From Bacteroidota bacterium (GTDB lineage: Bacteria > Bacteroidota > JABWAT01), in NCBI GenBank assembly GCA_013360915.1, contig JABWAT010000007.1, forward strand, positions 1 through 64,000: DNA of 64,000 nucleotides, given 5' to 3'. Positions 1-64,000 of this stretch are shown piece by piece. Position numbers and translations under genes: made by a program. Position 1 is the first letter of the stretch. Each line of letters begins with the position of its first letter. The notes below the pieces were generated by a model. The model was not told the origin of the DNA and ran no database searches. It was given only the letters and a program-made list of their open reading frames with translations.

Positions 1-31
1 TCGAAAGCACCGTACGTACAAGTTTTTTCTA

Positions 32-180
32 CCGGACCCTTCGAGAACCTCAGGGTCCGGGTTTTTCCGGTGGCTGAGGTTCTCGAAGCCACCGGAACAG
101 AAGGCACTGGAACAGAAGGCATTTCCTTCCGGACCCTTCGAGAACCTCAGGGTCCGGTTTATGCAAGACCCTCAGGGTCC
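32..180. repeat. Cluster of short palindromes with a conserved loop
   Basis: Three adjacent palindromes lie downstream of the VOC gene. Arms CCGGACCCT/AGGGTCCGG occur at 32-40/52-60 and again at 129-137/149-157. A different arm pair, CCGGTGGCT/AGCCACCGG, occurs at 67-75/87-95. The loop TGAGGTTCTCGA, or its complement, is the same in all three although the arms differ. A shorter GACCCT/AGGGTC dyad at 167-179 is followed by a T-run, and this could terminate rightward transcription entering the region. The short direct repeat GGAACAGAAGGCA also occurs twice around 94-122. No gene is visible in 1-189. Confidence 0.75.
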
Positions 181-189
181 GGGTTTTTT

Positions 190-576
190 TCACGCCCGGG
201 AATGCAGTCCGATGGTGTTGCCTTCGGTATCCTGGACGATGGAACAGAAGCCATGCTCACCCAGCGACATTTTGGGCTGAAGAACCTCGCCGCCGGCTGC
301 TTTCACCCGCCCTTCTTCAACGGCACAGTCATCGCAGGTGAAATAAACCATTGTGCCGCCGGTTCCTGGTTTCATCGAGTCCATTTTCACCAGCGCACCA
401 CTGATGTTTTCTTTTCCTTCAGCCCAGGGAAAACTGACCATCTGACCGAATTCTTCGGGCATCTGCATATCGATCAGTGAAACCTTGAGAACCGATTCGT
501 AAAATGCTTTTGCGCGGTTCATATCATCCACGTAGATTTCCACCCAGGTGAACGGATTTTTTGCTGGTGCAGCCAT
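190..576 (-). CDS. VOC family (glyoxalase/bleomycin-resistance fold) protein
   Basis: The 128-residue product is a single vicinal-oxygen-chelate domain. It opens with FTWVEIYVDDMNRAKAFYESVL, the usual first beta-alpha unit, written here in part: residues 9-30 carry the W-V-E-I and A-K-A-F-Y-E positions typical of the family. The C-terminal half has VYFTCDD, EVLQPKM and the closing DTEGNTIGLHS, which is the standard last strand of glyoxalase-like proteins. VOC proteins bind a divalent metal and act as isomerases, dioxygenases or drug-binding proteins; the substrate here cannot be read from sequence. A ribosome-binding site (AAAGGA) lies about 5 bases before the ATG. A 7+7 dyad sits about 80-100 bases upstream (655-674). 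The gene is probably a one-gene unit in the cytoplasm. Confidence 0.85.
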   Translation of the reverse strand: MAAPAKNPFTWVEIYVDDMNRAKAFYESVLKVSLIDMQMPEEFGQMVSFPWAEGKENISGALVKMDSMKPGTGGTMVYFTCDDCAVEEGRVKAAGGEVLQPKMSLGEHGFCSIVQDTEGNTIGLHSRA

Positions 577-654
577 GACGGATCCTTTCTTTTATTGTTT
601 GCGGTTAACTCTCTTGACTGTTACTATTTTTCAGGACGGTCGTTTTTATCCAAT

Positions 655-674
655 ATCTGATCCAATTATCAGAT
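655..674. promoter_or_regulatory. Candidate operator: ATCTGAT-N6-ATCAGAT dyad
   Basis: A perfect 7-base inverted repeat with a 6-base spacer lies between the TraB/GumN-like gene and the VOC gene, in the upstream region of the VOC gene. The size and symmetry fit a dimeric regulator site such as those of TetR or MarR proteins. This is inference from symmetry and position only. Confidence 0.3.
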
Positions 675-735
675 CGTCGTTATCATGGTTAATTTTAATG
701 TCTGTTCTGTGAGAAAGTCTTGGGTTCAAGACAAT

Positions 736-1638
736 TTATTTGAGCATTTCCTTCAGGGTTTTTTCAATTCTCGGGGCATGACTGGATCCCATGCTGATAA
801 AAACCCGCTCTCCCCGGTTGACCAACTCAATAATGGACCGGCACATGTGACTGTCTCTGAACAGATTGGTTGCTCCGAACATGTCATTGAGCGGACCTTT
901 CGGCCATCCATTCTGCGGATGTTGGTACGTTCTCCAGTTTTCCCCCTCCGGATTCACCTTGTTCCAGATACTATCCAGTTGAGACAGTGAGGTGAGTGAT
1001 CCTTTAATAGCAGGATGAGTGGTTCTTTCTGCAATGAAATTGCTCATGATCTGGTCCTGTTCCTCTTTGGTCAGATCGGCATGCCGGTTCAGATACGGAC
1101 GCAGGCAAAAAAATGCAGCGACCAGAGCGGCATCATACTCACCCAGAAGAAATTCAACCTCTGCCTCGCGACCCGGTTCCCACGAATACAATTCAATTCC
1201 ATCCGATCTGGCCATTTTGGCTGTGAATCCGCCTTCACCCAATTCTTCCACGGGATCCTGCATCCAGGAAAATAAAAACCCCAAACGCCCTTCAACCATT
1301 GCAATGGTGGGTCGGAATTCCTTCCACTGCTTCTGCATCTGTTGAAATTGATTGTCATCCGGATCGTTGGTGTGTTCGGCACCGAATACGAGGACGGCCC
1401 CTTTGTTTTTTTCCACCACGTACAGGTAAGGTCTTGTGTGCGTATTGATCAGACCACTTGATGTGTATTCATCCAGTGACATGATGGGTGGCTGCAGGGT
1501 GAGAGGATCCGGATGATACCGCTTGGGCGAGGTCCAGATGACATTGCACTGAACAGATGAGAAAAAAACCAACGGAATAAAGAGGATTTTCAAAAACCAG
1601 TTGATAGCCTGTGCGCCACGTCCCCGTCTGTTTCCCAT
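736..1638 (-). CDS. Exported TraB/GumN (TIKI)-like protein
   Basis: I place the start at the ATG at 1638 (AAGAAGG just upstream) rather than a TTG seven codons earlier, giving 300 residues. A hydrophobic N-terminus (NWFLKILFIPLVFF, then SSVQC) marks export; the cysteine is not in a good lipobox, so lipoprotein status is unclear. Three widely spaced motifs recall the TraB/PrgY/GumN and erythromycin-esterase-like superfamily: VFGAEHTND, AMVEGRLGF and, near the C-terminus, FISMGSSHAPRIEKTL. In that superfamily the GxEH, E and GxxH positions form a metal-dependent hydrolase site. No partner gene is evident, and the physiological target is unknown. I am fairly confident about the fold family and not about the activity. 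Confidence 0.55.
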   Translation of the reverse strand: MGNRRGRGAQAINWFLKILFIPLVFFSSVQCNVIWTSPKRYHPDPLTLQPPIMSLDEYTSSGLINTHTRPYLYVVEKNKGAVLVFGAEHTNDPDDNQFQQMQKQWKEFRPTIAMVEGRLGFLFSWMQDPVEELGEGGFTAKMARSDGIELYSWEPGREAEVEFLLGEYDAALVAAFFCLRPYLNRHADLTKEEQDQIMSNFIAERTTHPAIKGSLTSLSQLDSIWNKVNPEGENWRTYQHPQNGWPKGPLNDMFGATNLFRDSHMCRSIIELVNRGERVFISMGSSHAPRIEKTLKEMLK

Positions 1639-1756
1639 CCTTCTTCCCTCTTCTTTCAATCGGCTTTATTTCCTGAATATAGGCAGGAACTGCATGTCAG
1701 AAAAAAACCAGACACCCTTCATCGCAAAATCGCACAGGTCTTATTCAGGACTTTCG

Positions 1757-3490
1757 TCATTTAACCAGGGTAATCCGCCGGGCATCGAAACGGGATCCGG
1801 AAGACAGGCGTATCAGATAATGTCCTGAACTGAAGGAGCCTGCAACCAGGGTCCAGGAATGTAGACCGGGTTTTGATACGGGAATCTGTTCGGAAAGGAC
1901 CAGACGACCGGCCATGTCGAACACAGCCACCAACAGGGCGTTTCCCGGCATGAATTGATTCACGGTAAATTCCATGGTGGCTTCCGGGTTAAAGGGATTC
2001 GGGTAGATATGGTTAATCCGGAAAGATTTTTCGGGTTGATCAACCGGAATGGAGAGTGGCGTGGAGGATTCCGTCACGTTCAGAAGCTGATCGGCCTGCA
2101 CCTGAATCAATGTCTGTCTGATTCCCGATGGCCAGAAAATTACCAGTGAGTCAATAACCGTGGCATCCCCAAGTCCGGCATGAATGCGCAAGGTTTGTCC
2201 CGAGTACCCCGACTGTCCGGCCAGACGCCGTGTCTGATGGAGGGGTTTTCCGTTGGTTTGCGAATACAGGTGAACGATGGCTCCGATTCCCGAGCGGTTG
2301 CTCTGTATCCCTGTCAGGTTCAACTGAATCCAGTGATTCGGGTTTCCGTTATTCAGGTACAACCGGTTATTCTCGGTTTTATCGAAACAACCGGCCATAG
2401 CGACATCGAGATCGCCATCCAGATCATAATCGGCAAAGGCGGCGCCATAGACCCATCCTGAATCGGCAGGGAGTCCGGTTTCTGAGCGGGTGAAGTTACC
2501 AAGACCATCATTCAGGTAGAGATAGTTGACCAGCCGGGATCCGTTGGCAGAAAAGGCATTGGTGATGAGCAGATCGAGGTCGCCGTCATTATCCACATCG
2601 CCGGGTGCGGTTCCGAAGGAATTGGCCGGGTCGGTGGTCCAGGGTGCGGTTGCCATTTTGGTCCAGCCGAGGTTTCCATCGTTGATCAGCAGGTGATTCC
2701 GTTCGCTGTTGTAATTGGCCAGAATCAGATCGAAGTCGCCATCATTATCCACATCCTCAATGGATCCGCTTGCGGTATTTCCCTTCAGACTGGTCAGGGA
2801 AGCCGGGGCTGAGGAGGTGAATCCGGCAGGTCCGTTCAGAAAGAGATTTTCGGGCTGATTGTTTTCGTTGGTGACAATCAGATCCTGCCAGCCATCTCCG
2901 TTCAGGTCGGCAAAGTCGGCATACCGGGAAGGCAATCGCGGGTTGATCACGCCGGTGGTGGATTGTTTCACCAGACCGCCGGTTCCATCATTCAGGTAGA
3001 ATAAATTCCGCAGGGAGCCGGCGCTGATCGTCACGTACAGATCCAGCCATCCATCGCGGTTCACATCGCCGAAGGTGCCTGTTTCGGCATAGGAGAGATC
3101 GGTCATGGCAGGGGAGTCATCCATCTGAATAAAGCGTTTACCCTGATCGTTCAGGTAAAGAAAATTTTTCACTCCATACCAGGTGGATACGAACAGATCG
3201 GGATATCCGTCGTTGTTGATGTCGCCCACCGTTGCGCCATCCGACGGTGAACCATCCTTGCAGATGACGAGTGAATCCAGAAACGTAAACGTTCCGTCTC
3301 CGTTGTTCAGATAGAAGAAGTTGTTTTCTCCGCCTTCCTTACCGTTGGAGATGAACAGATCCAGATCCTGATCCTGATCAAAGTCGAACCAGTTTACCGA
3401 CCGGGAATCGCCGCCCATGGTGGTGACCGGTGAATCGGTGATGGGAGTGAATAAGGGAGTTTGCAGGAGCAGTAACATAAAAATAATCAT
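1757..3490 (-). CDS. Secreted FG-GAP/ASPIC-UnbV repeat protein with C-terminal sorting domain
   Basis: The 577-residue protein has a short N-terminal hydrophobic segment and then seven FG-GAP/VCBS blades. Each blade is recognised by a calcium-loop motif: FDFDQDQDLD, GDINNDGYPD, GDVNRDGWLD, ADLNGDGWQD, EDVDNDGDFD, GDVDNDGDLD and ADYDLDGDLD. Seven blades imply one complete beta-propeller. An ASPIC/UnbV segment follows (GIGAIVHLYS ... RRLAGQSGYSGQ ... HAGLGDATVIDSLVIFWPSG). The last ~80 residues are a sorting domain with YPNPFNPEATMEF, FDMAGRLVL and the terminal ITLVK, which directs proteins to type IX secretion in FCB bacteria. A GGAGG ribosome-binding site lies just before the ATG. It is likely cell-surface or secreted; its ligand is unknown. 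Confidence 0.9.
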   Translation of the reverse strand: MIIFMLLLLQTPLFTPITDSPVTTMGGDSRSVNWFDFDQDQDLDLFISNGKEGGENNFFYLNNGDGTFTFLDSLVICKDGSPSDGATVGDINNDGYPDLFVSTWYGVKNFLYLNDQGKRFIQMDDSPAMTDLSYAETGTFGDVNRDGWLDLYVTISAGSLRNLFYLNDGTGGLVKQSTTGVINPRLPSRYADFADLNGDGWQDLIVTNENNQPENLFLNGPAGFTSSAPASLTSLKGNTASGSIEDVDNDGDFDLILANYNSERNHLLINDGNLGWTKMATAPWTTDPANSFGTAPGDVDNDGDLDLLITNAFSANGSRLVNYLYLNDGLGNFTRSETGLPADSGWVYGAAFADYDLDGDLDVAMAGCFDKTENNRLYLNNGNPNHWIQLNLTGIQSNRSGIGAIVHLYSQTNGKPLHQTRRLAGQSGYSGQTLRIHAGLGDATVIDSLVIFWPSGIRQTLIQVQADQLLNVTESSTPLSIPVDQPEKSFRINHIYPNPFNPEATMEFTVNQFMPGNALLVAVFDMAGRLVLSEQIPVSKPGLHSWTLVAGSFSSGHYLIRLSSGSRFDARRITLVK

Positions 3491-3584
3491 GAGAAGCCTC
3501 CGTTTTTTACCAAAGATGTTGGCAGGACGGGCAGGTCTGAGGAGGGGGCGGGATGAATGGGTGGGTTCCGGTGACGACCCGTGG

Positions 3585-4295
3585 TTAATCGGGGATGCCG
3601 GGCAGTCCGGTCAGGGCAGACCGGTAGGTGCGGCCGGTGGGGATTTTCTTTCCGGTGGAAAGGGTCAGGATGAATTCACCGTTGGGAAGGGGTTCGATTT
3701 CTTTCAGGGCATCCTTCCGGATGATGAAGCTTTTATGGACACGCACGTACTCGGTGGCTGGCAGCGCCTCTTCCATGGCGGTCAGGGTGGATCGCTGGCT
3801 CAGAATATCGCCTGTGGTGCCAATTTTCACATCGTTATGGTCGGATTGAATCCACAGCAACTCCTTCAGCGGGATGAGGCGGATTTTTCCGCCCGATTTC
3901 ACCGGATACACATCGCGGTCAGCCGGGGAGGCAGTTGGCCGGATTTTCTTAAGTGCTTTCAGCACCACAGCAATCAGACGGTTCCGGTCGAAGGGTTTCA
4001 GCAGGTAACCCACTGCATTCACATCGAACGCATCGATGGCATAAGAATCAAAGGCCGTGGTAAAGATGATGGCCGGCGATGGATCGGGCAGTGCACGTGC
4101 CAGTTCCATTCCGGAAAGTCCGGGCAGTTGGATATCCAGGAAAATGAGATCAGGAGTGTGCGTGGTGAGCCAGGTCAGAGCCGTTCCGGCCTCTGCGAAC
4201 TGTCCGTCGATCCGGATTCCCGGGAAATCTTTCAGAAGAAAGGCCAGTTTTTCGGCGGCAAGGGGTTCATCCTCAATGATCACGGCCGAAATCAT
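3585..4295 (-). CDS. LytTR-family response regulator
   Basis: This 236-residue protein has an N-terminal receiver domain (IIEDEPLAAEKL acidic pocket; phosphoacceptor Asp near residue 54 in LIFLDIQLPG; conserved K in YLLKPFDRNRL). A C-terminal LytTR DNA-binding domain spans about residues 135-235 (LLWIQSDHNDVKI, YVRVHKSFIIRKDALKEI). It is the AlgR/LytT type of transcriptional regulator. The ATG overlaps the stop of the upstream sensor kinase by four bases (ATGA), so the two are translationally coupled and form a cognate pair. LytTR proteins bind paired direct repeats; I did not identify such a site with confidence nearby. Confidence 0.95.
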   Translation of the reverse strand: MISAVIIEDEPLAAEKLAFLLKDFPGIRIDGQFAEAGTALTWLTTHTPDLIFLDIQLPGLSGMELARALPDPSPAIIFTTAFDSYAIDAFDVNAVGYLLKPFDRNRLIAVVLKALKKIRPTASPADRDVYPVKSGGKIRLIPLKELLWIQSDHNDVKIGTTGDILSQRSTLTAMEEALPATEYVRVHKSFIIRKDALKEIEPLPNGEFILTLSTGKKIPTGRTYRSALTGLPGIPD

Positions 4296-5389
4296 GGGTG
4301 GTTTCCTTCGGGAAGCGGCAGGGTCAATTCAATGAGGAATTGACTATCCAACCGCTGACTGTTCAGTTGAGCTGTGCCCGGGTACAGCAGGTTCAGCCGT
4401 TCCCTGATGAGTGACAATCCGGTTCCGCCACTGCTTTCGGTGAATTTGGGCGGCAGGGAATTGGTCATCCGGATTATCAGACGGGTTCCTTCCCGTTGGA
4501 TGGTCAGTGCAACCCGGGTGGGTTCCGGATTCCGTTCCACGGCATGTTTGATGGCATTTTCGAACAGGGGCTGAAGGATAAAGGGAGGACAGGGAAGCGA
4601 CAGACAATCGGGATCGGTATCGGTTGCAACCGACAGTCTGGATCCGAACCGGATTTGCTGAATGGTCAGATACTTTTCTGAAAGGGCCAGCTCGTCGCTC
4701 AGGGGAATGAAGGGTGATTCTGCCATCCGTGCGCTGGCTCTGAGCAGATCGCTGAGGGTGGTGATCATGGAATCGGCTGCAGAAGGATCTTTGTACACCA
4801 GCATGGAGAGTCCCTGCAGAGCATTGAAAATAAAGTGTGGCTGAAATTGGATGGAAAGGGTCTGCAACCGCGAGTCGGCCAGGTTTCTTTCGAGTTTCAG
4901 TGCCCGTTCACGGTCTTCCGATGCCATCCGCCAGGCAGTTTCGGTGAGCCGGGTGCCGGCCAGCAGAAGAAACACCAGGTAGCTATCCAGCACGTACGCC
5001 ATGATCTGGAAGAAGGAAGCCGAGGTGATATCGGTGTAAAATTCACCCGTCGTACCGGTGACCACTGCAGACAGGAAGGACGCCACCGGCCGATGAAGGA
5101 CAGCCAGAATCGCTCCGCCCGCTGCGAGGTGCAGGACCGGTCTGATAGTCAGCCCATACCGGTTGATCCGGTTTCTGACGAGGGCAAAAATCAACGGAAT
5201 CAGTGCCAGCCAGAGTCCGTACGATGGGAACCGGGTCAGGATTTGTTTTTCCCACTGAAAGGAAATATCGGTACCCAGATAATAGACCCATGAACTGGTC
5301 ACCGACATCAGGAAAAGCAGAAGCACCCCGGCTGCATAGATCAGCCAGCTTCTGGTCAGAGGGAACAGGAAAGACATCCGGTCATTCAT
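4292..5389 (-). CDS. LytS/YehU-type membrane sensor histidine kinase
   Basis: The 365-residue protein starts with about four hydrophobic membrane segments in the first 160 residues (LIYAAGVLLLFLMSV, YGLWLALIPLIFALV, LHLAAGGAILAVLH, VLDSYLVFLLLAG). A short coiled linker leads to a His_kinase domain with the phosphoacceptor His near residue 184 in QFQPHFIFNALQG. An HATPase follows (PPFILQPLFENAIKHAV, GGTGLSLIRERL). This arrangement is typical of kinases that pair with LytTR regulators, and the next gene is exactly that, overlapping by four bases. There is no recognisable extracytoplasmic ligand domain, so the signal is probably sensed in or at the membrane. Upstream lies a 515-base gap with a heptanucleotide array. 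Confidence 0.93.
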   Translation of the reverse strand: MNDRMSFLFPLTRSWLIYAAGVLLLFLMSVTSSWVYYLGTDISFQWEKQILTRFPSYGLWLALIPLIFALVRNRINRYGLTIRPVLHLAAGGAILAVLHRPVASFLSAVVTGTTGEFYTDITSASFFQIMAYVLDSYLVFLLLAGTRLTETAWRMASEDRERALKLERNLADSRLQTLSIQFQPHFIFNALQGLSMLVYKDPSAADSMITTLSDLLRASARMAESPFIPLSDELALSEKYLTIQQIRFGSRLSVATDTDPDCLSLPCPPFILQPLFENAIKHAVERNPEPTRVALTIQREGTRLIIRMTNSLPPKFTESSGGTGLSLIRERLNLLYPGTAQLNSQRLDSQFLIELTLPLPEGNHP

Positions 5390-5473
5390 GATGTAATGTT
5401 ATCACATTGCCGGTAAAAAATCCCGTTTTCGTGCTGAACCGTTTAAAAAACGGGATGAAGGGGGTTGGGGGAA

Positions 5474-5634
5474 AGGAGACAGAATTCGGAATTCGGAATT
5501 CAGAATTCAGAATTCAGAAGCCAGAAACCAGAACCCAGTAGCCAGTAGCCAGCAGCCAGCAGCCAGACGCCAGCAGCCAGCAGCCAGCAGCCAGACGCCA
5601 GCAGCCAGCAGCCAGACGCCAGCAGCCAGCGTCC
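5474..5634. repeat. Heptanucleotide array A (23 units of 7 bp)
   Basis: The sequence keeps an unbroken 7-base period across 161 bases. Units run AGGAGAC, AGAATTC, GGAATTC, AGAAGCC, AGAAACC, AGTAGCC and then mostly AGCAGCC interspersed with AGACGCC. It is preceded by a G-rich stretch (GAAGGGGGTTGGGGGAAA, about 5457-5474). Because 7 is not divisible by 3, every frame reads through as a 7-residue repeat, so the apparent peptide rich in W, L, A and G on the minus strand is an artefact. The array lies between the divergent kinase and mannanase genes. It resembles the short tandemly repeated heptamers described in cyanobacteria; any relation is inference. Confidence 0.9.
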
Positions 5635-5641
5635 GCAACTC

Positions 5642-5693
5642 TTATCACACCCGATAAAGGTGATATCAACCTGATAAAATCTGGATTTTATCA
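5642..5693. promoter_or_regulatory. TTATC/GATAA-rich dyad region upstream of the mannanase
   Basis: Directly after the heptamer array the motif TTATCA or TGATAA recurs several times (TTATCA near 5642, GATAA near 5653, TGATATCA near 5661). It ends in a perfect 9-base inverted repeat TGATAAAAT-CTGG-ATTTTATCA (5672-5680/5685-5693). The spacing suggests regulator binding sites or a hairpin upstream of the GH26 gene, about 215 bases before its start. The rest of 5694-5905 shows no clear signal, and no good TAnnTTTG promoter was found. Confidence 0.35.
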
Positions 5694-5905
5694 AAATAAC
5701 AAAGCACCTGACAGAAACGGACAGTGAAACCGGTTTTACCTCTTGTCATCAAATGTCGGCATTGTGTTTGTACTGTCAGCAAACGCTGGTAACGGCGATT
5801 CGGTTGAATCGGTTACCCCCGGACCCTCTGACTGACTGTCTGATCGGCAGCCAGCGGATTCCCCGCCAACTTAAAATCGCAATCCACTTCAAATAATAAG
5901 GACTG

Positions 5906-7312
5906 ATGATGATCAAATTGACAGGGATCGGTATGTGCATGGTGTTTCTGGCCGGGTCAGCCATGGCTCAGGTGGATGCACAAGCCACTCAGGAAACCAA
6001 AAACCTCTATGCCAACCTGAAGAAGGTTGCTTTCAATGGCAAGAATATCCTTTTCGGACAGGAATTCTTTAACAGCTATTCATGGTCTGGAGGCAATCAT
6101 GAAAATGAAGATGTCTCCGATGTGAAAACAGTGGCAGGAGTCCATCCGGCGGTGCTGGGTCAGGATTTTCACTATTATCTGTACAAATCAGCCGATGAGC
6201 GCCGCAAACACAAAGAAGCAGCCATCAAGGCAAAGGCGTTGGGTTGTGTGGTGACGTTTGATTTTCACATCTACAGCAAGTACCACAATTCGTCTGAATA
6301 TGCCGATGCAGACCGGTATCTCATGTACAACATCGGTGAAGGGAACAATGCTTACGGGGAAGTCACCTGGCTGAATCAGCAGCTTGATCAGGTGCTGACG
6401 GTTCTGAATACGGATCTGAAAATTCCTGTGGTGGTTCGTCTCTTTCACGAAATGAACGGCAACTGGTTCTGGTGGGGCACAAAGGCCTTCGGAGGGGCAG
6501 CCTCCTATAAAAAACTGTACCAGTATGCAGTGAATTATCTGAAAGCCCGGACCAATTACGCCCTTTTTGCATGGTCACCCAACTATCCGTTTGATACCAG
6601 TTACTATCCCGGAAATTCCTATGTGGATGTGATTGGTCTGGATATGTACGATCAGGGCACGGGTTCCGGACCATCGTTTGATGTGATGGTAAGTCAGTTA
6701 ACAGCCGTCAGTGACTATGCGTACAGCAACGGAAAAATTCCGGTTTTTGCAGAAACCGGTAACCGCATCAACTCGCCGGATTCCTGGCCGTGGTGGTGGT
6801 ATAACGTGAATGAAAAGATTCAGGCTTCCAACCGGGCTTGGAAAGTGGCCTGGATGCTCACGTGGATCAATCAACCATGGGGAAATCCGCCTTACACTGC
6901 ACACGCTGGCAGTTCCGCTCAGGCGAAGACTGCTTTTAACGACTTTAAGAACATGCCATCCACCTTGTTTCAGGCAGAGGCTTTGGCCTTAAAGCTCTAT
7001 GCCACTCCGACCGCAAAGACGGAAGCAGAGGAAGAAGGGCCTTCACCATCCGGATTTATATTGCTGGGCAGCTATCCGAATCCGTTTAATCCGTCCACAC
7101 ACATCCGGTACCAGTTGCCGGCAAGGATGGCTGTACAGGTTCAGGTGTTCGATGTCACCGGACGGCTCATCGCCGATCTGGTGAATGGTGAGCAGGAAGC
7201 AGGGCCTCAGGAGGTATCGTTCAACGCATCCGGTCTGACCAGCGGGGTGTATTTCTATACCATCCGTGCCGGCGGACAGATGAAAACGGGTAAATTCACG
7301 TTGATGAAATAG
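5906..7312 (+). CDS. Secreted GH26 beta-mannanase with C-terminal sorting domain
   Basis: The 468-residue enzyme has a signal peptide ending at AGSAMA-Q, so it is exported. The catalytic barrel (about residues 30-340) carries the GH26 signatures: acid/base Glu near residue 182 in RLFHEMNGNWFWWG and nucleophile Glu near residue 283 in IPVFAETGNR. GH26 enzymes hydrolyse internal beta-1,4-mannosidic bonds in mannans, glucomannans and galactomannans. After a linker, the last ~80 residues are a type IX-like sorting domain (SYPNPFNPSTHI, VFDVTGRLI, ending KFTLMK). AAGGA lies only 3 bases before the first ATG but 6 before the second (5909), so the second ATG is equally likely to be the true start. 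No other polysaccharide-utilisation genes adjoin it. Confidence 0.93.
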   Translation: MMIKLTGIGMCMVFLAGSAMAQVDAQATQETKNLYANLKKVAFNGKNILFGQEFFNSYSWSGGNHENEDVSDVKTVAGVHPAVLGQDFHYYLYKSADERRKHKEAAIKAKALGCVVTFDFHIYSKYHNSSEYADADRYLMYNIGEGNNAYGEVTWLNQQLDQVLTVLNTDLKIPVVVRLFHEMNGNWFWWGTKAFGGAASYKKLYQYAVNYLKARTNYALFAWSPNYPFDTSYYPGNSYVDVIGLDMYDQGTGSGPSFDVMVSQLTAVSDYAYSNGKIPVFAETGNRINSPDSWPWWWYNVNEKIQASNRAWKVAWMLTWINQPWGNPPYTAHAGSSAQAKTAFNDFKNMPSTLFQAEALALKLYATPTAKTEAEEEGPSPSGFILLGSYPNPFNPSTHIRYQLPARMAVQVQVFDVTGRLIADLVNGEQEAGPQEVSFNASGLTSGVYFYTIRAGGQMKTGKFTLMK

Positions 7313-7845
7313 GGACTGTTAGATTATCTGGTTTCTGAGTGCCGGATCCGGTGGTTGAGGCTCTCAGAAACCAATGAATTTTTCCCCCGACCCCGTCACG
7401 GTCGGAAAAAAAATGCCTTCCAGGTTCCTGTATTCTGCTTAACCCCGGGTTGCCCCTCCCCGATAAAGTCGGGGAAATGCCCGACCCGGTCCCCGAGTGA
7501 TTCGACCAAGGGAGTCTTGCTGAAAGTCCGGCGAAGACGGATATCGAGGGGCCCTGTATACATGCCTCCACTCTTCCCGATTTCCGGCTGGGCCGGTCTT
7601 CCAGCATTTCACTTCGCTCGTCACCCGATGTCAGGGTTTTTTACAGACAAAGAGATTAGAATATCACTAAAGCGTTTAAAGAAACCCCCTGATGCTCTAT
7701 TTTTAGCGGATTCCCGGCCAACAGGTCATTCTGGTTGCACTTTTCAAATGGTTCAAATCCAGATTGATTGAGAGTTTGTGAATACGAGCCGGATTGTGGT
7801 TCAATGAATCGGATCCGGTTTCACCTTGTTAACTGGAGAGTAGTC
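7313..7845. repeat. Repeat-rich intergenic region with several hairpins
   Basis: This 533-base gap has no convincing gene but strong secondary structure. A 10-base inverted repeat GGTTTCTGAG/CTCAGAAACC (7330-7339/7363-7372) encloses a GGTGGTTGAGGCTCTC segment related to the palindromes at 67-95 and 50046-50070, and it could end mannanase transcription. A second hairpin, CCGACC/GGTCGG at 7387-7392/7400-7405, is flanked by T and A runs. A third, CCCCGA/TCGGGG, is at 7458-7463/7469-7474. The short frames here are low-complexity products of these repeats. The stretch 7630-7845 is the likely promoter region of the porin gene, though no clear box was found. Confidence 0.6.
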
Positions 7846-9081
7846 ATGAAGTATGTCTTTTTAATGGTTATCGTGGTTGTCAGTCAACTGGCGTTTGCCC
7901 AGCAGGAACAACCCACTTTTGGTATTTCCTTTTCTGGATTTGTGAAAACCGACGTTTTCTATGATTCCAGACAAACGGTCAGTCTGAGGGAAGGTCATCT
8001 GCTTTTATTCCCCCAACCCGAAAATGCGGATAAAAACGGTTCGGATATCAATGCGAAGGCCAGTGTGAATATGCTTTCCATTCAAACAAGACTGTTGGGA
8101 AAAATAACCGGTCCTGATGCCTTTGGTGCAAAAACCTCCGGCATCATCGAAGGGGAGTTTTTTGGTCACAGTGAGTCTGATGTGAATGGCTTCCGGCTGC
8201 GTCATTCCTATGTGAAACTGGATTGGACGGCTTCATCGCTGCTGGTGGGTCAGACCTGGCATCCGATGTTCGTGGCCGAGATGTATCCGGGAACGGTTTC
8301 CTTTAACACCGGTGCTCCTTTTCAGCCGTTTTCCCGCAATCCGCAGGTACGATTTTCCTATAAACTGGACTCATTTAAATGGATTGCAGCCGCGATGGCA
8401 CAGCGTGATTTCACGAGTGATGGTCCGGCCGGACTTTCAGGCACCTATCTGCGGAATGCCGTGGTGCCCAATCTTCACCTGCAGATACAATATGCTTCCG
8501 GGGATGTACTGCTGGGTGCCGGTGTGGATTATAAGCAGTTGAAACCACGTCTGTATACATCGAAAACCTCCTCTTCACCCAAACATGCCACCAACGAAAC
8601 AGTGAAGGGATTGGCGGGAATCGGGTATGCGAAATGGAAAATGGATCCGGTTGTGGTGAAAACCGAGGTGGTGGTGGGCAGTGACCTTTCCGATCATCTG
8701 ATGATCGGCGGCTATGCGGTTCAATCGGTCGATACCACCACGGGAAAGGAAACCTACACACCGCTGTCGGTTCTGTCGGCCTGGACCGATGTTTCAACGG
8801 GTACGGACCTCGAATGGGGTCTTTTTGCCGGATACACAAGGAACATGGGAGCCGAATCCAACATCAAAGGCGTGTATTATGGCCGTGGTTCCACCATTGC
8901 TCAGGCTTTCAGAGTATCTCCGCGGGTGGTCTGGAATTCGGGAAAAACCCGGTTGGCTGGTGAAGTGGAATACACGCGGGCCGATTACGGTACGCCGGCG
9001 AACGATAAAAATGGCGAGGTCGAAAACAGCAAGGCCGTCTCCAATATGCGTCTTTTGCTGGCGGTTTATTACTTTTTCTGA
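7846..9081 (+). CDS. Outer-membrane porin-like beta-barrel protein
   Basis: The start is set at 7846 because a GGAG site precedes this ATG and a typical signal peptide follows it (MKYVFLMVIVVVSQLAFA-QQ); the frame is open for 26 more codons upstream. The 411-residue product then begins GISFSGFVKTDVFYDSRQ, the common opening of DcaP-like and related porins. It continues as alternating amphipathic strands (RLRHSYVKLDWTASSLLVGQTWHPMF, in part) and ends in VYYFF, the aromatic C-terminal signature of outer-membrane barrels. Such proteins form trimeric or monomeric pores for small solutes; the substrate is not evident. It converges on the symporter gene across a bidirectional hairpin. Confidence 0.8.
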   Translation: MKYVFLMVIVVVSQLAFAQQEQPTFGISFSGFVKTDVFYDSRQTVSLREGHLLLFPQPENADKNGSDINAKASVNMLSIQTRLLGKITGPDAFGAKTSGIIEGEFFGHSESDVNGFRLRHSYVKLDWTASSLLVGQTWHPMFVAEMYPGTVSFNTGAPFQPFSRNPQVRFSYKLDSFKWIAAAMAQRDFTSDGPAGLSGTYLRNAVVPNLHLQIQYASGDVLLGAGVDYKQLKPRLYTSKTSSSPKHATNETVKGLAGIGYAKWKMDPVVVKTEVVVGSDLSDHLMIGGYAVQSVDTTTGKETYTPLSVLSAWTDVSTGTDLEWGLFAGYTRNMGAESNIKGVYYGRGSTIAQAFRVSPRVVWNSGKTRLAGEVEYTRADYGTPANDKNGEVENSKAVSNMRLLLAVYYFF

Positions 9082-9092
9082 GTTGATCTGGT

Positions 9093-9125
9093 AACATTCC
9101 GCCGGATTATTTTCCGGCGGATGTT
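9093..9125. terminator. Bidirectional hairpin between convergent genes
   Basis: A 13-14-base stem AACATTCCGCCGGA/TCCGGCGGATGTT encloses a TTATTT loop between the porin and symporter stops. T-runs are weak on both sides. The position between convergent genes and the strong stem support a shared terminator. Confidence 0.7.
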
Positions 9126-9135
9126 CCTAAAAACG

Positions 9136-10758
9136 CTAATCCTCGTGGTGCTGATGGGCAATGGAAAGGTACTCGCTGACCTTGTGCCCGGTATCCGTTG
9201 TGAATTTGCTGGTAATGTAAAGAACCAGGAAGGAGGCGGTTACCCCAAAAACACCCGGTCCCCCTGCCGTGGGTAATCCAAGAAAGGTGGGAACTTCATT
9301 CAGCAGAAGAATGATAAAAATGGTTGATACAACCAATCCGGTAAAGATGCTTGCGATAACCGCTTGTCTGGTAACATCCTTCCACCACAAAGTAGCAAGC
9401 ATCGCCGGAAAAATGGCCGAGGCGGCAATACTGAAGGCAAGCATGACCAGCCAGGCAATGTTCTGATCCCGAAGGTAAATGGCCAAAACAATGGCAACGG
9501 TCGCCATAACGAGTGTGGTGACCTTTGCAATATTCATTTCCTGTTTTTCATTGGCTTGCGGATTGATGTAGTGTTTATAGATGTCATGGCTGATGGCTGA
9601 GGACACGGTAATCATCAACCCGGCTGCAGTGGATAAAATGGCTGCCACGGCACCTGCAGCACCGATGGCCATCAACCATTCCCCACCAATCATTTCACTG
9701 ATTTCGAGCACTGCCATGTTCTTTGCAAGACCCACTCCGGTGGGTCCCTGTGAAATCCATTCCACTAATTGCGGATAGACCGCCGGGAAAAGCAGAAAAC
9801 CAAGGAAAATGGCGAGCAGGTAAAAGATACCAAGAGCAACGATACACAAGGTCACACTTTTCTTGGCCGCTTTGGCGCTTTTAACGGTAAAAAACATCAC
9901 GAGAATGTGAGGCAGCCCCGCGGTACCAAATACCAGAGCAATGATTGTGCTGATCATGGCAAGTGTACTGCCGGTTTTCACACCAATATCAATGGCACTC
10001 TTCGATTCAGGCATGATCTGCCTGGCAGTCTGAATGGCTTGATCGGCTGGCAAACCAGTAATAGCAGAGACTACTTCAGGGTTTTTTCCGGCAAAAATGG
10101 GGGGAACTACTTCGGAAGCTGTATTGAAAATGTAGTCGAAAGAGCCGTTTCCGACCACAAAAAAGGCAACAACCGTGATGATCACCATGGTAACCCAAAG
10201 GAAGACAGCCTGGACGACCTGATTATAAAGCGTACTTTTCATGCCTCCGAACACGATATAGGCAGACATGAGAATCCCAAGAGCCACAGTGACGTAGACA
10301 AAATCCCAGCCCAGCAGAATGTAAAAAATCACACCGGCACCAATCATCTGCGGAACCAGATAGAAAGTGGAAATGACAAGCGTACTGGTGGTGACTGCCA
10401 ATTTCACCTTGTCATCGGGAAACCGGCGGTGAAGGGCCCCGGCAACCGTGTAGGATCCCACATTTCTGAGTGGGCCGGCTATCAGTAGCAACAAGGCCAT
10501 ATACCCACCGAAAAATCCAACCGACAGCCAGATGGAATCCATGCCGAACACACCGATATCACCGGCACACCCCAGAAAACTGGCGGCAGACAGGTAACTA
10601 CCCACCATGGCAATTCCAACCTGAATCCAGGGAATTCCCCTGCCTGCCACATAAAAATCGGTGGTGGTGGAGGTTCGCTTACTTGACCACCAGGTTATGA
10701 CGATGCTGAGTAAGACAAAGAAGACAATAAAGACAACGGTTAAAAGATGATTTTCCAT
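9136..10758 (-). CDS. Sodium:solute symporter (SSS family, ActP-like)
   Basis: The 540-residue integral membrane protein has about 13 hydrophobic segments and the SSS hallmarks: TTDFYVAGRGIPWIQVGIAM near the N-terminus, the GSYLSAASFLGCAG stretch that forms the sodium site region, FGGMKSTLYNQVVQAVFLW, and GTAGLPHILVMFFTV. This N-terminal pattern is closest to the acetate/propionate-type (ActP) branch, which imports short organic acids with sodium; the substrate is inferred. The small membrane gene immediately upstream ends three bases before this ATG, so the two are co-transcribed, as in other SSS small-subunit pairs. Confidence 0.88.
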   Translation of the reverse strand: MENHLLTVVFIVFFVLLSIVITWWSSKRTSTTTDFYVAGRGIPWIQVGIAMVGSYLSAASFLGCAGDIGVFGMDSIWLSVGFFGGYMALLLLIAGPLRNVGSYTVAGALHRRFPDDKVKLAVTTSTLVISTFYLVPQMIGAGVIFYILLGWDFVYVTVALGILMSAYIVFGGMKSTLYNQVVQAVFLWVTMVIITVVAFFVVGNGSFDYIFNTASEVVPPIFAGKNPEVVSAITGLPADQAIQTARQIMPESKSAIDIGVKTGSTLAMISTIIALVFGTAGLPHILVMFFTVKSAKAAKKSVTLCIVALGIFYLLAIFLGFLLFPAVYPQLVEWISQGPTGVGLAKNMAVLEISEMIGGEWLMAIGAAGAVAAILSTAAGLMITVSSAISHDIYKHYINPQANEKQEMNIAKVTTLVMATVAIVLAIYLRDQNIAWLVMLAFSIAASAIFPAMLATLWWKDVTRQAVIASIFTGLVVSTIFIILLLNEVPTFLGLPTAGGPGVFGVTASFLVLYITSKFTTDTGHKVSEYLSIAHQHHED

Positions 10759-10761
10759 GAC

Positions 10762-10995
10762 TCACAGCGCCTTCTTAAACCAGATGAAAATGACGATCCA
10801 GGATACCGGGAACACTCCGAGAGAAGTGATCAGGCCCAGTGGGATGGAGCCGATCCGGATTTCTGAAACTGAATGAAGCATGGGTGTTTGAAGGGCAGCC
10901 GCCCCGACATAGTAAAGAAAAAACAGGGCGAAGAGTCCAAAATTGATCTTCGTATCCCGTTTGATCTTTTCGGTGATGATTGGATCCATTTGCAT
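10762..10995 (-). CDS. Small membrane partner of the symporter (DUF485/DUF4212-like)
   Basis: This 77-residue protein has two transmembrane helices (FGLFALFFLYYVGAAAL and PLGLITSLGVFPVSWIVIFIWF) with a short charged N-terminus (ITEKIKRDTKINF). Tiny two-helix proteins encoded directly before ActP- and VC_2705-type symporters (YjcH/DUF485 or DUF4212) are a known arrangement. The position three bases upstream of the symporter argues for the same role here, but the sequence does not decide which family it belongs to. An AAAGGA site lies about 7 bases before the ATG at 10995. Confidence 0.75.
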   Translation of the reverse strand: MQMDPIITEKIKRDTKINFGLFALFFLYYVGAAALQTPMLHSVSEIRIGSIPLGLITSLGVFPVSWIVIFIWFKKAL

Positions 10996-11165
10996 AGGTC
11001 ATCCTTTCTTTAATCAGGTAAAATGAGGGCAGAAAAAGGTTCCCTGCTCAGCGACTTACTGGCTTCACTTATTCAGCAGTTTAGATTAATTATATATAAT
11101 AACATCTTAATATATTTAATAAAATTTCACTGCGCAACTGATTCTACCTGCTTCCCTGCCTGAAG

Positions 11166-11196
11166 TTGACCTGAATCCTGATTTCTAATACATTTA
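11166..11196 (+). promoter_or_regulatory. Candidate FCB-type promoter
   Basis: TTG at 11166-11168, a 20-base spacer and TACATTTA at 11189-11196 approximate the TTTG/TAnnTTTG promoter of Bacteroidota. It would leave a leader of about 95 bases before the gene at 11300. The rest of 10996-11299 includes a very AT-rich tract (about 11083-11130), consistent with a divergent promoter region; nothing else stands out. Confidence 0.3.
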
Positions 11197-11299
11197 CAAT
11201 CGTGGTGATTTAAGGACACTTGCAGCCACGGTAAACAACTCGCTAAACGTCTGCGCCCGTCCTTTGTCCTTCACCATATAAACAACTCTGGAGGACACA

Positions 11300-12025
11300 A
11301 TGAAGTTCAACTATACCCCTCAATCCGACGATCCGGCTGCTGTTGAAAAACTAAGGCTCTTTTATGAATGCAGCACGGATGAGCAATTAGTCAAGATGTA
11401 TAATCGTGTGATCCGGGATTGCGTGCTGACCGGAACCTATAGTCCCCGGGAATGCTATGTCATTGCAACCATTATGCAAAGCCGGTTCAGCAAGGTTCCG
11501 ATCCGTGTGGAAGGGAATGAATACCATCTTGTTGAATATGCCTGGATGGAGAACGGGAATCTGACATGGTTAGCCGGTTATTCTTCCTGTCGAATGAATC
11601 AGGACACGGCCATTCAGGTGTATTATCTGGCTGAAACAAGCTGGCAGATATCAACGGTCTTTGTCATGCCCGAATCGCCATCGACATATCTGAGAATGAT
11701 CGGAATTATACCCGCAAACGAAAGAGATTATAACAGATTCACAATGAAAACCGCCATTTACCAATCGTATGACCTGGAAAATGAATTCATGCCCTTTTGG
11801 GTCAGTTTCGCCGATAAGATTGAATCGCTGCAGGAGAAGTGGAAAAAATACCAGAGGATCAATGAAGCGCCCTATTTCGTAAAAATCACGAAAAAGGGGG
11901 ATGGATACTGGCGGGTCGAGCCATCGGTGGAAGTATTGTTCCGCCGGTTTATCACCAAACAATTGGTGATCCCTCAACCCGACATTCTGGTTCCGCAACT
12001 TTACAGGAATTGGTTTGAAGGGTGA
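11300..12025 (+). CDS. Protein of unknown function, 241 residues
   Basis: I do not recognise this protein. It has no signal peptide or membrane segment, so it is probably cytoplasmic. The N-terminal third is helical and charged (DEQLVKMYNRVIRDCVLTGTYSPRECYV, in part). The middle is beta-rich (VEGNEYHLVEYAW, LTWLAGYSSC, AIQVYYLAETSWQISTVFVM), and a tryptophan/lysine-rich helix (KIESLQEKWKKYQRI) precedes a basic C-terminus. A GGAGGA ribosome-binding site lies seven bases before the ATG, and codon use looks like that of its neighbours, so it is a real gene. It appears to be monocistronic and is followed by a heptanucleotide array. Confidence 0.75.
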   Translation: MKFNYTPQSDDPAAVEKLRLFYECSTDEQLVKMYNRVIRDCVLTGTYSPRECYVIATIMQSRFSKVPIRVEGNEYHLVEYAWMENGNLTWLAGYSSCRMNQDTAIQVYYLAETSWQISTVFVMPESPSTYLRMIGIIPANERDYNRFTMKTAIYQSYDLENEFMPFWVSFADKIESLQEKWKKYQRINEAPYFVKITKKGDGYWRVEPSVEVLFRRFITKQLVIPQPDILVPQLYRNWFEG

Positions 12026-12029
12026 GGGG

Positions 12030-12113
12030 AAAACACAGAAAACAGGAGACAGAATTCAGAAGTCAGAAGTGAGAATACAAAACACAAAATGCGGAATTCT
12101 GAATTCTGAAGAC
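12030..12113. repeat. Heptanucleotide array B (12 units of 7 bp)
   Basis: From the stop of the preceding gene the sequence runs in 7-base units: AAAACAC, AGAAAAC, AGGAGAC, AGAATTC, AGAAGTC, AGAAGTG, AGAATAC, AAAACAC, AAAATGC, GGAATTC, TGAATTC, TGAAGAC. A G-rich leader (GAAGGGTGAGGGGAAAA, about 12018-12034) comes first, as at array A. Units AGGAGAC and AGAATTC are identical to those of array A. It lies between convergent genes and may include their terminator, since GAATTCTGAATTC is self-complementary. Confidence 0.85.
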
Positions 12114-12136
12114 GGATAATCAGGTTCTTCGCTACT

Positions 12137-14125
12137 TCACTTTTTATCTGTTTTGGTGAATATAATTTCTGATGTAGAGGTAGTGACGGCCTTTTCCAGA
12201 AACTCCTGCAAGGCTTTATACTGGGTTATGTCCAGAAATTCTGATGGGATGTTCAGGGTATTTTCTATAACAATCCGGTTTGGTGATGGAGTGGATACAT
12301 ATTGATGAAACGTGATTTTATCAGGACCGGGTATGACCACAGAAGCGGGCTGGGTGGAAACGTGAAAACCATCGGGAATTTCCACCTGTGTGGTGGTTGA
12401 AAGGGTGAAAGGAACGTTGAAATACAAGTGACCATATCTGATGGGAGAAAACAGTTTATCGCGTAGGGAACTTAATTCAAGTGATTTCAATCTGATAATA
12501 TGCTGGTCTCCGACTATCTCTGGTTTTTCTTTCCATGTACCTGTTGCATTCCATAGGATAACAGGCCGGCCGAGGGGCTGAGAATTAACAACGAGATCGT
12601 CCTGAACATAATGAGAAAGCAAGGGGGATTCAGAGAGTACTTTGCTGATTTCTCCGGAGGTCCTCCTGAAATGCTCGTGGCGGAATTCCTCTGCGAAATA
12701 ACCGGTCAGAGACAGGGTTGTAGAATCCCGGATGGTTGCGGGTCCGACGCTGATAAACCTGTTTTCGGATATGGAACTCAGAACCTTGGGTTGCGGAGGT
12801 GCAATTTTCTCGAGGTCGGAGTACTCTTCTCGAAGGATCAACACAGGGTTTTTTACCAAATAAGTCGGCAACTGATACACGGATGGTGCCGCTGCATCGA
12901 AATCATAATATCTCACGGTGCTGTCAATGGTTACCTTAACACCCATCCGGTTAAACCAGGAGAGGGTTGGTGCAGATTCCTCAATGGTTCCCTGATTCTG
13001 ATTCCGCATTAAAAAACATTCTGACTTTACCTCCCATTCCTTCAGGACTTTGTGAAACAAAAACGCCAGATCAGAGGCATCACCAGTCATTCTTTCGAAG
13101 AGGTAATCAATTTTGAGGGGATATATTCCGGGATCGGGCAGCAGGCTGAATTTATTCCGGATGGCCGCATAAAGGGAATCAATGAGCCGGATATCCATTC
13201 CTTCGGGTCTTCTCCTGAATCCGAGGCTTTGAATTTGTGACTGGCTGACATCATCATAATCGATATAGTCTTCGAAAAAATTATTTCCTGCATGATTCCA
13301 TGTCAGGTTATCGGTACGATCAATCTTGGTCAGCTTGAAAATGGTCATGATTTCCTGATCCAGTCGGGGTGGATCAAATGATTCGGAATGGATACCATTG
13401 AGGTTTCTGACACTCCAGAAATAGGTTTTGCCAGAACCAATATTCTCGCTGACCTGGCTGATGGCCGGATGACCGATTTTCTCGGGGGGAAAGGAATAAA
13501 ATCTGGGTAAATCACGATTTCTCATGGTCACATACAAATTCGAATAGAGCACCGGATAAGTATCACTGAACACGAAAAATCCACCAATCAGTTTTGCAAA
13601 CGGGTCGGTTTCGACGACTTCGATCTGTATAATATCGTTCACTTTCAGATCTGGAATCCGGTAGGTGATTTTCCAGGTTACATCGTTGCTTTTTGTAAAG
13701 CCCTCTTTAAACCTACGGATATCTGTTTCATTCAGCACATAAATGGTGCTGTCTGGCTTAAGAACCCGGACTCTGATCTGGTAAACGTTTTCGGGTCCGA
13801 TTTCCATATAATCTGAAAAGCGGTCTGAGAACGTACCAAGGTCCTGTACTCCCTTTTCAGTCAGCACCTTTATTATTTTGATTGTGGTTCTGACAGCGCT
13901 TAAACCCGCAATGCTATTCCCATATCGGTCATGATCAATAACGGCAAGGTCGGTTTTATAACTTTGTTCCTTGAGGATAATGATTGCATCATCATATTTG
14001 AACCGTGCGCTGTTGATAGCAGTCGTACTCTGCAGGGAGGGAAGTTCCCTGAGAAATTGCTGGGCGACTGCCTGGTTTTCAGGAAAAAAGAAGAATATCA
14101 GGATGGTAAAAACAATGGTTTTCAT
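12137..14125 (-). CDS. DUF3857/transglutaminase-fold protein, probably inactive
   Basis: The start is set at 14125, where the ATG overlaps the stop of the upstream gene (ATGA) and a signal peptide follows (MKTIVFTILIFFFFPENQAVAQ); the frame is open further upstream. The 662-residue exported protein has a DUF3857-like beta domain (about 30-270) and a transglutaminase-like core. At the usual Gly-Asp-Cys nucleophile site it reads MTGDASDLAFLF (Ala near residue 350), and the usual Asn-His position reads FNRMGV, so both catalytic residues are missing. The C-terminal third is a beta-rich domain like those in other DUF3857 proteins. It is coupled to an intact paralogue upstream, which suggests a pseudo-enzyme partner in the periplasm. 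Confidence 0.8.
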   Translation of the reverse strand: MKTIVFTILIFFFFPENQAVAQQFLRELPSLQSTTAINSARFKYDDAIIILKEQSYKTDLAVIDHDRYGNSIAGLSAVRTTIKIIKVLTEKGVQDLGTFSDRFSDYMEIGPENVYQIRVRVLKPDSTIYVLNETDIRRFKEGFTKSNDVTWKITYRIPDLKVNDIIQIEVVETDPFAKLIGGFFVFSDTYPVLYSNLYVTMRNRDLPRFYSFPPEKIGHPAISQVSENIGSGKTYFWSVRNLNGIHSESFDPPRLDQEIMTIFKLTKIDRTDNLTWNHAGNNFFEDYIDYDDVSQSQIQSLGFRRRPEGMDIRLIDSLYAAIRNKFSLLPDPGIYPLKIDYLFERMTGDASDLAFLFHKVLKEWEVKSECFLMRNQNQGTIEESAPTLSWFNRMGVKVTIDSTVRYYDFDAAAPSVYQLPTYLVKNPVLILREEYSDLEKIAPPQPKVLSSISENRFISVGPATIRDSTTLSLTGYFAEEFRHEHFRRTSGEISKVLSESPLLSHYVQDDLVVNSQPLGRPVILWNATGTWKEKPEIVGDQHIIRLKSLELSSLRDKLFSPIRYGHLYFNVPFTLSTTTQVEIPDGFHVSTQPASVVIPGPDKITFHQYVSTPSPNRIVIENTLNIPSEFLDITQYKALQEFLEKAVTTSTSEIIFTKTDKK

Positions 14126-15963
14126 TTGTTGTCCTTCAGATAGTGCAGACTTGAAAAGATGGAATTGATTTCCTGAAGTTTTTTTGTCGCTTGTTCTTTT
14201 TGATTGTTCGAGATCCATGGACCGGGATCAATTTCCAATAACCCTGTTTTAATTGGTGATTCCGACAGTCCGCTTATTTCAACTTCGACCCGATTATAAG
14301 AAGGGTAAAAGAAGAAATTATTCCGGGTGCTTCCATCTGTATCAGAAGGAAGGAGCCGATTAAATAACCGGCTTAAGGTGGTGACCCTTTCGTTGGCAAG
14401 GGTCCTGATGGCGTTAGGGGTTTTTCCTTTGAATTCCAGCGTGAACGTGTTTTTATCCGTATACCATTTTAAATCACTTACCATCATTTCGCTGTGAATA
14501 TGTTCCTTTATCCAACGGGCAAAGTATTGATTCAAATCACCCGTGTTATGGAAGAGACTCCAGTAGGCAGGCAGGATGGTGAATTCACCGCCGAAAATAA
14601 CCGAGTAATTACCTTCCGCCCCGGTGCTTCCAGGATGGATGGTGGCATGAATGGTAAGGATATTTTTACCTGATTCATGAATAGATTGAAGCCGGGAACC
14701 TCCGTTTTGCAGGACCAGCGTTGTCTGTCCGATCAGATCATCACCGGGCAGACCCGGAATTGATATCCGGTTGGTGCCATCATACCAGTAAACACCGGTT
14801 GAATCTTCGTACATGGCAATCATGTGATTAAACTGACTGACGGGAATTTCATTGGAATGTTCAAATCCCCTTCCCCGATAGACCAATGCCAGTTTTACCG
14901 GTATGTCAATTGCCTGCGCCAACTGATAAAAGAGGAAAGAATAATCCTTGCAGTCCCCATATTTCCGTTTCAGGATGTCACTCACCGAGTTCGGGATAAA
15001 TTCTCCCTGTCTGAGGTAGACCTGTTCATAACGTATTTCACGCTGGCAATAATTGAAAAGGGCATTCAGACGGGATAGCGTATCTGAAAGTCCAGTTGTG
15101 AGTGATTCAGCAAGACCCTTTAATTCATCCTTCTGCGGATTTTTTGAGGCGATCAAATTCAGATACCAATCACCAAAGGATTTCCAGTCATCCTTTTTAA
15201 AGAAAGGAGAAACCAGAATCGCTGGTGATGGATTGATTTTCGAGAAGAACGGATCCCCTTTTGGCTTTGACATTCTGTCCAGATGATACTTGGTCGTTCG
15301 GATTCCATCCTGATGTTCATCTGTCACCGTGAATTCGGCATTTCTGGTAATGACCAGCGGATTAATTTCGGGAGTGCTGTTGATTTGAAAGGTCAGGTTC
15401 TGACTGTTTTCGGGACAGGAACTGAAATCGATGTAAAAACCCAATTGGGGCAACTGGACTTCATGCTGGTAGATGACCTCGATGAGGTCGCCTGGTTCGA
15501 TTCCCTTTTCAAATACCGGCAAAAGAAACGATGATTCTGAAATCTGACTGGCCCCTGAGGTACTTCCCTTGTAAAGATCAGATTTGCTGATGGATTCCAC
15601 TTCCTTTGACCGGCGGATCACACGGCACCGGTAATCGGATAGTTTGTTTATGCCGGAATCAAACACTGGTAAATATCGAAAAGCATCCCGGGGGTTTTGG
15701 CCAACGGTCAGGACAAAATGCGTTTTATCTGTGATTGGCTGTTCTTTCTGTACGGATACCGTTCTGTTGAAAAAGAGGAAAACCTGCTCCCGGGTGTTTG
15801 GTTTGATTGCTTGAATATCATCATCGGTCAGAAATGACAGGTTTGAACAACCACTCAGAAGCAAAACAACAGCCAGTGCGGGTAGAAGCTTACCCTTAAC
15901 CAGTCTTTTTCCGTGGATTGCATGTCCTGAAGGGCCGGATTTCAGGTGGTTAATAATCAGCAT
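14122..15963 (-). CDS. DUF3857/transglutaminase-like lipoprotein, active-site intact
   Basis: The 613-residue form starting at ATG 15963 has an AAAGG site nine bases upstream; an ATG at 16002 or TTG at 16014 would extend it. A lipobox (VVLLLSGC, Cys about residue 39) indicates a lipoprotein. A DUF3857-like region is followed by a transglutaminase core with Cys near 338 in RKYGDCKDYSFLF, His near 380 in SQFNHMIAMY and Asp near 395 in YWYDGTNRI, the standard catalytic triad. Such proteins may act as cysteine proteases, amidases or cross-linkers in the envelope; the substrate is unknown. A TATCTTTA box at 16004-16011 (minus strand) could be the -7 element and would favour the 15963 start. It overlaps the next gene by four bases. 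Confidence 0.8.
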   Translation of the reverse strand: MLIINHLKSGPSGHAIHGKRLVKGKLLPALAVVLLLSGCSNLSFLTDDDIQAIKPNTREQVFLFFNRTVSVQKEQPITDKTHFVLTVGQNPRDAFRYLPVFDSGINKLSDYRCRVIRRSKEVESISKSDLYKGSTSGASQISESSFLLPVFEKGIEPGDLIEVIYQHEVQLPQLGFYIDFSSCPENSQNLTFQINSTPEINPLVITRNAEFTVTDEHQDGIRTTKYHLDRMSKPKGDPFFSKINPSPAILVSPFFKKDDWKSFGDWYLNLIASKNPQKDELKGLAESLTTGLSDTLSRLNALFNYCQREIRYEQVYLRQGEFIPNSVSDILKRKYGDCKDYSFLFYQLAQAIDIPVKLALVYRGRGFEHSNEIPVSQFNHMIAMYEDSTGVYWYDGTNRISIPGLPGDDLIGQTTLVLQNGGSRLQSIHESGKNILTIHATIHPGSTGAEGNYSVIFGGEFTILPAYWSLFHNTGDLNQYFARWIKEHIHSEMMVSDLKWYTDKNTFTLEFKGKTPNAIRTLANERVTTLSRLFNRLLPSDTDGSTRNNFFFYPSYNRVEVEISGLSESPIKTGLLEIDPGPWISNNQKEQATKKLQEINSIFSSLHYLKDNK

Positions 15964-16128
15964 GCAGAGGACCTTTGATGAGAAATCGGAATCATTGTCC
16001 ATATAAAGATACAAATATCGGGTTAAATATTAAAATTAGCTTATTATTAGAGTTCGGGTTGCGGTGCAGGCAGTGGGTTCTGCCTGTGTCCCACCTTTGT
16101 GGAACCAGAGCAGGGTGGGGGAAAATAA

Positions 16129-16205
16129 AGGAGACAGGAGACAGGAGTCAGAATACAGAATTCTGAATTCTGAATACCCAATACTAAATACTCAATACTA
16201 AATAC
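16129..16205. repeat. Heptanucleotide array C (11 units of 7 bp)
   Basis: Units are AGGAGAC, AGGAGAC, AGGAGTC, AGAATAC, AGAATTC, TGAATTC, TGAATAC, CCAATAC, TAAATAC, TCAATAC, TAAATAC. A G-rich leader (GCAGGGTGGGGGAAAA, about 16110-16125) again precedes the array. Just before it, CAGGCAG/CTGCCTG (16067-16073/16080-16086) forms a hairpin. The array lies between two minus-strand genes, downstream of the acetyltransferase stop. Confidence 0.85.
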
Positions 16206-16229
16206 GAATGGTGGTTACCCCATATTGAC

Positions 16230-16748
16230 TCAGGGAAGCAGGGTAGCGGTGTCGGGCAGGATGCCGGGGTTCTGAGAGGCCAGCGCCGTGATGGCATCGC
16301 CTTCGAGCCGGTAGGTCAGCCATTCAGACATGTGACGGGCGCCGATGGATTCATAAAAATCGATGGATGGGGTGTTCCAGTCGAGCACCTGCCAGACCAC
16401 CCGACCGCAACCGAGTTTCCGGGCGATTCGGGCGAGGACAATGAGCAAACCCTTTCCGATGCCGAGTTTCCTGAAGGGAGGATCGACATATAAATCTTCC
16501 AGATACAGTCCTTTCCGGCCCTGCCAGGTCGAGTAATTGTAGAAATACAGGGCAAATCCGACCGGAACTCCATTCCAGTCTGCCATGATGGTGTGGATGA
16601 CAGGATGGTCAGAAAAGGCATCACGAAGAATATCTGACTCGGTCACCACGGCTGCATCGGGATCCTTTTCATACAAAGCAAGGTCTTTTATCAGGCGAAC
16701 GATGTGAGGGGCATCGGCCGGAACCGCCTTCCGGATGGTCAGGGACAT
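16230..16748 (-). CDS. GNAT-family N-acetyltransferase
   Basis: The start at 16748 is chosen because AAAGGA lies eight bases upstream and the product begins MSLTIRKAVPADAPHIVRLI, the normal beta1-alpha1 of GNAT proteins. The 172-residue protein continues with YLEDLYVDPPFRKLGIGKGLL, the acetyl-CoA pyrophosphate loop (R-x-x-G-x-G, in RKLGIGKG), and VWQVLDWNTPSIDFYESIGA, the C-terminal N-x-x-A/S-x-x-F-Y motif. The pattern is closest to the diamine (spermidine/spermine) acetyltransferase-like branch, with EDLYV and DWN-x-x-S/A-x-x-FY typical of it. It is cytoplasmic and appears monocistronic. The acceptor is inferred only from family resemblance. Confidence 0.88.
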   Translation of the reverse strand: MSLTIRKAVPADAPHIVRLIKDLALYEKDPDAAVVTESDILRDAFSDHPVIHTIMADWNGVPVGFALYFYNYSTWQGRKGLYLEDLYVDPPFRKLGIGKGLLIVLARIARKLGCGRVVWQVLDWNTPSIDFYESIGARHMSEWLTYRLEGDAITALASQNPGILPDTATLLP

Positions 16749-17008
16749 GGGGCTTCCTTTATTACAATGATTGTCAAAGGTACGGTTTTCCGGCGAATCT
16801 GTCAGAGCACGTTTTGAGTGGATTCGGCCGGAAAATCGGCCAAAACCGGAGAAAAATGACCCAAAAACTGTCATTTTAATAGTCGTTTAATTAAAAACCG
16901 GACCGGAATGTCGTACCGGTTTCTCTTTTTTTCTATCTTTACCAGCTGTTTTTGAACCCGGGCCACTCCGGCTGACGGGATGCGACTTTAACCACTCAGG
17001 AGACTTAC

Positions 17009-18073
17009 ATGAAAACCAACGTTGCAGAGATTCTTGGCAAAGAAGCCGATGGACTCTTAAACCATAAATGTACCACGATCCCGAAAGAGCAGATTCATCT
17101 GCCGGGTAAGGACTTCGTTGACCGGGTATTTATTCCGACCGACCGTCCGATCAATGTACTGAAGAACCTGAACTACCTGTTTAACACTGGCCGTCTGGCT
17201 GGTACCGGTTACCTGTCAATCCTGCCGGTTGATCAGGGTATTGAGCACTCTGGTGGTGCTTCCTTCGCAAAAAATCCTGCTTATTTCGATCCGGAAAACA
17301 TTGTAAAACTGGCCATTGAAGGCGGATGTAACGGCGTTGCTTCCACTTTGGGCGTTCTGGGTGCTGTTGCCCGCAAGTATGCTCACAAAATTCCCTTCAT
17401 TCTGAAAATCAACCACAATGAACTGCTGACGTATCCGAATCTGGCCGATCAGACCCTGTTCGCCACCGTTGATCAGGCTTTTGACATGGGTTGTGCTGCC
17501 ATCGGAGCCACCATTTACTTTGGTTCCACCGACAGCCGCCGCCAGATCATCGAAGTTTCCGAAGCCTTCCAGCGCGCTCATGAACTCGGCATGGGTACCA
17601 TTCTGTGGTGCTACACCCGTAATGATGAGTTCAAGAAGGATAAAGATTATCACGTTTCCGCCGACCTTACCGGACAGGCGAACCATCTGGGTGTGACCAT
17701 CGAGGCCGATATCATCAAACAAAAACTGCCAGAAAACAATGGTGGATATCAGGCCCTGAACATGGGTAATTCCTCCTATGGTAAGTTTGACAAGCGGATT
17801 TACACCGAGCTGGCCACCGATCATCCGATCGACCTGACCCGCTACCAGGTGGCTAACTGTTACATGGGCCGTGCAGGTCTGATCAACTCGGGTGGTGCTT
17901 CGGGCAGCAATGACCTGTTTGAAGCGGTTAAGACAGCCGTGATCAACAAACGTGCCGGTGGAATGGGCCTCATTTCCGGACGGAAGGCCTTCCAGCGTCC
18001 GATGAAAGAAGGCGCTGCTCTTCTGAACGCCATTCAGGATGTGTACCTCGATAAAAAGGTTACCATTGCCTGA
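17009..18073 (+). CDS. fbaB: Class I fructose-bisphosphate aldolase (DhnA/FbaB type)
   Basis: The 354-residue enzyme cleaves fructose-1,6-bisphosphate to dihydroxyacetone phosphate and glyceraldehyde-3-phosphate through a Schiff-base lysine, so it needs no metal. The sequence shows [32 protein letters not shown] and the [12 protein letters not shown] strand typical of the archaeal/DhnA branch, and later [11 protein letters not shown] and [13 protein letters not shown]. The C-terminal phosphate-binding glycine-rich loop is [13 protein letters not shown]. It is preceded by GGAGA at the right distance. A TATCTTTA box at 16934-16941 could be the -7 element. A strong terminator follows, so it is a single-gene unit. 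Even codon use and C-rich third positions suggest high expression. Confidence 0.95.
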
Positions 18074-18093
18074 TTGGTGAGCTTACCAATTGG

Positions 18094-18120
18094 AAAAAGG
18101 GGTCTTCGGACCCCTTTTTT
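18094..18120 (+). terminator. Rho-independent terminator of the aldolase gene
   Basis: The stem AAAAAGGGGTC/GACCCCTTTTT with a TTCG tetraloop ends in a six-base T-run, 20 bases after the aldolase stop. Confidence 0.93.
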
Positions 18121-18327
18121 GTTTACAGTACGCAGTTGCTTCTGATTAACCCAATCCCGTTTGGGACCGGACTGATATGGTAAAAAATGGCCTTTCTTCC
18201 CGTTTACCTCCGGATTTCCCCTCTTTTTTCCTTCATGGATGGTTCAAGGTTGGATTTCAGCCTATTTCTGATTCAACAGCTTTGATTTCAGGAAGGGTGT
18301 TTTGTCTGTATTGGACTGGTACCAATA

Positions 18328-18353
18328 AAAAAGGGGCCCGTAAGCCCCTTTTC
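18328..18353 (-). terminator. Rho-independent terminator for the minus-strand outer-membrane gene
   Basis: GGGGC/GCCCC flanked by A and T runs forms a hairpin. Read on the minus strand it is followed by TTTTTTATT, about 20 bases after the stop at 18374. The 18121-18327 interval between the two terminators holds no recognisable gene or site. Confidence 0.88.
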
Positions 18354-18373
18354 ATCAGTCAGAAACGATCCGA

Positions 18374-20266
18374 TCAGAACGGTTGAGCAAAGCGGAGCAT
18401 GAACTGAACCGGTTCGCCGCCCTTGTCGGTGCGCCAGTTCACGGTGGCACGGAAGTGGCCTGAATCAGAGCCAAATCCGATTCCAAGTGCGGACCGGAGA
18501 TTTTGCTTGTCAAATTCGAAGCCAGTCCAGGCATCATCCCCAACCGGGACAGCATTGATAACTCCCACATCTGCCATGAGGATCAGGTTCAGATCTTCAA
18601 GCGGGCCAAACAATTCATCCTGCAGATCTTCGCTGGAGATCATGTTTTCCACGTTGAGCAGAAGCATCCGGTTTCCGCCAAACTCATTGATGCGGTAGCC
18701 AGGCAGACTTCCGGGTCCGCCGATGTCGTATAATTTCTGAATAGGTGCATTTCCTTCCACCGATCCGGCACGGAACCGGATGGCGAAACGGTCAAAATCG
18801 GAAAGGGAGAAGTATCCGCGGGCTTCTGCATCGTGACGGGTGTATTCAAAGTCACCTTTGTAGGCACCGCCAGCCACTTCGGAACGGGTCATGAGGTAAT
18901 ATCCCGTCCGGTCGCCCGAGTCAAAATTGTTCACCTTATCCACTTCGCCTGAAATCACCAGGGCGCGGGTTTCACCTTCCTGAATGGCCGGATTGAGGCG
19001 GAACCGTTTGTCGCCGCCAAACAAAGACCAGTTCACTTCATTTTGCAGCGACCGGTCCCGATATCCTTCATAAGCAACCGAGATTCGTGCATCAGGGGTG
19101 AAATACTGGCTCAGATGAACCGACCATCCGCGGGTCTGGTACCAATCGAGAAAATCTTCCCGGCCGAAAAAGGCCATGATGGAGTTTTCGTGCTGAGTGA
19201 GTTTCCAGTCATCTTTTGCAGCGGTGTAGCCAAAGAATTTACCACCAATTTCGGTGCGGTATTCATCATTGAACCAGCGGTCAAGGCCGACGGCGTACTG
19301 GACATCCCGGTTCCCGAATCCGTATCCGAAGAAACCATGTGTGTTGAATTTCTTATCCTGTGCCCAGTAATATTCCTTTGTTTTTTCGATCCCGAGGTAA
19401 AAGCCGTCTGTGCGGTTATAGGCGACCTGACCAGTTACCTCACCTGCTTCCGGTTCAATGGCCCGGCTGTTATTCCAGCGCAATTCCCAGTTCTTTCCGT
19501 CAGAACCCAGATCGGCATCACCGTTTTTCCATTTTCTCGGATGGGTGATGGGAGGAACGGGCGGTACAGGAGGAACCGGGGGTACCGGACCGATTCCGGT
19601 GTGATTTTCCATGCTGACAGCGCCATCACCAGCTATCTCGCTGACGGTTCCAGTGACCTTTGATCCTTCCTCACGAATGACTTTTCCGCTGATAGCGATG
19701 ACATTTCCATCCACGGTCGATCCGTTTTTCAGATGAACATCGCCATTGATTGCCATGGCATCTCCGTTGATCTGACCGAAAACAGTGAGATCACCATTGA
19801 TGACTTCAACCTTGCCATCGATGGATTCACCGGCCTGAATAACGGAGTCGTTGTTCCAGCGGGTTACCTGTTCATCCCGGTCTGATTCGTTCACCACCAC
19901 CACCTTCCGGCGGATTTTGCTTTTCTTTAACTCTGATTCAATGGCTTTGAGTTCAGCCTCAATTGCCTTTAACTCGGCTTCTTTTTCGGAAGAGGGGTCT
20001 TCGAGAGTCAGGTCGGCCAGACGGGCTCTCAATTCATCGGCCCGCTCCTGCAAAGCTACACTGGATTCATCCACCGATTCAGTTTCTTCTTCTGCTTCGG
20101 CCAGTGCCTCCAGTTTAGATGCGAGACGATCGAGTTGTGCTTCGAGTTGCCGGGTGAGTTTATCGAGCTTTTTTTCCAGACGGTCGGCTTCTGTATCCTG
20201 TGCCTGAACAGGCAAGGCAATCAGAACGGCTGTGGCTACAGCAAGGGTGGTCAGCAAGGTTTTCAT
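18374..20266 (-). CDS. Coiled-coil / bactofilin-like / surface-antigen barrel fusion protein
   Basis: The 630-residue outer-membrane protein has a signal peptide (ends PVQA-Q, residue 22-23). A long charged coiled coil spans about residues 25-118 (heptad-like runs of L, E, K and A). Then comes a short beta-helix of the polymer-forming bactofilin/DUF583 type (IDGKVEVINGDLTVFGQING, DVHLKNGSTVDGNVIAISG) around 140-215. A proline-valine linker, PVPPVPPVPPVPP, leads to a C-terminal barrel of the surface-antigen (D15/Omp85-like) kind with the conserved GGPGSLPGYRINEFGGN loop near residue 520 and a terminal MLRFAQPF aromatic end. Coiled coil plus helix would extend into the periplasm, perhaps to peptidoglycan. 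The fusion order is unusual. No operon partner. Confidence 0.8.
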   Translation of the reverse strand: MKTLLTTLAVATAVLIALPVQAQDTEADRLEKKLDKLTRQLEAQLDRLASKLEALAEAEEETESVDESSVALQERADELRARLADLTLEDPSSEKEAELKAIEAELKAIESELKKSKIRRKVVVVNESDRDEQVTRWNNDSVIQAGESIDGKVEVINGDLTVFGQINGDAMAINGDVHLKNGSTVDGNVIAISGKVIREEGSKVTGTVSEIAGDGAVSMENHTGIGPVPPVPPVPPVPPITHPRKWKNGDADLGSDGKNWELRWNNSRAIEPEAGEVTGQVAYNRTDGFYLGIEKTKEYYWAQDKKFNTHGFFGYGFGNRDVQYAVGLDRWFNDEYRTEIGGKFFGYTAAKDDWKLTQHENSIMAFFGREDFLDWYQTRGWSVHLSQYFTPDARISVAYEGYRDRSLQNEVNWSLFGGDKRFRLNPAIQEGETRALVISGEVDKVNNFDSGDRTGYYLMTRSEVAGGAYKGDFEYTRHDAEARGYFSLSDFDRFAIRFRAGSVEGNAPIQKLYDIGGPGSLPGYRINEFGGNRMLLLNVENMISSEDLQDELFGPLEDLNLILMADVGVINAVPVGDDAWTGFEFDKQNLRSALGIGFGSDSGHFRATVNWRTDKGGEPVQFMLRFAQPF

Positions 20267-20410
20267 AACGGTTTTCTCCTGATGTCTGGCTGGTTTTACG
20301 ACCGGATCGGGTAAAGGTTACACACCAATTTATGGAAGGGCTTATGACAGGCGTGCAACATGGGTTCTCTGGTTATTAAATCCTGCTTAATAATTAAGGA
20401 ACCATTTTTA

Positions 20411-20441
20411 TTTGTGACCACAAAATACCACATTATCCTTT
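20411..20441 (+). promoter_or_regulatory. Candidate FCB-type promoter overlapping a perfect dyad
   Basis: TTTG at 20411-20414, a 19-base spacer and TATCCTTT at 20434-20441 resemble the Bacteroidota -33/-7 pair, 17 bases before the ATG at 20458. The -33 box is the left end of TTTGTG-AC-CACAAA (20411-20424), a perfect palindrome that could be a repressor or activator site. Confidence 0.35.
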
Positions 20442-20457
20442 TACTGCGGGAGGTGCT

Positions 20458-21003
20458 ATGCTTGCATTCCTGATACTGGCATGGTCCGTTTTTCCCGGAA
20501 TCGGATCTGATTCCACTACCACACCTGCCTCATTTCAGCTGTCAGGCGGATTCGGGGTTTGTGAACGGGTTGCACATGACTCCGGCTCACCAACCGGATT
20601 TTCATTCAGTCTGACGCTAAAAAGAGTCAATCCGCGGTCGGCTGATCAATTCAGGTTTTTGTACCATGAGGAATTCATTCTTCTGACTGATCCGGTAGAA
20701 AGATATGTTGATTTCAGCTACCTGTATCATCTGTTGTATCCCTACAGGTTCGGGCATCTGTCGGCTGGTGCCGGAATTGGTTTTGTTTCCGGAACCCTCC
20801 GGACCAATACCAGGCTACCTCACCCTTCCGGATTCGGGAGCACATATGAGTCAAAAAGTTTGTCATCCATCGGACTGGCAGGAGGTGCTGAATTCACCTT
20901 CTTTTTCAATGAACGGATGGGAATCGGATTGCTACTGAATACATTCTGGTGTGAACAGGCGTTGATCAACAGTGGTCTGGTTACAATCATCATCGGCCTG
21001 TAA
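20458..21003 (+). CDS. Small outer-membrane beta-barrel-like protein of unknown function
   Basis: The 181-residue product begins with a short hydrophobic leader (MLAFLILAWSVFPGIGS) that may act as a signal peptide. The rest alternates polar and hydrophobic residues in strand-like runs (GFSFSLTLKRV, FRFLYHEEFILL, VDFSYLYHLLYPY, GHLSAGAGIGFVSG, IGLAGGAEFTFFF, MGIGLLLNTF), as in small eight-stranded outer-membrane barrels. It has a good ribosome-binding site (GGGAGG, five bases before the ATG). I cannot name the family. It is a single gene between a divergent and a convergent neighbour. Confidence 0.65.
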   Translation: MLAFLILAWSVFPGIGSDSTTTPASFQLSGGFGVCERVAHDSGSPTGFSFSLTLKRVNPRSADQFRFLYHEEFILLTDPVERYVDFSYLYHLLYPYRFGHLSAGAGIGFVSGTLRTNTRLPHPSGFGSTYESKSLSSIGLAGGAEFTFFFNERMGIGLLLNTFWCEQALINSGLVTIIIGL

Positions 21004-21062
21004 ATACCGAATAGCCTGAAACAGGGGTGATGATTCTGACGGAAGGGAAACGGATTGTGTTA

Positions 21063-22187
21063 TCAGAATGGCTGGCCGTGGGTTAACCGGATTAATCCGG
21101 AAGCCAGTCCCGGAATCATCCTGCCTGCGGTGATCAGCGGACCCGTGCGCCGGGAGTCGCCGAAAAGCGACTGAACCAGACGACCGGTGGCAAGACGGGT
21201 GCCAAAGGTTGATTTCCACTGTTTCCGGTAACTGTTCTCCAATTGTTCGCGGGTGGATTTTCCATCGAGGAACGAACAGATCAGCGGAACGGCCAGCGTG
21301 GAGGACCTCAATGCCATGCTCATGCCGTTTCCGGTCAGGGGTGGAATCAGGCCCGCTGAATCGCCTGCCAGCAGAATGTGGGATTCAATCACCGGTCGTG
21401 GTTCAAAGTTTACCTGAGAAATGGCCTTGGGCGTGTCATATAAAGAGGGAAATGATTCAAAATAGTTTTTCAGTATGGGATTCTGATACAAGACGGTGGT
21501 TTCCAGCTGTCTGATCTGTCCACCGGCTTCCAGCAGACGGTCGCCTCTGACCAGATAGCAGAGTGTCGTCCGGCCTTCATTCACCCGTGAAATTCCACAG
21601 TAACCACCCGGAAAGTTATGGAGCTTAATCCGGTCTTCGGGGAAGGTGGAGGCGACATGGTACTTGATGCCCACCCAATCATTCAGACGCGGATCGGGGC
21701 GGTTGAAAAAGGACCGGTTCAATTGGCGGTCCAGGTTGCTGCGTTTTCCCCAGGTTCCCAGAACCACCCGGGTTTGCAGACAATCGTTCCCTGCGCGGAT
21801 GGAGAAGTCTTTGCCATTCCAGGTTACCTCATCGACGCGGGTTCCGTCACGAACGGTAACCCGTGCCTCAGTGGCCATTCCGGCCAGCAGATGATCGAGT
21901 GTGTAACGGCTGATTCCGAATCCTCCCGGATGAAGGGGAACGGATAGCTGGTGTCCTTTGTGATCGGTAAGCCGGAAGTGTTGAATCCGCGGTAATTGCA
22001 TGGATGAGAGGGGAACGCCCAGTCGTTCAAGAAAGGGCCAGGATTCCATGGAAAGGTATTCGCCGCATACCTTGTGAAACGGATACCGGTTTGATTCGAA
22101 CAGGCAGACCTGTTTTCCTTGTCTGCCCAGCAGGATGGCTGCCGATAGCCCTGCCAATCCCCCGCCAATGATCACCACATCTGTCAT
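21063..22187 (-). CDS. Geranylgeranyl-reductase-family FAD-dependent oxidoreductase
   Basis: The start is placed at ATG 22187, where the product begins MTDVVIIGGGLAGLSAAILL, the Rossmann dinucleotide-binding motif. The 374-residue flavoprotein then shows the family hallmark FHKVCGEYLS after the first beta-alpha-beta unit, and ILLAGDSAGLIPPLTGNGMS, the second FAD-contacting GD motif, at about residue 270. Family members reduce isoprenoid chains of lipids or quinones, or halogenate or hydroxylate aromatic products; a menaquinone or lipid role is possible but is inferred. An alternative ATG at 22199 adds four codons. It is divergent from the methyltransferase gene with 84 bases between. Confidence 0.85.
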   Translation of the reverse strand: MTDVVIIGGGLAGLSAAILLGRQGKQVCLFESNRYPFHKVCGEYLSMESWPFLERLGVPLSSMQLPRIQHFRLTDHKGHQLSVPLHPGGFGISRYTLDHLLAGMATEARVTVRDGTRVDEVTWNGKDFSIRAGNDCLQTRVVLGTWGKRSNLDRQLNRSFFNRPDPRLNDWVGIKYHVASTFPEDRIKLHNFPGGYCGISRVNEGRTTLCYLVRGDRLLEAGGQIRQLETTVLYQNPILKNYFESFPSLYDTPKAISQVNFEPRPVIESHILLAGDSAGLIPPLTGNGMSMALRSSTLAVPLICSFLDGKSTREQLENSYRKQWKSTFGTRLATGRLVQSLFGDSRRTGPLITAGRMIPGLASGLIRLTHGQPF

Positions 22188-22271
22188 ATCGGGGAACATG
22201 CACAACAGGCGACGGAAATCCAAATGCGGCCGGTTTGTTTCTGATTCACAGAAACCGGTTCTTTGCCGGCC

Positions 22272-23432
22272 ATGCAAACCTTACTTTCAGATCAGGCCCT
22301 TCGCCGGCGGGTCGCCTCCTGGTTCCGCCATGAGCCTGTTTCCTTTTTTGTGGTAACCACTCCCGGCCTGGAGTCGTTCACCTCCAATGAAATCAGTCAA
22401 TGGATCCCCGATGCCGCCATTCATCAGGAAAAAGGGGGTCTGACGGTTACCGGCCCGCTGGCAATGATGATTCCATTAAACGAACGGTTGCTTACCGCCT
22501 CGCGGGTTTTATTACGGATTGATGAGTGTATCGCCCAATCCTATCCGGAGTTTTTTCAGAAAGTGAAACGGATTCACTGGGAAGTTTATCTGGGAAAATC
22601 CGGCCGGTTTACCACCGATATCACCGCAAAAAAATCCCGCCTGCACCACACCGGGAATATTGAAAAAAGTCTGCGGGATGGCATCGGTTCCTACTATTCG
22701 CAATGGCTTCCATCCGATGACAGCCAACCGGTTTTACCCGCTGTTTTCCTCAGACTTATGGAAGACCGGTGCACCTTCAGTCTGGATACGAGTGGGGAGT
22801 TGCTCTATCAGCGGGGATACCGTCTGGCATCCGGCTTAGCGCCCATCCGGGAAACCCTGGCCGTTTCCATGCTGATGGAAGCCGGCGCCACCCGCTTTCC
22901 GGCCATTGTGGATCCGTTCTGCGGAACAGGGACTTTTCTTCTTGAAGCCCGGCGGTTACTGGTTCCGGTGCCAGCCTCGCGCTGGAGATCGTTTCCCTTC
23001 ACGGGGTTTCCGTTCTATCATGAACCCACGCATCGTCATCACCGTAGTCTGCCGGCGGAAAAGCCAGCCATTTTTCCTGTACTGGCCGGATCGGACCGTC
23101 AGCCGGAAGCCATCCGGAAAGCAAAGGACAACGACCGGTTGCAGGGACTTGAACCGGTCATTGAATGGTCACAAACCGACTGTCATGATCTGAAAAACAA
23201 ATGGGGTCCTGATGGTCTGCTGATAATGAATCCGCCCTGGGGCATGCGGGTAGCCAGCACGGGTGGGTCGGTGGATGACTGGCTGGCCATTTTCAGGGAA
23301 CGATTTGCAGGGTGGGAAGTCCGCATGGTCTTACCAGCCGACTTTCCGGTACCAGCCGGACTGACAATCCGGTTCCGGTCGGTTTCAGGGGGCCGGCCTG
23401 TGATGGTGGCTGGTGGTCGTCTGACCACCTGA
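22272..23432 (+). CDS. THUMP-domain RlmL-type RNA (guanine-N2) methyltransferase
   Basis: I take ATG 22272 as the start; a TTG three codons earlier is possible. The 386-residue protein has an N-terminal ferredoxin-like/THUMP region (FFVVTTPGLESFTSNEI, then VLLRIDECIAQSYPEFF, KKSRLHHTGNIE). A Rossmann methyltransferase domain follows with PAIVDPFCGTGTFLLEA (SAM site) and LLIMNPPWGMRV (catalytic NPPW/Y motif). This is the YpsC/RlmL-KL branch, which methylates guanine-N2 in 23S rRNA or tRNA. The domain after GTFLLEARR contains an Arg/His-rich stretch (HEPTHRHHRSLPAEK) that is usual for the family. It is cytoplasmic, and the next gene in line is hemA. Confidence 0.88.
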   Translation: MQTLLSDQALRRRVASWFRHEPVSFFVVTTPGLESFTSNEISQWIPDAAIHQEKGGLTVTGPLAMMIPLNERLLTASRVLLRIDECIAQSYPEFFQKVKRIHWEVYLGKSGRFTTDITAKKSRLHHTGNIEKSLRDGIGSYYSQWLPSDDSQPVLPAVFLRLMEDRCTFSLDTSGELLYQRGYRLASGLAPIRETLAVSMLMEAGATRFPAIVDPFCGTGTFLLEARRLLVPVPASRWRSFPFTGFPFYHEPTHRHHRSLPAEKPAIFPVLAGSDRQPEAIRKAKDNDRLQGLEPVIEWSQTDCHDLKNKWGPDGLLIMNPPWGMRVASTGGSVDDWLAIFRERFAGWEVRMVLPADFPVPAGLTIRFRSVSGGRPVMVAGGRLTT

Positions 23433-23495
23433 AAACTGCTTTTTACCTGCAGGTGACATTTACAACACAGACAATGTTCGATTTTTGTAACCGTT

Positions 23496-24740
23496 ATGAG
23501 TAAAACCCTCCAGCAACTGGGCTGTCTGAGCCTGACTTACAAATCTGCCGGCCTGGATGAACTGAATCGCTGGACGGTGTCGCCCGACTTTCAACCGGCT
23601 CAGCTCAGGCAGGTGCTTTCCCATGCCGGACTGAGTGAATTGCTGGTCATTTCGACCTGTAACCGCCTGGAGTTTTACTATTTCTCATCCGACAAGGCCC
23701 CTCTGCCCACCGATCTGTTAACCAGTTGGAAGCACGTCTCTGATTTTGATCCGACATTATGGTCGGCCTGGCAGGGTACCGATGCCTTGCATCATTTGCT
23801 TTCCGTGGCCTCTTCGGTGGATTCCATGGTGGTTGGTGAGACCCAGATTCTTAAACAGATTAAAGACTCGCTGGCTGTGGCGACTCAGGCCGGAACGGCC
23901 GGGAAATATCTCCATCTGCTGATCCGGTCGGTAATTGAAGCGGCCAAACGGATTTACACCGAAACGCGGATTGCTGAAAATCCGGTATCGGTTTCTTCAA
24001 TGACTTACCGGTTTATTCTGGATCATGCCGATGCGTCCCTTCCATTGGTTCTGATCGGGGCCGGCGATGTGATCAGGACCATGGCTCCCTATTTTTCGAA
24101 AATGGGACGTTACCGGTTTTGTTTTGTGAACCGCAGTGTGGAAAAGGCACAGTCGCTTGCAGATCAGTATGGAGGCCGGGCTCTCTCACTCGACGACTTT
24201 CTTGCAGAACCGCCCGATTTTTCTGCTCTGGTTTCTGCCACCAGCGCCGATCACACCCTGATTCATTCCGACTGGATTGACCGGCTGAATGCCCGGCATG
24301 GTGAGAGGTCACGTCTGCTGGTCGATCTGGCCAATCCGCGGGATGTTGATCCCGGGGTGACGGCACAGACCTCCATCCGGTTAATCAATCTGGAAACAGT
24401 TGAGCGTCTGGCAGAGGCCAATAACCGGTCCAGAATTGATGAGATACCAGTGGTAAACCGTATACTTGGTGAAGAATCGGACCGGATCACTGCCCTGTTT
24501 GCCGATCGTGACATGGATGAACTTCTGCGGTTTTTTCCGGAAGATGTTTCGGGAATCCGTGACCGGGCGGTTAATAAACTGCTGAAAACCCGATTGAATC
24601 ACCTTAGTGAAGAGGATCAGGCCACCATCCGGGAGTTCGCCGGTTATCTTTCTGATAAAATCGTACAGGTTCCCTATCTTCGGGCGAAACAACGGGCGAC
24701 CAGCGAACCAGTCCGGACCGATGATCAGCCGGCAGGCTGA
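23496..24740 (+). CDS. hemA: Glutamyl-tRNA reductase
   Basis: HemA reduces glutamyl-tRNA(Glu) to glutamate-1-semialdehyde, the first step of C5 tetrapyrrole synthesis. The 414-residue protein shows LLVISTCNRLEFYY with the catalytic Cys, SSVDSMVVGETQILKQIKD (substrate-binding E-V-D-S-M region), an NADPH-binding VLIGAGDVIRTMAPYF, and the C-terminal helical spine and dimerisation region (VNKLLKTRLNHLSEEDQ). The sequence after the motif lacks nothing obvious. The hemC-hemD fusion follows after 49 bases, so both are probably one operon. The product glutamate semialdehyde needs HemL, which is not in this window. Confidence 0.96.
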   Translation: MSKTLQQLGCLSLTYKSAGLDELNRWTVSPDFQPAQLRQVLSHAGLSELLVISTCNRLEFYYFSSDKAPLPTDLLTSWKHVSDFDPTLWSAWQGTDALHHLLSVASSVDSMVVGETQILKQIKDSLAVATQAGTAGKYLHLLIRSVIEAAKRIYTETRIAENPVSVSSMTYRFILDHADASLPLVLIGAGDVIRTMAPYFSKMGRYRFCFVNRSVEKAQSLADQYGGRALSLDDFLAEPPDFSALVSATSADHTLIHSDWIDRLNARHGERSRLLVDLANPRDVDPGVTAQTSIRLINLETVERLAEANNRSRIDEIPVVNRILGEESDRITALFADRDMDELLRFFPEDVSGIRDRAVNKLLKTRLNHLSEEDQATIREFAGYLSDKIVQVPYLRAKQRATSEPVRTDDQPAG

Positions 24741-24789
24741 ACTCCGCCAGTCCGCCTGATAATAATAACACACCCACAAACCATTACAC

Positions 24790-26382
24790 ATGCCGGAATC
24801 CCTGATTATCGGAACCCGCGGTTCTGAACTGGCCTTATGGCAGGCCCGACGCATACAATCATTGCTGTCGGAAAAAGGCATTTCTGCCCGGCTGGAAATT
24901 ATTAAAACGCAGGGTGATCAGATTCAGAACCTTCCGCTTTCCAAGCTGGAAGGGAAGGGATTTTTTACCAGAGAACTGGAAGAAGCCCTTCTGGATGGAC
25001 GGATTGATCTGGCAGTTCATTCCATGAAAGATTTGCCAACCGACCTTCCTGCGGGTCTGAAACTGGTTGCTGTTCCCGAGCGGGAATCACCCGCCGATCG
25101 TTTTCTGATTCACCGGGATGCAGCGGACCCATCGCAACCATTCGGATTCAGGACCGGTGCACGTGTGGGAACCTCGAGTAACCGTCGGATTGACCAGTTG
25201 CGTTATCACCGTCCTGATGCCCAGGCAGTTCCCATCAGAGGAAATGTGCCGACCCGTGTACAAAAATTGCGGGATGGGGTGGTGGATGTCCTGATTATGG
25301 CAGCCGCCGGACTGAACCGGCTTGATCTTGACCTGAATGACCTGATTGTGGTTGAACCCGACCTGACGGTCTGGGTTCCTGCGCCTGCACAGGGAGCACT
25401 GGCCATTGAGTGCCGGGATCCCGATGACCGGATTCAGGGAATTCTGGCGGACCTGAATTCGGCAGCCATTTCTACTCTGGTGTCGGTGGAAAGGGAGTTT
25501 CTGAAACTGACCGGTGGCGGCTGTCATGCGGCCGTGGGTGCCCTTGCCATGCCCACCGGGCGACGAATGGTCCTTCAAACGTTTTTCGAAAACCGGTATC
25601 TGGCGGTTGGTGGTGAAGACCCTGGTCAGGTTCCGGCCCGGGCTTTGGCCCTTCACCAGAAGCTGAATGAACCATCGGCTGAAACAGTCTGGCTGGTGAG
25701 AAATCATGAGGATGTGGCCGATCTGACCCGACTGCTCGAACCCTCCGGACGGGTGATCTGGCAGCAACCGGCCATCCGGATCCGGTATGAGGACCGGAAA
25801 AACCTGATCATGCGTGCCACGCGTGATGCCGATGAATCGGATCTGATCCTGTTTACCAGTCACAACGCGGTTTTCTGGACCGCCACCCGTCTTCCCGTTT
25901 TCATCAGGGAACGGCAGGTTCTGGCCATCGGGCCAGCTACTGCGCGTGCAGCCCGGGATGCCGGATTCGAAAATGTGTTGCTTTCTTCGGTCGGGAATAC
26001 GCGTGGTCTGGTCACAGAGTGGGAGTTGCTCCCTCTGAAAGACGTGAAAAAAGTCTTCTATCCGGTTTCGGCCATGGGAGATACCGACTGGATTCAGGCA
26101 GAACCGATGAAGGGAATCGAATTCCGCAAATCGGTGGTTTACTGGCCCGAGGCGCTGGAATTGCCCGACCCGCTTCCGGTCACACCCGATGTGATGGTGG
26201 TGTATTCGGCCAGTGCGGTTCCGGTGCTGTCCCCGGTGATCAAGGCCATGACCCATCCGATCCGTCTGGTTTCTATCGGACCCAAGACCACGGCTGCCCT
26301 GCGGGAGCAAGAAATCCGGGTTGATTATGAGGCACTTTATCCCTCGGTTGATGAAATACTGACGGGAATTCTCGGCAGCTGA
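24790..26382 (+). CDS. hemC: Fused porphobilinogen deaminase / uroporphyrinogen-III synthase
   Basis: The 530-residue protein joins two heme-pathway enzymes. Residues 1 to about 295 are HemC: IIGTRGSELALWQARRIQ, the Asp-containing DLAVHSMKDLPT, GNVPTRVQKLRDG, and the dipyrromethane-cofactor Cys near residue 245 in TGGGCHAAVGA. From about 300 onward is HemD: WLVRNHEDVADLT, ILFTSHNAVFWT, VLAIGPATARAARDAGF, and VVYSASAVPVL with VSIGPKTTAAL near the end. HemC polymerises four porphobilinogen units to hydroxymethylbilane and HemD closes the ring, so fusion would pass the unstable intermediate directly. It lies behind hemA and ends four bases from the convergent thioredoxin gene. Confidence 0.94.
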   Translation: MPESLIIGTRGSELALWQARRIQSLLSEKGISARLEIIKTQGDQIQNLPLSKLEGKGFFTRELEEALLDGRIDLAVHSMKDLPTDLPAGLKLVAVPERESPADRFLIHRDAADPSQPFGFRTGARVGTSSNRRIDQLRYHRPDAQAVPIRGNVPTRVQKLRDGVVDVLIMAAAGLNRLDLDLNDLIVVEPDLTVWVPAPAQGALAIECRDPDDRIQGILADLNSAAISTLVSVEREFLKLTGGGCHAAVGALAMPTGRRMVLQTFFENRYLAVGGEDPGQVPARALALHQKLNEPSAETVWLVRNHEDVADLTRLLEPSGRVIWQQPAIRIRYEDRKNLIMRATRDADESDLILFTSHNAVFWTATRLPVFIRERQVLAIGPATARAARDAGFENVLLSSVGNTRGLVTEWELLPLKDVKKVFYPVSAMGDTDWIQAEPMKGIEFRKSVVYWPEALELPDPLPVTPDVMVVYSASAVPVLSPVIKAMTHPIRLVSIGPKTTAALREQEIRVDYEALYPSVDEILTGILGS

Positions 26383-26386
26383 GTAA

Positions 26387-26878
26387 TCAGTGGGTCAGAA
26401 TCGCAGCCAGATCGGCTTCGAGTGTCTGAACGGGCCGTTCGGTGATCCGCCCGGCTTCTTTCCCATCCTTCAGAATAATGAATGTGGGAACCCGTCGGAT
26501 CGAATCGGCACCGGCCAGTTGTACCCAACCCTTCCGGTCCTTATTCAGCAGAATGTAATCCACCAATGCCGGGTCATATCCGGCCAGTTCCAGCAGGTGG
26601 AAAAACTGCGGAACCACTTCCTTTGAATCCCCGCACCAGGTAGCCGCATAGCAGCGGATCTGATAGTTGTGAACCGACTCACTGATGATGGTCATAAACC
26701 CAGGGTCGGGTTGGTACGTATCATCCACCCAGACTTTCCAGTGAGCAGTATCCTGAAACTGAGTGAATGTAAAATGCCCCTGTGGCCACACGGGTTCCGG
26801 TGAGGTGGTTGTTTTCGGCGTGCTGCAGGATTGACTGAGAATCATTAAAAATGCCAGAAATAGGCCTGTGTGTTTCAA
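26387..26878 (-). CDS. Thioredoxin-fold lipoprotein with a single active-site cysteine
   Basis: The 163-residue product has a lipoprotein signal with Cys near residue 18 (LMILSQSC-STPK), so it is anchored in the envelope. A thioredoxin-like fold follows: YAATWCGDSKEVVPQF, then VPTFIILKDGKEAGRI with the cis-proline. The active site reads WCGDS, so only one cysteine is present instead of CxxC, as in some monothiol thioredoxin-like proteins with other roles. The gene is convergent with hemCD and lies six bases after the NAD kinase stop on the same strand, so the kinase and this gene may share a transcript. Confidence 0.8.
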   Translation of the reverse strand: MKHTGLFLAFLMILSQSCSTPKTTTSPEPVWPQGHFTFTQFQDTAHWKVWVDDTYQPDPGFMTIISESVHNYQIRCYAATWCGDSKEVVPQFFHLLELAGYDPALVDYILLNKDRKGWVQLAGADSIRRVPTFIILKDGKEAGRITERPVQTLEADLAAILTH

Positions 26879-26884
26879 ACGAAT

Positions 26885-27814
26885 CTACTCCTTTGAGTCA
26901 GTGGACCGAACATCGTTGGTCCAGAGGAACTTGCTTCTGAGCACGTCGAAATACGTGCGGCTGGTGTTTTTCACAATTCTGACCTGCTCATGTGCGCGTT
27001 CAACCGTGATGTGGATGGTTTCATACGGATATTCCTGCCCCTGTCCATCGGCTGCCACCAGAATTTTATGAAATTGGGTGGTTGCAATAATGTTCACCGT
27101 TTCAGTTGCCGGAATCACCAACGGCCGTACCGTGAGTGAATGCGGACAGATGGGTGTGATCAGAATCGAATTCAGAGCCGGGTGCATGATCGGTCCGCCA
27201 CTGGCCAGTGAATATCCGGTCGATCCGGCAGGGGTGGCGATGATCACGCCATCGGCCCGGTACGAGCCAAGGTAATTGTCACCGGCTCTCAGCTCGATGG
27301 AGATCAGTCTGGAATATCCCGACTTATCGATCACCACATCATTAACCGCCCAGAAGTTCCCGTTTGGAACCGGTCGCTGATCGGGCAGACTGACAACCGA
27401 TTGCAGAACCATCCTGTTCTCGATGACCTGATCACCATTCAGAACCTGAGGAACCAGCACATCCAGTTCATCCGGATTGATTTCGGTCAGAAATCCCAGT
27501 TTACCGAAATTGACACCGATGATGGGCGTTTCGCGTTTTCCAATGAGCCTGGCCGTGCGGAGCAATGTTCCATCACCACCAAAGGACAGAATGTAACCGC
27601 AATGAGTCAGAACCGACTCGGCTGGTTCGGTAATGATATAGGGGCATTTACGGATCTGGTCGGTCTGATCGGGAGTAAACTGGCCAAGCGCAGCTGCAGA
27701 AAGAGAAAAGGTAAGCTGATATTTCTGATGTAAACGGGCCAGAATATCAAGAACCGGACCACACAGGTCTGGTTTCCCGATCATGAGAATTCCCCAGCGG
27801 TGACGGTTAGGCAA
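26885..27814 (-). CDS. nadK: NAD kinase
   Basis: NadK phosphorylates NAD to NADP with ATP or polyphosphate. The protein shows ILSFGGDGTLLRTARLIG (GGDGT), GVNFGKLGFLTEINPDEL, DKSGYSRLISIEL and ATPAGSTGYSLASGGPIMHP, all family hallmarks. No ATG lies before the first strand RWGILMIGKP, so a TTG start is required; I use 27814, which overlaps the upstream degV-like stop by eight bases (309 residues), though TTG 27823 or 27880 is possible. ATG 27784 would remove the first strand. It is the third gene in a minus-strand run starting with DegV. It is cytoplasmic. Confidence 0.92.
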   Translation of the reverse strand: MPNRHRWGILMIGKPDLCGPVLDILARLHQKYQLTFSLSAAALGQFTPDQTDQIRKCPYIITEPAESVLTHCGYILSFGGDGTLLRTARLIGKRETPIIGVNFGKLGFLTEINPDELDVLVPQVLNGDQVIENRMVLQSVVSLPDQRPVPNGNFWAVNDVVIDKSGYSRLISIELRAGDNYLGSYRADGVIIATPAGSTGYSLASGGPIMHPALNSILITPICPHSLTVRPLVIPATETVNIIATTQFHKILVAADGQGQEYPYETIHITVERAHEQVRIVKNTSRTYFDVLRSKFLWTNDVRSTDSKE

Positions 27815-28694
27815 GGAGTGCAATCCCGACTGTTTCGGGTCCGCAGTGCGCACCGATGGTGGAGCCGATGGTGGCTTCAAAATAGCCTGTTGAGGAGCGG
27901 GTGGAGGAGGACATGGCCTTGGCTACCGGATTGTTGGCCCGTTCGGCAACCGGGGCAGCCCAGGCCACACCGAGGTACCAGGAATTGGCCGTGGCAGTCA
28001 GTTTGGTGGCTTCATCCACCAGTGCCTGAACGGCATGGTCATGTCCGCGTACGGTATCCAACCGATCAGATTTTCCATTCTGAATGAGCAGGATGGGTTT
28101 CAGGCCAACCAGACTGGCGATCACATACTTGATTCCGGTTAAGCGGCCCGACCGGTTCAGCCAGGTCAGATCACGGGGAGTGAAAATCAGTCTGACTTTA
28201 TCGGTCACCGATTCTACCGACTCGCAAAGGTCGTTGAATCCCGTTCCCCGATGGAGCAGCTGAGCAGCCCTGAGAACCTGAAGTCCCAGTCCGATGGATG
28301 CATTCCGGGAATCAATCACCCGGATTTTGAACGGGTCGTACTTTTTGTCCTTCACCCGTTCTGCAAAAAAGGATTTGTGTCCGAGATGAACCGCTTCGTT
28401 CGCGTTATAAACCGTTTTGGAAAAAGCAGATCCCACATGAATCGAGATGATTTCATCATAAGATTTTAGCATTTCCCGGTAAAAGGAAATGAAATCATCA
28501 ATGGAGGGAGGTTCGGTTTCTGGTTTATTGGATGGGTTTTCGAGTTGCCGGTAAAACAGGTCGGGACTCAGATTCACTCCATCGGAAAACTGGCTGGTAC
28601 CCATTTTGATTTTTATGGGTATCACCTGAATGTTATACTGATTCAGGATTTCTTTCGGAAGATCGCAGGCCGAATCGGTCAGAATTCCGATCAT
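27807..28694 (-). CDS. DegV family fatty-acid-binding protein
   Basis: The 295-residue protein begins MIGILTDSACDLPKEIL, and the DSACDLP signature binds the fatty-acid carboxylate in DegV/FakB proteins. It continues with SQFSDGVNLSPDLFYRQLE, ETEPPSIDDFISFYREML, ISIHVGSAFSKTVYNA, VIDSRNASIGLGLQVL and SAHCG-like residues near the end (IGSTIGAHCGPETVGIAL). These proteins hand fatty acids to FakA kinase in Gram-positives; in this lineage the partner is not known. Its stop overlaps the start of the NAD kinase gene. It is cytoplasmic, and its codon use matches its neighbours. Confidence 0.93.
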   Translation of the reverse strand: MIGILTDSACDLPKEILNQYNIQVIPIKIKMGTSQFSDGVNLSPDLFYRQLENPSNKPETEPPSIDDFISFYREMLKSYDEIISIHVGSAFSKTVYNANEAVHLGHKSFFAERVKDKKYDPFKIRVIDSRNASIGLGLQVLRAAQLLHRGTGFNDLCESVESVTDKVRLIFTPRDLTWLNRSGRLTGIKYVIASLVGLKPILLIQNGKSDRLDTVRGHDHAVQALVDEATKLTATANSWYLGVAWAAPVAERANNPVAKAMSSSTRSSTGYFEATIGSTIGAHCGPETVGIALLA

Positions 28695-28756
28695 GGTTGC
28701 TCCGTGGTTTCAGCTTGGCGTCAATATCCTGAATAAATGAGTGCCTGTCAACCGGT

Positions 28757-30076
28757 TCAGTAACGCAGCCACCGGCCCAGCTCCTTCAGGGTGATCCGTT
28801 TGCCGTACATCAGCACACCGACCCGGTAAATTTTACCGGCCATCCGTACCATAATCCAGAAAGTTCCGACCATCAGAATTACCGACGTGACCAGTTGCCA
28901 GGTGGGGGGCGTCTCGATGGCGATGCGGGCCACCATCAGAATGGGAGAGAAAAACGGAATCAGGCTCATGATGATGGAAAAAGTGGATCCTGGTTCACGA
29001 ACCACCAGTGAAATGAGCATAATCGGAATGATAATCACCAGCGCGATGGGACTGGTGATCTGGGTGGCATCGGTCATGTTATCGACCGAGGCCCCGACCG
29101 AGGCATAAAAGGTGGCAAAAATGAGAAATCCTGCAATGAAGTAGAAAACAAAGGCCACCAGACTGAAAACCGGTATGTGAAAGTTGAACAGATCGGTTCC
29201 GCCTGTAAACGGAGCAATCAGAAGCGCTCCGTAAACAGCAAGCAACCCGGCGGTAACCGCCCAGATGACATACTGGGTCAGTGCCAATGCTCCGATTCCC
29301 AGAATTTTACCCATGAGAAGCTGATCGGGGCGGATGGAGGAAATAATGACTTCCATGATCCGGCTTTGTTTCTCTTCCATGGCGCTTTGCATCACCATTG
29401 AGCCGTAGATAAACATGGACATGTAAATGATAAACCCCATGGAAAACGCGAGTATGAACGAAAAACCGCTATCCTCGGTGGTCCCGGTTTCGGACAATTT
29501 GTATACCTTCATCCGGACGGATTCGTTAATCTTCAGGGCGGTTTCCCGGGGAAGTCCGATTCTGGTGAGCAGATCGATTCGGTGAAGCTGGCTGATCCGG
29601 CGTTCAATGGCTGTGAAGGCAACAAAGTCTGAAGTTGCCGATCCCGTGAAGGTTACCTGCGGCAGCGACAGGGAATCGCCGGTGATGATCAGGTAGCCAA
29701 ACCACCTTCCCGACCGGACTGAATCCTGATATTGTTTTTCGAATTGTTCCCTCGACAATCCGCTTTCTGCCAGGATCAGGGTGGTCTTTTCAAGAGCAGC
29801 CTGTTTTTCGAGGTCTTCGGCCACCTCTTCGGCATTTTTAAGATCGAGTGGCCGCGTAGTTGGGGTGTTTTCCTGAACCAGTTGAGTACCGAACCGGCCG
29901 GTTTCATCATAAATGGCAATCTGGCGGTTATTTCCCACCGACATGACACTGAACAGGGCCGGCAGGAAAATAAGGGCCAGCATCAGGACTGGTCCCAATA
30001 TGGTCCCCAGAATGAATCCCTTTGATTTAAGCCGGGACAGGTATTCGTGGCGGATAATGATCAGAATCTTGTTCAT
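28757..30076 (-). CDS. ABC-2 type (NatB-like) permease
   Basis: This 439-residue membrane protein starts with the N-terminal cytoplasmic segment MNKILIIIRHEYLSRLKSKG and a first transmembrane helix (FILGTILGPVLMLALIFLPA). A large extracytoplasmic domain follows (about residues 40-215), and then five to six membrane helices around IMEVIISSIRPDQLLMGKIL, which is typical of NatB/ABC-2 exporters. It is translationally coupled to the ATPase gene: its ATG overlaps that gene's stop by four bases. Such pairs export sodium ions, antibiotics or polymers; the substrate is unknown. The gene is the last of the pair. Confidence 0.9.
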   Translation of the reverse strand: MNKILIIIRHEYLSRLKSKGFILGTILGPVLMLALIFLPALFSVMSVGNNRQIAIYDETGRFGTQLVQENTPTTRPLDLKNAEEVAEDLEKQAALEKTTLILAESGLSREQFEKQYQDSVRSGRWFGYLIITGDSLSLPQVTFTGSATSDFVAFTAIERRISQLHRIDLLTRIGLPRETALKINESVRMKVYKLSETGTTEDSGFSFILAFSMGFIIYMSMFIYGSMVMQSAMEEKQSRIMEVIISSIRPDQLLMGKILGIGALALTQYVIWAVTAGLLAVYGALLIAPFTGGTDLFNFHIPVFSLVAFVFYFIAGFLIFATFYASVGASVDNMTDATQITSPIALVIIIPIMLISLVVREPGSTFSIIMSLIPFFSPILMVARIAIETPPTWQLVTSVILMVGTFWIMVRMAGKIYRVGVLMYGKRITLKELGRWLRY

Positions 30077-30996
30077 GGGCGGGCCTCCGCGGGCAGGTCA
30101 CCGCCCTGTTCGGTCACGGTTTGAATAAAAATGTCTTTCAGGGATGGCTCGGTCCGTTCGATCCGTTCGATGTGAAGATGCGGATTGATCCGGCCGATCA
30201 GTTCCTGCATGGAAAGTCCGTTCAGACGCATTTCGACATGGCGGGGTGTGCGGTCGACAATGGTGACCCCGGAGAGGGTATCGAAAACCCCGTCATTGCC
30301 TTCGAAGGAGACTGTTACCGAGTCGCGGCCAAACCGGTTTTTAATGTCGCGAAGACTTCCGTTCAGCAGTCCCTTCCCGTGGTGAACCAGCACGATGTCG
30401 TCACAGATTTTCTCGACCTGTTCCATGCGGTGGGTTGAAAACAGGATGATGCGTGACTTTGCTTTCAGGTCGAGGATGAGTGTGTTAACCAGCTCGGCAT
30501 TGATGGGATCGAGTCCGGAGAGTGGCTCATCGAGAATGATAAAATCGGGGTCATGAATTATGGTTGAAAGGATTTGAACCTTTTGCTGCATGCCTTTGGA
30601 GAGGTCTTCGATCTTTTTATCGGCCCATTCGGAAAGTCCGTACTGATCAAGCAGGTCTGCGCCGGTTTTACGGGCGGCTGCACGGTTCATGTTTTTCAGT
30701 TCACCCAAAAACTGAAGTCCGTCGAGCACCTTCATTTTCTTATACAGACCACGTTCTTCGGGAAGGTATCCCATCCGGTTCTGGGTTTCAGCTCCGATGG
30801 CCTGGCCATTGAGTGTGATGGTCCCTTCATCGGGGATGGTGATGCCGGCAATCATGCGGATGGTGGTGGTTTTTCCGGCCCCGTTCGGGCCAAGCAATCC
30901 GAAAATCCGGCCGGAGGAAATCGAAAAAGATAGCGACTCCACAGCGGTGAAGGAGCCGAACCGTTTTGTGACCTGTGATACCGTCAGTGTGTTCAA
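30073..30996 (-). CDS. ABC transporter ATP-binding protein (NatA-like)
   Basis: The 307-residue ATPase has a Walker A LLGPNGAGKTTTIRMIAG, an ABC signature LSKGMQQKV, and a Walker B FIILDEPLSGLDPI followed by the H-loop STHRM. The C-terminal ~80 residues form the extension seen in NatA-type exporters (GDSVTVSFEGN-like strands, then IERIERTEPSLKDIFIQTV). The start codon is TTG at 30996; AAAGGA lies about 12 bases upstream. It drives the membrane protein encoded directly downstream. The D-loop and Q-loop (GYLPEERGLY) also look normal, so the enzyme should be active. Confidence 0.95.
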   Translation of the reverse strand: MNTLTVSQVTKRFGSFTAVESLSFSISSGRIFGLLGPNGAGKTTTIRMIAGITIPDEGTITLNGQAIGAETQNRMGYLPEERGLYKKMKVLDGLQFLGELKNMNRAAARKTGADLLDQYGLSEWADKKIEDLSKGMQQKVQILSTIIHDPDFIILDEPLSGLDPINAELVNTLILDLKAKSRIILFSTHRMEQVEKICDDIVLVHHGKGLLNGSLRDIKNRFGRDSVTVSFEGNDGVFDTLSGVTIVDRTPRHVEMRLNGLSMQELIGRINPHLHIERIERTEPSLKDIFIQTVTEQGGDLPAEARP

Positions 30997-31062
30997 TCTG
31001 AATGTCCTTTCGGGAGATGGCCGAAAATACTGGGAGGGCTGTCAAAAAAACAAGATATCAGA

Positions 31063-31998
31063 TCAAGTACGGCTCAGGAGTCCGGTTACCCGGCTGGCCA
31101 GATGATCTCCGGTGAGCTGCGAAACAGCCTGTCCCGGCAGAAGTCCCTGGGTCAGCGGGAAGGATCTGGTATTCTGTGCAGGCGCCGGGAACCGGTTGGT
31201 GATGGAAAACGACGGATGCCCGGCTGCCTGAGCAAGCATCAGAACATCGGGATCCTGACTGATAAGGAGATCGCTTGACCGAAGGTATTCATACCAATGC
31301 TGCAGTGTATGATGGGCCGGTAAAATAACGGTTCCGAATCCAAAGGGAGTGGAAAGCGTTTTTGCCCGGTTCAAGTCGGAAGGCTGACAGAGAAAGAGAA
31401 AACGAATGGATGGAAACTGTTTTTTTAAAAGGTACAGCAGTCGGAACCATTGATCATCGCTGAGTTTCTCGGCCGGGTCGGCCGGACTCAGGCCAATGGC
31501 CAGCAGTGGTCCTTTATCGGGATTAACCTGCATCAGATGTTTTTTTACCTGTTCCTGATGGCGCCTGGTTGTCCAGACAGCCGGCCATAAAGCAGATGGT
31601 TGGACAGAAAGCAGGGAAGTATACCGTTCAAGCCGCTGGGGAAGTGTGAGCTTCTCGCCCGGCCGGGCCGGCCATTGCTGAACCACACGAAGCCGCTGAA
31701 GCAGGTGCAGGGCCGTAACCGGCCGGTGGGTCAGATCGAGGAGTAAACTGAACCGAAGTTTTCTGAGACCCCACATCAGTTTCCACTCATCCAACGGATT
31801 GCGAATGCCATAGAAATAGGAAAAATGAGGGCAGTCGGCCAGCAGAGATTCGGCATCGGGATGAGCGACCAGATAAAGGGGACGGGAAGGCCACCGGTCC
31901 CGCAAAAGACGGAACAGATCATTTAACCGGATAAAATCGGTCAATGGTCCGTTGTGAATGAGTAGTATGGGAAGGTGGTCGTCTTGCTCTGTCTTCAT
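31063..31998 (-). CDS. Glycosyltransferase family 9 (heptosyltransferase-like)
   Basis: The 311-residue protein has two Rossmann-like halves as in ADP-heptose:LPS heptosyltransferases: LPILLIHNGPLTDFIRLNDL near the start, LLDLTHRPVTALHLLQRL in the first half, and GLSPADPAEKLSDDQWFRLLYLLK plus FLFLCQPSDLNRA in the second, ending with YLRSSDLLISQDPDVLMLAQAAGHPSF, the GT9 nucleotide-sugar-binding end. The N-terminus lacks the usual GDxxxxxP start (it has NGPLTDFIRL), so the acceptor may differ. A role in lipopolysaccharide or surface glycan assembly is inferred. It lies between a sensor kinase and the ABC exporter on the same strand. Confidence 0.7.
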   Translation of the reverse strand: MKTEQDDHLPILLIHNGPLTDFIRLNDLFRLLRDRWPSRPLYLVAHPDAESLLADCPHFSYFYGIRNPLDEWKLMWGLRKLRFSLLLDLTHRPVTALHLLQRLRVVQQWPARPGEKLTLPQRLERYTSLLSVQPSALWPAVWTTRRHQEQVKKHLMQVNPDKGPLLAIGLSPADPAEKLSDDQWFRLLYLLKKQFPSIRFLFLCQPSDLNRAKTLSTPFGFGTVILPAHHTLQHWYEYLRSSDLLISQDPDVLMLAQAAGHPSFSITNRFPAPAQNTRSFPLTQGLLPGQAVSQLTGDHLASRVTGLLSRT

Positions 31999-32067
31999 GG
32001 TCCCGGCATAACCGGAAACGATCCGGCTGTAAAGTGGACCGAAAAATCAGAAAATGAATTTCATTTA

Positions 32068-35000
32068 TCAATCGGATTGCTGATTGACCGGCAGAACGAT
32101 GGTAAAGGTGGTTCCCTTTCCGGCATCGCTGCTGACCGAAATGGTTCCCTGATGACGGGTGATGATGTCATAGGAGATTGCCAGCCCGAGACCCGTTCCT
32201 TTCCCGACCTGTTTGGTGGTGAAAAACGGTTCAAATATCCGTTCCATGATGTCTTTCGGAATGCCGGTGCCGGTATCGGAAATAACGATTTCAACCGACT
32301 GTTTCTTCTTCCGGACTCTGACCGTGACTTTACCGCTTCCGGGAATGGCATCGAAGGCATTGACCAGAATGTTCATGAACACCTGATTAATCTGTCCCGG
32401 ATAGCAGTCGATATCGGGGACGTCGTTGTAGTCCTTCACCACTTCGACCCTGTTTTTCCATTTCGGGGACAAAATCTGAATGGTGGAATCGAGGCCTTCG
32501 GTTACCGGGAACCGTTTCCAGGTGTCTTCATCCACCCGGGTGAAGGTTCTGAGACTTTTAACAATTTCGGCGGTGCGGTTCGAACCCGATTCAATGCCTT
32601 TCAGCAGCACATCCATTTCGGCTTTGAGTTCACTGATGTAAATGGCGCGTTCCTGCTGGTCGGTTTGCTGGCCAAGCACTTTCAGGCGGTCCAGATCGCC
32701 GCTGTCGATGGCGGCCAGCATTTTGGCCTGCTGATAGTCACGTGCCTCAATTTCCCTGATCAGTTCAGCAATGTCATGCGACAGGGGAGGAATGCTGCTG
32801 TGTATAAAGTTGACCGGGTTGTTGATTTCATGAGCAACGCCAGCCACCAGGGTGCCGAGTGAAGCCATTTTCTCCTGCTGAAACAGCTGTGCCTGAGTAT
32901 CGTGCAGATTGCGGATGGTTTTTTCCAGTTCCAGGTTCTTATCCCGCAGTTCGGTGGTTCGTTTGCTGATTTCACTTTCAAGCCCACGGTTTACCGATCT
33001 GATGAAGCTGGTCCGGCTGTAGATTACAACCCAGACAGCCAGTCCGAGGGCCAGCAATAGCAGCAACTGGAACCACCATGTCTTCCAGAAGGGCGGGTGG
33101 ACCACGATGGTCACCGAGGCCCCTGCGGGATTCCATAAACCGTCGTTGTTGGATCCGATGACTCTGAAGGTGTAGGTGCCGCCGTTCAGATTGCTGTAAC
33201 TGGCATACCGGCGGTCTCCGGCATCAATCCAGTTGTCATCAAATCCGGTCAATTGATACTTATAGCGGTTGTTCCGTGGGTTGACGTAATCAAGGGATGC
33301 AAAAGACACGGTGAAGAAATTTTCCTCGGGAGAGAGGTGCAGGATTTTTTTAGCTGTGATGCTGCTGTCGCCTGTCCATTCGCGGTTAAAAATGCGGAAT
33401 CCGGTAAGTGAAACGGGGGGGACCTGCATGTTTTCGGTAAGCTTTTCCGGATTAAAGGTGGTCACGCCCTGAATTCCACCCATGTAAAGGCTGGACCAGC
33501 TGGTCCGGTAAATGGAGTTAATATTGAAAATGCTGGAAGGAATGCCATCGCCGGGCCGGTAAAGCCGGCTTTGACCGGTGGCCGGGTTGTAGCGGGTGAT
33601 TCCGGTGAGGGTTTGAATCCAGATCTGACCACCGACATCACCCGTGATTCCACAGATGACCGGGTGGCCGGTCCGGCTCTGATCCAGAACAGACACCCGT
33701 CCGTTGGTCGGATCGATGATGTTCACGCCGCCGCCATCGGTTCCCACCCAGATTTTCCCGTCGGGTGACTGGAAAAAGCAGGTGACATCGTTGTTGGAGA
33801 GCCTGAAATCGGAAGCCCTCCCGGTTGACCAGTTTTCGAACTGGAAAGTACCAGGTTTCAGTCTGCTGATACCACCGCCATCGGTTCCCACCCACAGACT
33901 GCTGTCGGCAGACCGGGCGACAAACCGGATATCATTGCTCTGGAGGCTGGCGGTGTTATCGGGTTCATTGATGAACACACGTGTTTTCTTCAGGTTCAGA
34001 TCGATCCGATTCAGACCATTGCCTTTGGTTCCCACCCAAAGCAGTCCTTCATCATCGACCAGAACGGACCGGATGGAATTGCCCGATATGCTTCCGGTCT
34101 GGCCAGAAGGAAAACCGAATTGATAAACCGGCTTGAATTGCTCATTAAACGCCCACAGCCCATAATTCCGGGTACCCAGCCAAAGCAGACGGGACCGGCT
34201 GTCATAATACAGAGCCTGCACAGCATCGGGTCCGGAGGCAGCTGAACCGGGAGGGGAAAGATAGCCAAGTTCATCTTTTCCTGGTTTCAGAACATGGAGG
34301 CCCTGCCCGTTGGTACCGAAATAGATGGTTCCATCGGGCGTTCCGGTGATTGACAGAATATCCAGGGAATTGGAAGGGAATCCGTCATGGGTAGTGGCAG
34401 GCAGCCCGAAAAATTTCTGGTATTGCAGGTTGTATTTCCTGATTCCCATTCCCCGGCCACCCGCCCAGATATTTCCGGTCCGGTCTTCGAATATCACGCG
34501 GACATCATAGCCATTAAATCCGGTGGTCCGGTCACCGGCCTGCACCATGGACTTTCCACCCGGCTGATAAATCATGAGGCCCCGGCGGTAGGTTCCGATC
34601 CAGATATTCCCGGATTTTTCGAAATGGATCTGATTGATGATGGGATCCGGAATGCTGACCGGGAAGAATTGGCTGGCCGGTTGAATCTGACGGGTTTCCG
34701 GGTGAATTCGAAAGAGTCCGTTATCGGTCCCGAACCAGACCCATCCATCGGGATGAACCGCCAGCGTTCTGATCTGAAGGCCCTTCATGCTGACCGGCCG
34801 GTTTGCCGGACCGATCAGCGTTTCAAAACCAGTTTCATCGGGCCGCAGCATCTGCAGGCCGTTTTCGGTTCCGACCAATAACCGGCCGTCCCGTGTTTCG
34901 GCCATAGACCAGATGCGCTCACTGATCAGGCCCCCAGATTTTCCCGGTTCTGCATGGTAATGCGCCCAGGTGCTGGTCTCGGCCTGATAGCGGTTCAATC

Positions 35001-35457
35001 CGCCCTTATAGGTTCCTGCCCAAAGCCGGTCGTTGCGGTCAAAAAAGAGCACCTGAGCCCGGTCGTCGCTCAGGGTGGTATGGTCTTCGGGATTGCTGTT
35101 GAATCTCTGAATGGTTCCGGTCAGCGGATCGAGACGGTTAATGCCCTCGCCCCATAAACCAAGCCAGATATGTCCGTTTTTGTCAATCTGAATTGTGCTG
35201 ATGTTGCTTCCGCTGAGGGCAGGGGTGGTCGATTGGTCGTAATATTTCATTTCGTAGCCATCAAACCGGACGAGCCCGTTTTCGGTGCCAAACCACATGA
35301 ATCCATCAGGAGATTGCCGGATGGAATAGACAGAGAGGTGTGGAAGACCTTCGGGAATGCCAAACTGAAGAAAATCACGTGCCGGCTGTGCCAGAAGGGA
35401 AGTAATGGGCAAAAGGAGCGCCAATAGCAGAGAGGAAGACCGATTGTTCATCATCAT
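32068..35457 (-). CDS. Propeller-domain sensor histidine kinase
   Basis: The 1129-residue protein starts with a signal peptide (LLLALLLPITSLLA-Q). Residues ~30-690 are reg_prop blades (repeats such as DGFMWFGTENGLVRFDGYEM, GHIWLGLWGEGINRLD, GNIWAGGRGMGIRKYN) arranged as two periplasmic seven-bladed propellers. A Y_Y_Y domain follows (about 700-785; RYKYQLTGFDDNWIDA), then one transmembrane helix near 790-812. The cytoplasmic part has a coiled coil, a DHp domain with phosphoacceptor His near 872 in VAGVAHEINNPVNFIH, and an HATPase (INQVFMNILVNAFDAIPG, GTGLGLAISYDII). It lacks a receiver and an AraC domain, unlike hybrid sensors of this type. It is divergent from the TonB-receptor operon. Confidence 0.95.
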   Translation of the reverse strand: MMMNNRSSSLLLALLLPITSLLAQPARDFLQFGIPEGLPHLSVYSIRQSPDGFMWFGTENGLVRFDGYEMKYYDQSTTPALSGSNISTIQIDKNGHIWLGLWGEGINRLDPLTGTIQRFNSNPEDHTTLSDDRAQVLFFDRNDRLWAGTYKGGLNRYQAETSTWAHYHAEPGKSGGLISERIWSMAETRDGRLLVGTENGLQMLRPDETGFETLIGPANRPVSMKGLQIRTLAVHPDGWVWFGTDNGLFRIHPETRQIQPASQFFPVSIPDPIINQIHFEKSGNIWIGTYRRGLMIYQPGGKSMVQAGDRTTGFNGYDVRVIFEDRTGNIWAGGRGMGIRKYNLQYQKFFGLPATTHDGFPSNSLDILSITGTPDGTIYFGTNGQGLHVLKPGKDELGYLSPPGSAASGPDAVQALYYDSRSRLLWLGTRNYGLWAFNEQFKPVYQFGFPSGQTGSISGNSIRSVLVDDEGLLWVGTKGNGLNRIDLNLKKTRVFINEPDNTASLQSNDIRFVARSADSSLWVGTDGGGISRLKPGTFQFENWSTGRASDFRLSNNDVTCFFQSPDGKIWVGTDGGGVNIIDPTNGRVSVLDQSRTGHPVICGITGDVGGQIWIQTLTGITRYNPATGQSRLYRPGDGIPSSIFNINSIYRTSWSSLYMGGIQGVTTFNPEKLTENMQVPPVSLTGFRIFNREWTGDSSITAKKILHLSPEENFFTVSFASLDYVNPRNNRYKYQLTGFDDNWIDAGDRRYASYSNLNGGTYTFRVIGSNNDGLWNPAGASVTIVVHPPFWKTWWFQLLLLLALGLAVWVVIYSRTSFIRSVNRGLESEISKRTTELRDKNLELEKTIRNLHDTQAQLFQQEKMASLGTLVAGVAHEINNPVNFIHSSIPPLSHDIAELIREIEARDYQQAKMLAAIDSGDLDRLKVLGQQTDQQERAIYISELKAEMDVLLKGIESGSNRTAEIVKSLRTFTRVDEDTWKRFPVTEGLDSTIQILSPKWKNRVEVVKDYNDVPDIDCYPGQINQVFMNILVNAFDAIPGSGKVTVRVRKKKQSVEIVISDTGTGIPKDIMERIFEPFFTTKQVGKGTGLGLAISYDIITRHQGTISVSSDAGKGTTFTIVLPVNQQSD

Positions 35458-35922
35458 GTGTAAATCTAAACAAATTCAGACCATGAAGGTACAGTATTCC
35501 GGATAAAACTGGCTGTACCTAGCTTTCTGGTGATAAAAAATTGTGATCTCGAATCCATGGACTTCTGCCTGTGGGGGGTAAAAAACTCCATTTCTGATTC
35601 GGTCTTCAGGTCTGTCACCAGGATGTTACATGACCACGAACCGTAATGAGTAAATAAAGAAGCCATGTATGATTTGTTTGTAATTCTCACTTTGATCAAT
35701 TGATTTAATAAGTTAATCGCAAGGATGGATTTGGCTCAGAAAAAACAAAAAAAGTGATTATTGAATGTTAAGCCATTGTTACCGGATGGAAGCGCTTAAT
35801 CAAATCTTAATGATCGGTTCATTTTAGGGGAAAAGGGGTGCCGGACCTTTGCACCGTTCCGTTGAAGTGTGAAAGGCGGGACGTGTGTGAAAGTGTGTGA
35901 AATAATTGGTGAGTACAATTTT
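35458..35922. promoter_or_regulatory. Divergent intergenic region with GTGTGAAA repeats
   Basis: This 465-base gap separates the sensor kinase from the TonB-receptor gene. GTGTGAAA occurs three times close to the receptor start: 35867-35874, 35885-35892 and 35895-35902. A TTTGTTTGTAATTCTCACTTTG stretch around 35668-35690 resembles an FCB promoter but is not convincing. AT-rich sequence with A-runs fills 35700-35760. No gene was found; the short open frames here have no supporting features. Confidence 0.4.
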
Positions 35923-38718
35923 ATGAAGAAAGTCTTGATTCTCTTTTTTGCGGTCCTCTCAGGTGTTGCCTCAGTTTCCGGGCAGACCACCGGCATTATT
36001 ACCGGTAAGGTGGTTGATAAACAAACCGGTGAGGAGCTGATTGGTGCAAACGTCCGTGTTGCTGATACCCAGATCGGGGCATCCAGTGATATTGATGGTA
36101 ATTACCGTATAGCCGGTGTGCCGGCCGGTCCGGTTTCGTTGAAAATTTCCTATGTCTCTTACAGAACCCAAACGATAACAGGTGTCAAAGTCGTCCCTGG
36201 TCAGGTGACCCGGCAGGATGTGCTTCTGGAACTGGAAGAAGTTCAGACAGAGGAAGTTCTGGTTGAAGCCACAGTTGTAAGGAACTCGGATGGGATTCTG
36301 CTTCTCGACCGCAAGAAATCTGCAACCATCATGGATGCCATTTCTGCTGAACAGATTAAAAAATCCACCGATTCGAATGCCGGTGATGCCATGAAGCGGG
36401 TGACAGGAGTGACGGTGGTTGGCGGAAAATTTGTTTACGTACGCGGACTGGGTGAGCGGTATTCAAACACCACCCTGAACGGTGCTTCCGTTCCTTCGCC
36501 TGAGCCAGAGAAAAAGGTCGTTCCCTTCGATATTTTTCCTTCTTCCCTCATTCAGAACATGACAACGAGCAAGTCATTCACTCCCGATCAGTCGGGTGAT
36601 TTTGCCGGTGGATCGGTACAGATCAGCACGGTGGAATTTCCTGATCAGGAGACATTCAGTTACAGCATCGGATCTGGATACAATTCGAACACTCTGGGAA
36701 AATCGGTCCCGACGGCAACCACCAGCGGATCGCTGGATTTTCTTGGTTACGACGATGGAACCCGGGCTTTGCCATCCGACTATAAATCCCGGCTGACCAC
36801 ACTGTACACAGGACCCGATAAAGCGGCTGATTTTTCCAGATCCCTGAAGTCTGGTTATGGAATCAGTAATCAGACGGTTGCCCCCAACCAATCTTATTCG
36901 ATGACCTACGGAAACCAATTTGACCTGGGTGTGCCGGTAGGGGTGATTGCAGCTGTCACCTATTCCAATTCTGGTAATTACACCGAAGAGGATCAGTTTT
37001 TTCCTTCCGCCGAGTCGCTTCCGACTTATGAACTTGATGGCCGGTCTGGAAACAATTCTGTTCTGTGGGGCACCATCCTGAACGGATCTGTTAAATTATC
37101 AAATTACAACAAATTGTCATTCAAGAATCTGTTCAACACTTCCAGCGATGCGGAAACCCGAGTTGAAGAAGGGATTCTGAGCAGGTCGGGAGGCGGATAC
37201 ATCAGAGCCACCCGTGAAAAATTTGTATCCCGCAGTTTACTCTCCTCTCAGGTTGCCGGGGAACATCATCTGGCCAGCCTTCTGAATACCCGTGCAGAGT
37301 GGAAAGCCACTTACAGCCGGGCCATGCGCTCTGAACCGGATACCCGTGAATCGGTCTACCAGCAGGAGCAGAATGGACAATTTGCATTTGCCAACAATTA
37401 TGGATCATCGAATGGCCGCTTTTTCAGTGACATGGCCGATAATGATGTGAATCTGAAACTGGACCTCAGCACTCCTTTCACCCAATGGGACGGATTTGAT
37501 GCCACGCTGAAATATGGTGGAGTGGTTAAGCACCGTACCCGTGATTTTGATGGAGTTCGTATCCAATATGGATTGACCAATACCAGTTCTGATAGCCGTT
37601 TTCTGAATCCGGCCGACCTGCTGACACCTGATCAGATTGGTTCCGGGCTGGTTTCCCTTTCCAATGCAACGGCTGATACCGATGGATACGAAGCCACCGA
37701 AAACCATGCAGCAGGTTATGCCATGGTGGATATGCCGGTTTACCCGGGTCTGCGAATGATTACCGGGTTCCGTTATGAACAGAATACCATTGACTTGTCG
37801 GTTTACAATCCGTTGACCAATGCAAGCGGATTTGTTCTGCCGACCCGTTCATCCGGTGACATGTTGGGAGCCTTCCACCTTGTTTATACGCCGGTGGATA
37901 ATGTGAATTATCGTTTCGCGGTTTCACGCACCCTTGCCCGACCTGAATTCCGGGAACTGGCACCCGCATCTTACTACGATTACAAATCTGCTCAGATCGG
38001 AAATCCGTTGCTGAAGGATGTTGCCATCACCAATTATGACCTCCGCTGGGAATGGTTTGTAAAACCCGGTGATATTGTGGCCGTATCTCTGTTCTACAAG
38101 GATTTCACCAATCCGATTGAACAGGCCTACATTGACCGTTCCGGAACCACGGTGACGGTTCCGGTTAATGCAAACACGGCCTATAACATGGGAATGGAAA
38201 TTGAACTCCGTTCCGATCTCGATGTGCTTCATTCATCGCTGTCCGAATTCAAATTTATTTCGAACGTCACACTGGTAAAATCTGAATCCGGATTTAATAA
38301 AAACCAGAATCTGCAATACTACTTCGGTAATCAGTTCGAAGAAATTTCTCCTGCCGCCATCACCAATCTGAAGCGCCCCATGCTGGGTCAGTCGCCCTAT
38401 GTGATCAACACCATGCTGGTGTGGGATCGCGAGGAATGGGGAAGCAATGTATCGCTGGCATACAACCGGTTCGGAGAGAGAATTTCCACGTTCGGAATTG
38501 TTTTCGGATCGCTGCGTGTGGATGACATTTATGAAATGCCGCGTGATCAGGTGGATCTGGCATATTCACAGAAATTTTTTGAAAAATATTCGTTTAAAAT
38601 GAACGTAAGAAATCTGCTGAACGATGAGACCATTTTCCGGTTTGGAAAATCCGGAGACGTTCATCGCAGCTATCGCACTGGTATGTCGGTTTCAGCAGGG
38701 ATTTCTTATTCACTCTGA
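35923..38718 (+). CDS. TonB-dependent outer-membrane receptor
   Basis: The start is taken as ATG 35923, where a signal peptide begins ([21 protein letters not shown]); the frame also runs upstream to a GTG at 35869. The 931-residue receptor has an N-terminal carboxypeptidase-regulatory beta-sandwich (about 24-105; GTVVD-type [17 protein letters not shown]), a plug (about 125-235; [26 protein letters not shown], in part), and a 22-strand-type barrel to the end with [19 protein letters not shown] and the C-terminal [15 protein letters not shown]. Such receptors import siderophores, glycans or cobalamin using TonB energy. The next two genes encode lipoproteins 25 and 52 bases downstream, so this is an operon. 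The ligand is unknown. Confidence 0.95.
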
Positions 38719-38743
38719 TTTTACACAAACACAGGAGATATCC

Positions 38744-40066
38744 ATGCACAAACTGCTCAAACTGAGTGCCTTTTCACTCATGACTGCCCTGGCCTTTGTG
38801 GCCTGCGAAGAAGAAACCACTGATGAGGCTGCTTCAACAACGCCCATTGTCAGTGACACGGTCATTGTCGGACCCTTTACCTCCCGGGTAGAACTGTCTG
38901 CATCTAAAACCTATTTGCTGAAGGGATTTGCTTCGGTTGAGGATGGAGGAGAGCTCGTAATTCCTGCTGGGACAAAAGTGGTCGGTGATTTCGTCAGCCG
39001 TGGTACTCTTATCGTGAAAAGGGGTGGTAAACTGACAGTTAATGGTACGGAAACCAATCCTGTTGTTTTTACCTCTCAGCGTGCGGCCGGTTCGAAAGCC
39101 CGTGGTGACTGGGGAGGAATCATCATCAATGGTCGATCCACGAATAACCTTCCTGGTGGTATCGGAACTTCTGAAGGCAATGGTGGCACATTTGGTGGTG
39201 GCGCCAGCCCGAACTCTGCAGACAACAGTGGTTCAATCCGGTATCTGCGGATTGAGTTCGGCGGAACCAAGGTTTCTCCTGATAATGAGGTCAATGGTCT
39301 GACTTTAAATTCAGTCGGATCGGGAACCACCATTGAATATGTGCAGACTCACTTTATTGCTGACGATGGCTTTGAGTGGTTTGGCGGAACCGTGAATGCC
39401 AAGTATCTGGTATCATCGGGTAATGATGATGATTCCTTTGATATTGACAATGGGTTTACCGGAAAACTGCAATTCATTTACGCCATTCAGGATCCCGCAT
39501 TGGCCAACCGTGGTCATGAAGTGGACAATGATTCGAAAGGATCTTCTGCAACACCGCTTACCATGCCGACGATTTACAATGCCACCATTGTGGGTGCAAC
39601 CACCGGAACACCTTCCTCGGTAAAAGCCAATGATGATGACAACGATGGTTTATACTTCCGCCGGAACTCAGCAGGAAAAATGTATAATTACATTGTGACC
39701 AATTTCCGCGGATATGGATTCAATATTGACGGAACCGGATCGGTCAACAAGGCAAAACGTGATTCGCTTTTTGTTAAAAATTCGATTCTGTTCAACAATA
39801 AATTCGGTGCAAATAAAGGTGGATATGAAGTATCCTTCAAGGGAGATACCACTGGTGTGGCTGCTCTTCTGACGGCCTGGGGAGTAAAAGTTCAGGATCC
39901 GCAACTCGGTTCTCTGACCTTTGAATCAAACAATCCGGTTCCGGCTGCCACCGTGACGGGAGCCACTCCGCCATCTGACGGGTTCTTTACCACTTCTGCC
40001 ACGTATATCGGTGCCTTTGGAACCACCAACTGGACATCCAACTGGACCAACTTTGCAAAGAAATAA
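38744..40066 (+). CDS. Surface beta-helix lipoprotein partner of the TonB receptor
   Basis: The start at 38744 has an AGGAGA site and a lipoprotein signal (Cys near residue 21 in MTALAFVAC-EEE). The 440-residue protein is rich in short strands and Asn/Gly turns, as in right-handed parallel beta-helices. It belongs to a family common beside TonB receptors in FCB bacteria: signature stretches are YLLKGFASVEDGGELVIPAG, GTLIVKRGGKLTVNG, KARGDWGGIIINGR, DNSGSIRYLRIEFGGT, GTTIEYVQTHFIADDGFEWF and DSFDIDNGFTGKLQF. The beta-helix suggests glycan or protein binding at the surface. It is the second gene of the operon, with 25 bases from the receptor stop. Its function is inferred from context. Confidence 0.85.
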   Translation: MHKLLKLSAFSLMTALAFVACEEETTDEAASTTPIVSDTVIVGPFTSRVELSASKTYLLKGFASVEDGGELVIPAGTKVVGDFVSRGTLIVKRGGKLTVNGTETNPVVFTSQRAAGSKARGDWGGIIINGRSTNNLPGGIGTSEGNGGTFGGGASPNSADNSGSIRYLRIEFGGTKVSPDNEVNGLTLNSVGSGTTIEYVQTHFIADDGFEWFGGTVNAKYLVSSGNDDDSFDIDNGFTGKLQFIYAIQDPALANRGHEVDNDSKGSSATPLTMPTIYNATIVGATTGTPSSVKANDDDNDGLYFRRNSAGKMYNYIVTNFRGYGFNIDGTGSVNKAKRDSLFVKNSILFNNKFGANKGGYEVSFKGDTTGVAALLTAWGVKVQDPQLGSLTFESNNPVPAATVTGATPPSDGFFTTSATYIGAFGTTNWTSNWTNFAKK

Positions 40067-40118
40067 TTTCTGAAAAATCAGGTTTCTGGTGGAGGAACCC
40101 TCCACCGGATCTTTCTAA

Positions 40119-40625
40119 ATGAAACAAATCGTTTTTATCAGTTTTTTGTTCACAGCCTTAATCGGATGCAAGCCAACCGGGTCTGACTTTGTTCCCCTGT
40201 CGGCTGGTGTTTCCTCGATGGATTCGGTGGCCATCCGTTTTATCGCTGCGTTGAATGAAGGGGACACGGCAGCCATCGGGAATCTGGTCATTTCTGAATA
40301 TGAACATAACCAGTTGCTGTTACCCGAATTTCACCTGCATTATCCGGCTGCCACACCTGATCAGGCCGATGTGATCTGGGAAAATCTGAGTAAAAAAATT
40401 CTGAAAGGCAGCCTGTACCTGATTGGTAACCACATGAAACGAAATTACCAATTCAAATCGCTGACCTTCGAAGATCCGGTTGAAGAATTTAAAACTTTCA
40501 GGATACATACCAACAGTCTGCTGACGGTTCTGGATTCAACTGGAGCGGAGCGATCGTTTAAATTATTTGGTTCGGTTGTGGAACGAAACGGTCAGTACAA
40601 GATCCTGTCGTACCGCGAACCCTGA
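40119..40625 (+). CDS. Small lipoprotein of unknown function
   Basis: I do not recognise this 168-residue protein. It has a lipoprotein signal (FLFTALIGC, Cys near residue 17) and then an alpha/beta domain resembling SnoaL/NTF2-like folds in its helical start (AIRFIAALNEGDTAAIGNLV) and strand-rich C-terminus (YQFKSLTF, KTFRIHTNSLLTVLDS, RSFKLFGSVVERNGQYKILSY). It is the third gene of the TonB-receptor operon, 52 bases after the beta-helix lipoprotein, and is followed by a terminator. No good ribosome-binding site is visible, which is common in FCB genomes. Its role probably concerns the same substrate as its neighbours. Confidence 0.75.
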   Translation: MKQIVFISFLFTALIGCKPTGSDFVPLSAGVSSMDSVAIRFIAALNEGDTAAIGNLVISEYEHNQLLLPEFHLHYPAATPDQADVIWENLSKKILKGSLYLIGNHMKRNYQFKSLTFEDPVEEFKTFRIHTNSLLTVLDSTGAERSFKLFGSVVERNGQYKILSYREP

Positions 40626-40656
40626 CTTTCCTTTTCTCACCTCACACACACACAAA

Positions 40657-40702
40657 CCCTGGGACCATCTCTGCCGCCCGGCAGAGACCCCGGGGCTTTT
40701 TT
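40657..40702 (+). terminator. Terminator of the TonB-receptor operon
   Basis: An inner stem CTCTGCC/GGCAGAG (40669-40675/40680-40686), extended by imperfect C/G-rich outer pairing, is followed by a six-base T-run. It lies just before the convergent SRAP gene. Confidence 0.85.
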
Positions 40703-40704
40703 AT

Positions 40705-41391
40705 TTAAAGCAATTGGGTGAGCGGTAAAACCGAATCGGGCTCCTGATAGGATACTTTTCCGATGGCTGGTGTCACCGGAAACATATCGAGCTGATCACC
40801 GGGAAATGGCACCAGCAGGTGCAGAAGATCGCTGCCAGGCTGAGAACCCAGCCAGGCGTCATGGGCCTCATCGGGAAGAATGACCGGCATGCGGTCATGA
40901 AGGGGTTTCATAAAGTCATTGGCCGCCGTGGTTACAATCGAAAAAGTGGACAGGAATTCACCTGTTTCAGGATCGGTCCACCCATTGAACAATCCGGCCA
41001 TGGCAAACTGATCACGGTTTTTAAGGCACACCCGGTATGGCTGTTTGCTCTTTCCGCTGGTTTTCCATTCATAGAATCCATCGGCAATGACCAGACATCG
41101 CTGAGAGGCAAATGGTTTTTTCCAGGTGGGTTTTTCGAGCAGGGTTTCTGACCGGGCATTGAATGTCTTGTAGGCATCGGACCGGGTTTTATTCCAGGGC
41201 TGAAGCAAACCCCACCGCATCCAGTCGGTGAACAGACGGTTTCCTTCGCGGCGGATGACAGGAAGCGACATGGTGGGTGCGGCGTTGAAAATGGGATTGG
41301 AGTGGACCTCGTCATACTGGCTTTTCCGGTAATTCATCCACTCTTCATAGGTGGCAAAGTCGGATCGTTTAAGCGAATACCGGCCACACAT
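40705..41391 (-). CDS. SRAP (HMCES/YedK-like) abasic-site processing protein
   Basis: The 228-residue protein begins MCGRYSLKRSDF: Cys2, exposed after methionine removal, is the catalytic residue that forms a thiazolidine with an abasic site in single-stranded DNA. It continues with NARSETLLEKPTWKKPF, RCLVIADGFYEWK (catalytic Glu) and FAMAGLFNGWTDPETGE, then HDRMPVILPDEAHDAWL with the conserved His. These are the full SRAP signatures. The protein shields abasic sites at replication forks. It is encoded two bases after the class II amidotransferase gene and on the same strand, so the two form a small operon. Confidence 0.93.
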   Translation of the reverse strand: MCGRYSLKRSDFATYEEWMNYRKSQYDEVHSNPIFNAAPTMSLPVIRREGNRLFTDWMRWGLLQPWNKTRSDAYKTFNARSETLLEKPTWKKPFASQRCLVIADGFYEWKTSGKSKQPYRVCLKNRDQFAMAGLFNGWTDPETGEFLSTFSIVTTAANDFMKPLHDRMPVILPDEAHDAWLGSQPGSDLLHLLVPFPGDQLDMFPVTPAIGKVSYQEPDSVLPLTQLL

Positions 41392-41393
41392 GA

Positions 41394-42251
41394 TCAGGCA
41401 AGCAGAGTGGAAGGCTTGGCCTTCCGGGTTAAGATGCCCTCGACAAAAAACGGGTTGGGTAAGGCCTGAAAAGACCAGGAGCCATCGGCGGCGATCACGA
41501 GTTGCTGATTCAGCGGAAACTCGGTCCAGGAGTCATCATCGGTATACAGTTTTTCGCTGGCAGCTATTATTCCACCCGGGAAGTATTTGCTTTGCGAGGC
41601 ATAATACAGACTCGCTGATTTTTCAATGTTGGTGTACCTGGTGATGACCACCGTTTTTCCATCGGTAACCGCCAGATTGAGCACCAGATCGGTGTTTCGG
41701 GTGACGGCCATGCTGTTCAGGTGATCGATGAGGGTAATCATGGTTGCAGCCAGATCGCGGGAATCCGATTGGGACAGCAGGGTTAGATAGTAACCAAAGA
41801 CGTGCTCTGAATCGGTGGTTCCCTGTATGTTCTCATAAAATGGATCGGCGATCCGTTCACGGAGTGCTCTGAGAAATCCTTTTCTGAAATCGGATACCAC
41901 GCCGTTGTGCATAAAAAGCAGGTTTTCCCACTGGAACGGATGGGAGTTGGCCTGATGGACTGGCAGGCCGGGACTGGCCGCACGGACGTGCATGAAAATG
42001 GTATCGGACAGAATTTTGTCGGAGATGCGCGGCAGGTTGATATCGTGCCAGAGCGGTTTCTCGCTGGTAATCAGGGCGGGTTCTGAACTGAGAGACTGAT
42101 TGTACCACCCGAGTCCGAATCCATCGCCATTCAGCGGGGCGGCGACCATTTCACGGGGCTTCTGTGCCAGGCGGATGAAATTATGAGAAGGTGAGTAAAT
42201 CACCTGTTTCAGGGGGATTGCGGGGCCCCGGTACACGGCCATTCTGCACAT
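41394..42251 (-). CDS. Class II glutamine amidotransferase-like protein (YafJ/EgtC type)
   Basis: The 285-residue protein starts MCRMAVYRGPAIPL, so the nucleophile is the N-terminal Cys2 after methionine removal, as in Ntn hydrolases. Further family motifs are NGDGFGLGWYNQ, FMHVRAASPG, QANSHPFQWENLLFMHNGVV (substrate carboxylate site) and GTTDSEHVFGYYL. YafJ/EgtC members cleave gamma-glutamyl bonds, for example in ergothioneine synthesis; the target here is not known and no ergothioneine genes are nearby. It sits two bases upstream of the SRAP gene. It is cytoplasmic, and both genes run toward the TonB-receptor operon terminator. Confidence 0.9.
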   Translation of the reverse strand: MCRMAVYRGPAIPLKQVIYSPSHNFIRLAQKPREMVAAPLNGDGFGLGWYNQSLSSEPALITSEKPLWHDINLPRISDKILSDTIFMHVRAASPGLPVHQANSHPFQWENLLFMHNGVVSDFRKGFLRALRERIADPFYENIQGTTDSEHVFGYYLTLLSQSDSRDLAATMITLIDHLNSMAVTRNTDLVLNLAVTDGKTVVITRYTNIEKSASLYYASQSKYFPGGIIAASEKLYTDDDSWTEFPLNQQLVIAADGSWSFQALPNPFFVEGILTRKAKPSTLLA

Positions 42252-42337
42252 TTCGTCCTCTTTCCGGTGCGAATTCTGTTTTAATTTTGTATTATCGGGA
42301 AGATATTAAAACCACCGGATAAATTAAAAAGGATGGT

Positions 42338-43048
42338 ATGAACCGGGAATTTCACCAATGGCACAGCAGCCGCCTCGGCCGGGACATGGAGATGCTGGTT
42401 TTTGGTCACGGGGGAACACCGGTTATTGTCTTTCCGACCAGCAAGGGCCGGTTTTTCGAGTACGAAGACCGGGGAATGGTTCAGGCCCTTTCGTGGCATC
42501 TGGATCAGGGATGGATTCAATTGTTCTGTGTGGATAGCATTGATTCTGATTCCTGGTACAACTATTCGGCCCATCCGGCCCACCGCGCCTGGATGCACTC
42601 CCTTTACGACGGCTACATCCGCAACGAAGTGGTTCCCTTCATCCAGTATAAAAACACCAATCCGTACCTGATCACTACCGGATGCAGTTTTGGCGGATAC
42701 CATGCAGTGAATTTTGCATTCCGCTACCCCGATGTGGTGAAAAAGGTCGTCAGCCTGGGTGGCATTTTTTCCATCCGTGACTACATCATGGGATGGTTCG
42801 ATGACAATTGCTATTTCAACTGCCCGACCGACTTCCTTCCCGGTGTCAGCGGTGCGCAGCTCGAGGGACTCAAACAACAATCGATTATCCTGGCCGCCGG
42901 CGAGCACGATATCTGCCGGGGCTACAACGAGGCTTTCGTACATCAGATCTATGAAAAAGGAATCTGGTACACATTCGACCTGTACCCGGGCGCCGGTCAT
43001 GACTGGCCCTGGTGGCAGGCGTGGATTCAAAAATATCTGGCTATTTAA
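42338..43048 (+). CDS. Esterase-family alpha/beta hydrolase
   Basis: The 236-residue protein has the putative-esterase (EstD-like) pattern: EMLVFGHGGTPVIVFPTSKG at the start, nucleophile Ser in LITTGCSFGGYHAVNFAF, ILAAGEHDICRGYNEAFV for the acidic residue, and GAGHDWPWWQAW for the His. The remaining sequence is typical of a group found beside glycan genes in several phyla. The gene is followed after 30 bases by the giant GH13 gene in the same direction, so esterase and glycosidase are probably co-expressed; a role in deacylating or transferring acyl groups on a glucan is inference. No signal peptide, so cytoplasmic. Confidence 0.87.
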   Translation: MNREFHQWHSSRLGRDMEMLVFGHGGTPVIVFPTSKGRFFEYEDRGMVQALSWHLDQGWIQLFCVDSIDSDSWYNYSAHPAHRAWMHSLYDGYIRNEVVPFIQYKNTNPYLITTGCSFGGYHAVNFAFRYPDVVKKVVSLGGIFSIRDYIMGWFDDNCYFNCPTDFLPGVSGAQLEGLKQQSIILAAGEHDICRGYNEAFVHQIYEKGIWYTFDLYPGAGHDWPWWQAWIQKYLAI

Positions 43049-43078
43049 CCGACAACCGACTGATACAGAGGACGTTAC

Positions 43079-46000
43079 ATGTCACCCTACCCTGCACCCG
43101 TAACCCGTTACTTCCACGTCAGAGGAAAAGCACGCAAGGAATTTAAAATCAGCGAGGAACTCTTCTCGGTCCGGGGAGATGTGCTGTTTGTGAATTTCCA
43201 GCAATCCCGGTTGCTGGCCGAGCAGATTAATACCACGCGTAAGGATGGCGGCCATGTGAATCCGGCCGATCTGAATGCAATGGGGCTGATTCACGAAATT
43301 CTCCATTTTGTGATTGGCATGTACCGGGAGGAACGGAATCCGACGGCTTTTGCAGGATTGCTGGCTCACCTGAACGGGGCCTTCACACAACCGGTGATGG
43401 ACCGGTTGCTACTCGATTTCACCACACTGTTTCCGCCACCCGATGTGGCCAGCGGCAAACAGAAACCCGATGTGTTCCTGAACGGATCGATTGATGGCAT
43501 TCCCAACCGGCACTGGATGCTGGAGGAAATGATCATGGTCTGGCTGAATAATGAAAACCCGGGTTACGCACCCATTAAACCCATTATTCATGATGCCGAG
43601 TTGCGTGAAGGCGACCTGTATCTGAAAGTGATTGCCTCGGCACAGGCGTTTTTTGAAACACAACCGAAATTTGGTCCGGATAATCAGAACCTGATCGATT
43701 TGTTGTATGAGCCCATTCGCCGGGCCCCGAATTCGCTGATGGATCAGTTGGATTTTATCCGCCGGTACTGGGGTTCCATTCTTTCCGGTTCTGCATTCTG
43801 GCTTCGGCTGCTCACCAGCATGGATTACATCCGCGAAGAAGGAAAATGGTTCCTGTTCAAACAGGGCGGATGGAATGTCAGCAAGGATATCACAGCCGAA
43901 GTGCCCTCCTTTTCCGGGGATCTGTTCGAACATGAGCCCGAAGCATTCAGCCCCGATACTGACTGGATGCCGCGTGTGGTCATGATTGCCAAGTCAAGTT
44001 TCGTCTGGCTCGATCAGCTGACCAAACGGTATCAGCGTCCCATCACCTTTTTGAGCGACATTCCGGATGAGGAACTCGATGCTTTGCAAAACCGCGGAAT
44101 CACAGCCCTCTGGCTCATCGGTTTGTGGAAACGCAGTCATGCCTCGGCCCGGATCAAACAGATCAATGGAAATCCGGAAGCGGTGGCGTCGGCCTATTCG
44201 CTTTACGATTATGACATTGCCGATGAATTGGGTGGGTACCCGGCATATGAAAACCTGCGAAACCGGTGTGCCGGCAGGGGAATCAGACTGGCCAGTGATA
44301 TGGTTCCGAATCACATGGGAATCGATTCCTCCTGGGTCATGAACGAGCCCGATCTGTTCCTGTCGCTGCCTTATCCTCCCTATCCGAATTACCGGTATAA
44401 TGGCGTGGATCTGAGCAATGATCCCCGGATCGGTCTCTACATTGAAGATGGATACTGGGACCGCACCGATGCCGCGGTAACTTTTAAACGGGTGGATCGC
44501 TGGACCGGAGACGTCCGGTATATCCTTCATGGAAACGATGGCACCAGTTTTCCCTGGAACGACACGGCACAGCTGAATTATCTGAAAGCTGAAGTGCGGG
44601 AAAAGGTGATTCAGACCATTATTCATGTGGCCAGAATGTTTCCGATCATCCGGTTTGATGCAGCCATGACCCTCGCCAAGCGGCACTATCAGCGGTTGTG
44701 GTTCCCGCTGCCCGGCACCGGTGGTGACATTCCCAGCCGGTCGGAACATGCCATGACCAAAGAGGAATTTGACCGGTGGTTCCCCATTGAATTCTGGCGT
44801 GAAGTGGTGGATCGGATTGCCGTGGAAGTGCCCAACACCCTGCTTCTGGCCGAAGCTTTCTGGATGATGGAAGGGTATTTCGTGCGGACACTCGGCATGC
44901 ACCGGGTCTATAACTCGGCGTTTATGCACATGTTTAAAAAAGAGGATAATCAGAACTACCGGTACCTGATTAAAAACACCCTGGAGTTCAATCCGCAGAT
45001 TCTGAAACGGTATGTCAATTTCATGAACAACCCCGATGAAGAAACTGCCGTTAATCAGTTCGGAAAAGGGGACAAGTACTTTGGTGTGGCGCTCATGATG
45101 GCTACGCTCCCCGGACTTCCCATGTTTGGTCACGGACAGTTTGAAGGGTTCTCCGAAAAATACGGCATGGAGTACAAGAAGGCGTATAAGGACGAACAAC
45201 CCGATCAATGGCTGATCGATCGTCACATGCGTGAATTGGTCCCGGTTATTAAAAAACGGTATCTCTTTGCAGAAGTCGAGCAATTTTTACTCTATGATTT
45301 CTTTACCGGACATGGCGGGGTAAACGAAGATGTGTTTGCATTCAGCAATCGGTTCGGTCATGAGAAGGCACTGGTGGTCTTCCACAACCGGTATGCACAC
45401 ACCAGCGGATGGGTGCGCACCTCGGCGGCCTATCTGGATCCGAAGGGGCACATGACCCAGCGGGTTCTGGGACAAGGGCTGGCCCTTCCGGTTGGCGATG
45501 ACAACCAGTTTACCATTTTCCGCGATGCCATTACCGGCAATGAATTTATCCGGTCGACACAGGAATTATGGGAACGGGGAATGCACCTCGATCTGCAGGC
45601 CTTCGAGTACCATGTTTTCTGGGAATTCCGTCAGGTAACCCATACCGAGGCCATGCCATACCGGGATATTGCCAACTTCCTGCATGGAAAGGGAGTGCCA
45701 TCCATTGAGGATGCCATTATCGAAATGAAACTGAAGCCGATTTTCGATTCCTGGTATCAGGCCATCAATCCGGGTGCCATCGGGTATTACGCCTCGGGTG
45801 CTGATACCATGGAGCCCAAATCGGATATTCTGAACACGCTGAATGAGAAGCTGTCCCACATCGGGGATGGGGCTCGCTTCCTGTTTGGTCACCGTGAAAC
45901 GGAAGGATCGGGCAAAGACGCCGTGCTGAATCTTTACCGTAAACTCATTCATTGGTCACGACCGGTTAATCAGGGAGTCATGCCAGTCCTTGGATCCTTT

Positions 46001-46687
46001 ATCGGATCGAAAAACCAATCAGATAAGAAAACCTCTCTGTACTGGAACCTGACGATCCCATGGCTTCTCGCTGATCAGATTGATCGGTGGAATTTGCCGG
46101 GAACGGACTACAAACCAGCCTGTGATGCCTTTTATCTGACTAAAACTCTTACAAAATCCCTGCGTGAATCGGGATACAGTGATCATGATGCCTGGCGGTA
46201 CGGCATGGTCTTCCAGGCCATGTGCACGCTCAGCAACCGGTTCCGGAATCACAGGGCTGAAGGATGGACACAAGCCACAGCCCTGACACTGACTCTGGAA
46301 CATATCCGTCCGTTCCTGCAGATTAACCTGCACAATGATGTCCTTTGGTTCAACAAGGAATCGATGGATGAAATGGTGTCCTGGTTATCGCTGACCCGTT
46401 TGCTTCTGACTGAGTTGGAGGCGGGCACAGACCGTCCAGATGAAAACCTGCAAAAGTCAGTTGACCAGGCCTTGTCTGCATCCATCCGTCAGGTGGGTCA
46501 GTCGGGGTACCGGTATCAGGAACTGGTTCAGTCGATGATTGAACCGGCTAAGAAGCCTAAAAAGGGTGCCACAGCGCAGAAGCTGGCCGCAAAGAAAAAG
46601 CCGGTCACCAAGCCTGCTGCGAAGAAAAAGGCGGCTGACAAGCCGGAAAAGGCCAAACCGGCTGCGAAGCCATCGAAGAAAAAATGA
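43079..46687 (+). CDS. Giant GH13-type alpha-amylase-family protein with histone-H1-like tail
   Basis: The 1202-residue protein has no signal peptide. Residues 1 to ~320 form an N-terminal domain of unknown fold. A GH13 barrel follows (about 325-750): region I SDMVPNHMGIDSSW near 407, nucleophile Asp near 525 in IIRFDAAMTLA, acid/base Glu near 590 in LLLAEAFWMMEG, and FMNNPDEETAVNQFG near 650 as region IV. A conserved FGHGQFEGFSEKYGMEYKKA segment follows. The protein ends with ~50 residues rich in Lys, Ala and Pro (KPAAKKKAADKPEKAKPAAK), like histone H1 tails. GH13 enzymes act on alpha-glucans such as glycogen or trehalose. The preceding esterase gene is in the same operon; the terminator at 46697 closes it. 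Confidence 0.88.
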   Translation: MSPYPAPVTRYFHVRGKARKEFKISEELFSVRGDVLFVNFQQSRLLAEQINTTRKDGGHVNPADLNAMGLIHEILHFVIGMYREERNPTAFAGLLAHLNGAFTQPVMDRLLLDFTTLFPPPDVASGKQKPDVFLNGSIDGIPNRHWMLEEMIMVWLNNENPGYAPIKPIIHDAELREGDLYLKVIASAQAFFETQPKFGPDNQNLIDLLYEPIRRAPNSLMDQLDFIRRYWGSILSGSAFWLRLLTSMDYIREEGKWFLFKQGGWNVSKDITAEVPSFSGDLFEHEPEAFSPDTDWMPRVVMIAKSSFVWLDQLTKRYQRPITFLSDIPDEELDALQNRGITALWLIGLWKRSHASARIKQINGNPEAVASAYSLYDYDIADELGGYPAYENLRNRCAGRGIRLASDMVPNHMGIDSSWVMNEPDLFLSLPYPPYPNYRYNGVDLSNDPRIGLYIEDGYWDRTDAAVTFKRVDRWTGDVRYILHGNDGTSFPWNDTAQLNYLKAEVREKVIQTIIHVARMFPIIRFDAAMTLAKRHYQRLWFPLPGTGGDIPSRSEHAMTKEEFDRWFPIEFWREVVDRIAVEVPNTLLLAEAFWMMEGYFVRTLGMHRVYNSAFMHMFKKEDNQNYRYLIKNTLEFNPQILKRYVNFMNNPDEETAVNQFGKGDKYFGVALMMATLPGLPMFGHGQFEGFSEKYGMEYKKAYKDEQPDQWLIDRHMRELVPVIKKRYLFAEVEQFLLYDFFTGHGGVNEDVFAFSNRFGHEKALVVFHNRYAHTSGWVRTSAAYLDPKGHMTQRVLGQGLALPVGDDNQFTIFRDAITGNEFIRSTQELWERGMHLDLQAFEYHVFWEFRQVTHTEAMPYRDIANFLHGKGVPSIEDAIIEMKLKPIFDSWYQAINPGAIGYYASGADTMEPKSDILNTLNEKLSHIGDGARFLFGHRETEGSGKDAVLNLYRKLIHWSRPVNQGVMPVLGSFIGSKNQSDKKTSLYWNLTIPWLLADQIDRWNLPGTDYKPACDAFYLTKTLTKSLRESGYSDHDAWRYGMVFQAMCTLSNRFRNHRAEGWTQATALTLTLEHIRPFLQINLHNDVLWFNKESMDEMVSWLSLTRLLLTELEAGTDRPDENLQKSVDQALSASIRQVGQSGYRYQELVQSMIEPAKKPKKGATAQKLAAKKKPVTKPAAKKKAADKPEKAKPAAKPSKKK

Positions 46688-46696
46688 TCTGAAAGG

Positions 46697-46726
46697 AAAA
46701 ACCGGCTGAATGGCCGGTTTTTTTTT
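46697..46726 (+). terminator. Rho-independent terminator after the GH13 gene
   Basis: CCGGC/GCCGG within an A-run and a nine-base T-run follow the GH13 stop by ten bases (AAAAACCGGCTGAATGGCCGG core). No other feature lies in 46727-46800. Confidence 0.9.
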
Positions 46727-46800
46727 GAGGAGAGGAAAGAGGGAATCGGGCCCGAAGGGAATCCGGGATCTGGTTCATCCGGGTCACTCAGCCGGTTCTT

Positions 46801-47949
46801 TTATGAACCCGACCGGAAGGCGCCGAGCAACCGGTCCACAGCGGCAGAGGGAAGCAAACTGCCGGATTGAACCTGACTATCCACTTCATCCAGCATGGAT
46901 TTTACTGCCTCATGATGATAGAAGGCATCCATGAGGTGATCGGCTATCATCTGCCGGACCCATTCCACGGTCTGCTGCCGTCGTCTTTCATCGAACTGAC
47001 CGTTTTCACGGGTGATTTTCCCGAACCGGAGAATGGTTTCCCATAAGTCAGAAATTCCCTCACCGGTCACCGCCGAGCACCGGTAAGCGGTGGTTTCCCA
47101 GCCGCGGGTGGCAGGTTTCAGCCAGTGAAGGGCCCGGGCGTAATCGGCAACGGCCAGTTTCGCCCGCTGGATGTTGTCACCATCGGCTTTGTTAATCACC
47201 ACTGCATCGGTGATTTCGATGATTCCCTTTTTTATTCCCTGAAGTTCATCTCCGCCGCCGGCAATCAGAACCAGCATAAAAAAATCGACCATGCTTCTGA
47301 CGGTGATTTCACTCTGACCGACTCCGACCGTTTCCATTAAAATGACATCGTAACCCGCTGCTTCGCAGGCTGTGATGGTTTCGCGGCTTTTCCGTGCGAC
47401 CCCACCGAGGGTTCCGCCGCTTGGCGAAGGACGGATGAATGCATTGGGTTCGCGGGAAAGTTGTTCCATGCGGGTTTTATCACCCAGGATGCTGCCGCGG
47501 GTCACCGTGCTGCTTGGGTCCACCGCCAGAACGGCCACCCGGTGTCCCTGACTGATGAGGTACATGCCAAGAGCCTCGATCAGGGTGCTCTTTCCTGCAC
47601 CGGGAACGCCCGACACTCCAACCCGGATGGAACGGCCAGCATGTGGCAGAAGTTGTTCGAGAACTGCCCGGGCTTTTTGCTGATGATGCGGACTGGCACT
47701 TTCGATCAGGGTGATGGTGCGGGCCAGAACGGTTCGTTCATTGGCAAGAACGCCTTTCACATGGTCTTCAACGGACAGGTCGGGTCGTCGCTTGGATGAA
47801 GCCTGTGCTGCATCGCGTGGTGCAGAGGCTGGCAGTCCATCATGACCGCCATCCACACCGGAAACCACTCTGACCGCAAATGCATCATCTGGTTGATCGG
47901 GAGCCCAGTCGGGGCGGGTCTCGTTGGGTTTTTTAGGGGACTGATTCAT
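46801..47949 (-). CDS. meaB: Methylmalonyl-CoA mutase-associated GTPase MeaB
   Basis: MeaB is a G3E-family GTPase that protects and reloads the B12-dependent methylmalonyl-CoA mutase. The start at 47949 gives 382 residues; the frame is open for 34 further codons, but those read as non-homologous sequence. It shows Walker [41 protein letters not shown] (switch I), the MeaB-type [22 protein letters not shown], and [12 protein letters not shown] for NKxD. An N-terminal acidic/alanine-rich stretch of ~50 residues is unusual in length. No mutase genes are within the window, so its substrate enzyme is encoded elsewhere. It is cytoplasmic. Confidence 0.94.
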
Positions 47950-48065
47950 GGGATAAAAGTAGCGATTTTCCCCGGAAAGGTCACGGCGGGGTAAATGAAA
48001 CCGGCAGAGTCCCCCTTTTGTTTGTAAGTAAAAGCCAGACCAGACGACCAATAAGGAAAACCACC

Positions 48066-48476
48066 ATGAAAAAAGTCAGTTTTAACGCGTTAACCCCGGC
48101 AGAAGCACGGGTGATTCTTCAAAAGGGAACCGAATACCCGTTTACCGGGGAATACACCACGAACCATTCAGCCGGAACCTATCTGTGCCGGCAATGCAAT
48201 CAGCCTCTTTACCGGTCGTCTGATAAATTCGATTCCCATTGTGGCTGGCCGTCGTTCGATGACGAGATTCCGGGTGCAGTCCGCCGGGAAACCGACCGGG
48301 ACGGCTACCGGACCGAGATTTTGTGTTCCAATTGCGATGGGCATCTGGGGCATGTTTTTCTGGGTGAACGGTTCACCAGAAAAAATACCCGCCATTGTGT
48401 GAATTCCATTTCCATGCGGTTCTTTCCGGAAGGAGCTGTTCTGCCGGAAACCATCAGAAAACCAGAAAGTGAATAA
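48066..48476 (+). CDS. msrB: Peptide-methionine (R)-S-oxide reductase (cytoplasmic)
   Basis: The 136-residue MsrB reduces methionine-R-sulfoxide in proteins using thioredoxin. Two CxxC zinc motifs are visible (LCRQC and LCSNC), [14 protein letters not shown] is the family signature, and the catalytic Cys lies in [13 protein letters not shown] chose ATG 48066 because the product then begins at [18 protein letters not shown], the normal start of the family; 16 extra codons upstream are open but not conserved. The next gene, a second msrB with a signal sequence, starts eight bases after its stop. This copy has no signal peptide, so it should act in the cytoplasm. Confidence 0.95.
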
Positions 48477-48483
48477 GACAGAA

Positions 48484-48999
48484 ATGAATCAGTCAGTTAA
48501 AAAAATCCGTGGATTGAAAGCAGGGTTGGTCGTGGGTTGCCTGGTATTGGCAATGGTTTCCTGCACCTCGGCACAGGTAAAGGATTCTGCGGTCGTCACC
48601 GCCGACACCAGCCGGTCCTACAATCCGCTTAATGAGTTCGAAACCTATGTTCTGATCCATAAAGGAACCGAACGGGCCTTCACCGGCGAGTATACCCATC
48701 TGAAGGAACCGGGTACCTATGTCTGCCGCCGGTGCAACCTGCCGCTTTACCAGTCGGCCGATAAATTTGAGTCGCACTGCGGGTGGCCGAGCTTTGATGA
48801 TGAAATTCCGGGGGCCGTTATCCGGCAAACCGATGCCGATGGTGAGCGGACGGAAATTCTCTGTTCGAATTGCGGAGGACATCTGGGACATGTGTTTCTG
48901 GGTGAGGGATTTACACGCAAAAACACCCGGCATTGTGTGAACTCGGTTTCGATGAAATTTATTCCGGAAAATCAACCAATTCCCGAGACGATCCGATGA
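48484..48999 (+). CDS. msrB: Lipoprotein peptide-methionine (R)-S-oxide reductase
   Basis: This is a second msrB, clearly a tandem duplicate of the first: both read [38 protein letters not shown] and [12 protein letters not shown]. It carries an N-terminal extension, KAGLVVGCLVLAMVSC-TSAQ, that looks like a lipoprotein signal with Cys near residue 27, although the lipobox (AMVSC) is not perfect. It should repair oxidised methionine in the periplasm or outer membrane. I use ATG 48484 (171 residues); a GTG at 48469 overlaps the stop of the first msrB. Its stop overlaps the next ATG (ATGA), so the three genes are coupled. Confidence 0.93.
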   Translation: MNQSVKKIRGLKAGLVVGCLVLAMVSCTSAQVKDSAVVTADTSRSYNPLNEFETYVLIHKGTERAFTGEYTHLKEPGTYVCRRCNLPLYQSADKFESHCGWPSFDDEIPGAVIRQTDADGERTEILCSNCGGHLGHVFLGEGFTRKNTRHCVNSVSMKFIPENQPIPETIR

Positions 49000-49457
49000 C
49001 AAAGACTGGCACGCTGCTCTGGCTTGAACAACTGTTTGAAAGGGATATTAACAGGTTGATTGAGGAAATCGGCCTGTACCCGGATGATGGAAGTCTGTGG
49101 AAGGTTCTTCCCGGAACCACAAATACGGGCGGAAACCTGGCTTTGCACCTGGCTGGCAATATTCACTTGTTTATTGGTAAGTTAATCGGGAAGGCAGATT
49201 ATACCAGGGACCGCGAGTCAGAATTTTCGATGAATGGCCTGACGAAGGAACAGGTGGTCGAAAAAGTGGTTGCTGCAAAAGAGGCGGCATTGGCGGGACT
49301 GATTAGCATGCCGGAAACGGATTTAGAAGAACTATACCCTATTGAGGTTTTTAAGAAACCAATGAAAAGTGGTTATTTTCTGATTCACCTGAATGGCCAC
49401 CTGAATTACCATCTTGGTCAGATTAACTATCACCGGCGGGTGGTTTCTGCCATGTAA
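48996..49457 (+). CDS. DinB-fold metal-binding protein
   Basis: The 153-residue protein has a four-helix DinB-like fold: helix 1 MTKTGTLLWLEQLFERDINR, LALHLAGNIHLFIGKLIG with two histidines, LTKEQVVEKVVAAKEAAL, and a C-terminal helix LIHLNGHLNYHLGQINYHRR with further metal-ligand histidines. DinB/DUF1572 members bind Zn or Ni and some are thiol-dependent transferases. The ATG overlaps the stop of the second msrB by four bases (ATGA), so it is co-translated with the methionine sulfoxide reductases and could take part in a thiol or stress response. Its substrate is not evident. Confidence 0.8.
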   Translation: MTKTGTLLWLEQLFERDINRLIEEIGLYPDDGSLWKVLPGTTNTGGNLALHLAGNIHLFIGKLIGKADYTRDRESEFSMNGLTKEQVVEKVVAAKEAALAGLISMPETDLEELYPIEVFKKPMKSGYFLIHLNGHLNYHLGQINYHRRVVSAM

Positions 49458-49527
49458 GGGTTGCTTGTATTGGTCCCGGGCTATCAGTCACAACACATGT
49501 TGTTACACAGAGAGTGTTGAAAAATAA

Positions 49528-49585
49528 AAGCCGCAAAGAACACTAAGTATATGTTATTAAATAACTTAGCGTCTTTGCGGCTTTA
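49528..49585 (-). terminator. Long palindrome terminating the giant surface-protein gene
   Basis: Arms AAAGCCGCAAAGA/TCTTTGCGGCTTT (49528-49540/49573-49585) plus inner CTAAGT/ACTTAG (49544-49549/49565-49570) form a long stem in the 141-base gap between convergent genes. Read on the minus strand it is followed by TTTTATTTTT, so it terminates the minus-strand gene. The sequence looks like a dispersed repeat; a related CTAAGTG palindrome ends the gene at 61319. Confidence 0.85.
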
Positions 49586-49598
49586 CGTACAGCTTCTC

Positions 49599-52500
49599 TT
49601 ATTTCAGCAACGTCAGTTTCTTAACCGACCGGAAGGAACCGGCTTCCAGCACATAGAAGTACAATCCGCTGGAAAGTCCCGATGCGTTGAAGGAGACCGA
49701 ATGGAATCCGGCTTCAACCGACTGATTGACCAGTGTACTGACCAACCGGCCGGTTACATCATACACCTTCAGACTCACTTCGCCGCTCACTGGTACCTGG
49801 TAACTGATCATCGTTACCGGGTTGAACGGATTCGGGAAGTTCTGAGCTAGTTCATAGTCGGACGGTTTAAGGTCAACCGACAGGATGTGCGAGTAGGTAA
49901 ACGAACCATCCGTATCGATCTGTTTCAGGCGGAATTCAGCCCGGTTGGCCTTGATTCCTGAAACGGTGTAAGAATACGTTTGAGCGTCGGTGGTCGTTCC
50001 CTTTCCGGCAACAAAGCCCACTTTCTCCCAGCTGCTTTCTTCTGTGTGGTTTCGACTCTGCTCAACCACCGAACCTTTGGTTTTCATTTCCACTTCCCAC
50101 CCGCTGTTGTTGGTTTCGGTCGAGGTCATCCATTTCAGATGAACGGCAGGACCATTCACATCGATGGAGAAGGAAGCCAGTTCAACCGGAAGAGAAGAAC
50201 TTTCACCCAATGTGAAAATGGAGAATGAGGTTATGGTGAACGTGGCAGTCCGCGGATCGGTTGAGGTATTGATCTCAGCCGTTACAATGTCCCAGTTCTC
50301 GCCACCGTCACCGCTCTTAAACACCACCAGATCGGCCAGATTCACGCCATTGTCGTTGGTGGATGGCCAGGTAAGGGTAACCGTGACCGGTCCGCTTGGT
50401 TGAGTTTGCGGGGTGATGGTCCAGATTTGTTTAATGGCATCCTGATGTTCAGAAGACCCTGTTTCCCGTTTGATCACGGTATTGCCCAGATTATTTGACT
50501 GCGGATCGATGGAAATTCCCAATCCGCCGATGTTGTTCTGGGAAGTTGTGATTTCGCGGGTGGTCTGAATGGTACCAACGATGTAGTTAGCCGGTGTCTC
50601 TCCGGTGAGGGTACCGGTTGTTCCGAGGTTGATGGTGTTGCCACTGGTGTTTATCTGGGCTCCGACGGTGAGCGTACCGGTCACATCGAGGTCACCGGAA
50701 AGGGAGGTTGGAGCACTGTAAGTCACATTGGCAAATGTACCGCTGGAGGCATTGTTACCCGAATTGTTCATGATGATGGAAATGGACCCACCTGAATAAT
50801 TGGAACTGACCAGGTCCATACTGCCATCGCGGTCCAGATCGGTTGCAACCACATCGGAGGGATAGCCGCCTGTTCCTTTCGATTCACCGTTTCCAAAGGT
50901 GCCATTTCCGGCATTCTTCAGGATGTAAACGGCGTTGGCATCGCTGCAGGCAGCAAGGATATCCATGTCGCCATCGCCATCGATATCGGCTGTGGCCACC
51001 CCATCGGGTTTGGCCGCAGAGCCATAGGAAACCGAGGAGGCGAATGTTCCGTCACCGTTGTTCATCAGAACGGAAAGCTTACTTTCCGGGAAGAAACAGG
51101 CGGTTACAAGATCAACATGGCCATCGCCATTAAAATCGGCTGCAGAAAGACCGCGTGGTTTTCCACCGGCACCATATTCCGCCTTTGCAGCGAAGGTTCC
51201 GTCGCCGTTGTTTTTGAGAACGGTCAGGGTGGAGGAGTCCCAGGTCGAGGCAACTACATCCAGATCGCCGTCCTTATCCACATCGGTCATGACCATGTTG
51301 AAAGGTTTCTGTCCGGAGGAGTAGGTCACCATGGCGGCATAGGTTCCGTCACCGTTGTTTTTAAGAACGCCGATGGTATGCTCATAATAATTACCGGTGA
51401 TCAGATCCATGTCGCCATCGCCATCGATATCAGCAGAGGTTACTCCCCAGGGTGAATTACCTGTGGTGATATCGGTTTTTGCTGCGAAGGTTCCGTTGCC
51501 ATTGTTCTTAAATTGCGACAAGGTGCTGTTCAGGGAATTGGCTGAGATCAGATCGAGATCACCATCACCATCCACATCAACAGCATGAACACCCCACGGA
51601 TTGGTTCCGACACCGAGATCGGTTTTTGCATTCAGGGTTCCGTCTCCCTTGCTGAGGAAAACCGATAACGAACTACCAATATAATTGGCAGTCACCACAT
51701 CGGGATATCCGTCATTGTTCAGATCGGCAGCGGTAACGGCTGATGGATTGGATGCGGCTTCCATGGATACCGCCGAGGCAAAGGTTCCTGAAGAATCGGC
51801 ATCGACGATGTAGGTCCAGGTGAAAGCCTGTTCCATGTTGGAACCAAACGAACTTTCAACTGATGATTTGATCGTTACCGTTACTTCTTCACCCGCCATA
51901 AAATCGGTTTCCGGATTGTAAGTGGTGGTGAAGGTTCCGTTGTCGTAACTCAACGTTCCGGTATGATATCCAGACTGCGAACCCGAAACGCGGACGGTGG
52001 AAGTTGAAAACGTGCCGGAACTCATGGCCTGGTCAAAGGTCGCAGCCGGAGAGGCGGATGGGGCTGCATTGAGACCATTTTGTGCAGGAGTCACAGACGA
52101 TACTACCGGATTGGGGGCATTATACCATACCGTAATGGTCGATCCGGTGTTATTGGCAGTGAACATATCGATGCTTCCGTTGCCATCGACATCACCTGTA
52201 TTCATCCCGTAAGGAACAGCCCCCACTGCCTTATCTGTTTTGGCATCGAACGTTCCGGTTCCCTGATTCTTAAATACCGACACCGAATTGGAACTGAAGT
52301 TGGAAATGAGAACGTCCAGGTCTCCATCGGCATCGATGTCGGCAACCCGGGCCACATAAGGATTGGTCGCCGCGGTATAATCGGTTTTGGCAGCAAAGGT
52401 TCCATCCCCATTGTTTTTCAGAATGGAAAATGAACCGGCTGTCCAGTTGGCAGAAATGATATCCATGTCACCATCCCCATCCATGTCACCCAATGTCAGG

Positions 52501-55500
52501 TTTTGCGGATTGGTTCCAACGGTGTAATTAATGCGCGCGGCGAAAGTACCATTTCCATTATTCACGTAGACCGACACATTTGAATTGCCATAATTGGCAC
52601 CCACGAGGTCGACATGGCCATCTCCGTTCACATCGGCAGCCGACAATCCAACCGGCTGAGTTCCCGTGGAATAGTCGACTTTGGCTGCATAGGTACCCGT
52701 TCCGTTATTCATCAGAACAGAAATCGAGGAGGAACCGAAATTGGTCACGGCGACATCCTGATCACCATCTCCATCAAAGTCGGCGGTGGCAGGAATCAGC
52801 GGATTGGATCCGGTTGTGATATCCACCTTGGCAGCAAACGTACCATCCCCATTGTTTTTAAGAACAGAGAGCGTGGTGGTATTGTTATTCGGAACCAGAA
52901 GATCGACATCCCCATCCCCATCCACATCACTGGCAGCTAAACCAATCGGGGCATCACCGGTGGTATAATTCACCCGGTCTGCAAAGGTTCCATTGCCGTT
53001 GTTTAAAAGAACGGAAACGTTGTCGTTGCCATAATTGACGGCAGCCAGATCGAGATCACCGTCACCATCAAAATCGGAAGAGAGGATATGTCCCGGCTGG
53101 GTTCCCAGTGAGTAGGTGTTTGTGCTTCCGAATTCACCTCCGCTGGTTCCGGCAACTGTATAGCTCCATACATAATCATCCAGGCTTGCATTATCCGAAC
53201 TTTTAACCGAACTGGTCAGTGTCACCGACACCACTTCACCCGTTTTAAAGTCGGAGGTCGGATCGAATGTGAGCGTATTGTTTCCTGAATTATAGGAAAT
53301 GGTCCCTGTTTTCCTGCCGGTGTGTGAACCGGTTACTACCACCGTGGAGGCAGTCAGGGTATTGCTGTCCATGGCCTTGCTGAAAACTGCGGACACAGAT
53401 GCGGAGGCTGCAATATTCACCGCATTTTTTGATGGGGTCACCGAGGTGACGGTGGGCGGTACCAGGTTTAGCAAAATGGTCAGATTGCTGGTGTTGTTAT
53501 TTGCAGTGATCACATCGGCTGTTCCATTGCTATCCACATCTCCTGCGGTAATTCCATAGGAGTTGCCACCCACCGTTTTGTCTGATTTGGCAGCAAAGGT
53601 ACCATTGCCATTGTTTGCAAAAACCGAGACCGTTGAGGCTCCAAAATTGGTAACCATTACATCGATATCCCCATCCCCATCCATATCGGCAGAGGTGATT
53701 GCGAACGGATTGGCACCTGTCGTATAGTCAACTTTTGTTGCAAAGGTTCCATTGCCATTGTTTTTAAGGACAGATATGGAAGCGGAACTGTTATTGGTGA
53801 CAGTAACGTCGATGTCCCCATCGGCATCCAGATCGGACAGGGTAATGTTCTGCGGTGACGAACCCGTCCCATAATCGGTTTTGGTTCCAAAGGCTCCGGC
53901 TCCGGTATTGAGCAGGATTGAAATGGTGTTGGCCGACTGATTGGACGATACCAGGTCGGGAAGGCCATCATTGTTGAAATCGGCAAATCCGCTTCCAACC
54001 GGACTTGTGCCAGTCGGGTAATCAACCTTGGAGGCAAAGGTACCGTTGCCATTGTTCTTCAGGACGGAAATGGTTGATGATCCGTTGTTGGAGACAGCCA
54101 AATCCAGATCCCCATCGTTATCCACATCGGCACTGCTCACAATTACCGGGTTGGTACCAGTGGAATAATCCACTTTGGTAGCAAACGTTCCGTCTCCGTT
54201 ATTGATAAATACAGAAACCGAGGCAGCTCCATTGTTGGTCACCACCAGATCGGGATGATCATCTCCATTCACATCGGCAGTGGTAATGCCAACAGGTCCC
54301 GAGCCAGTCGTATAGTTCACGCGGGCAGCATAGGTACCATCGCCGTTGTTTTTTAATACAGAGACATTTGTATTTCCATAATTGACAACAGCAATATCCA
54401 GATCACCATCACTATCCACATCGGTGGTTGTGATATGGCCCGGGAAGGAGCCCAGGCTGTAGGTGGCTGAACTTCCGAATTCACCGCCACCATCATATCC
54501 AACGGTGAAGCGATAAGATTTGGTCGCCAACAGGGAGGCGCCATCACTGCTTTGTACGCCCGATGTGATGGCAAAAGTCACCACATCACCTGCAACAAAA
54601 TCGGTAGTCGGATCAAAAGTAGCCGTCATGTTGCCGGAATTATAAGAAACTGAACCCGGCACCTTTCCTTTCACCTGACTGGTCACCTGAATGGTGCTGG
54701 TGGTGAGGCTGCCACTGTTCATGGCTTTATCGAAGGTGACCGTGATGGAGGAGGATTTGGCAACATCAATCGCATTGATTGTCGGACTGACCGATGAAAT
54801 GACGGGAGGAGGTGCGCCATTCATATATACCGACACCGTATTGTCATCATAATTGGTGACCACAAAATCGGCATCTCCATCGCCATCCATATCGGCAAAG
54901 GCAATGTTTTTCGGATTGTTGCCCACCGCATAATCGACTTTGGCAGCAAAGGTGCCGTTGCCGTTATTTTTCAGCACAGAAATGTTGTCATCTCCGGAAT
55001 TCACAGCCACGAGATCAAGATCCCCGTCGCCATCAATATCAACAGCAGTGATACCTTCGGGGGCATTACCAATCGAGTAATCAACTGATGAAGACGCAAA
55101 ATTACCGCCTGATGTGAGCAGGACCATGGCTTTTTCGTAGTAGTTATCGACTTTCACGAGGTCCAGATAGCCATCGTTATTCAGATCGGCAAGTACAAGT
55201 CCCCTCGAATCGAGATCCTGAATATCCTGATACCTGCTCGAAAAAGTACCATCCGAATTGTTGATCGGGTAATACCAACTGCTTCCCCTTTCCGAGGTAT
55301 ACATGGCATCGGGAAACCCGTCATTATTCACATCACCGGCAACAATGTTGTACATGTTGGCAGAACCGTCAAACGTGGCTGACAACGTAAAAGTCCCATC
55401 ACCATCATTTGAGAAAAAGTTTACCGGCGCACCCGATGAACTGCTGTTACTGGTGATCAGCAAATCCGGATATTTATCCCCATTAATATCGGCAATTGCA

Positions 55501-57347
55501 ATTCCGTACGGGCTATCGCCACCTGCTTCACTCACCTGAGCAGCGAAGGTACCGTTGCCATTGTTTTTAAAAATGGAATAGGTGTTATCCCAGTAGTTGG
55601 CAACCACCAGATCCAGATCGCCATCCAGATCAATATCGGCTGCATCAAAGCCTGAAGGACGGGAACCAGTGGCATAATCGGTTTTGGTTCCCAAAGCACC
55701 ACTGCCATTGTTCAATAAGACAGAAATTGTATTTGCTTCGTAATTGGCAGTCACCACATCGGCATCTCCATCGCCATCCAGATCAGCAGTCAAAACCTGA
55801 TTGGGTGTTGAGCCGGTTGTAAAATCGGTTTTAGATGTCAGGATTCCAGTGCTGTTTGCAGTTGCAACGGTATAGGAAAACTGATATTCCTTGGAAAGCG
55901 CCGCGTTATCTGCGGTTTTAACACCGGTACTGACCAATACAGTAACCACTTCGCCCGGTTTAAAATCGCTGGTCGGATTGATTGTCAGGACTTTTGTACC
56001 AGAGTTATAAGAAAAAGTGGCCGGATGAACACCCGATATTGAACCGGATATCAGAATCGTTGAATTGGTAAAGGTGCCGCTGTTCATATCACGGCTGAAA
56101 GTGATGGTTATATCGGCAGAGGCACTGATATCCAATTGGTGTTTGGTTGGGGAATGAGATGAAATGGTCGGGAAAACCGGTTTATCATTCAGGAAAACCA
56201 TGACACGAGTTGTTATATCGGAAGGATCATACATGGGAAAAACCAGATCTATTTTCCCGTCAGCATTAAAATCGGCTGCTCCCCCTTCGGATACAATCGT
56301 ATCCAGCGTCAGGTAATTGACAGGAGTTGCAAAAGAGCCTGCTCCATTGTTCAGTGCAATTGAAATTTTGGCACCAACTTCTGCCACCAGGTCGAAATCT
56401 CCATCCCCATCCACATCGGTGGCAAGAATCCCATCCTGACCACCGGAAAACGCCGGACCGGCACTGGCCGTAAACACACCACTGCCATTGTTGGTAAAAA
56501 TCCGGAAATTGTTCGAATCAAAGTCAGAAGCAATGATATCCAGATCAGAATCCCCGTCGATGTTGGCAAGTGCCAATCCGCGAAGGGTCGACCCGCCGGT
56601 GTAATCGACAAAGGCGGCAAAGGTTCCGTTTCCGTTGTTTTTCGACACCGAAATCACATCTGAATACTCATAGGTGTTGATGAGGTCAATATCCCCGTCG
56701 CCATCGAGGTCACCGGCTTTGATTATGTATGGATCGGATCCGACAGGATGATCCGATTTTGCTGCAAATGTTCCGTCTCCATTGTTTTTCAGAATGGATA
56801 GAGTACCCCCGGTATAATTGGCTGTTGCAATATCCTTATCCCCATCGCCATCCAGATCGGCCAGGACGAGGGTATTGGGCCAATCATCGGTGGCGTATGA
56901 TGTTTTTGTGGAATACAGGCTGCTTCCCTGATTCAGATGAACATTCACCTGATTGCTACCATCATCGGCTGTCACGACATCCTGTTTTCCGTCGCCGTTC
57001 AGATCGGCAACCGCCAGGTAGGACACGGACGAACCAGTTGAGAAGCCGGTTCGTTTCTGAAAGGTACCATCCCCATTTCCCAGTAAAACAACGATCAGAT
57101 TCTCATCGAAGTCATTGGAGGCAACAATATCCTGCTTTCCATCACCATTCACATCGGCGGTGGTTACATTGTTTACATACCCGCCTGAATAATACCAGGC
57201 CTGTGCGTCAAAATTTCCTGCTGCCATGACAGCAGTGGTTGGTGAAACGGACGGAGCCGTTGAACGGTCTGACTGAGCGAAGGAGCCCGCTGCCATCAGG
57301 ATACTGAAAACGGCACTCAGCATCATGGACTTTACCAGTTTTTTCAT
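49599..57347 (-). CDS. Giant FG-GAP propeller / Big_5 surface protein with sorting domain
   Basis: The 2582-residue protein has a signal peptide (SILMAAGSFA-Q, residue 24-25). Five FG-GAP arrays of seven calcium-loop blades each (motifs such as ADLDGDGDKD) alternate with four Big_5 Ig-like domains starting near 392, 846, 1298 and 1746, a period of about 450 residues. Residues about 2200-2390 form a strand-rich module shared with the next gene (TVTGTLTVGA-like, then QIWTITPQTQPSGPVTVTLT). The last ~80 residues are the sorting domain (NFPNPFNPVTMISY, VYDVTGRLVSTLV, KLTLLK). It is probably a surface adhesin or matrix protein that binds calcium. An unusual loop is noted at 50046-50070. No strong ribosome-binding site is visible. 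Confidence 0.93.
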   Translation of the reverse strand: MKKLVKSMMLSAVFSILMAAGSFAQSDRSTAPSVSPTTAVMAAGNFDAQAWYYSGGYVNNVTTADVNGDGKQDIVASNDFDENLIVVLLGNGDGTFQKRTGFSTGSSVSYLAVADLNGDGKQDVVTADDGSNQVNVHLNQGSSLYSTKTSYATDDWPNTLVLADLDGDGDKDIATANYTGGTLSILKNNGDGTFAAKSDHPVGSDPYIIKAGDLDGDGDIDLINTYEYSDVISVSKNNGNGTFAAFVDYTGGSTLRGLALANIDGDSDLDIIASDFDSNNFRIFTNNGSGVFTASAGPAFSGGQDGILATDVDGDGDFDLVAEVGAKISIALNNGAGSFATPVNYLTLDTIVSEGGAADFNADGKIDLVFPMYDPSDITTRVMVFLNDKPVFPTISSHSPTKHQLDISASADITITFSRDMNSGTFTNSTILISGSISGVHPATFSYNSGTKVLTINPTSDFKPGEVVTVLVSTGVKTADNAALSKEYQFSYTVATANSTGILTSKTDFTTGSTPNQVLTADLDGDGDADVVTANYEANTISVLLNNGSGALGTKTDYATGSRPSGFDAADIDLDGDLDLVVANYWDNTYSIFKNNGNGTFAAQVSEAGGDSPYGIAIADINGDKYPDLLITSNSSSSGAPVNFFSNDGDGTFTLSATFDGSANMYNIVAGDVNNDGFPDAMYTSERGSSWYYPINNSDGTFSSRYQDIQDLDSRGLVLADLNNDGYLDLVKVDNYYEKAMVLLTSGGNFASSSVDYSIGNAPEGITAVDIDGDGDLDLVAVNSGDDNISVLKNNGNGTFAAKVDYAVGNNPKNIAFADMDGDGDADFVVTNYDDNTVSVYMNGAPPPVISSVSPTINAIDVAKSSSITVTFDKAMNSGSLTTSTIQVTSQVKGKVPGSVSYNSGNMTATFDPTTDFVAGDVVTFAITSGVQSSDGASLLATKSYRFTVGYDGGGEFGSSATYSLGSFPGHITTTDVDSDGDLDIAVVNYGNTNVSVLKNNGDGTYAARVNYTTGSGPVGITTADVNGDDHPDLVVTNNGAASVSVFINNGDGTFATKVDYSTGTNPVIVSSADVDNDGDLDLAVSNNGSSTISVLKNNGNGTFASKVDYPTGTSPVGSGFADFNNDGLPDLVSSNQSANTISILLNTGAGAFGTKTDYGTGSSPQNITLSDLDADGDIDVTVTNNSSASISVLKNNGNGTFATKVDYTTGANPFAITSADMDGDGDIDVMVTNFGASTVSVFANNGNGTFAAKSDKTVGGNSYGITAGDVDSNGTADVITANNNTSNLTILLNLVPPTVTSVTPSKNAVNIAASASVSAVFSKAMDSNTLTASTVVVTGSHTGRKTGTISYNSGNNTLTFDPTSDFKTGEVVSVTLTSSVKSSDNASLDDYVWSYTVAGTSGGEFGSTNTYSLGTQPGHILSSDFDGDGDLDLAAVNYGNDNVSVLLNNGNGTFADRVNYTTGDAPIGLAASDVDGDGDVDLLVPNNNTTTLSVLKNNGDGTFAAKVDITTGSNPLIPATADFDGDGDQDVAVTNFGSSSISVLMNNGTGTYAAKVDYSTGTQPVGLSAADVNGDGHVDLVGANYGNSNVSVYVNNGNGTFAARINYTVGTNPQNLTLGDMDGDGDMDIISANWTAGSFSILKNNGDGTFAAKTDYTAATNPYVARVADIDADGDLDVLISNFSSNSVSVFKNQGTGTFDAKTDKAVGAVPYGMNTGDVDGNGSIDMFTANNTGSTITVWYNAPNPVVSSVTPAQNGLNAAPSASPAATFDQAMSSGTFSTSTVRVSGSQSGYHTGTLSYDNGTFTTTYNPETDFMAGEEVTVTIKSSVESSFGSNMEQAFTWTYIVDADSSGTFASAVSMEAASNPSAVTAADLNNDGYPDVVTANYIGSSLSVFLSKGDGTLNAKTDLGVGTNPWGVHAVDVDGDGDLDLISANSLNSTLSQFKNNGNGTFAAKTDITTGNSPWGVTSADIDGDGDMDLITGNYYEHTIGVLKNNGDGTYAAMVTYSSGQKPFNMVMTDVDKDGDLDVVASTWDSSTLTVLKNNGDGTFAAKAEYGAGGKPRGLSAADFNGDGHVDLVTACFFPESKLSVLMNNGDGTFASSVSYGSAAKPDGVATADIDGDGDMDILAACSDANAVYILKNAGNGTFGNGESKGTGGYPSDVVATDLDRDGSMDLVSSNYSGGSISIIMNNSGNNASSGTFANVTYSAPTSLSGDLDVTGTLTVGAQINTSGNTINLGTTGTLTGETPANYIVGTIQTTREITTSQNNIGGLGISIDPQSNNLGNTVIKRETGSSEHQDAIKQIWTITPQTQPSGPVTVTLTWPSTNDNGVNLADLVVFKSGDGGENWDIVTAEINTSTDPRTATFTITSFSIFTLGESSSLPVELASFSIDVNGPAVHLKWMTSTETNNSGWEVEMKTKGSVVEQSRNHTEESSWEKVGFVAGKGTTTDAQTYSYTVSGIKANRAEFRLKQIDTDGSFTYSHILSVDLKPSDYELAQNFPNPFNPVTMISYQVPVSGEVSLKVYDVTGRLVSTLVNQSVEAGFHSVSFNASGLSSGLYFYVLEAGSFRSVKKLTLLK
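50046..50070. repeat. Palindromic repeat element inside the giant gene
   Basis: The sequence GTGGTTTCGACTCTGCTCAA with AACCAC closing the dyad is read in frame on the minus strand as VVEQSRNH. In complement it matches the GGTGG-Y-TGAG-N-TCGAA-R-CCAC pattern of the palindromes at 67-95 and, less exactly, at 7350-7372. It lies in a linker just before the shared WEKVGFVAGKGTT segment, where the paralogues have unrelated residues. Confidence 0.55.
50740..57240 (-). repeat. Five propeller units alternating with Big_5 domains
   Basis: Inside the giant gene a unit of about 1.35 kb (one seven-blade array plus one Big_5 domain) recurs. Big_5 domains start near 56172, 54808, 53452 and 52110. Each blade is about 58-60 codons and carries a DxDxDGxxD-type loop. 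The third and fourth units are most alike (both begin GGEFGS...YSLG...PGHI), which suggests the latest duplication happened there. Confidence 0.85.
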
Positions 57348-57439
57348 TTTAGCCTCATAGTTGTTAAAAATCTGAAGGAGTGCCCTTGTGGTGCAGAATC
57401 CTGTGCTGTGAAGATGCGAGGATTTCGAAATCGTGGGAA

Positions 57440-57480
57440 TAGGCAGAAGTACCTATTCTTCTAGGTAGAAGTACCTATTT
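57440..57480 (-). promoter_or_regulatory. Tandem 22-bp repeat with dyad, upstream of the giant gene
   Basis: GGCAGAAGTACCTATT (57442-57457) and GGTAGAAGTACCTATT (57464-57479) are spaced 22 bases apart, about two helical turns. The second copy contains the dyad AGGTA-GAAG-TACCT; the first is flanked by AATAGG/CCTATT. They lie about 95-135 bases upstream of the minus-strand start at 57347, where an activator or repressor would act. This is a symmetry-based inference. Confidence 0.45.
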
Positions 57481-57521
57481 TCTTGTCCGGCGTGAGGACG
57501 GGCACAGATTCCGGCAGGGGG

Positions 57522-57563
57522 TAAAATAAAAAACGGCTGCCCGGTTAACCCGGACAGCCGTTT
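57522..57563 (-). terminator. Terminator of the GLUG/FG-GAP gene
   Basis: AAACGGCTG(C)CCGG paired with CCGG(A)CAGCCGTTT around a TTAA loop, followed on the minus strand by TTTTTTATTTTA. It lies 24 bases after the stop at 57587 and isolates this gene from the giant gene. Confidence 0.9.
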
Positions 57564-57586
57564 CTTTACAGAGGCAGTAAGAAGAG

Positions 57587-61189
<3,603 letters not shown>

Positions 61190-61251
61190 TGATTTTTCTC
61201 CTAAAAAATGGGTGGATTCTGATTACAAACAACAAGTGCCCGATTACACAG

Positions 61252-61298
61252 AAAAAAAATGCGCTAAGTGTTATTCAGTTAACCACTTAGCGCATTTT
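61252..61298 (-). terminator. Terminator of the LamG-containing surface gene
   Basis: Perfect 15-base arms AAAATGCGCTAAGTG/CACTTAGCGCATTTT (61256-61270/61284-61298) are followed on the minus strand by an eight-base T-run. They end transcription from the right, 21 bases after the stop at 61319, before the next gene starts at 61189. Confidence 0.9.
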
Positions 61299-61318
61299 AT
61301 GATTTCTATGCCTGTTTT

Positions 61319-64000
61319 TTATTTCACCAGTGTGAGTTTTTTTACAGACCGGAAGGAACCGGCTTCGATCTGGTAGAAATAGACACCTGTTGCAAGTCCG
61401 GAAGCGTTGAAGGTCACCGAATGAACGCCGGCTTCAATCTGACCATCCACCAGGGTGGTGATTAAACGGCCGGTGACATCATAAACCTTCAGGCTCACTT
61501 TACTCTTTACCGGCAACTGGTAATTTATTACCGTGACCGGGTTAAACGGATTCGGGTAATTTTGCCCCAGTGCAAAAACCGTTGGTTTCATGTCAACCGA
61601 CAGGATCCGTGAGTAGGAAACCGTGCCATCGGTATCGATTTGTTTCAGACGGAAATCGATGGAACCTGCTGCCGTTACCGGTACAGAAAACTGATAGGTC
61701 TGAGCTTCGGTGGTTGTGCCCTTTCCGGCGACAAATCCAACCGATTTAAACGTGCCCTTCACCGTGCTGGTACTGACGCGTTGCTCAATTTCCCAACCGG
61801 AATTGTTTGTCTCGGTCGCGGTGGACCAGTTCAGACGGACAAGTCCATCTGCAGGAGTTACCGTAAAGGAAGACAATTCGACAGGAACCGTCGATTCATC
61901 AAACACTGGTAAGAACTGGCTGAACGAGGTGATTCCTGTCCAGGTAACTATACCGGTCTGATGATCGGCAGAGGATGCACCACCCAGATCGGTCCAGGCG
62001 CCAGTTGAGGTGGAACTGCGTTTGTACAGTTTCAGGGATTGCGGGTAGAGGTCAACCACTTCATCCAGCACCCCTTCTCCAAAGTTCAGGGTCAGATCGA
62101 CCGAGAACGTACCCGGATCGCCGAAGAGTTCAATCACGAAATATTTTCCGCCAACGGCCGCAGAGTAACCTTCCGGCCATGAATTAGGTGCAGCAGTCAC
62201 TTCAGAAACCACCACATCAACCGGATTGTCGAATCCATCACTCATGTTAAGCGTGGCATTTCCAACTGTTTGTTCTCCGGTGGTTACGCCGGTGGTAATA
62301 GTTGCTGACCCTTCACCGATGGGCACGCCGGAAGTTACCCAGGTAACATTTTCCAGATAGAAGAGCTGATTATTGATCAGTTGCGAGGCAGTGGTTCCCG
62401 AGCCGTCATTAAACTGCCAGTATCCCAGAACATTTTCCGGGAATCCGCTTAAGGTGGTATGCATGCCAGATCGGATTTCCTGAGCGGTCAATACTTTGTC
62501 ACGGATCTGTAGCTCATCTACCTGTCCAGCAAAATACACATCCCCATCATACCCAAGTACAAAACTGTAATCATAGTCGTTGTAGTACACGTTGCTGTAA
62601 GTACCGACCGAATTTCCATTCACATAAAAGGTCCCGTTCGAATAATCATCAGCATCTCTGTGCATCGTCAGTGCCACATGATACCATTGATTGCTTCTGA
62701 CAAGATCCGTTCCGGTGATGGTAACAGGGTCACCCGCATCATCATCATAAATACTGGCATATAAATATCCGCCATTTATGCCGAGATGAATGGGATAGTA
62801 GTACTCTGACTCACCTGATGAGGTCATTTTTGATATGGAACGACGCTCATCGGTTTTCCCATCTGTTAATGGTTTACTATCTGGTCCTTTAACACGATCA
62901 CCACCGGCAATACCCTGAGAGTCTCCCCTGACAAAGAAGGCAGCAACGGACGAGGAATCAGCCACTTTCACCCACATCTGAATGGTGATGTCCTTTGGCA
63001 GCTCAGTTTCATAAGAAAATTCCGCTGCAGAGGAGGATCCGTTAAAGGACAAGGCGGTTCCCGGTGTTGTTGCAAACGGGTAGCCATCTTTGGAATTGGT
63101 GGTGAAGGTACCAGTTGCGGCATTGGTTGTGTAAAACACGTCGTCGCCTTCATTTCCATTAAAGGTGAATACAGCCACATGGTATTGGGTATTCAATGAC
63201 AAGCCAGAGAGGTTTACTGTATTGCCTCCACCGGCATAGACAACAAAGTTGCCGCCACCGAGATCGCTGCCCGAACCAAAATTGGAATCAGCTATGTAAT
63301 TCCCGTTATCAGCAGGTGTGGTACTTACAGCGCCGCCTGCTTTAACGACGACCAGATGTCGGCTTCCGCCACCTTTTGTCCAATTCAGGGTGATTTTTGA
63401 CCCCAGATTCCCCGAGGAAGCCACACCAGTTGCTTCTGCCGTAGGCGCAACGGCCGTGGTGTTCTCGTAAACACCCAGCTTTAACAGAAAATCCGGGCCG
63501 ACATATCCACCGTAAATGGTAACAAAATCCAGATCACCATCCGAATCGGCATCTGCCAGATTCAGACTTCTGAAATAGTACTCCGGAATCGTAAAGGAAG
63601 CCGAGTTACTGAACGATCCGGTGCCGGAATTGTAGTAAGCCATGATGTATGTTTTGCTGTTGCTGTCGTGCTCATTGCTTGTAAACACCAGATCCAGGTC
63701 GCCATCGCCATTCAGATCGCCGATGTTAAACGATTTAATCGCCAATTCAACCGGGGTGGCAGGTTGTGCAGAAAACGTCCCGTTTCCGTTATTTTTCAGG
63801 ATGAAAAAGGAAAGACCATCGGTGGTTGTGGCAACAAAATCCACATCGCCATCGGAATCAAAATCGGCCGCCTTAATCAGTTTGGGAGCAAGGTCGGTTT
63901 CAATGAAATAGGGTTCACCAAATTGCTGGTACCCATCGGCTTTGGTCCGATCGTTCAGGGCAATCCCCAACCGGGAATATCCGTTCTGACTGTAAGACAT
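61319..64000 (-). CDS. FG-GAP / Fn3-like / LamG surface protein with sorting domain (5' end outside window)
   Basis: Only the C-terminal 893 residues are visible; the frame is open to the edge, so the true start and any signal peptide lie beyond 64000. Three FG-GAP loops are present (ADFDSDGDVD, GDLNGDGDLD, ADADSDGDLD), so at least four more blades are expected upstream. An Fn3-like segment (about residues 185-305) is followed by a LamG/concanavalin-like domain (about 310-515; TIQMWVKVAD, WYHVALTMHRD, GQVDELQIRDKVL). A strand-rich module and the sorting domain (QNYPNPFNPVTVINY, KLTLVK) end the protein. It shares the linker-to-C-terminus block with the two genes downstream and probably arose by the same duplications. 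Confidence 0.9.
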   Translation of the reverse strand: MSYSQNGYSRLGIALNDRTKADGYQQFGEPYFIETDLAPKLIKAADFDSDGDVDFVATTTDGLSFFILKNNGNGTFSAQPATPVELAIKSFNIGDLNGDGDLDLVFTSNEHDSNSKTYIMAYYNSGTGSFSNSASFTIPEYYFRSLNLADADSDGDLDFVTIYGGYVGPDFLLKLGVYENTTAVAPTAEATGVASSGNLGSKITLNWTKGGGSRHLVVVKAGGAVSTTPADNGNYIADSNFGSGSDLGGGNFVVYAGGGNTVNLSGLSLNTQYHVAVFTFNGNEGDDVFYTTNAATGTFTTNSKDGYPFATTPGTALSFNGSSSAAEFSYETELPKDITIQMWVKVADSSSVAAFFVRGDSQGIAGGDRVKGPDSKPLTDGKTDERRSISKMTSSGESEYYYPIHLGINGGYLYASIYDDDAGDPVTITGTDLVRSNQWYHVALTMHRDADDYSNGTFYVNGNSVGTYSNVYYNDYDYSFVLGYDGDVYFAGQVDELQIRDKVLTAQEIRSGMHTTLSGFPENVLGYWQFNDGSGTTASQLINNQLFYLENVTWVTSGVPIGEGSATITTGVTTGEQTVGNATLNMSDGFDNPVDVVVSEVTAAPNSWPEGYSAAVGGKYFVIELFGDPGTFSVDLTLNFGEGVLDEVVDLYPQSLKLYKRSSTSTGAWTDLGGASSADHQTGIVTWTGITSFSQFLPVFDESTVPVELSSFTVTPADGLVRLNWSTATETNNSGWEIEQRVSTSTVKGTFKSVGFVAGKGTTTEAQTYQFSVPVTAAGSIDFRLKQIDTDGTVSYSRILSVDMKPTVFALGQNYPNPFNPVTVINYQLPVKSKVSLKVYDVTGRLITTLVDGQIEAGVHSVTFNASGLATGVYFYQIEAGSFRSVKKLTLVK

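Follow-up and report, generated by a model that had tools for sequence, protein, structure and literature searches.

A Bacteroidota protein with five seven-bladed FG-GAP arrays on Big_5 spacers, and the blade numbers of its lineage

The window analysed here, a stretch of 64,000 nucleotides from a Bacteroidota bacterium (contig JABWAT010000007.1 of assembly GCA_013360915.1), encodes a very large FG-GAP protein (hereafter the giant protein) together with two paralogues, one of which is cut by the window edge, and a shorter calcium-blade protein that is not of the giant's family (Table 1). In a Pfam scan, the giant protein matches PF13517 (FG-GAP_3, 777 bits) and PF01839 (FG-GAP, 265.8 bits), both over the curated cut-off, and PF13205 (Big_5, 148 bits) in four stretches, each of them located between two arrays of FG-GAP repeats.

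Table 1. Genes and domains of the window discussed in the text (positions in the window; residues are those of the giant protein)
Feature	Position	Strand	Description	Evidence
577-aa protein	1757..3490	-	Seven calcium blades, ASPIC/UnbV domain, sorting domain; CRTAC1-like layout	
Giant protein	49599..57347	-	2582 aa; signal peptide, five FG-GAP propellers, four Big_5 spacers, C-terminal region, T9SS type A sorting domain	ORF, Pfam, NCBIfam
T9SS type A C-terminal sorting domain	49602..49838	-	Residues 2504-2582	PF18962 (42.5 bits); TIGR04183
Propeller 5	50742..51788	-	Seven blades, loops at residues 1875-2170	Motif count and blade HMM
Big_5 spacer 4	51798..52100	-	Approximate limits	Pfam PF13205 and sequence
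Propeller 4	52095..53138	-	Seven blades, loops at residues 1425-1719	Blade-position identity; AlphaFold
Big_5 spacer 3	53157..53459	-	Best Big_5 stretch, residues 1297-1397	Pfam; AlphaFold-modelled
Propeller 3	53442..54485	-	Seven blades, loops at residues 976-1270	Blade-position identity with propeller 4; AlphaFold
Big_5 spacer 2	54486..54794	-	Approximate limits	Pfam PF13205 and sequence
Propeller 2	54795..55847	-	Seven blades, loops at residues 522-819	Motif count and blade HMM
Big_5 spacer 1	55848..56168	-	Approximate limits	Pfam PF13205 and sequence
Propeller 1	56175..57218	-	Seven blades, loops at residues 65-359	Motif count and blade HMM
Probable signal peptide	57276..57347	-	Residues 1-24; basic N-terminus, hydrophobic stretch, then SFAQS	Read from sequence
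1200-aa paralogue	57587..61189	-	Glug repeats, one Big_5, one seven-bladed propeller (58718-59761), sorting domain	
Edge ORF	61319..64000	-	C-terminal 893 codons of the ~2120-aa paralogue; part of third propeller, laminin-G-like domain, sorting domain	

The giant protein has 35 calcium-loop motifs ([DN]x[DN]x[DN]xxxD), no more and no fewer, grouped in five arrays of seven. Among 2000 composition shuffles of its sequence, the mean count is 1.58 and the highest is 7. All 35 blades fit this pattern, and the first loop residue is D in 34 of them. The loops are spaced by 48-52 residues inside the arrays, and the arrays (starting at residues 65, 522, 976, 1425 and 1875) follow one another with periods of 457, 454, 449 and 450 residues. 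A blade HMM recovers the same 35 blades and no extra ones. The sequence-only reading of this DNA had counted seven calcium-loop blades in each of the five arrays (35 in total) and had described a repeat near 450 residues with Big_5 domains between the arrays; the first count is reproduced by both methods, and the second description agrees with the measured 449-457 residues and with the four Big_5 stretches found by Pfam.

The C-terminal region of the 1200-aa paralogue is 72% identical to that of the giant protein. The second paralogue, of about 2120 residues (L031:3823-10212), was missed by that reading; it runs past the window edge to contig position about 67,700 and contains three arrays, each of seven blades according to the blade HMM, and in its orthologue from a relative the propellers are kept at 87-91% identity. 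Seven blades had also been claimed for the 1200-aa and 577-aa proteins, and the blade HMM finds them in both (in the 577-aa protein, whose first loop is DFDQDQDLD, also by motif count). The number of propellers per gene is 5, 1 and 3 in this cluster and 3, 2, 1 and 1 in the homologous cluster of the related genome. The one-propeller and three-propeller genes have clear orthologues in the relative, with the propeller number unchanged, and the nearest counterpart of the giant protein there (68% identity in the C-terminal region) has two propellers only. Five propellers are also present in a Hymenobacter protein (L078), and three, without a spacer, in one from Paraglaciecola (L092). The proposal of a constant blade number and a variable propeller number thus stands, given the 5/1/3 and 3/2/1/1 of the two clusters and a range of 1 to 5 in the survey described below. 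Neighbouring genes with one, three and five propellers, together with the 1, 1, 2 and 3 of the relative, form a natural series for the study of growth in propeller number at constant ring size.

An AlphaFold model was made of residues 951-1860 of the giant protein (propeller 3, Big_5, propeller 4, Big_5), with a mean pLDDT of 84 and a pTM of 0.66. In each modelled propeller, an N-terminal strand precedes seven three-stranded blocks with six strands linking them, a pattern that corresponds, in the model, to seven four-stranded blades per array. A structure prediction had been proposed as a check of the blade number, and on these two units it returns seven, neither six nor eight; the model, with seven times four strands per array and Big_5 in between, also agrees with the predicted chain of propellers on Ig-like spacers. 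Foldseek matched this two-domain model to multi-propeller proteins (DDB1 and tandem WD proteins) at a TM of 0.4 or less, and these matches were dropped as a guide to blade number.

An alignment of nine propellers shows, ahead of blade 1 in most of them, a GxF-type strand similar to the GDGTF strand of the blades, and blade 7 is not followed by a GDGTF strand. The strand before blade 1 would then stand in for the outer strand absent after blade 7 and so close the ring; because a complementary strand precedes the first blade and none follows the last, we infer from model and alignment a closed ring joined by its two ends. The number seven is most likely explained by such ring closure, rather than by a new rule: the geometry of the 49-residue blade type would fix seven, and only whole rings would be gained or lost.

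The sevens had been taken by the sequence-only reading to imply duplication of whole propellers. Ring closure predicts sevens whether propellers are duplicated whole or blades are amplified singly, so that the sevens alone do not reveal the mode, and a phase test was used, which asks whether blade k of one propeller most resembles blade k of another. Orthologous propellers in the related genome are in perfect phase at 70-91% identity, and therefore the test works. Within the giant protein, propellers 3 and 4 are 56% identical in phase and 40-45% identical at other shifts (p about 0.0005), the only significant phase memory among its ten propeller pairs. Propeller 3 is also in phase with propeller 1 of the neighbouring paralogue (p 0.004), as are propellers 1 and 2 of another surveyed locus (L052). 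The in-phase match is the best one in 41% (33/81) of within-protein pairs, where 14% would be expected by chance, although 26% of random cross-locus pairs behave in the same way, a baseline that weakens the 33 pairs as strong proof of whole-propeller duplication. Blades are no more alike within propellers than between them (0.382 in each case). A protein from Phycisphaerales (L077:7092-9509) contains fourteen blades with a mean identity of about 65%, without a spacer and with no seven-blade phase memory, and blades so similar and yet without phase suggest single-blade amplification that still yielded two times seven.

The phase data bear directly on the main alternative to ring closure, according to which every propeller is a copy of a whole seven-bladed propeller, the number being copied and not re-selected. 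The in-phase pairs (propellers 3 and 4, propeller 3 with propeller 1 of the neighbouring paralogue, the L052 pair, and the excess of within-protein over cross-locus pairs) argue for it; the nine pairs of the giant protein without significant phase memory, the equal likeness of blades within and between propellers and the fourteen blades of the Phycisphaerales protein argue against it, and we regard it as doubtful, if still worth weighing. Whole-propeller duplication has contributed, though modestly, and the claim that sevens imply it is not sustained. Older duplications of this kind may have lost their signal, as phase may fade below about 45% identity.

A search of PDB sequences with the single giant sequence gave no hits. 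The nine-propeller profile, when run against solved structures, matched best the Psathyrella velutina lectin (PVL) and related lectins (2bwr, 5mb4, 4tqj), and also integrin alpha-4, alpha-IIb and CRTAC1 (9etn). The likeness to the lectin group is one of overall profile similarity, and these are single-propeller proteins in contrast to the five propellers of the giant. The integrin alpha headpiece shares with the giant protein seven blades, a calcium loop at the same blade position and a family-level profile match, but it is a single propeller with calcium in some blades only; the Pfam scan found no further integrin alpha domains beside the propellers of the giant, so that the likeness is to the headpiece fold only. 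CRTAC1 is also a calcium-blade propeller. The layout of a propeller together with ASPIC/UnbV, present in the 577-aa protein, is common to CRTAC1, whereas the giant protein has five propellers and is without ASPIC/UnbV. Seven is the expected blade number of the calcium-blade fold, found in integrin, PilY1 and the fungal lectin 2bwr, although rhamnogalacturonan lyase has eight (PMC3123361). Three tandem seven-bladed propellers of this type were described in Npun_R4253 from Nostoc punctiforme (Rigden et al. 2011, PMC3123361). The giant protein differs from it in its five propellers, its regular Big_5 spacers and its type IX sorting domain, and is a large new member of an architecture known since 2011.

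The C-terminus of the giant protein scores 34.4 bits with TIGR04183 (NCBIfam cut-off 23). The same genome encodes SprA (1354.8 bits, C4:156646-163308) and the PorU sortase (801.6 bits, C1:726443-729784). Its 3.65 Mb contain some 94 type A sorting domains above the cut-off, a large predicted type IX secretion repertoire. Since the protein carries such a domain in a genome with this machinery and so many other candidate substrates, it is likely exported to the surface by type IX secretion, and its attachment to the cell probably follows the same route; with it and its paralogues, the type IX cargo of the organism probably gains a group of large surface proteins that depend on calcium. With one Ca2+ loop per 49-residue blade, as many as 35 calcium ions may be bound along the chain and would stiffen it outside the cell. 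This putative occupancy is based on the loop sequence and on the known calcium-blade family (PMC3123361).

The giant protein would most likely serve as a multivalent surface binder of glycans or proteins, in the manner of an adhesin or lectin, the class of ligand being presumed. Lectins and integrin headpieces bind ligands through the propeller. That the giant is a surface chain of five seven-bladed calcium-blade propellers on Big_5 spacers, carried by type IX secretion and acting as a multivalent binder, is the reading that we consider quite probable as a whole, with the closure of the rings, the calcium, the anchoring and the ligand class as its predicted parts. A purely structural role, for example as a rigid spacer that keeps a partner or the C-terminal region off the cell, is rather unlikely. 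Pfam and NCBIfam scans of the giant returned neither a catalytic module nor one known to bind carbohydrates, calcium-rigidified domains on Ig-like spacers suit an extender, and the extra domains of the paralogues (Glug repeats, laminin-G-like domain) could be the working part; on the other side, lectins and integrin headpieces, known ligand binders, are among the solved structures nearest to it by profile. Elsewhere in the genome, a protein on contig C5 (L035:2749-6228) combines FG-GAP-like repeats, apparently extracellular, with hydrophobic stretches and then an apparent serine/threonine kinase domain, and could be a surface sensor.

The blade-number survey covered 175 uncut arrays, drawn from the genome analysed here, from related genomes and from 80 loci spread over many phyla; the 80 loci were picked with a 348-residue seven-blade query. 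Arrays that are evenly spaced after the removal of weak terminal hits (n=146) were considered clean, and 139 of them have multiples of seven (122 of seven, 15 of fourteen and 2 of twenty-one, with 7 others), counts that are not independent trials because the arrays share descent. Of the arrays first counted at 8 or 15 blades, several of the former and most of the latter are really 7 or 14 with an end hit scoring only a few bits, and at least one of the seven clean arrays with other counts (L108, six hits) has a visible degenerate seventh blade. Two exceptions have other numbers. A Nitrosomonas array (L139) has ten blades of the NPFGL type, and a 666-aa FG-GAP protein of the same genome, encoded outside the window (contig C1, L033:1811-3808), contains nine recognisable blades and a degenerate tenth, and has orthologues in three relatives at 40-42% identity; this protein shows that related calcium blades can occur in other numbers, a point against the main reading. 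It could form a ring of unusual size. Its AlphaFold model has a pLDDT of 62, and the Foldseek matches obtained with it (PorZ first, TM 0.27) were set aside for this reason. An exact-seven rule for all FG-GAP proteins, as had been proposed, fails on these two arrays, and of the expectation of sevens only in related genomes what survives is the strong preponderance of multiples of seven. Sevens describe the 49-residue FG-GAP lineage well and are not universal.

In highly repetitive beta-propellers, which like the giant protein have amplified blades in one chain and include VCBS and FG-GAP/integrin families, blade numbers have been reported to form a continuum, with peaks that differ between families (Pereira and Lupas 2022, PMC9218822), in contrast to the 49-residue FG-GAP type surveyed here, where nearly all arrays have 7, 14 or 21 blades. 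We tentatively propose that blade number in this lineage could be quantised, even where blades are amplified singly, with incomplete rings being purged; the idea is more doubtful than not, and if true it would make the lineage unlike other propeller families, reported as a continuum. Peaks at 7, 14 and 21 in one blade lineage are a testable statement against the published continuous blade numbers, and the near-empty gaps between them are the part that deserves wider attention. That the count is partly a sampling artefact, with other numbers common beyond a few lineages, is improbable: the seven-blade query used to fetch the 80 loci, the two arrays outside the strict type with 9-10 blades and the published highly repetitive VCBS propellers with a median of six blades and cases of 3, 4, 6 and 9 (PMC9218822) speak in its favour, but in this genome and its relatives, where arrays were picked by Pfam hits to single repeats, 41 of 45 clean arrays still have a multiple of seven, all 26 clean arrays of the 80-locus set outside the locus-selecting stretches have seven blades, and the query should be no worse at finding longer arrays, whose counts nevertheless jump to 14 and 21.

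A protein of a related genome (G001, L054:3-3239) contains about seven LDxxFGxxG repeats (delta-60 type) and a seven-bladed FG-GAP array in the same chain.
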